A DNA stretch of 29,935 nucleotides. Origin: a virus. Both the position numbers and the translations under genes were made by a program. The stretch spans positions 1 to 29,935 of the IMG/VR virus record IMGVR_UViG_3300050122_000171, one strand, 5' to 3'. Position 1 is the first letter of the stretch. Each line of letters begins with the position of its first letter. This document shows, in pieces, positions 1 through 29,935 of this stretch. Under the pieces are notes generated by a model. That model was not told the origin of the DNA. It did no database searches and worked only from the letters and a program-made list of their open reading frames with translations.

Positions 1-116
1 AACTGTCGCTGCCGCGGATCGCCGACCTGCTTCGGTTGTCGGGCTACGTCAGCAGGTCCGGCACCCCTTATACGCCGATGGCGATCCGGCGGGTGGTGAT
101 GGAGGCGCGGCAGTGA
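1..116 (+). CDS. C-terminal fragment of an HTH-like protein, possibly a recombinase
   Basis: An open frame (codons from base 3) enters from the left edge and stops with TGA at 114-116, leaving about 37 residues. The visible part reads as a helix-turn-helix: an IADLLRLSGY stretch, then SRSGTPYTP, then an AIRRVV helix. That pattern resembles the DNA-binding 'recombinase' region of large serine recombinases, where a GxxTxxGxxWxP-type turn separates two helices. No catalytic domain is in view, so a small regulatory or small-terminase-like DNA-binding protein is equally possible. Its stop overlaps the next gene's GTG start (GTGA), so the two are probably translated together. Confidence 0.4.
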   Translation, partial: LSLPRIADLLRLSGYVSRSGTPYTPMAIRRVVMEARQ

Positions 117-322
117 CGAGGGCGGAGTTCGACCAGCAATGCCGAGAGCTTTGCCCCCACTGCAAGGCAGGGTCAACTATTCGCCAGCGTGCCGACACCC
201 TCGAATGGGTACACGACTTCGCTGCCGGCGACGCAGGCCCGTTCGGCCGCCGCCAGATGGGGCATTCGATCTGCCACGCTCATGATTTCAGGACGGCGAA
301 TAAGGATTCGATAGGTGGGTGA
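113..322 (+). CDS. Small Cys/His-rich phage protein (putative zinc-binding)
   Basis: A 69-residue protein begins at a GTG that overlaps the previous stop. It has a CPHC pair (Cys14, Cys17) after Cys10, and a second cluster, HSICHAH, at residues 51-57. The spacing suits a small zinc finger or ribbon. Similar short CPHC...W.H...SICHA proteins occur in alphaproteobacterial prophages, but I know of no assigned function. Its last bases overlap the GTG start of the following TPR gene by 8 bp. The overlaps on both sides argue that it is a real gene. Confidence 0.6.
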   Translation: MTRAEFDQQCRELCPHCKAGSTIRQRADTLEWVHDFAAGDAGPFGRRQMGHSICHAHDFRTANKDSIGG

Positions 323-1709
323 TCGTGATGGTGCTATAAAACTTCTGATCAAGGGAGAGCAGTCCGCGCAAGACAAATCGGCACCGACCAATGCCGACCA
401 CGCTTATCAGTTGCTTGCGAGCGCTTGCTACGCCGATCCCACCTTCGCGCATGCTTTCTACGTCAACGGCTGCACCGCTTCCGACCTGAACCGTCCGCAC
501 GCCTCCGTCGCCCTGTTTCGTCGCACGCTGGAAGGCGAGCAGACACCGAACGAGCGCCACAAGAGCTTGACCAATCTGGCGTGGGAGCTCATGAAGGTGG
601 GGAACCACCGGGAGGCCGTCGGATACCTGCACGAGGCAATCGACCTCGAACCGAAGTCCGCCCTGCCCTGGATGCACCTGGGTCTTGCGCATACGGTGTT
701 TGGCGAGACCAAGACCGCGGTATCGTGTGCTCGCAAATGCTTCGAATTGTCCGACCCCAACGACGGTGCCGGGTACGCGATTGCCGAATTCCAGCTGGCG
801 TTCGCGCTGCTGTTCGATCGCCAGTATGCCCTTGGCCTGAAGCATTTCGAGTCACGCTTCGCGGCCCGACTGCCGAACTTCCTCCTCTACCCCTATCCGA
901 AGTGGCGAGGCGAACGTGACAAAACTCTTTTCCTGGTGGCGGATCAGGGTCTCGGCGACACACTATCCTATTCGAGGTTCGTCGAGCAGGCTTCAAGGCG
1001 ATGCAGGCATGTGTTCATGTGTGTGCAGAGTGAACTGCGGCGCGTATTTGAACACGCCTTCCGGCACCTGGATAATCTTACTTTCCTTCCCTCGCCCTCG
1101 AATTTTCCCGGTAACGCTGATGCTTGGTCGACATTCGTCTCCCTGCCATTCGCTCTTGGCTTGTCAGACGACGAAATAAAGTCGGCGCCGAACATCGACA
1201 TGCCGCGACCGCCGCTGTCGAACCAGTGGAAGGTGCCGGATCGGAAATTCCACATCGGCATCGCATGGGCCGGCAGCCCGCTGAACGACATCGACAAGCA
1301 CCGCAACATTCCGATCCACCACTTCATGGAACTGTACCGCGTTCCCGGAATTCAGCTATACTCGCTGCAGGTTGACGCCAAAAAAAGTGACTTGAATCTT
1401 TGGGGTTTTGCGCCTTTAATTCGCGACCTTTCAGGATACATCCGAGATGTCGCAGACACGGTCTCGATTTTACAGTCACTCGACTTGGTCATTACCGTCG
1501 AGTCAGCGCTTGGCCACATCTGCGCCATGTCCGAGTTTGAGCACTGGGTCGGCTATAGTTGGCTGGGGAGAGATTACCGAGCAGGATCCACTGGGGATGC
1601 CCATCTATGGACCCCCCGCGCAAGGTTCTTCCAGCAATCCGACGACATGCGATGGGAGCCTGTGTTCGAGCGAATCGTCGAAGCGTTGAGGGAGAAGGTG
1701 CATGGCTGA
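315..1709 (+). CDS. TPR protein with a C-terminal glycosyltransferase-like (GT-B) domain
   Basis: This 464-residue protein starts at GTG 315, overlapping the upstream stop. Residues about 27-145 form tetratricopeptide-like helix pairs (for example NLAWELMKVGNHREAVGYLHEAI and MHLGLAHTVFGETKTAV, described here only in part). Residues about 205-460 match the GT-B-type domain that often follows TPRs in bacterial proteins. The signs are ADQGLGDTLSYSRF near 209-222, GIAWAGSPLNDIDKHRNIP at 315-333 and DLVITVESALGHICAM at 390-405. The last corresponds to the family's usual D-T-x-x-x-H-L motif, with E in place of D. Members of this group are annotated as glycosyltransferase family 9- or 41-like. A plausible role is sugar modification of a virion or host-surface component, but donor and acceptor are unknown. 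It ends in an 8-bp overlap with the KTSC gene. Confidence 0.75.
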   Translation: MGDRDGAIKLLIKGEQSAQDKSAPTNADHAYQLLASACYADPTFAHAFYVNGCTASDLNRPHASVALFRRTLEGEQTPNERHKSLTNLAWELMKVGNHREAVGYLHEAIDLEPKSALPWMHLGLAHTVFGETKTAVSCARKCFELSDPNDGAGYAIAEFQLAFALLFDRQYALGLKHFESRFAARLPNFLLYPYPKWRGERDKTLFLVADQGLGDTLSYSRFVEQASRRCRHVFMCVQSELRRVFEHAFRHLDNLTFLPSPSNFPGNADAWSTFVSLPFALGLSDDEIKSAPNIDMPRPPLSNQWKVPDRKFHIGIAWAGSPLNDIDKHRNIPIHHFMELYRVPGIQLYSLQVDAKKSDLNLWGFAPLIRDLSGYIRDVADTVSILQSLDLVITVESALGHICAMSEFEHWVGYSWLGRDYRAGSTGDAHLWTPRARFFQQSDDMRWEPVFERIVEALREKVHG

Positions 1710-1929
1710 CGGCAGTTGGATGAAATCCGTTTACTCCGACATGGTCGCCGAAGTCGGCTGGGATCCGGAGCAGGAAGAACTTATCGTTCGCTTCAAAAAG
1801 AACGGCAAGACCGCCGCCTACAAGGGCTTCGACGAAGGCACCGCCGAGCAGCTATCGAAAGCGCCGTCGGTCGGATCGATGTTCCTGTCGGAAATAAAAC
1901 CTTTTGCTGCGAGTTGGCGTTATGTCTGA
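1702..1929 (+). CDS. KTSC-domain protein
   Basis: A 75-residue single-domain protein whose ATGGCTGA start overlaps the stop of the TPR gene. The sequence follows the KTSC pattern: an S-x-x-V-x-x-VGWD start, hydrophobic strands LIVRFKKNGK and AAYKGF, then LSKAPSVGSMF and an I-K-x-F end. This short domain is named after the C-terminus of some lysyl-tRNA synthetases and also occurs alone in many small bacterial and phage proteins. Its biochemical role is not established. It lies in a coupled run of small genes upstream of the terminase. Confidence 0.6.
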   Translation: MADGSWMKSVYSDMVAEVGWDPEQEELIVRFKKNGKTAAYKGFDEGTAEQLSKAPSVGSMFLSEIKPFAASWRYV

Positions 1930-2182
1930 AGAACAACCGACCGACGAATCCGAAAAGCGCGCCCTCCTGTTCGAGGACATGGCCCGCCAGATCCGGCTCA
2001 ACAAGGACGTCAAGTTCGGTGGCGCCTTCCTGGTGTGCCCGCCGTCCGACGGCGAGCCGTTCCAGTCGCTGATGCTGGGTCAGGAAGAGGCATCGATCTT
2101 CTGGGGCGCCGTCAAGACGCTGGCCGAGGTCGCCATGCAGGCGCTTGATCCGCGCAATGCCCAAGGCTTCCGAGGGCGCTAA
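1922..2182 (+). CDS. Hypothetical phage protein
   Basis: Taking ATG 1922 as the start gives 86 residues and an 8-bp ATGTCTGA overlap with the previous stop, the same coupling used by its neighbours. An upstream in-frame start at 1904 is less likely. The protein begins with a charged segment (SEEQPTDESEKR) followed by a compact hydrophobic region (GGAFLVCPP, ASIFWGAVKTLAEVAMQAL). I recognise no family. Its TAA stop at 2180-2182 lies inside the target duplication of the adjacent insertion sequence, so the element landed at the gene's last bases without changing its product. Confidence 0.65.
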   Translation: MSEEQPTDESEKRALLFEDMARQIRLNKDVKFGGAFLVCPPSDGEPFQSLMLGQEEASIFWGAVKTLAEVAMQALDPRNAQGFRGR

Positions 2183-2206
2183 CATGGGGATTATCCGGTT
2201 GACACC
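2177..2206 (+). repeat. Left end of the IS: target duplication plus inverted repeat
   Basis: CGCTAACAT at 2177-2185 is repeated directly at 4967-4975. The 21 bases at 2186-2206, beginning GGGGATTATCCGG and ending GACACC, are the exact reverse complement of 4946-4966. IS1595-family elements normally make 8-bp duplications, so GCTAACAT (2178-2185) is the likely true duplication. The ninth base is then either chance or an extra terminal C at the right end. Confidence 0.95.
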
Positions 2207-2426
2207 ACAACGCACCATAGATAGTAACAGCCCCGTTTCGGACCTTTCCGAAGCTGGCGCGCCCGATGAAATCGAAGTGACTGAGGAAATGATTGCCGCA
2301 GGCGAAGGAGTTATTCTTTCTTGCGGCCTTCATCCGTCCGTGGCGGTCCCAACCTGGGAGGCGGATTTGGCAGTTTCGGTCTATCGGGCCATGGCAGCTT
2401 TTCTTGTGCCCAAGCCAGATCAATAG
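2184..2426 (+). CDS. Small IS passenger ORF of unknown function
   Basis: The frame beginning at ATG 2184 encodes 80 residues, but the ATG is formed from AT of the target duplication and G of the IS end. The first residues (MGIIRLTP) are therefore encoded by the inverted repeat. The native start inside the element may be TTG 2199, GTG 2277 or ATG 2289. The core, IEVTEEMIAAGEGV then WEADLAVSVYRAMAAF, resembles small 'T-x-E-M-I-x-AG...Y-R-A-M' proteins seen in phages and alphaproteobacteria, of unknown function. Its last 116 bases lie antisense to the 3' end of the HEPN-like gene, so one of the two 3' ends may be less constrained. Confidence 0.4.
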   Translation: MGIIRLTPQRTIDSNSPVSDLSEAGAPDEIEVTEEMIAAGEGVILSCGLHPSVAVPTWEADLAVSVYRAMAAFLVPKPDQ

Positions 2427-3012
2427 CCAATGTGTAGTCACGAAGGATAACAACCCGCTGCCGCGCGTATTCAAACTCGGCCAGCAAATCCATGCGCTGC
2501 TTATTGATGCGAGTAGACCGGGCATTACCCATTAAAGATTCGGCGAAAATGCCGCTGGCGATTTCCAGCAGCGAAGCCAGCGGCCCGCCCGTCCACGGAG
2601 GAGAATAACCAAGGGGAGTGTGGGCCGCGTCGTCACGAAAGCCTTCCAATTCCCTGACCTTGGACAGTATCCAAGTTACCTCTGACTTCAGTTTTAGGCG
2701 GCTACCGATCTCGCCATCGGGAACCTCGTTAATGGCTGCTTCGAGTAATTGCCGTTTTCCTGCGTCATTTCTGACCGTATTCCATAGCGCGGCTGGGCGA
2801 TTGATAAATCCGCCTCCCAACGCAGATACGAATAGAAGTGCCATCTTCTCGTGCAGGTCGTTCCAAGAGAGAAGCAATTGGCCTATCGCCTTCGCATACG
2901 GCTCGAATTCTTTTTCGGTAAATTCGTGTCTTTGGGACCATTTGTGAGCGCGTATTCTCGCAAACCATCTGGCTAGAGGCGCGCGCAAATCGGTGCTATC
3001 ATCGTCGGCCAT
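2311..3012 (-). CDS. HEPN-like protein, IS passenger
   Basis: With ATG at 3012 the protein has 233 residues. It contains a helical region with AIGQLLLSWNDLHEKMALLF at residues 42-61, GGGF...LWNTVRNDAGKRQLLEAAI around 66-94, and KVRELEGFRDDAAHTPL at about 118-134. RDDAAH (126-131) is an R-x4-H motif of the kind that forms the RNase site of HEPN proteins. Similar 'AWNDLHE...R.D.AH' proteins are common, mostly unnamed, in Alphaproteobacteria. HEPN proteins often act in toxin-antitoxin or defence modules, but catalytic activity here is inference. The C-terminus (from about 205) is proline- and charge-rich. Its ATG shares the bases CATG (3010-3013) with the divergent gene at 3011. Confidence 0.6.
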   Translation of the reverse strand: MADDDSTDLRAPLARWFARIRAHKWSQRHEFTEKEFEPYAKAIGQLLLSWNDLHEKMALLFVSALGGGFINRPAALWNTVRNDAGKRQLLEAAINEVPDGEIGSRLKLKSEVTWILSKVRELEGFRDDAAHTPLGYSPPWTGGPLASLLEIASGIFAESLMGNARSTRINKQRMDLLAEFEYARQRVVILRDYTLAIDLAWAQEKLPWPDRPKLPNPPPRLGPPRTDEGRKKE

Positions 3013-3181
3013 GAGCAAACCGCCTGAAAAATTCAGCGAGAAGGAAAGCCAAAAACGCTTCGAAGCGGCGCTTAAGGGCGCGCGCCTTGCTGGGCACAAA
3101 CCGATGGAAAGTCTGACCCGGAAGACTGCTAAGGTGCAACCAAAGAAGCGCAGTAAACCCGGGGATAAAAATGGCAGATGA
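3011..3181 (+). CDS. Short basic protein, IS passenger
   Basis: A 56-residue protein, MSKPPEKFSEKES at its start, then RFEAALKGARLAG and a Lys/Arg-rich tail (KKRSKPGDK). This 'PEKFSEKEA..RF.AAL+GA' style is familiar from small hypothetical proteins in Alphaproteobacteria, with no function known to me. The start ATG (3011-3013) overlaps the minus-strand ATG of the HEPN-like gene. A GTG at 2993 could extend the protein by six residues but fits the family pattern less well. Its stop overlaps the start of the membrane protein gene by 11 bp, so those two form a coupled pair and could be a small basic partner and a membrane protein working together. Confidence 0.55.
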   Translation: MSKPPEKFSEKESQKRFEAALKGARLAGHKPMESLTRKTAKVQPKKRSKPGDKNGR

Positions 3182-3542
3182 TGAACCAGTCTTATCCACT
3201 ACGCAGGTCGCGGGAGTTGCCTACGCGGGCATAGGGTATATTTTCGGTGGCGTTGTTGGAATCGCGACATTCATCGGCGCGTGGGCCTATTGCGTGATGA
3301 CCTACGGGTTTGTGCTGGGCTTAGGTCTCGGCTGGTTTCCCGCTGCGATCTGCGCCGGAATTGTCGGTTGGGCGACGGTGTTGCTTTGGGGGCCAGCACT
3401 TTTTATTTCGGTCGGATTTATAGGCTTGGTGCTTATATTCGCCGTTGGCCCGAATTTAAGTCTTGTCGCCCATCTTGCCCTCGGCGCAGCATGCGGATGG
3501 TTGGTGTGGCGCGTGTGCCCGCCATGGCTTAGAGGAAAATAG
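3171..3542 (+). CDS. Multi-pass membrane protein, IS passenger
   Basis: The 123-residue protein is almost entirely hydrophobic after residue 12. Four segments look membrane-spanning: about 12-38 (Gly/Ala-rich), 43-65, 67-90 and 93-113. It ends in a short basic tail (WLRGK). I recognise no family and see no catalytic motif. Its ATG overlaps the 3' end of the preceding small gene. Together with the HEPN-like gene it makes a cargo of one possible RNase and one membrane protein, a pairing also seen in some defence modules, though nothing in the sequence proves such a role. Confidence 0.6.
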   Translation: MADDEPVLSTTQVAGVAYAGIGYIFGGVVGIATFIGAWAYCVMTYGFVLGLGLGWFPAAICAGIVGWATVLLWGPALFISVGFIGLVLIFAVGPNLSLVAHLALGAACGWLVWRVCPPWLRGK

Positions 3543-3545
3543 AAA

Positions 3546-3571
3546 TCGCCCCGGACTGGCATCCGAGGCGA
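3546..3571 (-). terminator. Probable intrinsic terminator for minus-strand transcription
   Basis: A 9-bp stem (3546-3554 with 3563-3571) encloses an 8-base loop. Read as minus-strand RNA it pairs completely, with one G-U, and is followed by a T-rich stretch (TTTCTATTTTCC). Read on the plus strand it has a C-A mismatch and no T-run. It therefore points leftward and sits about 60 bases after the stop of the minus-strand ORF 3633-3863, supporting that ORF as the transcribed one. Confidence 0.55.
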
Positions 3572-3632
3572 CTAAAAACGAGAGACCGTTGCGCGATCCG
3601 GTTTGTAATTTAACCGGAGTGGTTCGCGATGT

Positions 3633-3863
3633 CTACATCCCATGACTTTTTATCGAATCGAAAAGCTGTCGAATGGAATCCTGTGTCAGAGGAACAACCA
3701 ATTCATATCCGCCCTCTAGCTGGAGGCGGAGTTGAGGTGGCGCTTTACTCGACCCAAGGGATACCCCTAGACATCGGATTGCATCGGGAGTCCGATACGT
3801 CCCCGGAAGACCAAGTTCGGCGAGTGGCGGCATATCTGGCGGCGAGTCATCGATGAGCTTCAT
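3633..3863 (-). CDS. Small hypothetical protein, IS passenger
   Basis: The ATG at 3863 gives 76 residues and is preceded on its own strand by AAGGGGAAACGAAA, a good ribosome site; an upstream in-frame start would add ten residues. The protein has SPPDMPPLAELGLPGTY at the N-terminus and a strand-like C-terminal half, LRLQLEGGYELVVPLT then DSIRQLFDSI, in the style of small proteins with one beta-hairpin and a final helix. Family unknown. It lies just downstream of the transposase on the same strand and is followed by a leftward terminator. The plus-strand ORF 3629-3856 covers the same bases and is the alternative. Confidence 0.5.
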   Translation of the reverse strand: MKLIDDSPPDMPPLAELGLPGTYRTPDAIRCLGVSLGSSKAPPQLRLQLEGGYELVVPLTQDSIRQLFDSIKSHGM

Positions 3864-3929
3864 TTTCGTTTCCCCTTGCGCTTCGCACGCCATCGCAGAA
3901 AGCGTTTCGCTTGCCTTCTGAAGTCGGGC

Positions 3930-4907
3930 TTAGTGACGCCCCCGATACGTCAAACGCTTGCCAGCGGCATTCTTGATGGCAAGTGTTCGCCGTTCCCCAT
4001 CGTCAATGCCAAGCGCGATGCGGTTGGAGTATCTAAAATCGAACTCGCTCAAATAGCGGTGCAGATGCTTCTCAGCACAATGCTGATAAGTGCCTTTCAT
4101 GCCGCGCTTGAAGATCGAATAATAGCCCTCAACCGTGTTGGTGGTGATAGTCGTAGTCTCGACAATCGGCTTGCTATCGGGGCGCAGTTTATCGGTCACT
4201 GTGTTCCAATAGCGGACATACTCATCCTTGCTATGGTTCACAGCATCGTGGCTGACAAATTCGCGGCCAACTTCTTTGTAGGAAGTGTGTTCGTCGGTCA
4301 TGAGGCCGCTTTCCTTGGCGATGTTCGCCTTTAGGATCGGCGCAATATCGGCAATCGACGTGCTGTCGATATGGAAACTGCGGGCAGAACCGCCGCGCTC
4401 AACTAGCGTCAAAACGATATTCTTGTTGGACCAGCCGCGCTTGCCCGTCTTGGGCTGGCCTTCCAGATAACCAATATAGGTTTCGTCCGCTTCCACGACC
4501 TTGCCACCGCCGCCCATCGGGCTCAGGCCCCCAACACGCATTGCCTCACGGATGCGGTGAGCCATGAACCACGCGGCCTCGTAGCCAATCTGGAGGGTAC
4601 GATGCAGTTGATGGGCGGAAACGCCTTTCTTGCTGGAAGTCATCAGGTGGAAGCCCTGTAGCCACTTGTGCAGGGCGATCTTGGACCGTTCCATTACGGT
4701 TTTCATGGTGACCGAGAAGTCTTTGCGGCAACCCTTTTCGGCGCACCGGAACACGCCCGGGCGCTTGGTCTTGTAGGCGTGGTTGACCACGCCGCAGTGG
4801 GCGCAAACCGGACCATCCGGCCACAGAATGCTTTCCAGCATCGCCCGGGCGGCTTCGTCGTTCTGGAAGTGCGGTTCGGCGAAAAGTGATTTTTGGGCCA
4901 TGACCAT
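3930..4907 (-). CDS. IS1595-family transposase (ISXO2-like DDE type)
   Basis: The 325-residue protein moves the surrounding element. Residues 35-60 form the N-terminal zinc ribbon typical of the family (Cys35, Cys38, Cys55, Cys60). The ISXO2-like nuclease domain spans roughly 130-285 and shows the acidic residues: D141 in EADETYIG, D205 in MTDEHTSY, and the N/E motif in NTVEGYYSIFKRG (257-269). The length matches IS1595-family transposases and the frame is intact, so it may be active. The first ATG is 4907; a second ATG at 4901, in frame, has better spacing from AAAGGA. The initiation region lies in a small hairpin. Confidence 0.95.
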   Translation of the reverse strand: MVMAQKSLFAEPHFQNDEAARAMLESILWPDGPVCAHCGVVNHAYKTKRPGVFRCAEKGCRKDFSVTMKTVMERSKIALHKWLQGFHLMTSSKKGVSAHQLHRTLQIGYEAAWFMAHRIREAMRVGGLSPMGGGGKVVEADETYIGYLEGQPKTGKRGWSNKNIVLTLVERGGSARSFHIDSTSIADIAPILKANIAKESGLMTDEHTSYKEVGREFVSHDAVNHSKDEYVRYWNTVTDKLRPDSKPIVETTTITTNTVEGYYSIFKRGMKGTYQHCAEKHLHRYLSEFDFRYSNRIALGIDDGERRTLAIKNAAGKRLTYRGRH

Positions 4908-4923
4908 CGTCCTTTGATGGTCA
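4901..4923 (-). promoter_or_regulatory. Stem-loop over the transposase ribosome-binding site
   Basis: TGACCATC (4901-4908) and GATGGTCA (4916-4923) are perfect 8-bp inverted repeats around a 7-base loop. On the transposase mRNA the loop is AAAGGAC, which holds the likely Shine-Dalgarno bases. The downstream arm carries the first ATG (4907) and reaches the first base of the second (4901). Folding would limit access to the start codons. Regulation by this hairpin is inference. Confidence 0.5.
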
Positions 4924-4945
4924 AAATCTACATCTTGAACCTTGG

Positions 4946-4975
4946 GGTGTCAACCGGATAATCCCCCGCTAACAT
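4946..4975 (+). repeat. Right end of the IS: inverted repeat plus target duplication
   Basis: Bases 4946-4966 are the exact reverse complement of 2186-2206, and CGCTAACAT at 4967-4975 repeats 2177-2185. Removing 2186-4966 and one repeat copy rebuilds a continuous phage sequence in which the TAA stop of the 1922-2182 gene is followed by CATCCCCGACAG. Confidence 0.95.
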
Positions 4976-5032
4976 CCCCGACAGATCGACGGAGGCGGGC
5001 CCGGGTAGGGCGGGAGCGGTGCTATTCCATCG

Positions 5033-5278
5033 TCAGTGAAACGGATGCCCTAGGCTGAGCCCGCCGGCCCCGAACACGCAACCGATAAGCTCGAAGATGA
5101 TCTTGACGAAGAAGATCCCGATGACCGCCCAGATAAAGATTTGAATGATCGCTACCACGATGGCAGGCAAGAACTGGAGCATGAATGGCGATATCAGCAG
5201 CCATACTTTCCAGAATGCGATGGCGACGATGCTCCAGATGCAGATTTCTTCCAGCAAGCCTAATGACAAACAGCCCAT
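5033..5278 (-). CDS. Small antisense membrane protein
   Basis: An 81-residue protein on the strand opposite to the terminase. Its ATG at 5278 is preceded by AGAGGG at suitable spacing. It begins MGCLSLGLLEE, a style seen in small alphaproteobacterial membrane proteins, and continues with two long hydrophobic segments at about 12-36 and 38-66. The C-terminus is a short Gly/His tail. No family assignment is possible from sequence. A holin-like role is conceivable because small two-helix proteins often sit near terminase genes, but its antisense orientation fits a separately expressed accessory gene equally well. Confidence 0.5.
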   Translation of the reverse strand: MGCLSLGLLEEICIWSIVAIAFWKVWLLISPFMLQFLPAIVVAIIQIFIWAVIGIFFVKIIFELIGCVFGAGGLSLGHPFH

Positions 5279-5333
5279 GATGGAACCCTCTGAGGTGTGG
5301 ACCGCAAACGCCTTGACGGGTATATAGTTCCGT

Positions 5334-7250
5334 ATGGCAGGTTGGTCCCACGAGAAACGAGTGGCGTTTGAGGAGGCGTTTTATTCCTATTTGAACAGCT
5401 GCGAGATCAATTCCAAGGATCACGGCGAGCCTATCATTCTCGGCGCGCACCTGATGTACGGCCAGAAGGTGTTCGTCACTGCGATCTTCGACGGTCTTGA
5501 AAATGATATTCATGATTTTTTCTGCCTTAAAAGTCGGCAGCTGGGCATCACAACCATCATCAGAGCGCTATGCGCCTTCTTCCTCGGCGTTCATCGCGGA
5601 CTTACGGGCGTCCTTGTTTTCGATACCAACGAGAACAAAAACCTCGCTCGTGACGAACTCGTAACTATTATCAAAGCGCTTCCCGCCCGGTTGAAATTCC
5701 CCGGTATTGGAAAAGACAATCGCGACGGTTTGACGCTTACCAATTCGTCCAAAATTCTGTTCAAGTCGGCTGGCATCAAGAAAACGAAAACTTCCGGAAC
5801 GCTAGGCAGATCGGTCGGCGCGTCCCTGGCGCACCTATCGGAAATTTGCTCGTTCGATAACGAAGAAGGGTTGGTCTCGTTTCAGGAGTCGCTGTCCGAC
5901 GTCAACCCAAACCGATTGTACATTCGCGAATCCACCGCTCGCGGTCCGAATATGTGGAAGCGCATGTGGGATACAGCGCGTAGCGATACACTGCATTGCG
6001 TTTGTGTCTTCATCGGCTGGTGGGCCAAGGATAGCCACCGCATCGACCGCACCGAACGCGATTGGGAATTCTACGGCGTCCAGCCGCCGACCCATGAGGA
6101 ACAGTACAAGATCGACCTCGTCAAGAAGCTCTACAATTTCGACGTAAGCCCGGAACAGCTGGCGTGGTATCGCAGGGCTATGGATCCCGCTTCGTCGGAG
6201 GAAGGCGATGTCGAAGCTGGCTTCGAGGCGAGTTCGTTCCAGAAGCAGGAGCAGCCATGGGATGAGGAAGAAGCTTTCCAGATCACCGGCAGCATCTTCT
6301 TCGCTGGCGAAAGCCTCAAGGATCAATCCGACAAGTGGGTGAGTAAAAAATTCGTGCCGTATATGTTTTTGGGCGGCGCCGAATTTTCCGACATGAAAAT
6401 TTACAAGGCCGAAAACACTCGTAATATCGAATTGAAGGTTTGGGATCCGCCGGCCAGAGAGGCGATCTACATCGTCAGTATCGATCCGGCGTTCGGAGAG
6501 AACGAACACAATGACAGATCGGCCATCCAGGTATTGCGCTGCTACGCCGACGGCATTGACCAAGTCGCCGAGTATGCGTACCCGCTGATTTCAACCAAAC
6601 ATCTTGCGCATGCCGCAGCGGGCATCATGGCATGGTACGGCAATGAGCCGTTCAACGAAATTTACTACATCCTCGAGATCAACGGCCCCGGCGGTGCGGT
6701 GCTTCAGGAATTGAAATCGCTTAAATTCCAGATCGAGAACGGCTACGCTCCGATGGAGGAGCAGGGCCTGAAGAATATTTTTGTCAATGTAAAACAGTTC
6801 ATCTATCAGCGTCCGGATTCGTTGTCAGGAGGCGGCTCGGCATGGCATTGGAAAACTAGTTCGGCACTCAAGGTGGTTATTTTCGAGGAATTGCGCGGCT
6901 TTGTCGGCAACGGACAGTTTCGAATCCGGTCCCACGACCTGATCGAGGAAATGAAAACGATTGCCCGCGACGGCGACACCATCGAGGGTGAGGGCGGCGG
7001 GGCCCACGACGATCGAGTGATGGCAGCAGCGATGGGCACCCACTACTGGGATTCCAAGATCCGGCGTAACCTGATCATGCAAAAGCGGACGAGAGAGGCG
7101 GAAAAGGTAAAAATCCAGCGCTCGGTCATTGACCAGACCGTTTTGTTCAATCAGAACATGATGTCGGCGTTCATGGGAACCAAGGCCAAGTCCCGGGTTC
7201 AGCAACAGCAACTGGCGATGAAGAACGCGTGGCGCTACGGACGGAGATAG
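5334..7250 (+). CDS. terL: Terminase large subunit
   Basis: The 638-residue packaging motor cuts concatemeric phage DNA and drives it into the prohead. The ATPase half shows the terminase-type Walker A, KSRQLGITT (residues 66-74), in which Arg-Gln replaces the classical GK pair, and a Walker B-like LAHLSEI near 165-171. RESTARG at 198-204 is a likely coupling motif. The C-terminal nuclease has three acidic sites: SIDPAFGENEHND with D384, EINGPGG with E448, and GGAHDDRVMAAAM with D559/D560. Length and order are normal. The gene is followed after one base by the zinc-ribbon gene and then the portal. No small-subunit gene is recognisable nearby. The start has no strong ribosome site. Confidence 0.95.
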   Translation: MAGWSHEKRVAFEEAFYSYLNSCEINSKDHGEPIILGAHLMYGQKVFVTAIFDGLENDIHDFFCLKSRQLGITTIIRALCAFFLGVHRGLTGVLVFDTNENKNLARDELVTIIKALPARLKFPGIGKDNRDGLTLTNSSKILFKSAGIKKTKTSGTLGRSVGASLAHLSEICSFDNEEGLVSFQESLSDVNPNRLYIRESTARGPNMWKRMWDTARSDTLHCVCVFIGWWAKDSHRIDRTERDWEFYGVQPPTHEEQYKIDLVKKLYNFDVSPEQLAWYRRAMDPASSEEGDVEAGFEASSFQKQEQPWDEEEAFQITGSIFFAGESLKDQSDKWVSKKFVPYMFLGGAEFSDMKIYKAENTRNIELKVWDPPAREAIYIVSIDPAFGENEHNDRSAIQVLRCYADGIDQVAEYAYPLISTKHLAHAAAGIMAWYGNEPFNEIYYILEINGPGGAVLQELKSLKFQIENGYAPMEEQGLKNIFVNVKQFIYQRPDSLSGGGSAWHWKTSSALKVVIFEELRGFVGNGQFRIRSHDLIEEMKTIARDGDTIEGEGGGAHDDRVMAAAMGTHYWDSKIRRNLIMQKRTREAEKVKIQRSVIDQTVLFNQNMMSAFMGTKAKSRVQQQQLAMKNAWRYGRR

Positions 7251-7251
7251 T

Positions 7252-7797
7252 ATGGCGGTGGTTCTCAGATGCCCGGCCTGCCGGGATAAATTCAAATACG
7301 ACGTCAGCGAGGGCTGGCCGACGTACTGTCCGCTGTGCGCCACCGACATCAACAACTACCGCGCCGACGACGATGTGGTGATGCCGGCCTTTCTGTCCCA
7401 GAAATCCAAGAACAACGACGCCGTGGCCCGGCAGATCATGGACGGGTCGGAAACCCGCGCCGAGATGGCAGCGTCGATGGCCGGGGTGCCCGCCAGTGAG
7501 ATGGCCAGCCTCAAGGTTACCAACCTGAACGACCGCAACGACACCCAGTTTTCGGCCCCTGAGGTCCACAACCCCGTCACTGAACGAATGGCTGCGATGC
7601 AGGCTGCCGGCATGCCCACAGGCTTCGGCACCAATGCCGCCGATGCCATGGCCCGCGCTGCGGCCGCCCACACTGGAGATGCCCCCTACGCTGGCCTGCG
7701 CGAGCGCAATCGCCTCCAGCGCCTGATGCAGCCGATCGGGCAGGCCCCGCTGCCCAAGCAGATCACCGATAATCCAAACTACAGGTCGCCGGTATGA
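7252..7797 (+). CDS. Zinc-ribbon phage protein between terminase and portal
   Basis: The 181-residue protein opens with a zinc ribbon: Cys7-Pro-Ala-Cys10 and Cys26-Pro-Leu-Cys29. The rest is Ala/Met-rich and probably mostly helical or disordered, ending in an LPKQITDNPNYRSPV tail. It begins one base after the terminase stop, and its own stop overlaps the portal start (ATGA). This fixed position in the packaging module suggests a role in packaging or portal assembly, but I know of no assigned function. Confidence 0.7.
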   Translation: MAVVLRCPACRDKFKYDVSEGWPTYCPLCATDINNYRADDDVVMPAFLSQKSKNNDAVARQIMDGSETRAEMAASMAGVPASEMASLKVTNLNDRNDTQFSAPEVHNPVTERMAAMQAAGMPTGFGTNAADAMARAAAAHTGDAPYAGLRERNRLQRLMQPIGQAPLPKQITDNPNYRSPV

Positions 7798-9518
7798 TCC
7801 CGATCCCGACAGGCGAACAGAAGCTCATCCCGTTCGCGAACGAACTGATCGAGACCTGCCGGGTCAGCCAGGCCAATCGCGCAGCATACTACCGCCTGCT
7901 CAACCAGGTCGCCGAGACCGGCCGCCCGGACGGCAGCAAGGCGCTCATCAACATGATGAACAGCCACCTTGAGCGCACCGCTTCGCATTTGTTCTCGCCA
8001 GTTGAACTGAAATTCGCTTACGACTTCGACAATGACTACGACGCCGCCACCATCAAGCGTGGGCAGGTCGCCGCCAAGCATTTGACCCGGCACTGGGAGC
8101 GGCAGGGCCTCGGCCATCTGTTCGGACAAGGCGTCTACGAGAGCTTGAAGTACGGCGCTTCGATCATGAAGCAGTGGCCGAAGTCCGAAGGATCGGTCGA
8201 CAAGGAGCGCATCAGCTACGAGACCAAGCTGGTCCGTCCATGGAATTTCGGCGTTTACAAGGAATCCGAGCAGGCAATCGACAAACAGGAAGCGCTTTGC
8301 GAGACCTCGTACCTCACCGGCCCCGAGGTGTGGCAGCGGATTTACCGGCTGCCGGACGCCAAAAAACTCTACGAGCAGATCATGGTGCACGGCTCGATGG
8401 GACAGTCCGCGGGCAGCGGCCCGGATAGCTTCTTCCATCAGGTGCTGTCGATCTCCCAGATCAGTACCGGCGTGCAGGGCGCCACCCGCCCGCTGCCGGG
8501 CGGCATTGTCCAGCTCGGTAACGACCCGAATTACCCGACGATCACGCCGACCGACGGCGCCCCGACCGTGAAATTCCACGAGCTGTGGGTCAAGGGCGAG
8601 GACGACTACAAGGTGATCCAGATTGTCGAACCCGATCTGCTCGTCACCCGGTTCAAGCTGTCGAACCTGATCGGCATCGAGCAGACCCAGCCGTACCGCA
8701 TCATCCAACCGAACCCGATGGTCGACTGGTTCTGGGGCCGAAGCGAGTTGATCGACCTGATCGAGCCGCAGGGTTTCCTTGCGATGCTGTGCGACGATCT
8801 CAAGCGGCTGATCGGTTTGCAGATCGACAAGATACTCGCCTTCAAGGGCGACAACACCATTACCGACGAAGCCTACGGGCAATTCCGGCAGGCAGGCTAT
8901 CTCAACCTCGGCCAGGGCGGTGGCGTGGAAGACCTGACGCCGAAATTCCCGGCCGAACTGATGCCGATCATCGAATACGTGCAGGAGCAGATCAACAACC
9001 TCGGCAATTTCCCCGAGGTGATGCAGGGCAAGGGCGAGTCGGGCGTCCGCGCCGGCGCCCACGCGGATACGCTGCTGAAGACCGCCTCATCGGTTCACCG
9101 TGACAGCGCACTTCTGCTGGAGCATCAATGCGCGGCTTGCGCCGACCTCACCATGACGATGATGGAGGCCAAGGAGGACCGCAAGTTCTGGGTCAATCCG
9201 GAGAAGATGGACGACAACTTCATGCTGACTGACTTGCCGGAAGACTGGCGCATCACGGTCGACAGTCATTCGTCATCGCCGATCTTCGCCGACGAAGCCA
9301 CGCAGTTGCTGTTCCAGTTGCGCAAGCAGGGCGACATCGACGGCGAATTCCTCATCGACCACACCGCGGTGCCTGACAAGGAGTCAGCGAAAGCGTCGTT
9401 ACGCCTGCGCAAGAAGGAAGGCGCGGCGATGCAGGAGAAGCTGATGAAGGAAGTGTCGCCGGAAGGCAAGGACAAGGTGATCGAGAAATTACTCGGCGGC
9501 CATGCCGGGCATCACTGA
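7794..9518 (+). CDS. Portal protein (head-tail connector)
   Basis: This 574-residue protein should form the ring at the capsid vertex through which DNA enters and leaves. Position directly after terL and size fit podovirus-type portals. Visible signs include an N-terminal helical region followed by MMNSHLERTASHLFSP (54-69), the stem/clip boundary-like NPMVDWFWGRSELIDLI at about 307-323 (compare the 'P...FWG.S..D.I' signature of connectors), and a long helical region with GVRAGAHADTLLKT near 418-431. The charged C-terminus ends in a His-rich GGHAGHH. It overlaps the preceding gene by 4 bp. Its stop overlaps the end of the antisense DUF6527-like gene. Confidence 0.9.
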   Translation: MIPIPTGEQKLIPFANELIETCRVSQANRAAYYRLLNQVAETGRPDGSKALINMMNSHLERTASHLFSPVELKFAYDFDNDYDAATIKRGQVAAKHLTRHWERQGLGHLFGQGVYESLKYGASIMKQWPKSEGSVDKERISYETKLVRPWNFGVYKESEQAIDKQEALCETSYLTGPEVWQRIYRLPDAKKLYEQIMVHGSMGQSAGSGPDSFFHQVLSISQISTGVQGATRPLPGGIVQLGNDPNYPTITPTDGAPTVKFHELWVKGEDDYKVIQIVEPDLLVTRFKLSNLIGIEQTQPYRIIQPNPMVDWFWGRSELIDLIEPQGFLAMLCDDLKRLIGLQIDKILAFKGDNTITDEAYGQFRQAGYLNLGQGGGVEDLTPKFPAELMPIIEYVQEQINNLGNFPEVMQGKGESGVRAGAHADTLLKTASSVHRDSALLLEHQCAACADLTMTMMEAKEDRKFWVNPEKMDDNFMLTDLPEDWRITVDSHSSSPIFADEATQLLFQLRKQGDIDGEFLIDHTAVPDKESAKASLRLRKKEGAAMQEKLMKEVSPEGKDKVIEKLLGGHAGHH

Positions 9519-9883
9519 TTGTCGCTATCCATCGTGTGAGGCGGAAGATCGGGCAGTGGAAGTGTCTGCCCCGCAAGAGCATGCGTGCAATCAGGGCTAA
9601 ACTGTACCATGCCGCCCTTGATGAAGGTGTGACATCGACTGCATTCGAACACCGCAGGCTTGTCCGGGTGTGCCGCATTATAGGTGCACCAGCAATTTGG
9701 CCCCTTCCATCCAGGCAAAAAATGACCGCTTGTTACGAGAACAGATGGCGAAAAGGTCGGCGCCTCAAGGTTTCCGTCAAACATCCAGCCGGAGGTAACG
9801 ACGTGCATTTCCTCGCAGCCCTGACACCAATAGGAAAAACTACCGCCCGCTATACTGCGAAGCTTAGTTGATATTTTACTCAT
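9512..9883 (-). CDS. DUF6527-like small phage protein (Cys-rich)
   Basis: With ATG 9883 the protein has 123 residues (GTG 9886 adds one). It shows the recognisable pattern of a widespread small phage protein group: YWCQGCEEMHVV, then GNLEAPTFSPSV, a CHTF in the middle, and DCTHALAGQTLPLPDLPP near the end. I associate this with DUF6527; some members are mislabelled as ammonia monooxygenase. The Cys and His residues suggest metal binding, and the function is unknown. It is the last gene of a three-gene minus-strand cassette: its ATG overlaps the upstream gene's TGA. Its 3' end overlaps the end of the portal gene by a few bases. Confidence 0.7.
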   Translation of the reverse strand: MSKISTKLRSIAGGSFSYWCQGCEEMHVVTSGWMFDGNLEAPTFSPSVLVTSGHFLPGWKGPNCWCTYNAAHPDKPAVFECSRCHTFIKGGMVQFSPDCTHALAGQTLPLPDLPPHTMDSDNQ

Positions 9884-10233
9884 CACTGAGCCCGGAAGTT
9901 CGGCGCGATCACGCTCGGCCCCTGCTGCGCCGATCGGATAACCGGATCGGTTGCCGCCCGCTGCTTGGCCTTGATCTCACCGCGCGCGTTGTCGAGGCTG
10001 CGGAAGATGCGGGCTTCCATCACCTGTTCGGTGTCCTCGAGCATGATGCCGGTAGCAGCACCAGCAGCGAACACGGCAATTTGACCGAAGTCATCTTCAA
10101 CGCGGAAGGCAACATTGCCGTCGACAATAGCGCAGTCGGCAGTATTGAAAGCGCTGTCGGCTTTTTCTTTTTCCTTGAAAAGCAGTGACCACACCATTGC
10201 GCTCGGACCGAAATGAATCGTCAGGCTGTACAT
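9883..10233 (-). CDS. Hypothetical protein in antisense cassette
   Basis: ATG 10233, preceded by AAGGG on its strand, gives a 116-residue protein; the longer open frame upstream is a shadow of the HTH gene. It begins with MYSLTIHFGPSAMVWSLLF, continues with beta-like segments (CAIVDGNVAFRVEDDFGQIAVF), has a helix around EDTEQVMEARIFRSLDNARGEI, and ends in a polar tail. The EDDFGQ...A pattern recalls small phage proteins of unknown role. It lies 4 bases after the HTH gene stop and is translationally coupled to the DUF6527-like gene. Confidence 0.6.
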   Translation of the reverse strand: MYSLTIHFGPSAMVWSLLFKEKEKADSAFNTADCAIVDGNVAFRVEDDFGQIAVFAAGAATGIMLEDTEQVMEARIFRSLDNARGEIKAKQRAATDPVIRSAQQGPSVIAPNFRAQ

Positions 10234-10237
10234 TTTT

Positions 10238-10450
10238 CTACCCTTGCTTGGAGCCGTTGGCCCACTGGATGAATTCTTCGCGGGGGAATCGCCAGCCACC
10301 TTTTGTTTTTCCGGCGAGGCGGAAGGCGGGCGGTTTGTTTTTTCGCATCTTGAGATAGCTGTACAGCGTGCCGGTGGTGACGCCGACGTAGTTCGCTGCT
10401 TCTTTGGCGGTGAACCAGGGTTTGGCTGGCGAAGATTTGTTGATTTCCAT
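10238..10450 (-). CDS. Helix-turn-helix DNA-binding protein (excisionase/HTH_17 type)
   Basis: The 70-residue protein has the layout of excisionase-family winged-helix proteins: WFTAKEAANYVGVTTGTLYSYL (about 12-33) as helix-turn-helix, a basic turn with KMRKNKPPAF, and the wing GGWRFPREEFIQWANG (51-66). It is likely a DNA-binding regulator or directionality factor. It is the first gene of the minus-strand cassette, so it may control that cassette or the divergent head genes. Its start is preceded by GGGAAG. No operator can be assigned with confidence, although the 150 bases upstream hold short inverted repeats. Confidence 0.75.
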   Translation of the reverse strand: MEINKSSPAKPWFTAKEAANYVGVTTGTLYSYLKMRKNKPPAFRLAGKTKGGWRFPREEFIQWANGSKQG

Positions 10451-10600
10451 AAAAAACGAGCTTCCCGGTCAAATTCCATGAGAAACCTACAAGTCCCGTG
10501 GAAGGCTGTCAATTCCGCCTCTCGCCTTCCGAGCGGAACCAAACGAGGTTGCCCAAGCACGAAGACCGTGCGGTCACACCACTCAAACAGGAGTCGAGCC

Positions 10601-10645
10601 ATGATCGAACGAGCCCGTCGCGGCAAGCGCAAGCACCGCAAGTGA
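10601..10645 (+). CDS. 14-residue basic peptide ORF
   Basis: ATG 10601 opens a 14-codon frame, MIERARRGKRKHRK, ending at TGA 10643-10645. It has a near-ideal ribosome site, AGGAG at 10589-10593, seven bases before the ATG. The next gene starts seven bases after its stop and has no visible ribosome site of its own. That pairing suggests a leader peptide feeding ribosomes to the 10653 gene, or a real tiny basic protein. Ten of 14 residues are charged or His. It is far too short to judge by homology. Confidence 0.45.
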   Translation: MIERARRGKRKHRK

Positions 10646-10652
10646 ACTGCTG

Positions 10653-11054
10653 ATGCCGACCCCAGCTCCCGCAGCGCCGGGTGCCGCCCCTCCGGGCGGA
10701 CAGCCTCAGCAGCCTCCCTTCGGACAGACCCCGGCCACGGGATCGACTCCGAACAAGGGCTACGAAGCTGCCGGCATGCAGAAGCTGGGTGTCGTCGTCA
10801 AGCAACTGGAATCCATCCTGCCTGAACTCGGCGCTTCCTCGGAAGCCGGCCAGGCGGTTCTCAAAGCCCTCAACTCTCTCGTCAAGTTCGTCCCCGCCGG
10901 ATCCGTCACGCCGGCCGCGCAAAAGAATTCGATCGAAGCCCAGCAGCGATCCATGCAGCAGAACAATCAGCAGATGATGGCTTTGAAGCAGCGTATGGCG
11001 CAGGGCGCCGCCGGTGGCGGCCAGCCCCAGCCCGGACAGGGAGCCGCCGCGTGA
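10653..11054 (+). CDS. Pro/Gln-rich phage head-module protein
   Basis: The 133-residue protein has a disordered Pro/Gly/Gln-rich N-terminus (to about 40), a central helical part (MQKLGVVVKQLESILPEL, then AVLKALNSLVKFV), and a Gln/Met-rich coiled-coil-like segment with QQRSMQQNNQQMMALKQRM. It ends in another Gly/Gln/Pro tail. It lies between portal and scaffold, where podoviruses often have small head-assembly proteins. No family recognised. Its stop overlaps the GTG of the following gene, and it probably depends on upstream translation for initiation. Confidence 0.6.
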   Translation: MPTPAPAAPGAAPPGGQPQQPPFGQTPATGSTPNKGYEAAGMQKLGVVVKQLESILPELGASSEAGQAVLKALNSLVKFVPAGSVTPAAQKNSIEAQQRSMQQNNQQMMALKQRMAQGAAGGGQPQPGQGAAA

Positions 11055-11230
11055 CCGACCTTTTCAAGACCGTTGTCGAGATGCCGCCCAGAAGCGGTTC
11101 GTCGCAGGTCGTGCGCACCGCGCAGACCCGGATCGACATGCACGAGAATTACGAGTCGGCGATGAACATTCCCGACAAGAACATGAGCGTCGTAAATTTG
11201 GCCCCGGTCAATCGCGGCAAACACTACTGA
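11051..11230 (+). CDS. Small head-module protein
   Basis: A 59-residue protein starting at GTG 11051, overlapping the preceding TGA (GTGA). It reads VTDLFKTVVEMPPRSGSS at the N-terminus, has RIDMHENYESAMNIPDKN in the middle, and ends NRGKHY. The coupling, consistent high-GC codon use and a following gene with a clean AGGAG site at the usual distance support a real gene. The function is unknown. Confidence 0.6.
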   Translation: MTDLFKTVVEMPPRSGSSQVVRTAQTRIDMHENYESAMNIPDKNMSVVNLAPVNRGKHY

Positions 11231-11240
11231 AGGAGTGGCT

Positions 11241-11429
11241 ATGTCGAACGTCAACATTTTCCAGAACAATGCCAAGAGCATTCCGACCTCCGACGAGCAG
11301 ATCGTCCGGGTCAACATGGAGCAGATCGACATCGGCGGGCGCAAGTCGCACCTGCCCGGGCAGGAGAAGTCCGGTGCCCTGACCTTGTCCCACGTTCCGA
11401 ACGGCAGTTCGATGCCGGGGACCAAGTAA
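11241..11429 (+). CDS. Small head-module protein
   Basis: ATG 11241, with GAAGGAG eight bases upstream, gives 62 residues: SNVNIFQNNAKSIPTSDE, then VNMEQIDIGGRKSHLPGQ, then a Gly/Ser/Pro tail. A start at 11235 would add two residues but would sit closer to the ribosome site. It is polar with short strand-like pieces. No family recognised. It lies one base before the scaffold-like gene in the same operon. Confidence 0.6.
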   Translation: MSNVNIFQNNAKSIPTSDEQIVRVNMEQIDIGGRKSHLPGQEKSGALTLSHVPNGSSMPGTK

Positions 11430-11430
11430 C

Positions 11431-12024
11431 ATGCCGAAGATCGTTGAGGTCGACGAGGCCGAGTACAACCAGATGGTCGCCCTTCGAGGCGTGGCTTCGA
11501 AGATCGTCGCCAACCCGGCCGCGCGCCGCCAGCTTGAGCAGGCGCATAAACTGGTCGACCCGAACGCTTCCACCCCGATGCTCGATCAGGAGCGCTTGCA
11601 GAACGAGCCGCTGACCGCGCTCAAGACCGAGATGCAGGCCAAGATCGACAAGCTGGAAAAAGAGCGCGAGGACGAGAAGCGTGAGAACGCGCTGACCGCG
11701 ATTGCCGGCCGCCAGACCGCTGATTTCGCCAAGCTGCGCAAGGAAGGTTATACCGACGAGGGTATCGCCGCCATCCAGAAGCTGATGGAAGACGAGGGCA
11801 TCACCAAGGTGAACAATGCCGTCGCCATCTTCGAGCGCAACAATCCCCCGCAGATGCCGGCCACCCCGCAGGGCGGGATGACGGGCACCTCATGGGGGTT
11901 CGCCGACGTCAACGACAACACCGACAATTTGATCAAGGAACTGATCGGGTCGAAGGGCGAAAACAACAGTGTTACGGACCGCATGGCGGCGCAGGCATTG
12001 CAAGATTTTCGGGGTCGTCGTTGA
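11431..12024 (+). CDS. Probable capsid scaffolding protein
   Basis: The 197-residue protein is charged and strongly helical, with a coiled-coil stretch of about 62-90 (TALKTEMQAKIDKLEKERED and onward) and further helices around KLRKEGYTDEGIAAIQKLMEDEG. A Pro/Gln linker (PPQMPATPQGG) precedes a short C-terminal helix ending in DFRGRR. Position before the capsid gene, charge and coiled coil are those of scaffolds, which guide capsid assembly and then leave; sequence identity with known scaffolds cannot be judged here. The last 53 bases overlap the 3' end of the antisense HNH gene. Confidence 0.65.
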   Translation: MPKIVEVDEAEYNQMVALRGVASKIVANPAARRQLEQAHKLVDPNASTPMLDQERLQNEPLTALKTEMQAKIDKLEKEREDEKRENALTAIAGRQTADFAKLRKEGYTDEGIAAIQKLMEDEGITKVNNAVAIFERNNPPQMPATPQGGMTGTSWGFADVNDNTDNLIKELIGSKGENNSVTDRMAAQALQDFRGRR

Positions 12025-12490
12025 TATGCTGAACGCGGTGCAATTCATATCCGGCCACGCGCAGGAATTCGGGGTAGGCTTTTGCCATCTCGATGATGAA
12101 TTGTATTTTGTCGACGACTCGTTGCCCGCCCGGTTGCCGACTCGACCAAAGTTCGAGATTTTCAAGTCTGTTATCAGCACGTTGACCATTAACGTGATGC
12201 ACCGTTTCTTGGTCGGCCAACGGTCGGCCCAAATGTTTCGACATTACGTCACGGTGTTTGAGCACTTTCGACCCGTCGCGAAAATGCAAGCGAACGTAAC
12301 CAGTGGAATGCAGGTGCCCTTCGGGGTTGATAGGACGCCACGCGCGCCCTTTCCAGCCGCATTCTTTGCTGCAAAATTTCTGGCTTTTATCGTAGCTAGA
12401 ATGCCTACCGTCCAACGTCTTCATGAGACGTCGTTCTTTGGTTTTGCCACACAATCGGCATTGAAAAGTCGGAGCGGGTTTCTTGTTCAT
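11972..12490 (-). CDS. HNH endonuclease (homing type)
   Basis: This 172-residue protein on the opposite strand carries a zinc-finger-like N-terminus (Cys11, Cys14, Cys40, Cys44) and an HNH core, with VLKHRDVMSKHLGRPL at 76-91, ETVHHVNGQRADNRLENLEL at 95-114 and an RQPGGQRVVD tail. The HH pair at 98-99 and the N-x-R-x-x-N-R spacing are those of phage HNH_3 homing nucleases, which cut a target and promote their own spread. It sits between scaffold and capsid genes, a favoured location for such elements, and overlaps the scaffold 3' end. The late transcript would have to read through it antisense. Confidence 0.9.
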   Translation of the reverse strand: MNKKPAPTFQCRLCGKTKERRLMKTLDGRHSSYDKSQKFCSKECGWKGRAWRPINPEGHLHSTGYVRLHFRDGSKVLKHRDVMSKHLGRPLADQETVHHVNGQRADNRLENLELWSSRQPGGQRVVDKIQFIIEMAKAYPEFLRVAGYELHRVQHINDDPENLAMPAPPCGP

Positions 12491-12537
12491 GGAGAACAGT
12501 TACTCGATTCGTTTGCCGCTGTCAAAGGAGCAATTTG

Positions 12538-13578
12538 ATGCCGTTACCTGGCCTTGGTGTTTCGCCTGCAGCGGGGAGTCTTTACACTGAGCTTTCTGCC
12601 GTCACGAGACGTGCTTTCGTGCCAAAATTATTCGTTCAGCTGTACTTCGGATCGCCGACTTTGTTCTATATGACCGGCAATTCGCAGCGCGCGGCTGGCG
12701 GTCTGAATCAAGTTACGATTCCGATGCAAGCAAATTCCATGGTACAGGGTCAATTCACCGGCTACGGCGGCGGGTTCAACAGCCCCGTCATCACCCCCGG
12801 CGTCCAAAACGGTCAGTGGAATCTGGCTTACTGGGTGGTCCCGGTCCCCCTGCCCTTCGGCGAAACGGTGATTCAGGCCACCGAGCGCGAAATCAGCTTG
12901 CTCAAGACCCGCATGAACGACGTCTATGCGGTCACCCGGCAGAATTTCGCCCGCCTGTCCTTCACCAACAACTCTGCCAACCCCCTGCTTCCCGACAGCT
13001 TCTACAACGCCTTCGACGACGGCACCAACGTGCCGACCTACGGCGGCATCAACCGCAACGCGCAGGGCAATTCGGCCTTCAAGGGCCAGTACATCAATCT
13101 GAACTCCGGCACCTACTCGCAGGGCGCCGCGGGCTTCACCCGGGCTGGCATGGCCACGCTGCTGGCCGGCACCACCGACGCCGCCGGCGGCGAGGCGGTC
13201 ACCTTCGTGGTGATGAATCCGGGCGACTATGCCACCCTGAACAACACCTTCATCGGGGTCGAGACCCAGTACCTGAATCCGGGGCAGACCTACACGATGG
13301 ACACCGCGGTGCGGTCGTCGTTCCCGAACCTCAACGTCTCCGGCATCCCGATTTTCGCCGACCACTTCTGCCCGAAGGGCGAGATATTCGGCATCAACGT
13401 CAAGTACACCTCGATGTACATGAGCGAGGATGCCGCGTTCGACTTCTCGGGCTTCTACTCACTCGTTCCGCTCGGCCAGATCGGCCAGCAGGGCGTTGTG
13501 GTCTGCGGCTACGACATCATTTCCGCCAAGTCGGTTTCCGGCTTCCATGGGTACAACCTGCAAGGGAGCGCTTTCTAA
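12538..13578 (+). CDS. Major capsid protein
   Basis: ATG 12538 is chosen because AAAGGAG ends seven bases upstream; the TTG three bases earlier is less likely. The 346-residue protein has the features of HK97-fold capsid proteins: an N-terminal helix arm (SAVTRRAFVPKLFVQLY), a loop region rich in Gly and Gln, a spine-like helix with ATEREISLLKTRMNDVYAV, then an A-domain-like C-terminal half with FVVMNPGDYATLNN and KGEIFGINVKYTSMYMSED. Codon use is strongly biased to GC, as in highly expressed late genes. It forms the shell. Its stop overlaps the next ATG (TAATG). Confidence 0.85.
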   Translation: MPLPGLGVSPAAGSLYTELSAVTRRAFVPKLFVQLYFGSPTLFYMTGNSQRAAGGLNQVTIPMQANSMVQGQFTGYGGGFNSPVITPGVQNGQWNLAYWVVPVPLPFGETVIQATEREISLLKTRMNDVYAVTRQNFARLSFTNNSANPLLPDSFYNAFDDGTNVPTYGGINRNAQGNSAFKGQYINLNSGTYSQGAAGFTRAGMATLLAGTTDAAGGEAVTFVVMNPGDYATLNNTFIGVETQYLNPGQTYTMDTAVRSSFPNLNVSGIPIFADHFCPKGEIFGINVKYTSMYMSEDAAFDFSGFYSLVPLGQIGQQGVVVCGYDIISAKSVSGFHGYNLQGSAF

Positions 13579-14744
13579 TGCCCGGCAATCTTAACGGCCC
13601 CGGAATTGGCCTTGGATATCCTTCCAACTATTACCCGAGCGAGCTGCAGAACGCTCCGCAGGATCCGTCGAGCAATCGGCTGGCGCTCGCGCCCGGCGAC
13701 ACCTTCGTCATCCAGGCCGGCGACTGGATCATCGGGCTCGGGATGTACTGCGTCATGCAGTTCCTCGATCCGGTCACCAACACCTGGGTTACGCCTTCCG
13801 GCGCGGCCTGGAACCGGGGCATGCTCCTGGTGGCTTCCGACGGGTTCAACGTCCGCATCGCCAACCTGACCGGTTGCGTGGTTTCGGCTGCTGTCATCGT
13901 CGGCGGTACCGGCTACGTGCAGGCCACCACGACCATCACGGCCATCGGCGCGTTCGTCGGCGCGGCTCCGACCCTGCTGCCGATCGTCGGCGGCGCGGTT
14001 GGCCTGACCGGCACCTTCACGGTGGACGTCCCGACCAAGGGCGCTGGCTACGGCGTGGCTCCGATCGTCATGATCCCGCCCCCGCCCCCGGCAGTGTCCA
14101 ATGCCAACGGCGTTGGCGGCATCCAGGCCACTGCGATCGCGGTGATCGCGGGCGGGACCATTTCCTCGATCAGCATCACCAATCCGGGTGCCGGTTATCC
14201 GACCGCTCCGCCCTGCGTGGTGGTGCCTTCGCCGTTCGATCCGAACCTGTCGGTCGGCATCACTGCCGCCACGGTGTCGCTGTCGCTGACCTCGGCGGGC
14301 GTCATCATGGGCGCGCTGGTGACCAATACCGGCTCGCCGCTTCCCAACGGCTCGCTGGGTTCGGTGACCCTGACGATCGGCGGCGCCGGTACGTCCGGCT
14401 CGCTGACGGCGAACGTGATGCAGACGGTGGTGTCGGCCACCGTGTCGGGCACCGGTACCGGCTACGGCACCACCAACAACATCGTGAGCAACGGCGGAGC
14501 ACCGCTGGCAGGCTCAATCACCAACGGGCCTGATTCAACTTACCTGTCGTTCTTGCCTCGGCAGGTGAACATCAGCTCGCCGTCGATTACGGCGGGTGCG
14601 GTGGCCGCTATTTATGATGGCGGTTTGTTTGAGGCGACGCCGAACTTCTTCGTGGTAGGTACGCTCGGCGGCTCTGTAGCCCCTACGCTTGCCGTGGTGA
14701 TGGGCAGCCGCCCGGACATCGCGATTATCCAGCCGGGGCCGTAA
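13578..14744 (+). CDS. GGxGY-repeat virion protein next to the capsid gene
   Basis: The start ATG 13578 overlaps the capsid stop. The 388-residue protein has a unique N-terminal domain (about 1-105, including APGDTFVIQAGDWIIGLGM) and then Gly-rich beta repeats marked by GTGY, GAGY, GAGY and GTGY at roughly 111, 155, 204 and 293, two of them followed by APIVMI- or APPCVV-type strands. The pattern GxGYxxxPxV is common in secreted or virion beta-rich proteins. It may be a head decoration or head-fibre protein given its place after the capsid gene. The longer open frame upstream, overlapping the capsid gene, is a shadow. Confidence 0.65.
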   Translation: MPGNLNGPGIGLGYPSNYYPSELQNAPQDPSSNRLALAPGDTFVIQAGDWIIGLGMYCVMQFLDPVTNTWVTPSGAAWNRGMLLVASDGFNVRIANLTGCVVSAAVIVGGTGYVQATTTITAIGAFVGAAPTLLPIVGGAVGLTGTFTVDVPTKGAGYGVAPIVMIPPPPPAVSNANGVGGIQATAIAVIAGGTISSISITNPGAGYPTAPPCVVVPSPFDPNLSVGITAATVSLSLTSAGVIMGALVTNTGSPLPNGSLGSVTLTIGGAGTSGSLTANVMQTVVSATVSGTGTGYGTTNNIVSNGGAPLAGSITNGPDSTYLSFLPRQVNISSPSITAGAVAAIYDGGLFEATPNFFVVGTLGGSVAPTLAVVMGSRPDIAIIQPGP

Positions 14745-15008
14745 ATGGCCACGACCTTCAGCCAGAGCTTGACGGGGGTTAGCGCCAACCTCCGCTACAG
14801 CTTGGCCAAGGAAATCACGCTCGGCGATACCGACATAGCCGGTAACGCCGTCGCTCAAGGCAATGCCAACGCCGTCGGTGCGCAGCAAGGCGCGATGCAG
14901 CGCAACGACTACATCCTTTGCAAAGGCCCCGACGGCTTATTGGCGAACCATGTCATCGACGCCGAGCGTTCCATTCTTCCCGGGTACATCGTCCTTCGGA
15001 AGGTGTAG
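14745..15008 (+). CDS. Small virion-module protein
   Basis: An 87-residue protein beginning right after the previous stop (TAAATG). It has ATTFSQSLTG at the start, an Asn/Gln/Ala-rich middle, and a C-terminal part with NDYILCKGPDGLLANHVIDAE and a PGYIVLRKV end. It resembles short beta-rich head or joining proteins. The family is not recognised, and there is no membrane segment or cysteine motif. Position between the GGxGY protein and the first adaptor suggests a structural role. Confidence 0.55.
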   Translation: MATTFSQSLTGVSANLRYSLAKEITLGDTDIAGNAVAQGNANAVGAQQGAMQRNDYILCKGPDGLLANHVIDAERSILPGYIVLRKV

Positions 15009-15034
15009 GGTAGCCGACAAAGGAGCGCCCCGCC

Positions 15035-15799
15035 TTGCTGACCGCCTATTTGACATCCACCCGGTCCCTGCTCCAGCTCCCCGGCTCGAATTCCACGTCG
15101 CTCTATTCCGACGCCGACCTGACGCGGTTCATCAACACCGCGCGCGGCCAGGTCGCCGGCGAGGGCGAGTGCATTCGCGTTCACGGCACAATCCCAACCG
15201 TAGCCAACCAGGAGTCTTACACGTTCGCTTCGATTAACGTCGGCACTCCGGCACTCACCGGCGTGCAGGGGCCCATCAATATCCAGAGTATGCATTATGT
15301 CGCCGGCAACGGGCAGCTATGGCTGACGCCGCGGGCATGGCCGTGGTTCTCGCTGTACAATCGCAACAATGCCGTCCCTCAGCCGGGACCGCCGAAGGAG
15401 TGGGCGCAATACGGGCAGGGCGCGGCTCCGAGCGGCATCGCCAACACGCAAAGCAATGGCGGCTCGTTCTACATCTCGCCGCTGCCTGACGCCGTCTACA
15501 CGCTCAACTGCAACACGGTTTGCTATCCGCAGGTGCTGGCGCTCGACAGTGACGTCGAGGCGCTTCCTTACTTCTGGACCGATGCGGTCCCGTTTTTCGC
15601 TGCTTACTTCGCGCTGATGTCGGCGCAGACCAACGCCCGGATGGCGGATGCCGCCCAGATGTACAAGGGGCATTATAACGAGTTCATGGATCGTGCGCGC
15701 AAGCAGTCAAACCCAGCCGTTAACCGCTGGCTGTACAGCCAGGCCGGGGATCCGGCGCAGGGGCCGAAGATGGGCATCAAGGGTGGTGCCAATGGCTGA
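15035..15799 (+). CDS. Tail adaptor protein (gp4/gp11-like), first paralogue
   Basis: TTG 15035 follows AAAGGAG with ten bases between, and I take it as the start, giving 254 residues. The N-terminus, with YSDADLTRFINTARGQVAGEGECIR, is the helix pair found in podovirus head-to-tail adaptors, which sit beneath the portal. The C-terminal half has GGSFYISPLPDAVYTLNCN, then YFWTDAVPFFAAYFALM and helical YKGHYNEFMDRARKQ. The gene at 16277-17215 shares both halves, so the two are paralogues. Its stop overlaps the next ATG. Confidence 0.75.
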   Translation: MLTAYLTSTRSLLQLPGSNSTSLYSDADLTRFINTARGQVAGEGECIRVHGTIPTVANQESYTFASINVGTPALTGVQGPINIQSMHYVAGNGQLWLTPRAWPWFSLYNRNNAVPQPGPPKEWAQYGQGAAPSGIANTQSNGGSFYISPLPDAVYTLNCNTVCYPQVLALDSDVEALPYFWTDAVPFFAAYFALMSAQTNARMADAAQMYKGHYNEFMDRARKQSNPAVNRWLYSQAGDPAQGPKMGIKGGANG

Positions 15800-16280
15800 C
15801 GACTCAGTTTACGCCCGAAACCAAGCATACCTTGCTTCCGGCGAGCATCAGTACAACACGGACCTTGGTGACAAAGAGGCCGACTTTCAGGCGTGGGTGA
15901 AACAGAACAACGTTCCATTCGATCCAGCTACGCAAGATTCTGATTATGACATGCGCGGGTTTTACAAGGCGCTTCAGGAAGGCGATCCGAAAGCGCAAGA
16001 GGCCGTGAACCCGAACGACAAGCAAATGCATTTTCCGGATTACTGGAAGACGCCTTACCACCAGTCGTTTTCGAACGAAAGCCAGTGGGCCGATCCCGCA
16101 AAAGCTCCGAAATGGAACGAACAAGACCAGCTCGTTACTCCTGACGGGAAGGTCGTATTTGACGAGAAGGCTTTGGCTGCTGAACGGCAGATGAAAAAAC
16201 AGCAGCAGAACATCGCATTGATGACGGCATTGAAAGCGCTCATGCAACGGGTAAAGCAGCCGCAGCAGGCGGCGCAATGA
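15792..16280 (+). CDS. Conserved phage virion-module protein
   Basis: ATG 15792 overlaps the previous stop (ATGGCTGA) and gives 162 residues. It has the pattern I know from a common phage protein: FDPATQDSDYDMRGFYKALQ, then NDKQMHFPDYWKTPYHQSFSNES and a polar middle, followed by a C-terminal Gln/Lys helix with MKKQQQNIALMTALKALM. The HFPDYWKTPYHxSFSNES core is widely conserved in tailed phages. Its role is not known to me; it is usually found with tail or ejection genes. The stop overlaps the second adaptor (ATGA). Confidence 0.65.
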   Translation: MADDSVYARNQAYLASGEHQYNTDLGDKEADFQAWVKQNNVPFDPATQDSDYDMRGFYKALQEGDPKAQEAVNPNDKQMHFPDYWKTPYHQSFSNESQWADPAKAPKWNEQDQLVTPDGKVVFDEKALAAERQMKKQQQNIALMTALKALMQRVKQPQQAAQ

Positions 16281-17215
16281 TCACGGACCTGTTCGGGTAT
16301 CTCAAGGCCACCCAGCGCTTTCTTCGCGAGCAGAAACAGGACTTCGAGAATCCTGACGATCTGCTGTCGTATATCAACCGGGCGCGGCGGGAAGTCGCCG
16401 GCCGCACGCAGTGCATTCGCCGCCTGACGCCGATCTCCGGGCAGGTGATCGACGGTACCGTGGTCACGGGCGGCAGCGGGTATGTGAATCCGATCGCGAC
16501 GATCACGACTCCGGATTTTCCGTCAGGCGTGCTGCCTTCGCCTGGTGGGCGGCAGGCGACCGCGGGCGTGTCGATGAACGGCGGCGTCGTGACCGATGTC
16601 ACGATCAACGATGGCGGCGATGGGTACTTCGCGCCGCAGGTGACGATTACGGATGCGAGCGGGCCGGGCACCGGCGCTACCGCGACGCTGTCGATTTCGC
16701 CGATCAACACACTGAATTTGAATCAAGAAGTTTATCCGTTCAGCCAAATTTATCTCGGCAATTGGCCGGGCGTCGATACAATTCACGCGATAAAATCGGC
16801 GAGCGTGATCTACGCGAACTATAGATATATGCTGCCCATGTACGATTTTAGCACGTATCAGAGCCAAGTTCGCCAGTACCCGTTTCAATATACTTACGTG
16901 CCGACGTTCTGCTCGCAATACGGCCAGGGGAACGGCGGCTCGTTCTATGCCTACCCGCTTCCGTCGCAGACCTATCAGTGGGAGTTTGATTGTTTCTGCC
17001 TGCCTAGCGACATGACCCTCGACAATTCGATTCCGGAAGTGATCCCGCAGCCGTGGACTGACGCGGTGCCCTACTTCGCAGCAGGTTTAGCGTACGCAGA
17101 ATTGCAAAATTTGAATTTTGCAAAATTTTATTTTGAGGAATTTGACAAACGAACACTGGGCTATTCGAGCTACGCGCGGCCGGGCCGGGCAGTGAACAGA
17201 TACGGCCGTTACTGA
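16277..17215 (+). CDS. Tail adaptor protein, second paralogue with inserted beta domain
   Basis: The 312-residue protein aligns with the 15035-15799 product at both ends: SYINRARREVAGRTQCIRRL near 31-50 against RFINTARGQVAGEGECIRV, and GGSFYAYPLPSQTYQWEFD then PWTDAVPYFAAGLAYAEL against the matching parts. Between them, residues about 55-142 (bases about 16439-16702) are extra: a Gly-rich beta segment with GGSGYVNPIATI and GGDGYFAPQVTI, the same repeat type as in the 13578-14744 protein. It probably forms a second ring or an elaborated adaptor. Start and stop are coupled or adjacent to its neighbours. Confidence 0.75.
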   Translation: MITDLFGYLKATQRFLREQKQDFENPDDLLSYINRARREVAGRTQCIRRLTPISGQVIDGTVVTGGSGYVNPIATITTPDFPSGVLPSPGGRQATAGVSMNGGVVTDVTINDGGDGYFAPQVTITDASGPGTGATATLSISPINTLNLNQEVYPFSQIYLGNWPGVDTIHAIKSASVIYANYRYMLPMYDFSTYQSQVRQYPFQYTYVPTFCSQYGQGNGGSFYAYPLPSQTYQWEFDCFCLPSDMTLDNSIPEVIPQPWTDAVPYFAAGLAYAELQNLNFAKFYFEEFDKRTLGYSSYARPGRAVNRYGRY

Positions 17216-17216
17216 C

Positions 17217-18824
17217 ATGATTGAAGCCCAGCAACCGCAAGCCGAACAGTCCACGCCGTACACCCCCGCCGGTCCGCCCGACCCGCTGATCTTCGAGGCG
17301 TTCGAAGGCATCAACACGGCGACACTTCGCCCCGGCGTGGACGACAAGCAGGCGGCATGGCTCGACGGCTGGATGCCGCTTGGTCCCGGCCGCAATTTGC
17401 GAACCATGTGGGGCATCGGTCCGTACATCACGGTGGGCAGTGCTTCGCTTCAGATTTCTTTCTACGAGTTCTTTAACATCGGATCGACGCCGTGGGCGAT
17501 AGCCGTTTTAACCGACGGCAGCGTGCACAGCATCAACATCAACACGTCGGCAGTGGCGCAGATCGCCGCGGCAGGCACCATCAGCAATCCGTCGCAATTG
17601 AATACCGGCCTTGCGCAGTACGGCAGCCAGTATGCTATATTGGTATCAAAGCAGGCCAACGGTTATTTTATCTGGGACGGAACGACGTTTTACGTTCCCG
17701 GCGGTGCCGGTCCGACCGGGACGATGCCGACGGCGATAGGCGGTACCGCGATCGAGGTTTATGCGGGCCGGGTGTGGATCGCGAACGGGCCGACGATCAC
17801 GTTCAGCGTGCCCGGCTCGGTGGTCGATTTTTCGTCCGGCGACGGTGGCGGCAATTTTACTTCGTCCGACAGTTTCTTGCGCGTGGCGTTCATCGGCTTG
17901 CGGCAAACCAACGGCTTCCTGTACCTGATCGGTGACTCCAGCGTGAATTATATCTCGGGCGTTCAGACCTCGGGCTCGCCGCCGGTGACGACATTCACCA
18001 ATCAGAATGCCGACCCCGAAGCAGGCTCGCCGTGGCCCGGCACTATCGACGTGTTCAACCGCAACATCCTGTTCGCCAATGCGTTCGGCGCGCAGGTGTC
18101 TTACGGCGGCGCCGTGACCAAGATCAGCGAGATGCTGGACGGCGTCTACAATACCGTGCCAAATTTCGGCAATTTCTCGCCGTCGGGTGCCAAGGCGATC
18201 ATCTTCGGCAAGAAATGCTGGGTGCTGCTGTTGCCGATCATCGATCCTGTCAGCGGCCAGCAGGTCAACAAGCTGTTCCTGTGGAACGGCACCAAGCTAT
18301 GGTGGTCGACACCGCAGGACGTCACCATCACGATCATCCAGGCGCAGGAGATCAACTCGGTGCTGACGGCATGGGGCACCGACGGCATCGGCATATTCAC
18401 GCTGTTCGCGCAGCCTTCGATCGCTTTCACCAAGACTTTCCGGACCAAGCTGTGGGACAAACCCGGCGGTTACCAGTTCACGAAATTCGTGACCCGGCTG
18501 TGGGGCATCGTCCAGTATTATAGTAATTTGAGCCCGGCGCTGAATATTGCACTCGACAACGAGAACAGTTCGAATGCCAGTGCGGCGACGGTAAGCCCTG
18601 TCGGGGTGGAATGGGTCAACAATACCGGGCAGATCGTGTCGTGGGTCAATAATCTCGGCGCGACCGTGCAGTGGCTGGCCAACGGGGTCACCTATTCGGT
18701 GTTCGCGCCCGATGCGGTGGCGCAGTCGGGGGTGCTGACCGGCTTTACAGGGACCACCAATGCGGCTGATATGGCGATCGTGTCGATCATGATCCAGGAC
18801 ACCATTGCGGGCAACCGAGGATAG
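17217..18824 (+). CDS. Tail hub/nozzle protein candidate (beta-propeller-like)
   Basis: The 535-residue protein opens with FEAFEGINTATLRPGVDDKQAAWLDGWMP and a short basic turn with R-x-x-W-G-I-G, the usual start of podovirus tail-tube or nozzle proteins that follow the adaptors. The body is made of repeated short beta strands with aromatic and Gly turns (WAIAVLTDGSV, GYFIWDGTTFYVPGG, GFLYLIGDSSVNYISG, KLFLWNGTKLWWSTP), which suggest a propeller fold. The C-terminus is more varied beta. The stop TAG is followed one base later by the next ATG. Identity as a nozzle follows from gene order and the opening motif. Confidence 0.7.
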   Translation: MIEAQQPQAEQSTPYTPAGPPDPLIFEAFEGINTATLRPGVDDKQAAWLDGWMPLGPGRNLRTMWGIGPYITVGSASLQISFYEFFNIGSTPWAIAVLTDGSVHSININTSAVAQIAAAGTISNPSQLNTGLAQYGSQYAILVSKQANGYFIWDGTTFYVPGGAGPTGTMPTAIGGTAIEVYAGRVWIANGPTITFSVPGSVVDFSSGDGGGNFTSSDSFLRVAFIGLRQTNGFLYLIGDSSVNYISGVQTSGSPPVTTFTNQNADPEAGSPWPGTIDVFNRNILFANAFGAQVSYGGAVTKISEMLDGVYNTVPNFGNFSPSGAKAIIFGKKCWVLLLPIIDPVSGQQVNKLFLWNGTKLWWSTPQDVTITIIQAQEINSVLTAWGTDGIGIFTLFAQPSIAFTKTFRTKLWDKPGGYQFTKFVTRLWGIVQYYSNLSPALNIALDNENSSNASAATVSPVGVEWVNNTGQIVSWVNNLGATVQWLANGVTYSVFAPDAVAQSGVLTGFTGTTNAADMAIVSIMIQDTIAGNRG

Positions 18825-18826
18825 AC

Positions 18827-19612
18827 ATGGTTTTCAGCCTCACCCAGTTCCAGAACAGCGCCGGGCCGGACCAGTTGTCGGCGCTCGACAACAACGTGGT
18901 GACGCTGAGCGCGGCGGCGCCGATCTCGTGCGGCATCGCCGGCACCAACACGCTGACACTGACGCCGAATGCGGCCGGACTGGTGCCGTCGTCCACATTG
19001 GCGGCGTATACGCAGAACCAGCTTTTCACGGGCGTGGCGGCTTCGACCAATACCGGGCCGGTGACGGCGATGGTCGGGGCGATCGGGGCGATCAACGTCT
19101 ACAAGGATACGGCGTCGGGCCCGGCGTTGCTGACGGGGCAGGAGATCATCGCGCTGACCGCGATCAGCCTGCGTTACGACTCCGCGCTCAATTCCGACGC
19201 TGGCGGTTTTCATCTGTTTTCGTCCACGGCGATTTCGAACTCAGCGATCAGTCCGGGGGCCAATTCGAGTTTGACGAACCTGCTTTCTGGCACCAGCCCG
19301 TCGCTCAGCTTTACCGCGACGCCCGGATGGTCCTCGCAGGATCAGACCTTCTCGGTGACCGCGGCACTTGCCAGCGCACTTCCCGCGCTTGGTGACTTCG
19401 TGATGGTCAACCCGCCGTCGCTTGGCGCCGCCGGCATCGACTACCGCGGCTACATCAGCGGCACCGGGGTGTTCAGCGTCAGCCTCGGCAGTGCCAGCTT
19501 CTCGAACGTGTCGGTGGCGACGGTCAATATCCGGCTGACCAATGCGGCATCCGCTTCACTGGCGGCAAACAGCGGGGCTTACCGGTACGTGGCGCAGAGG
19601 TACACGCCGTGA
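18827..19612 (+). CDS. Tail or fibre-associated structural protein
   Basis: A 261-residue protein of low complexity, rich in Ala, Ser, Thr and Asn, with short beta strands throughout (LTQFQNSAGPDQLSAL, PISCGIAGTNTLTLTP, AMVGAIGAINVYKD, GVFSVSLGSASFSNVS). Such composition is usual in tail spikes, fibres and baseplate-like proteins. I recognise no enzymatic domain. It lies between the hub and the 113-residue protein, and its stop overlaps the next GTG (GTGA). Confidence 0.6.
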   Translation: MVFSLTQFQNSAGPDQLSALDNNVVTLSAAAPISCGIAGTNTLTLTPNAAGLVPSSTLAAYTQNQLFTGVAASTNTGPVTAMVGAIGAINVYKDTASGPALLTGQEIIALTAISLRYDSALNSDAGGFHLFSSTAISNSAISPGANSSLTNLLSGTSPSLSFTATPGWSSQDQTFSVTAALASALPALGDFVMVNPPSLGAAGIDYRGYISGTGVFSVSLGSASFSNVSVATVNIRLTNAASASLAANSGAYRYVAQRYTP

Positions 19613-19950
19613 GCGGCCTAGCCGATCTCGCCAACGTGCCCTCAACCGACGAGGAGCGGGCACAATGGTCGTTCGCCCACATGGCGCACCACCGCGACAT
19701 CAACGAGAAAATATATGTGCTGTTAAAACTGGCGCTGCCGGAGTACATTCTTGATCCGATCGACATCAACGACACCGGAACCTGGGAATACCAGCACCAG
19801 ATCATGCACGATAATCAAAACCAGCTTTTAGGCATCGAGGGCCAAGATTTGACGGGCATCGACTGGAAGAACCAGAACGAGTTGGCAGGCTGGGTGTTCT
19901 TAAACATGAGCGAGCACTTTCAAGCCTCAAATATACTGGAGATCGGCTAG
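19609..19950 (+). CDS. Conserved small phage tail-module protein
   Basis: The GTG start 19609 overlaps the previous stop. The 113-residue protein has the style of a common phage protein: ERAQWSFAHMAHHRDINEKIY, then ILDPIDINDTGTWEYQHQIMHDNQNQLLG, and a WVFLNMSEHFQAS end, with a W..HH.I...H..MH pattern. It is probably helical and acts in virion assembly, but no role is known to me. It is followed directly by the next ATG. Confidence 0.6.
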   Translation: MSGLADLANVPSTDEERAQWSFAHMAHHRDINEKIYVLLKLALPEYILDPIDINDTGTWEYQHQIMHDNQNQLLGIEGQDLTGIDWKNQNELAGWVFLNMSEHFQASNILEIG

Positions 19951-20415
19951 ATGGCAGAAGCAGCATTGAAGATCGAGCCCCGCGATCCCGCCCCCGCGCG
20001 CCGGTTCGAAGTCGCCGACCTGTCGCGCCACGGCCCGTGGCTGATGAAGCGGTTCGCTGCCAAGTTCCCGGATTTGGATGAAAAGCAGATCGGCGGCTAT
20101 CTTCGCGGACTGGTCAGCATGAATGCTGCGCAGTTCCTGCACCAGGATAATGCGGTGTCGCTTGCGGAAGTCACCTACAGTGCGGGCATCAAGCGCGCTA
20201 TGCTGGTGCAGGAACGGTTTGTCTGGGTCGAGGACCGCACTGACAAGGACCAGGTGGAAGACGCGGCCGATCTGTACGACCACATGAAGGCATGGGCAAA
20301 GGGTCTCGGCGCCGAGCGCATCATCGTGTGCGAGGACTCGGACGTTCCGAAAACCTTGATCGAAGTCCGACTCGGTCGCCTGTTCGACACCAAGATCAGC
20401 CACGCGAGGGTTTGA
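19951..20415 (+). CDS. Hypothetical phage protein before the ejection-protein genes
   Basis: A 154-residue protein with a helix/strand composition. It includes HGPWLMKRFAAKFPDLDEKQ, QDNAVSLAEVTY, VQERFVWVEDRTDKDQ and KGLGAERIIVCEDSDVPKTLI, then a LGRLF end. The final block has the feel of a small alpha/beta fold, perhaps an acetyltransferase-like remnant, but I see no acetyl-CoA motif and would not name it so. It is preserved in frame between two virion genes, so a structural or assembly role is likely. Confidence 0.6.
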   Translation: MAEAALKIEPRDPAPARRFEVADLSRHGPWLMKRFAAKFPDLDEKQIGGYLRGLVSMNAAQFLHQDNAVSLAEVTYSAGIKRAMLVQERFVWVEDRTDKDQVEDAADLYDHMKAWAKGLGAERIIVCEDSDVPKTLIEVRLGRLFDTKISHARV

Positions 20416-20419
20416 TACA

Positions 20420-21751
20420 ATGGCATGGTATGATAACTGGGGCGATTTTGTTGGTGACGTCGATACGGTCGGACAGGATGTTGGAAGTTTTCTTTCCAAA
20501 CCACTAAATGATGCGCTGTTGGCGGCAGGAATTGCCCTTCCGTTTGCGGCTCCGGAGCTTTTGGGCTTGGGCGCAGCGACAGATGCTGGTGCCGCTGCCG
20601 CAGGAGTAGGAGCTGACGCGGCAGCGACAGGCAGTATTGCTGACCTCGTAGGGTCCGGTGCGGGCTTGTTTGGCGGCACTACGGGCCTGGCGGGCACCGA
20701 ACTCGCGGGCGGGGTATCCGCGGCGGATATTGCCAGCGGCGCGGCTCTCGGCACCACCGGGCTAGGCGTTGGAAGCACGGCGCTCGACTTCTTGTCTGCT
20801 CCCAGTGCCTCGGGCTTCGATGCAGCGGCCTTGACCCCGGGTATTGGCGCCGCGGGCGGTGGTCCGGGCGTTCTTAACGCCTCCCCGGTGACCACGCCGA
20901 CCGGCGCGGGCGGCACCTCGGTGTTCGACACCGGCACCGCAGGCGTTCCCGGCGTCAATACGGCAGGCGCTCCGGCCGCAACCTCGGCGGTGACCCCGCC
21001 GGGAGCCAGTGCGGCGTCCGTGGCGGCCCCGTCGGGCGTCTCGGGCGTTCCGGACGCGACTGCTGCCGGGGTGCCCAGTGCCGTAGGTCCGACTTCGACC
21101 GGAGGCGCCCCACTCGGTGCCGCACCGCCGGCCCCTTCGACATCAATTTCCGACCTGTTGAGTAATGCCGGATCCGGCGCGCTGAAATCGCTGACCTCGA
21201 ACCCTCTTGGCGTTGCGCTCGGCGCTGGCGGCCTCGGCTACAGCATCTATTCAGGCATGCAGAACACGGCCAACGAGAAGGCGCTGACGGCACAGGCACA
21301 AACTGCGACCAACAACTCGACCGCCCTGGAAAATCAGGGCCAGGGACTGACCAATTATCTGACTAACGGCACCTTGCCGCCCGCCTACCAGACCCAGATC
21401 GATCAATCGATCCAGTCGGCGATCACACAGGCCAAGTCGAACGCCGCGGCGCAGGGCCTGTCGGCAGATCCGACCCAGAACACCGCGCTGGCAACCCAGA
21501 TTCAGGAAATTCAGAACCAGGCGCCGATCCTGCAAGAGCAGATCGCGGCGCAGCTGGCGGGTGTCGGGACCAGTCTTATCAATGCGGGTGCCGGTTCGGC
21601 AGGACTGTCGGGCAGCCTGACTTCCACCTTGGTGCAGAACGACACGTCGCAAGCCGCTAATGCCGGGAAGGCGATTGCTACACTGGCCGCCGCTCTCAAC
21701 GGCAAGTCGTCGAATTCGATCGGTGGCGTCAGCATCAACACGGGTTCGTAA
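20420..21751 (+). CDS. Ala/Gly-rich internal virion (ejection) protein candidate
   Basis: The 443-residue protein has a short N-terminal part with DNWGDFVGDVDTVGQDV, a very long Ala/Gly/Pro/Thr/Val-rich stretch (about 30-245), then a helical, Gln/Asn-rich C-terminal region (QNTANEKALTAQAQTATNNST, QIQEIQNQAPILQEQIAAQL). Podovirus ejection proteins follow this pattern: low-complexity, amphipathic, and coded in a run of large genes after the tail genes. A hydrophobic segment near 35-70 could enter a membrane. The function is inferred from composition and order, not from a motif. Confidence 0.55.
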   Translation: MAWYDNWGDFVGDVDTVGQDVGSFLSKPLNDALLAAGIALPFAAPELLGLGAATDAGAAAAGVGADAAATGSIADLVGSGAGLFGGTTGLAGTELAGGVSAADIASGAALGTTGLGVGSTALDFLSAPSASGFDAAALTPGIGAAGGGPGVLNASPVTTPTGAGGTSVFDTGTAGVPGVNTAGAPAATSAVTPPGASAASVAAPSGVSGVPDATAAGVPSAVGPTSTGGAPLGAAPPAPSTSISDLLSNAGSGALKSLTSNPLGVALGAGGLGYSIYSGMQNTANEKALTAQAQTATNNSTALENQGQGLTNYLTNGTLPPAYQTQIDQSIQSAITQAKSNAAAQGLSADPTQNTALATQIQEIQNQAPILQEQIAAQLAGVGTSLINAGAGSAGLSGSLTSTLVQNDTSQAANAGKAIATLAAALNGKSSNSIGGVSINTGS

Positions 21752-23698
21752 ATGGCCGATGCGGCAACCCAAACGCAAGACCCCTCGCCCGACATCGCCT
21801 CCCTGACCGGAGGCATGCCGCCGTCGAGCTCGTCCGCGATCGCCGATCTCACCAAGCTGAAAAAACAGCAGATCGGCGAGGAGAGCAAGGTCATGGACCG
21901 GACCTCCCGGACGCTGGACCGCGACCAGGCCCGGATGGAGCAGGCGTTCAAGGCCGAAGGCGTCGAGCCCGAGGCGCTGAAGCCGTGGAACGCCAACAAG
22001 GAACACGAGAAGTTCGAGACCGATCCGATTCAGGGCATCGGCTCGGTCGGCGGCCTGTTTGCAGTGATCGCAAGCGCGTTCACCAAGGCTCCCGCCACCA
22101 ATGCGATCGAGGGCATGGCAGGCGCGATCAACGCCATCAAGGAAGGCAACGAGAGCGCCTATAACCGCGCCTACGAGTCGTACAAACAGAACACCAAGCT
22201 GGCGCTGGACCGTCAGAAGATCCAGCACGAGCAGTACCAGGACGCCACCGCGCTGATGCAGTCGAATATGGCGGCGGGCAGTGCCAAGATGCAGATGCTG
22301 GCGGCCAAGTTCGGCGACCAGAACACGCTGATGCTGCTCGAGCATGGCATGAGCAAGGAATTGTTCGAGATGCAGGACGCCCGGGTCAAGGCGGCCGAGC
22401 AGTGGATGCAATATAGCGACAACCTGACCAAGCACGATTTTCAGAAACTCGCGATCGACGAGATCAAGAAGAACCCGCCCAACACCGGCGACCCGGTGGC
22501 CGACAAAATGCAGATGGCGGCGCAAATCCAGCGCGTCTACGACGGCCCCGGCAAGTACGGCACCGCCGAGCAGGAAGCGGTCGGTAAATACGTCATGGCG
22601 CACCAGAACGACCCGCCGGACAAGTTCGCCGATGGGCTTGCCGAGGTGCACCAGCAGTTCAGCCCGAAATCGCAGAACATCGAGGCTTATCAGCAGGCTA
22701 GGCAGAACTGGCAGGACGCACATCCGGGCGAGACTATGCCGGCGGCCGAGGACGCCAAGATGCTCGCCGATTTCGGATTGTCCGGTACTGCGCGCACCGG
22801 GGCAAGTGGCTCGGGCGCAACCCTGACCAACGACCGCTCGATCAACAAGGATGCCGAGGAACACAAGGCGCGGATGAAGCAGGAGCATCCGGACTGGTCG
22901 CCCGACAAACTGGATCAGGACCGTGACGCCTACGTGAAATCCCGCAAGGCCGCCACCGCCGCGCTGTCGGGCAACCGCGCCGATGACATCCAGGGCAAGA
23001 TCGACCAGACCGACAACATCGTCCGCGAGTCGCGGGCCAACCTCGACTTCCTGCATCAGTACAAGGGCGGTGCCGGCCTGATGGGCAAGATCATGCGCGG
23101 CGAGGAGATCGCAGAGAACATCACTGGTGCGGGCACGCAGACCGATCGCGTGGCGTTCCGCCGCCGCGTCCACGAGTTGCAGGAGATGGTGCCGCGTATC
23201 ATCACCGACTCGAACGGCCGTCCGCTGAAAGCCGCGCAGGACAAGGTCGATGATTTTGTCGCTGGCCTGAACGCGGGCGACACCGGGCCGAATACCATCC
23301 GGGCCTATGAGGATCTGATCAAGGAGATGGAAATCCGCAAGGGCAACTATCAGAACCGGAAGTCGGGCGGAACGAGCACGCCTGCGGCTCCACAAGACAC
23401 CGGCAACACCGACTGGCTGAATGCTTATCCGGTTAAGGGCGGAGATAAACGCTCGGATATCGCATCGGGCGTTAAAATAGCGTCGGCCGGCGATTATAAT
23501 CAACCAAGAGAGTCGGCAGGCGGTTCGCCTTATATTTCGGATGCGTTGCCGACGGCTTCTTTCGGCGGCCGTTCCACAATCGAAGTTAATAATCCGGATC
23601 TAGGTCCGGAAGAAGTCGAATTAAGACGTAGGCTTAAAGAGATGGAAGCGGAGCGGCGGCGCAGAAGAATAAGCGGTGGGTCCGATGGACTCGCTTGA
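21752..23698 (+). CDS. Large helical internal virion protein candidate
   Basis: The 648-residue protein starts at ATG 21752, immediately after the previous stop. It is highly charged and helical: TKLKKQQIGEESKVMDR, YKQNTKLALDRQKIQHEQY, KMQMAAQIQRVYD and RAFRRRVHELQEM-like segments. A hydrophobic, Gly-rich patch lies near 95-125. The C-terminal part is Arg/Lys/Glu-rich, ending SGGSDGLA. It lies second in the set of three large genes, consistent with a podovirus ejection protein that leaves the head with the DNA. No enzyme motif seen. Confidence 0.55.
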   Translation: MADAATQTQDPSPDIASLTGGMPPSSSSAIADLTKLKKQQIGEESKVMDRTSRTLDRDQARMEQAFKAEGVEPEALKPWNANKEHEKFETDPIQGIGSVGGLFAVIASAFTKAPATNAIEGMAGAINAIKEGNESAYNRAYESYKQNTKLALDRQKIQHEQYQDATALMQSNMAAGSAKMQMLAAKFGDQNTLMLLEHGMSKELFEMQDARVKAAEQWMQYSDNLTKHDFQKLAIDEIKKNPPNTGDPVADKMQMAAQIQRVYDGPGKYGTAEQEAVGKYVMAHQNDPPDKFADGLAEVHQQFSPKSQNIEAYQQARQNWQDAHPGETMPAAEDAKMLADFGLSGTARTGASGSGATLTNDRSINKDAEEHKARMKQEHPDWSPDKLDQDRDAYVKSRKAATAALSGNRADDIQGKIDQTDNIVRESRANLDFLHQYKGGAGLMGKIMRGEEIAENITGAGTQTDRVAFRRRVHELQEMVPRIITDSNGRPLKAAQDKVDDFVAGLNAGDTGPNTIRAYEDLIKEMEIRKGNYQNRKSGGTSTPAAPQDTGNTDWLNAYPVKGGDKRSDIASGVKIASAGDYNQPRESAGGSPYISDALPTASFGGRSTIEVNNPDLGPEEVELRRRLKEMEAERRRRRISGGSDGLA

Positions 23699-26669
23699 TC
23701 AGGAAAGCATGTCGGCGGGCGATCCCGGAGCCGCAGGCGCGCTCGACCTTGGAGCACAGGCCGCCGGAGCCCAGCCCAAGCCGCGCATCAAGACCCCGGA
23801 AGAAGCCGCCCGCCTCGCCCCCGGCACCAGCTTCATCGGCCCGGACGAGAAAGAGCGGGTGGTGCCCTACAAGGTCACGCATCCTGAGCAGATCGCCAGC
23901 ATCCCCGATGGCGCCGACTTCGTCGGGCCGGACGGCAAGTTGCGCCAGAAGCCGAAATATGAGGGCATCGATTTCACCGCCCAGTCGCTTTACGACATGG
24001 GGGTCAACGACAAGGAGCGCAAAAAGGCCCTTGAGCGCTCATACCCGGGAAAGGTGCGCGATGACCCATCCGGCGGGTTCTATGTCGAGGACGACAACGG
24101 CGTGTCCCGCAAACCGGGACGGGGTTTGTCGAAGATTACCGGCGGCGTGGCATCAGCGGCTGCCCCCACAATCCTGTCAGTGCTCGGCGCGCTCGGCGGC
24201 GGCGCGGCCGGTACCGCTGTCCCCGGGGCAGGCAACGTCGCCGGAGCGGCGGCCGGTGGAGCCGGTGGAGCCATCCTCGGGCAATCCTTCAACGACATGA
24301 TTATGGGCCTGTCCGGCACCTACGATCGGACGCGCGGGGAGGAAGCGGCAGAACTGGCGATTGCGGGCGCGGGCGGCATGGCTGGCGCGGGCGTGGGGCG
24401 TGGCGTGACGACCGCGGTGCCCAGCCTTAAATCGGGCCTCTCAGCGCTCACAGCAGCCGCCCCAGGCGCTGCGCGGTCGTTCCTGGGCGCAGGCAAGGAA
24501 GACCTCGCAATGGCATCCAGCCTCGCTCAAAAGGGCGAGGCAATGGGACTTAAAAATCTCGTGCCGCCGTCGGCATGGGCCAAGGAAGCCCCGCACTTGC
24601 AGAACGTGGTCGAGGTGTTCGACCCCGCGTTCCACACCAACCAGCCGCTACTGGAAGACGCGACCGCTTTTTATGAACAAACTGCCGGCGATATCCTCAA
24701 GGCCATGGGCATCAAGGATCCCGGCAGTCTCACAAAACCGCTGACCGACGTGCCGACCAAGGAGGCGGGCGAGGCGGTGATGCGCCGGACGCTGGGCGAA
24801 CTCGCCGAGTCGGATGCAAAAATGCAGGCGGCACTGGATGCCAAGAAGGCAGCCGCGTCGACCGGCGCGCCGGCGGCGGAAGCCCAGCGCGAGACGGTCC
24901 TGAAGGCCGCCGATCAGGCGCGCACCGCCGCGCAGAAGGTGGTCGACGCCGGATATCAGGACATTGATGCTGACATAAAAACCGGGATGAAGATCGCCGG
25001 CGCCGGCGCTAACGCAGGCGATGTCTGGCAGGCTGTCGGTAATAAATTCATTTATTTGCGTAAAGGATTTGGCGAGCGCGCCACCGTGATGTACGACGCT
25101 GCCGATCAGGCGGCCGCCGGGCACCTCCCCAATATCGAGGGCCTGCCGCATCAGGCCGAGCAGTTCCTTGAACAGCTGCCCCCCGACTTCCAAAGCAAAT
25201 ACCCGGATATCGTCCGAAAACTGCGTGATCTCGCGGGCACCAAAGACCCCAAGACAGGGGAGTTTATCAAGGAGCCAGTCAACCCGACGTTCGGGCAGTT
25301 GCATAACATGCGCTCGCAGATGCGCTCGAACGTCAACTACAGCGACCTGTCGCCCGGCATCCGCGAGGGCGTCTACAAGTTCTTTGCAGGCAAGGTGGAT
25401 AGCATTTTGCACGACGTCAATGCGGCGCCTGAGTTGCGCGAAGCATCGGCGCTGTTGAAAGATGCCGACAAGTGGTACGCAGATAATATCAAGATATTCA
25501 AAACCCAACAGGTAAAAGCGATCATGAAGGGACTGGAATCGGGCGAGCCCGCCGATCCCGTCAACCTTTATAACGCGGTCGTAAAAGCGGGCCAAACCGA
25601 TCTCACTGAAAAGATCAAGGAGAAGGTCGGGCCGAACCTGTGGGCGGGCGTCAAGGCCGCCGACATGACCGCGATGATGGATGCGTCGAAGACCCTCACG
25701 CCCGACGTCATCGACGGCCGGACTTTTGCAAAACAGGTACTGGACCGGGTGCGCGACGGCACGCTGGAAGTGGTTCACGGTAAGGAAGCATCGGAGAAGC
25801 TGGTTGAGCAAGCGCGGCGGATCGAGATGCTGGCGGGTCGGCTCGAGATACCCGTTCGCCCCGGTGACACCGTCACGCAGGTGCTGGCCCGCGCCCGGCA
25901 GGCCGAGGAGCTTGCAAAAGCGGCGGCCAAGCACGATCCGCTCGGCGCTCTCGGCAAGGAGATGAAGAAGGTCGAGATCGACCACAAGCGCGAGATGGCG
26001 AAAGCTGCCGCCGAGCGCCGCAAGGATCCGCTGGGCTTCCTCTACAACCCGACCACCGGCGCGTCCGAGGCGGCTAACAGGATCGTGGATAATGAGGATT
26101 TGATCCTCGCTACCGCAGCAAAATTTGGAGAGGATTCGCCGGAGTTTGAAATGCTAAGACAAGTACTAGCACAACGAATATTAACCGGCGATTCGATGCG
26201 GCTTACTGAGAAACTGGCGAAGCATTCCGAACATATTCAGCAACTTATTTTTCCCGGCGTCACGCTCAACCAGGCGCGCACGCTCGCAAAAGAGATGGAT
26301 TTCCTGCTCGACACCCGCTCTGGCAGCCGCGGTACCGCGCAGGGCATGGCGGCGATGGCCAAGGTCGAGCATCCGTGGGGCTCACTGGCAAGCTCGAGAA
26401 ACCCGCTATCACTGGCGCTTAAGGGCACTGCGAGCATGGTTCCCGGATCAAGCGCGGCGGCCCGCGCTACCTTGGGGGCGTATTATGGGTTTATGCGCAA
26501 GATGATGACGTCGCCTGCCTTGCTGCGCTGGTTGGAAAAGGGCCTGAACGGCTCGCCGGCCGACCGGGAGCAGGTTCGCCAGACCATCTCGGCCGTGCTA
26601 CAGAAGGGTGGAGCGGTTGGCGCCGGCGCCGGCGAGGTTGCCGTTCAGGAGTCAGGACCGCCGCAATGA
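23685..26669 (+). CDS. Very large internal virion (ejection) protein candidate
   Basis: ATG 23685 gives 994 residues; a GTG at 23676 would add three. It overlaps the previous gene by 14 bp. The N-terminal part is polar with repeated FVGPD/FIGPDEK-type motifs; residues about 150-215 form a Gly/Ala-rich hydrophobic segment suited to membrane insertion. The rest is long charged helices (DKWYADNIKIFKTQQVKAIMK, LVEQARRIEMLAGRLEI, ARQAEELAKAAAKHDP). This size and composition fit the largest ejection protein of podoviruses. I see no lysozyme or transglycosylase active-site motif, though one could hide in the unrecognised parts. Confidence 0.6.
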   Translation: MDSLDQESMSAGDPGAAGALDLGAQAAGAQPKPRIKTPEEAARLAPGTSFIGPDEKERVVPYKVTHPEQIASIPDGADFVGPDGKLRQKPKYEGIDFTAQSLYDMGVNDKERKKALERSYPGKVRDDPSGGFYVEDDNGVSRKPGRGLSKITGGVASAAAPTILSVLGALGGGAAGTAVPGAGNVAGAAAGGAGGAILGQSFNDMIMGLSGTYDRTRGEEAAELAIAGAGGMAGAGVGRGVTTAVPSLKSGLSALTAAAPGAARSFLGAGKEDLAMASSLAQKGEAMGLKNLVPPSAWAKEAPHLQNVVEVFDPAFHTNQPLLEDATAFYEQTAGDILKAMGIKDPGSLTKPLTDVPTKEAGEAVMRRTLGELAESDAKMQAALDAKKAAASTGAPAAEAQRETVLKAADQARTAAQKVVDAGYQDIDADIKTGMKIAGAGANAGDVWQAVGNKFIYLRKGFGERATVMYDAADQAAAGHLPNIEGLPHQAEQFLEQLPPDFQSKYPDIVRKLRDLAGTKDPKTGEFIKEPVNPTFGQLHNMRSQMRSNVNYSDLSPGIREGVYKFFAGKVDSILHDVNAAPELREASALLKDADKWYADNIKIFKTQQVKAIMKGLESGEPADPVNLYNAVVKAGQTDLTEKIKEKVGPNLWAGVKAADMTAMMDASKTLTPDVIDGRTFAKQVLDRVRDGTLEVVHGKEASEKLVEQARRIEMLAGRLEIPVRPGDTVTQVLARARQAEELAKAAAKHDPLGALGKEMKKVEIDHKREMAKAAAERRKDPLGFLYNPTTGASEAANRIVDNEDLILATAAKFGEDSPEFEMLRQVLAQRILTGDSMRLTEKLAKHSEHIQQLIFPGVTLNQARTLAKEMDFLLDTRSGSRGTAQGMAAMAKVEHPWGSLASSRNPLSLALKGTASMVPGSSAAARATLGAYYGFMRKMMTSPALLRWLEKGLNGSPADREQVRQTISAVLQKGGAVGAGAGEVAVQESGPPQ

Positions 26670-26992
26670 TGATTATAAGACACAGACAAGAACGAGATAG
26701 GGTTGCTGAATCCCGCTTGGCTGCCGTTCGAGGATTATTTCGCGCAGCATCTACGAGTGAAAAAAGCACGAGTGAATTAAAGACTATGGAGGAATCTGAC
26801 GTACTTTCTGCTTTAAAAGATGTGTGGGGTAAAAATATGCCAGAATATATCATGTGGGCCGCAGCGATGGGTTCCGCAGTGATGCTGGCGCAAAAAATTA
26901 ACGGCGCGGATAGACTGGATCGCGACACTTTTGCAAAAATAAGGAAATACGCTGCAAAACTGTACGATAAATCCAAGGAAATAAAACAATGA
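26666..26992 (+). CDS. Small hypothetical protein after the ejection genes
   Basis: ATG 26666 overlaps the previous TGA (ATGA) and gives 108 residues. It begins with a basic stretch (MIIRHRQERDRVAESR), has a Ser/Thr/Glu linker, a Trp-containing helix WGKNMPEYIMWAAAMGSAVML at about 54-74, and a Lys-rich helix at the end. Codon use is noticeably richer in A and T than in the neighbours. It may be a peripheral membrane protein with a short hydrophobic helix. No family recognised. The start of the truncated duplicate gene overlaps its stop. Confidence 0.55.
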   Translation: MMIIRHRQERDRVAESRLAAVRGLFRAASTSEKSTSELKTMEESDVLSALKDVWGKNMPEYIMWAAAMGSAVMLAQKINGADRLDRDTFAKIRKYAAKLYDKSKEIKQ

Positions 26993-27036
26993 CCGACTTC
27001 ACCGACGAGATGGACAAACTGGCCGCCCAGCTCGCC
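26989..27036 (+). repeat. Duplicated gene start, copy 1
   Basis: Bases 26989-27036 match 27341-27388 with one substitution in 48 (C against T at the ninth base). Both copies begin at an ATG coding MTDFTDEMDKLAAQLA. A third, shorter copy (ATGACCGACTTTACCG, 27067-27082) lies 78 bases after the first. Confidence 0.95.
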
Positions 27037-27066
27037 AAGGCGATCCCCGGCTCATCAGCCGCCGCA

Positions 27067-27082
27067 ATGACCGACTTTACCG
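27067..27082 (+). repeat. Short copy of the duplicated gene start
   Basis: ATGACCGACTTTACCG matches the first 16 bases of the 26989 copy with one change and of the 27341 copy with two. Together with 27341-27356 it flanks the antisense insert directly, like the ends of a recombination event between short direct repeats. The TAA stop of the antisense gene lies inside this copy. Confidence 0.85.
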
Positions 27083-27274
27083 TTTCCACAGATCAGGATG
27101 ATCTGGGATGTCTTGTGCCAAGCGATATGCTATTTCCTTCGAGTGCCCTTGAAGATAGAAGTTTTTCGCCTTCTTGTGGAATGCCGCCATATCCCTTTCG
27201 TCCGCGCTTATTCGCCACGCGGTCAAAACCGCTACCGACCCGACGCTTAATACAAGTATCGCAATAAATACCAT
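27077..27274 (-). CDS. Small single-pass membrane protein in an antisense insert
   Basis: The ATG at 27274 is preceded on the minus strand by CAGGAGGCTGAT, an excellent ribosome site. The 65-residue product has one N-terminal membrane helix (MVFIAILVLSVGSVAVL, residues 1-17), a basic border (WRISADERDMAAFHKKAK), and a polar C-terminus with HSKEIAYRLAQDIPDHPDLWKR, so it is probably anchored with its tail in one compartment. It is flanked by direct repeats, opposite to the late genes, and preceded by an AT-rich region. These are the features of a phage 'moron' gene; host-protective or exclusion activity is possible but unproven. Confidence 0.6.
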   Translation of the reverse strand: MVFIAILVLSVGSVAVLTAWRISADERDMAAFHKKAKNFYLQGHSKEIAYRLAQDIPDHPDLWKR

Positions 27275-27299
27275 ATCAGCCTCCTGTTACAAACTTTTG

Positions 27300-27335
27300 T
27301 TAAACGTAGTCAAAACTAACTACAAAGTCAAGGCC
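27300..27335 (-). promoter_or_regulatory. Candidate promoter/operator for the antisense gene
   Basis: Read leftward, TTGACT occurs at 27331-27326 and again at 27314-27309, in an AT-rich tract. The second is followed 16 bases later by TGTAAC, a weak -10. GTAGT (27306-27310) and ACTAC (27319-27323) form an inverted repeat that could bind a regulator. The -10 lies very close to the ribosome site, so the match is only suggestive. Confidence 0.3.
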
Positions 27336-27340
27336 CTGAA

Positions 27341-27388
27341 ATGACCGATTTCACCGACGAGATGGACAAACTGGCCGCCCAGCTCGCC
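27341..27388 (+). repeat. Duplicated gene start, copy 2
   Basis: The partner of 26989-27036, 47 of 48 bases identical. This copy leads into the intact acidic-protein gene. Confidence 0.95.
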
Positions 27389-27556
27389 GCGGACGCCAAT
27401 ATGGCCGAGAAGGCGTTCGGCGACCGGCTCGACGCCTTCAAGGTCTTGATGCCGTATTACGCCGTGCAGATGAAGAACAAGGGCAAGAACGACGATGACG
27501 ACGATGATCTGCCCAACTTCGACAATTTCAACACCAAGATCCACGCAATCAAATAG
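27341..27556 (+). CDS. Small acidic phage protein
   Basis: A 71-residue protein: an N-terminal helix (TDFTDEMDKLAAQLAADANMAEKAF), then a second helical part (GDRLDAFKVLMPYYAVQMKNKG), a run of six aspartates, and a short tail with FDNFNTKIHAIK. The opening bases are duplicated at 26989. The start has no clear ribosome site of its own. The family is unknown. The Asp run could bind cations or basic proteins. It precedes the holin-like gene by 12 bases. Confidence 0.6.
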   Translation: MTDFTDEMDKLAAQLAADANMAEKAFGDRLDAFKVLMPYYAVQMKNKGKNDDDDDDLPNFDNFNTKIHAIK

Positions 27557-27568
27557 CGGAGCGCATCC

Positions 27569-27853
27569 ATGGCACAGACCAATCCGGGGTTCGAGGTAAT
27601 TCAGGGCGGTCCGGAAACCGAGCCTGCCCCGCAGGCCACGCCAACCCACGTGCTGATGCTGACCATCGCGCTGAAGGCGCTGAGCCAGCGGGCGCTGGTG
27701 GCGGCGACTGACCTGTTCAGCTTGGTCACGATCATGTCCTGCTTTTATCTTTGGTACCTGACGCCTGAACCGAACGACCGCCAGATCGTGTCGTTGTCGC
27801 TGTACGGCGTGCTGATCCTGGCGATAAACTGGATCGTGAGGACGCGCAAATGA
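27569..27853 (+). CDS. Two-helix membrane protein, holin candidate
   Basis: The 94-residue protein has a polar N-terminus rich in Pro/Gln/Glu, then two hydrophobic helices: about 42-66 (LVAATDLFSLVTIMSCFYLWYL) and 73-90 (IVSLSLYGVLILAINWIV), followed by RTRK. Both ends are then probably cytoplasmic. Small size, two helices and a charged tail fit class II holins, which open the inner membrane for lysis, but no endolysin is recognised nearby. Its stop overlaps the following ATG (ATGA). Confidence 0.55.
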   Translation: MAQTNPGFEVIQGGPETEPAPQATPTHVLMLTIALKALSQRALVAATDLFSLVTIMSCFYLWYLTPEPNDRQIVSLSLYGVLILAINWIVRTRK

Positions 27854-29094
27854 ACCGCTATCTTAAAATCCTCGGTCTTGCCGCGGCGCTGTTATGGAGC
27901 GGAACGGCCTGCGCACAGCAGGTCAACACCTATTGCGTTACCAATCCCACCTCGCCGCCGTACAAATGGGCTCCTTGCAGCTCTCTCACGCCGAATGCTG
28001 CTTCCATCGTTGGAGCGAACGGCATAGCGGCACAGGTCAACCTGGACGGATATGTGAACGCCGTCGGGGTGCCTTTCACGCATTTTACCGACACGTTCTC
28101 GACGGGATCGCTGGACACCACGACCAACTGGACCGCCAATAACTCGGGCGGCACCACGGCGGTGGCGAGCGGCATGCTGACTGTATCCGGCACCACGACT
28201 GCTTCGCAGTGGGGCGGGCTGTCGACCAAGCAATCGTGGAATCAATACGGGATCGGATACTACACGTTTGCCGCTTCAGTGTCCTTTAACACGCTGGCGG
28301 TTACCAACTCGGTTCGCATCTTCGGCTGGTACACATCGCCGGCAACCCCCACGCTGGCCGCACCCATCACCAGCGGTTACGTGTTCCGTCTCGATGCGAC
28401 CGGCGCATTATTTGCCGAAATCTGGTCTGCCGGGGCCGCGATCAATTCGACCAACATCACGAATGCAAGCGGCTGCACCCCGGTCGCCAATTCTTACGTC
28501 ACTTATTTCGTGCAGGTGCGGACCAACCTCGTTCAGTTCGGCTGCGTCAATTCCGCCACCGGGGTCGCCAACCAGTCGGCCGCGATCTATCTCGCCTCGA
28601 ACCCCGGTTCGGAAAACCTGCCGCTTAGTGCGTTCTCGATCGCAGGGCTGAGCAACCCCGGTTCTGCCGCCACCATGTCGATTTTCGATATCGTGCTGGT
28701 ATCGACCAATAGTGCGGCAATCAAGTCGGGCGGGCAGGCGGCGACGATCAACGATCCTGCGGAGGTAGTAACTCTTAGCCCCAACAGCGTAGCCCAAGCC
28801 ACCGCCGCTGTCGGCACTGCTGCACTCGCCACCAACCAAGTCTCGGTGACCTCCGCAGGCGTCACGATCGTCGCTGCTCGCACCGGCGTAGTTGGCACTG
28901 GCCGAAAGACCGTCTGTGTTACCAACGTCACCGGCACCGCTCCAATCTACATTGGCAACACCGGTGTCTCCACTTCCACCGGACAATACATTCCCGGCAC
29001 TGCTGGCGCTTCTATCTGCCTTGATACGCAAGTCGGTATCTTTGGCATCGTATCTTCAACCAGCCAAACCGTTTCTTACACGGAGACATACTAA
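27850..29094 (+). CDS. Secreted Ser/Thr/Ala-rich protein, lectin-like candidate
   Basis: A 414-residue protein with a clear Sec signal peptide: basic MNRYLK, hydrophobic ILGLAAALLW, and a cleavage-like ACAQQ at about 20-24. The body is beta-rich and low in charge: FTDTFSTGSLDTTTNW near 78-93, WGGLSTKQSWNQYGIGYYTF near 120-140, and a C-terminal domain with VAARTGVVGTGRKTVCVTNV. The middle resembles a concanavalin A-like sandwich, but I cannot confirm it. A few Cys residues may form disulfides. The gene overlaps both neighbours (ATGA, TAATG). It would be exported through the host membrane, or could be a tail protein that mimics one. Confidence 0.65.
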   Translation: MNRYLKILGLAAALLWSGTACAQQVNTYCVTNPTSPPYKWAPCSSLTPNAASIVGANGIAAQVNLDGYVNAVGVPFTHFTDTFSTGSLDTTTNWTANNSGGTTAVASGMLTVSGTTTASQWGGLSTKQSWNQYGIGYYTFAASVSFNTLAVTNSVRIFGWYTSPATPTLAAPITSGYVFRLDATGALFAEIWSAGAAINSTNITNASGCTPVANSYVTYFVQVRTNLVQFGCVNSATGVANQSAAIYLASNPGSENLPLSAFSIAGLSNPGSAATMSIFDIVLVSTNSAAIKSGGQAATINDPAEVVTLSPNSVAQATAAVGTAALATNQVSVTSAGVTIVAARTGVVGTGRKTVCVTNVTGTAPIYIGNTGVSTSTGQYIPGTAGASICLDTQVGIFGIVSSTSQTVSYTETY

Positions 29095-29546
29095 TGCGTA
29101 AGGTTCTCGCGCTGATTTTAGCTGTCGGGTTTATCGGTTGCGCGCAAGCTGATTCTATTTTCGCGCCGCCACAAGGTCCGGTCACTTCGCAGGTCGTTAA
29201 TGGCACCTACAACCTGACCACGGCGTCCGGTACGCAGGTAATCACAGGGTTCAGTTTCACACCTAGTTCCTGCGATGGCTCCGGAAGCGTAACTAATTCG
29301 GCAGCTGGTGTTTATGCTACTGTTAATGCACATGCCGACAGCGCGCTGGGGCAATCGAATTTGGGGTATTTCGCTGCTCTGTTAAATCAGAATAACAACT
29401 ATTTCTTTTATGCTTCCGACGTAACAGGAACTAATTATCAATTAGGACAGATTACGGCTTATGGCGCCGGATCCGTGACGGTAACATGGGCGAAAACGGG
29501 ATCTCCGACCGGAACATTCAGCGAATCACTGCGGTGCTTCAAATGA
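29094..29546 (+). CDS. Small secreted protein
   Basis: The 150-residue protein has a Sec signal peptide, MRKVLALILAVGFIGCAQA, with a likely cut after AQA. The mature part is a beta-rich domain of about 130 residues with two cysteines far apart (in PSSCDGSGSV and LRCFK) that could be bridged. VNAHADSALGQSNLGYFAALLNQN, read with its flanks, suggests a jelly-roll-like sheet. Function unknown. The start overlaps the previous stop, so it is co-expressed with the two adjacent secreted proteins. Confidence 0.6.
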   Translation: MRKVLALILAVGFIGCAQADSIFAPPQGPVTSQVVNGTYNLTTASGTQVITGFSFTPSSCDGSGSVTNSAAGVYATVNAHADSALGQSNLGYFAALLNQNNNYFFYASDVTGTNYQLGQITAYGAGSVTVTWAKTGSPTGTFSESLRCFK

Positions 29547-29554
29547 GGGCCGTC

Positions 29555-29935
29555 ATGAACAAATTTATCGGCGCAATCGTCTCCTTGCTCCTGGTCGCTC
29601 CGGCATGGGCGCAAAATGTCCAGTACGTCTCGCCGGTCACTCGCGGGCATATCCCGGTGTGGAACACCGCTGGAGTGATCGCTGACGGCGGATCCAGCGC
29701 CGACAGCCCGGTTACTTCTATCGGGGTGACAAATAACGGCGGTGCCGGTTTGTGCGTCAATTCCGCACGTGCTACCGCACCCGGCTACAATTCACTTTGC
29801 CTGGGGGCCAGTACCACCGGCCCGGCGGTGATTTCTTTGCAGAACTATGGCACTGCGGGGCCGCAAGGACTTCAGTTCGATATCAATGGCACCACTATCA
29901 CACTTCCTTCCGGCGGCGGATTCGTCACTTCGACA
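29555..29935 (+). CDS. Secreted protein, partial (runs off the window)
   Basis: ATG 29555 follows GAGGGCCGTC and is preferred over an in-frame ATG at 29543 that overlaps the preceding TGA. The visible 127 residues begin with a signal peptide, MNKFIGAIVSLLLVAPAWAQ. The mature part has VQYVSPVTRGHIPVWNTAGV, then GLCVNSARATAPGYNSLCLGAS and PAVISLQNYGTAGPQGLQF, a pattern I associate with exported or tail-distal phage proteins in rhizobial prophages. Two cysteines may pair. It is still open at the right edge, so its length and C-terminal domain are not known. Confidence 0.65.
   Translation, partial: MNKFIGAIVSLLLVAPAWAQNVQYVSPVTRGHIPVWNTAGVIADGGSSADSPVTSIGVTNNGGAGLCVNSARATAPGYNSLCLGASTTGPAVISLQNYGTAGPQGLQFDINGTTITLPSGGGFVTST

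Follow-up and report, generated by a model that had tools for sequence, protein, structure and literature searches.

An IS1595-family transposon recently inserted into a phage genome combines a conserved small gene with an exchangeable HEPN-like partner

The phage genome considered here has very recently received an autonomous IS1595-family transposon of 2781 bp (positions 2186-4966), in which the transposase is accompanied by a small gene, SHORT, that is a fixed companion of this type of element. Head-to-head with SHORT lies an effector gene that is exchangeable between elements, and the product of this gene in the present copy is a HEPN-like protein predicted to be an RNase. The window, that is the whole stretch of DNA analysed, is the 29935-base IMG/VR virus record IMGVR_UViG_3300050122_000171, and the features of the element and its borders are listed in Table 1.

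Table 1. Features of the transposon and its insertion site (window coordinates).
Feature	Position	Strand	Remarks
Left target-site duplication	2177..2185		CGCTAACAT; single copy in empty allele L098
Small ORF, distal end	2184..2426	+	EVTxEMxxAG core; frame crosses inverted repeat, start uncertain
Terminal inverted repeat, cargo (distal) end	2186..2210	+	
Possible inward promoter, distal end	2199..2227	+	TTGACA 2199-2204, N17, TAGTAA 2222-2227; weak
HEPN-like partner	2311..3012	-	233 aa; Rx4H motif R126-H131
CATG, divergent start overlap	3010..3013		HEPN-like CAT 3010-3012 (-), SHORT ATG 3011-3013 (+)
SHORT, basic element-linked protein	3011..3181	+	56 aa; alternative ORF start GTG 2993
Hydrophobic, probably multi-pass membrane protein	3171..3542	+	123 aa; downstream of SHORT
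Alternative small ORF	3629..3856	+	Overlaps 3633..3893
Small ORF between transposase and SHORT	3633..3893	-	86 aa
IS1595-family transposase	3930..4907	-	325 aa; Zn ribbon + DDE domain; open, full length
Likely transposase promoter, in element end	4925..4953	-	TTGACA 4953-4948, N17, TAGATT 4930-4925
Terminal inverted repeat, transposase end	4942..4966	-	
Right target-site duplication	4967..4975		CGCTAACAT; single copy in empty allele L098

The strongest evidence for the insertion is an empty allele carried by a near-identical phage contig, L098 (IMGVR_UViG_3300050119_000427). This contig has one copy of the sequence that borders the element on both sides in the window, and the joined flanks of the window match it at 150/150 bp across the junction; downstream of the site the two are 100% identical for 2334 bp, and upstream of it 99.0% identical for 484 bp. 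The filled site exceeds the empty one by 2790 bp, i.e. the 2781 bp of the element plus a 9-bp duplication. As the empty allele is exact, chance is excluded and the insertion is real, and it is very recent in this phage population; the clean empty allele and clean duplication also rule out an assembly chimera. The preliminary description had predicted precisely this empty form (loss of 2186-4966 and one repeat) and had noted a direct repeat of 8-9 bp, the size of which is established as 9 bp by the empty site. It was also correct in proposing perfect 21-bp inverted ends, the pairing of which extends to 25 nt (24/25, the sole mismatch being at position 22). These ends enclose the cargo, which rules out a transposase-only IS lying beside unrelated neighbours.

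The element lies where a small phage gene (1904-2182) ends, just upstream of a terminase gene (5334-7250). The left duplication includes the TAA stop codon of the small gene, which is therefore unbroken. The terminase supports the phage identity of the record, and the first description of an element that carries several passenger genes into a phage genome is supported. A terminase search of 249 genomes from the family to which the host of the nearest transposase belongs gave one weak match. Searches with the element by blastn gave no matches in phage records and transposase-level matches only in plasmids, and the exact inner inverted repeat was found in no further IMG/VR contig. The related phages offer no case of the cargo without the ends, as they lack both.

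Assignment to the IS1595 family, likewise proposed from the outset, is borne out by the inverted ends and by a full-length transposase with matches above cut-off to the IS1595-type DDE domain (PF12762, 4.7e-31; NF033547, 3.6e-52) and to the N-terminal zinc ribbon (PF12760, 1.4e-13), a domain missing only from the IS1016 group within this family (PMC8101967). The usual target duplication of the family is 8 bp (PMC8101967), against 9 bp in the window, and members with passenger genes are already known (Siguier, Gagnevin & Chandler 2009, as cited in PMC12888890). The promoter of the transposase gene is probably located within the element's own end, since boxes of this kind recur in transposase-side ends: TTGACA-like boxes occur at position 14-15 in 35/38 of them, and a -10 box with at least 4/6 matches in 19/38, compared with 5.9% of random positions. 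A promoter in the distal end is possible but weakly indicated, such a -10 box being present in 8/38 elements, modestly above background.

For comparison we used 94 related loci, 80 from genomes of bacteria and 14 from viral contigs, of which about 37 have complete recognisable ends. These bounded relatives measure 2.0-4.6 kb in total, with duplications mostly of 8 bp and rarely of 9 bp, and in every one of them no less than about 1 kb is additional to the transposase, for the most part downstream of this gene. Extra genes are therefore the rule in this group, and copies with the same ends and a transposase only, which would speak against linked cargo, were sought among the bounded copies without a single instance being found. 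In the window element, cargo (2186-3929) makes up 63% of the length. Cargo in other elements includes DUF3800 (six times), Vsr, C5 methylase, MT-A70, PIN, NYN, GmrSD_N, Schlafen AlbA, HNH and an ion-channel domain. PADLOC returned matches in cargo and flanking genes alike and did not separate the two, and we therefore claim no enrichment of defence matches. The set of genes in the window, first thought to be perhaps a new cargo, is one of the many cargoes exchanged within a group of elements that is widespread and mainly alphaproteobacterial.

Among the minor ORFs of the window element, the one at the distal end has relatives in the same place in eight loci (L025, L013, L021, L046, L004, L006, L031 and L144), and no homologue of the membrane protein was found among the related loci compared. 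Of the two overlapping ORFs near 3.6-3.9 kb, the one on the minus strand looks the more plausible gene; by eye, it resembles small ORFs that L022 and L018 have in the corresponding position.

SHORT had been counted as cargo in the preliminary description, as a short basic protein, but it is rather a second, element-linked gene: SHORT or a relative is present in more than 80 of 95 loci and tracks the transposase. Two types can be distinguished, type A ('..E..xRF.AAL..AL.TPPKP' followed by a Lys/Pro-rich tail) and type B ('QSERF.EAARELxADE..FE...K'), found alone in 38 and 41 loci respectively and together in a single locus. Of the other 15 loci, several encode another divergent version or are truncated where the contig stops. 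Homology between the two types is probable (hhalign P=6.8e-5, probability 64%). Within 19 genomes searched whole, all selected for having the transposase, 22/23 type A matches have an IS1595 transposase at a distance of about 2.2 kb or less. When 190 genomes sampled evenly from the class were searched, the same was true within 3.4 kb for 8/8 SHORT matches at E<1e-5 outside the centre genome, weaker matches being mixed. SHORT is thus a fixed companion gene of this element type, beside the transposase. It is very probably translated, as differences in six close pairs are in excess at the third codon position (71/60/142 for positions 1/2/3). Pfam gave only marginal matches to it, and neither SHORT, nor the head-to-head layout, nor the HEPN slot, nor a connection between IS1595 and HEPN cargo is described in the open-access literature searched.

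Opposite the start of SHORT, on the other strand, lies the partner slot, filled by a protein of about 160-280 aa. The predicted start codons of the two genes overlap in a CATG that joins both ATGs in 24/33 testable pairs, where about 5 would be expected (maximum over 200,000 simulations, 15), although these pairs are not independent, related elements sharing ancestry. The scripted count left out the window pair, the CATG of which was read directly from the sequence. The overlap is also found with non-HEPN partners (L019, L064). With starts arranged in this way, the ribosome-binding region of either gene is antisense to the other gene.

While SHORT follows the transposase, the gene facing it does not. 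Mantel tests on 23 elements gave r=0.46 (P=0.0005) for transposase and SHORT, against r=-0.03 for transposase and HEPN and r=0.00 for SHORT and HEPN, the null result for HEPN having limited power because HEPN identities are only about 10-34%. Individual cases point the same way: 1) the closest transposase (L004, 84%) goes with a partner that is 24% identical; 2) the closest HEPN relative found (L144, 48%) goes with a transposase that is 43% identical and with a different SHORT subtype; 3) partners are mostly HEPN-like, and the same SHORT family also stands opposite unrelated ones, namely DUF3800 (L012, L039), HNH (L019) and others (L064, L086). The effector gene head-to-head with SHORT is therefore exchangeable. 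Members of the same HEPN subfamily also occur in stretches lacking SHORT and transposase (L145, L152, L153, L155), and it thus seems that the slot is filled from a wider gene pool.

These patterns bear directly on the possibility that SHORT and its partner form a toxin-antitoxin (addiction) module, in which SHORT would be the protein antitoxin of a HEPN toxin and the pair would stabilise the element. A small basic protein adjoining a predicted RNase, in a conserved adjacency and with overlapping starts, speaks for such a module. Toxin-antitoxin genes are as a rule co-directional, however, rather than head-to-head as here, and the distances, the partner swaps and the subtype change in L144 described above all set SHORT apart from the HEPN protein. 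Because SHORT follows the transposase and not its partner, a role as classical antitoxin is less likely, and we consider this explanation unlikely overall.

The case for a HEPN-like effector comes from its motif and its predicted structure. An R-x4-6-H motif with a polar residue after the R is the HEPN signature (PMC3710099); the window protein has R126-D-D-A-A-H131, and an R[NDHEQ]-x3/4-H motif is present in 28/34 partners, when the chance for a random protein of 200 aa is, by rough estimate, about 1/7. R and H are invariant in 30 aligned partners, which is partly an effect of selection, as most of these proteins were aligned for having the motif; the high share of 28/34, unlike this invariance, is not a product of selection. 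In an AlphaFold model (pLDDT 78.6, pTM 0.75), the protein is a helical bundle in which R126-H131 ends helix 102-131 and is followed by loop 132-143, in agreement with HEPN proteins, where the motif closes helix 3 and the loop leading to helix 4 begins (PMC3710099). MtlR, which is counted among the HEPN families (PMC3710099), is matched in Pfam by two of the partners (best 2e-5), and its structure PDB 6kcr is matched at E=2.4e-4 by a profile built from one subfamily of partners. The term HEPN-like, applied to the window protein at first reading, therefore stands as regards the motif and its position, but not as regards a significant profile or fold match: Pfam, NCBIfam, PHROG and PADLOC gave no family match for it, a tblastn search of plasmids gave no match, and Foldseek gave poor alignments and nothing at E<0.001 in the PDB, so that no fold match is claimed. 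We predict from these sequence features that the protein is an RNase.

IS elements with passenger genes are commonly regarded as accidents, and the cargo could accordingly consist of randomly captured hitchhikers without function for the element, the HEPN-like proteins being inactive or of some other use. The diversity and exchangeability of the cargo, the passenger genes known elsewhere in the family and the HEPN relatives outside elements are all compatible with this. A set of partners with one motif in 28/34 cases, at the same head-to-head position, is nevertheless far from a random sample of genes, and the frames remain open in very diverged copies; plain hitchhiking is improbable to about the same degree as an addiction module. 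That SHORT is only a transposition accessory or regulator (e.g. a DNA-binding transposase helper) beside an independently regulated cargo would suit its near-universal presence, its tracking of the transposase, its basic character and its Lys/Pro-rich tail, but leaves the recurrent start overlap with the partner unexplained and seems very unlikely.

The best overall account, to which we would give an even chance, is that of a transposon with its own small regulator, a slot for a nuclease-type effector, and antisense restraint exerted through the shared start codons. The transposase would be made from the promoter within its own end. As the start codons overlap, the leader of SHORT and that of the effector would each run across the coding strand of the opposite gene, and the two transcripts, overlapping at their 5' ends, may restrain each other. 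SHORT, basic and tracking the transposase, would regulate the element rather than act as a partner-specific antitoxin. Upon infection by another phage, or loss of the element, this restraint would fail, and the freed HEPN RNase could then cleave RNA and halt growth of the cell; the carrier would gain protection against phages or better persistence, and this benefit would keep the element under selection. In this account we infer RNase activity, antisense restraint, toxicity and carrier benefit. A broader proposal, which we regard as doubtful, is that this large alphaproteobacterial IS1595 group serves specifically to transport exchangeable defence effectors of the nuclease type, where one control unit (SHORT and the start-codon switch) silences any insert while effectors are traded and carried into phages.

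A fixed companion gene and a single effector slot recur even where the elements are very diverged, so that the exchange of cargo and its control can be tested directly, and the overlapping start codons supply a concrete regulatory hypothesis. The window and L098, a natural pair of filled and empty phage sites, capture the move of such an element into a phage genome. This suggests that small elements of this kind move nuclease-like cargo between bacteria and phages.

As in IS1595-family insertion sequences, a zinc-ribbon and DDE transposase, inverted ends and passenger genes are found here, together with a target duplication of 8-9 bp (8 bp being the usual size in the family and 9 bp that in the window), whereas the conserved companion gene SHORT and the effector slot opposite it set the element apart from the IS1595 descriptions in the open-access literature searched. 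The partner resembles the RNases of the HEPN superfamily (PMC3710099; MtlR-like, Abi_2/AbiF, HepT) in its Rx4H motif with a polar residue after the R, placed where a long helix gives way to a loop, and in its all-helical bundle, although the window protein gave no significant family or fold match. HEPN/MNT toxin-antitoxin pairs (PMC7641770) are likewise two-gene units including a HEPN protein, but the genes diverge here and the neighbour is not a nucleotidyltransferase, no adjacent MNT gene being found in 2186-4966. Phage AbiF with its RNA regulator (PMC12373285) differs in that the effector faced here by a head-to-head protein gene, SHORT, is transposon-borne and would be restrained by antisense; it offers a parallel in that AbiF is an Abi_2-type (HEPN-class) effector, carried by a prophage and held under RNA-based restraint.

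In seven related phage contigs (L099, L106, L107, L112, L114, L115 and L119), the interval that received the IS1595 element in the window phage, from the ORF 1904-2182 homologue to the terminase gene, holds 1-5.5 kb of unlike genes, which encode HNH-like, lysis-like, long tail-like or repetitive proteins. The element's entry site therefore lies in a variable region of the phage genome. A tandem-repeat protein with a unit of ~20 aa ('KAIFKPAISEAASAADTVTA') is encoded next to the terminase gene in some phages, its number of repeats varying among them.

Tandem-repeat phage proteins
Locus	Coordinates	Position
L107	6740-7897	immediately upstream of terminase
L112	5628-6545	immediately upstream of terminase
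L104	3284-4378	immediately upstream of terminase

In pairwise comparison with L098, the near-identical phage with an empty insertion site, identity shifts abruptly at window 1700-1710 (L098 1296-1485), from ~70% before the break (to 1708) to 99-100% beyond it (from 1702). This sharp change suggests that the TPR-protein and KTSC genes flank a recombination boundary at window ~1700-1710.

Related IS1595 elements commonly carry DUF3800-type proteins as cargo (L012, L039, L065, L081, L067 and L068), and several of these genes stand head-to-head with SHORT, the 56-aa basic element-linked protein. Within the ends of another IS1595-type element (L069 6237-9544) lie genes for a C5 cytosine methylase, a GHKL ATPase and a Vsr endonuclease, together a compact restriction-like cargo.
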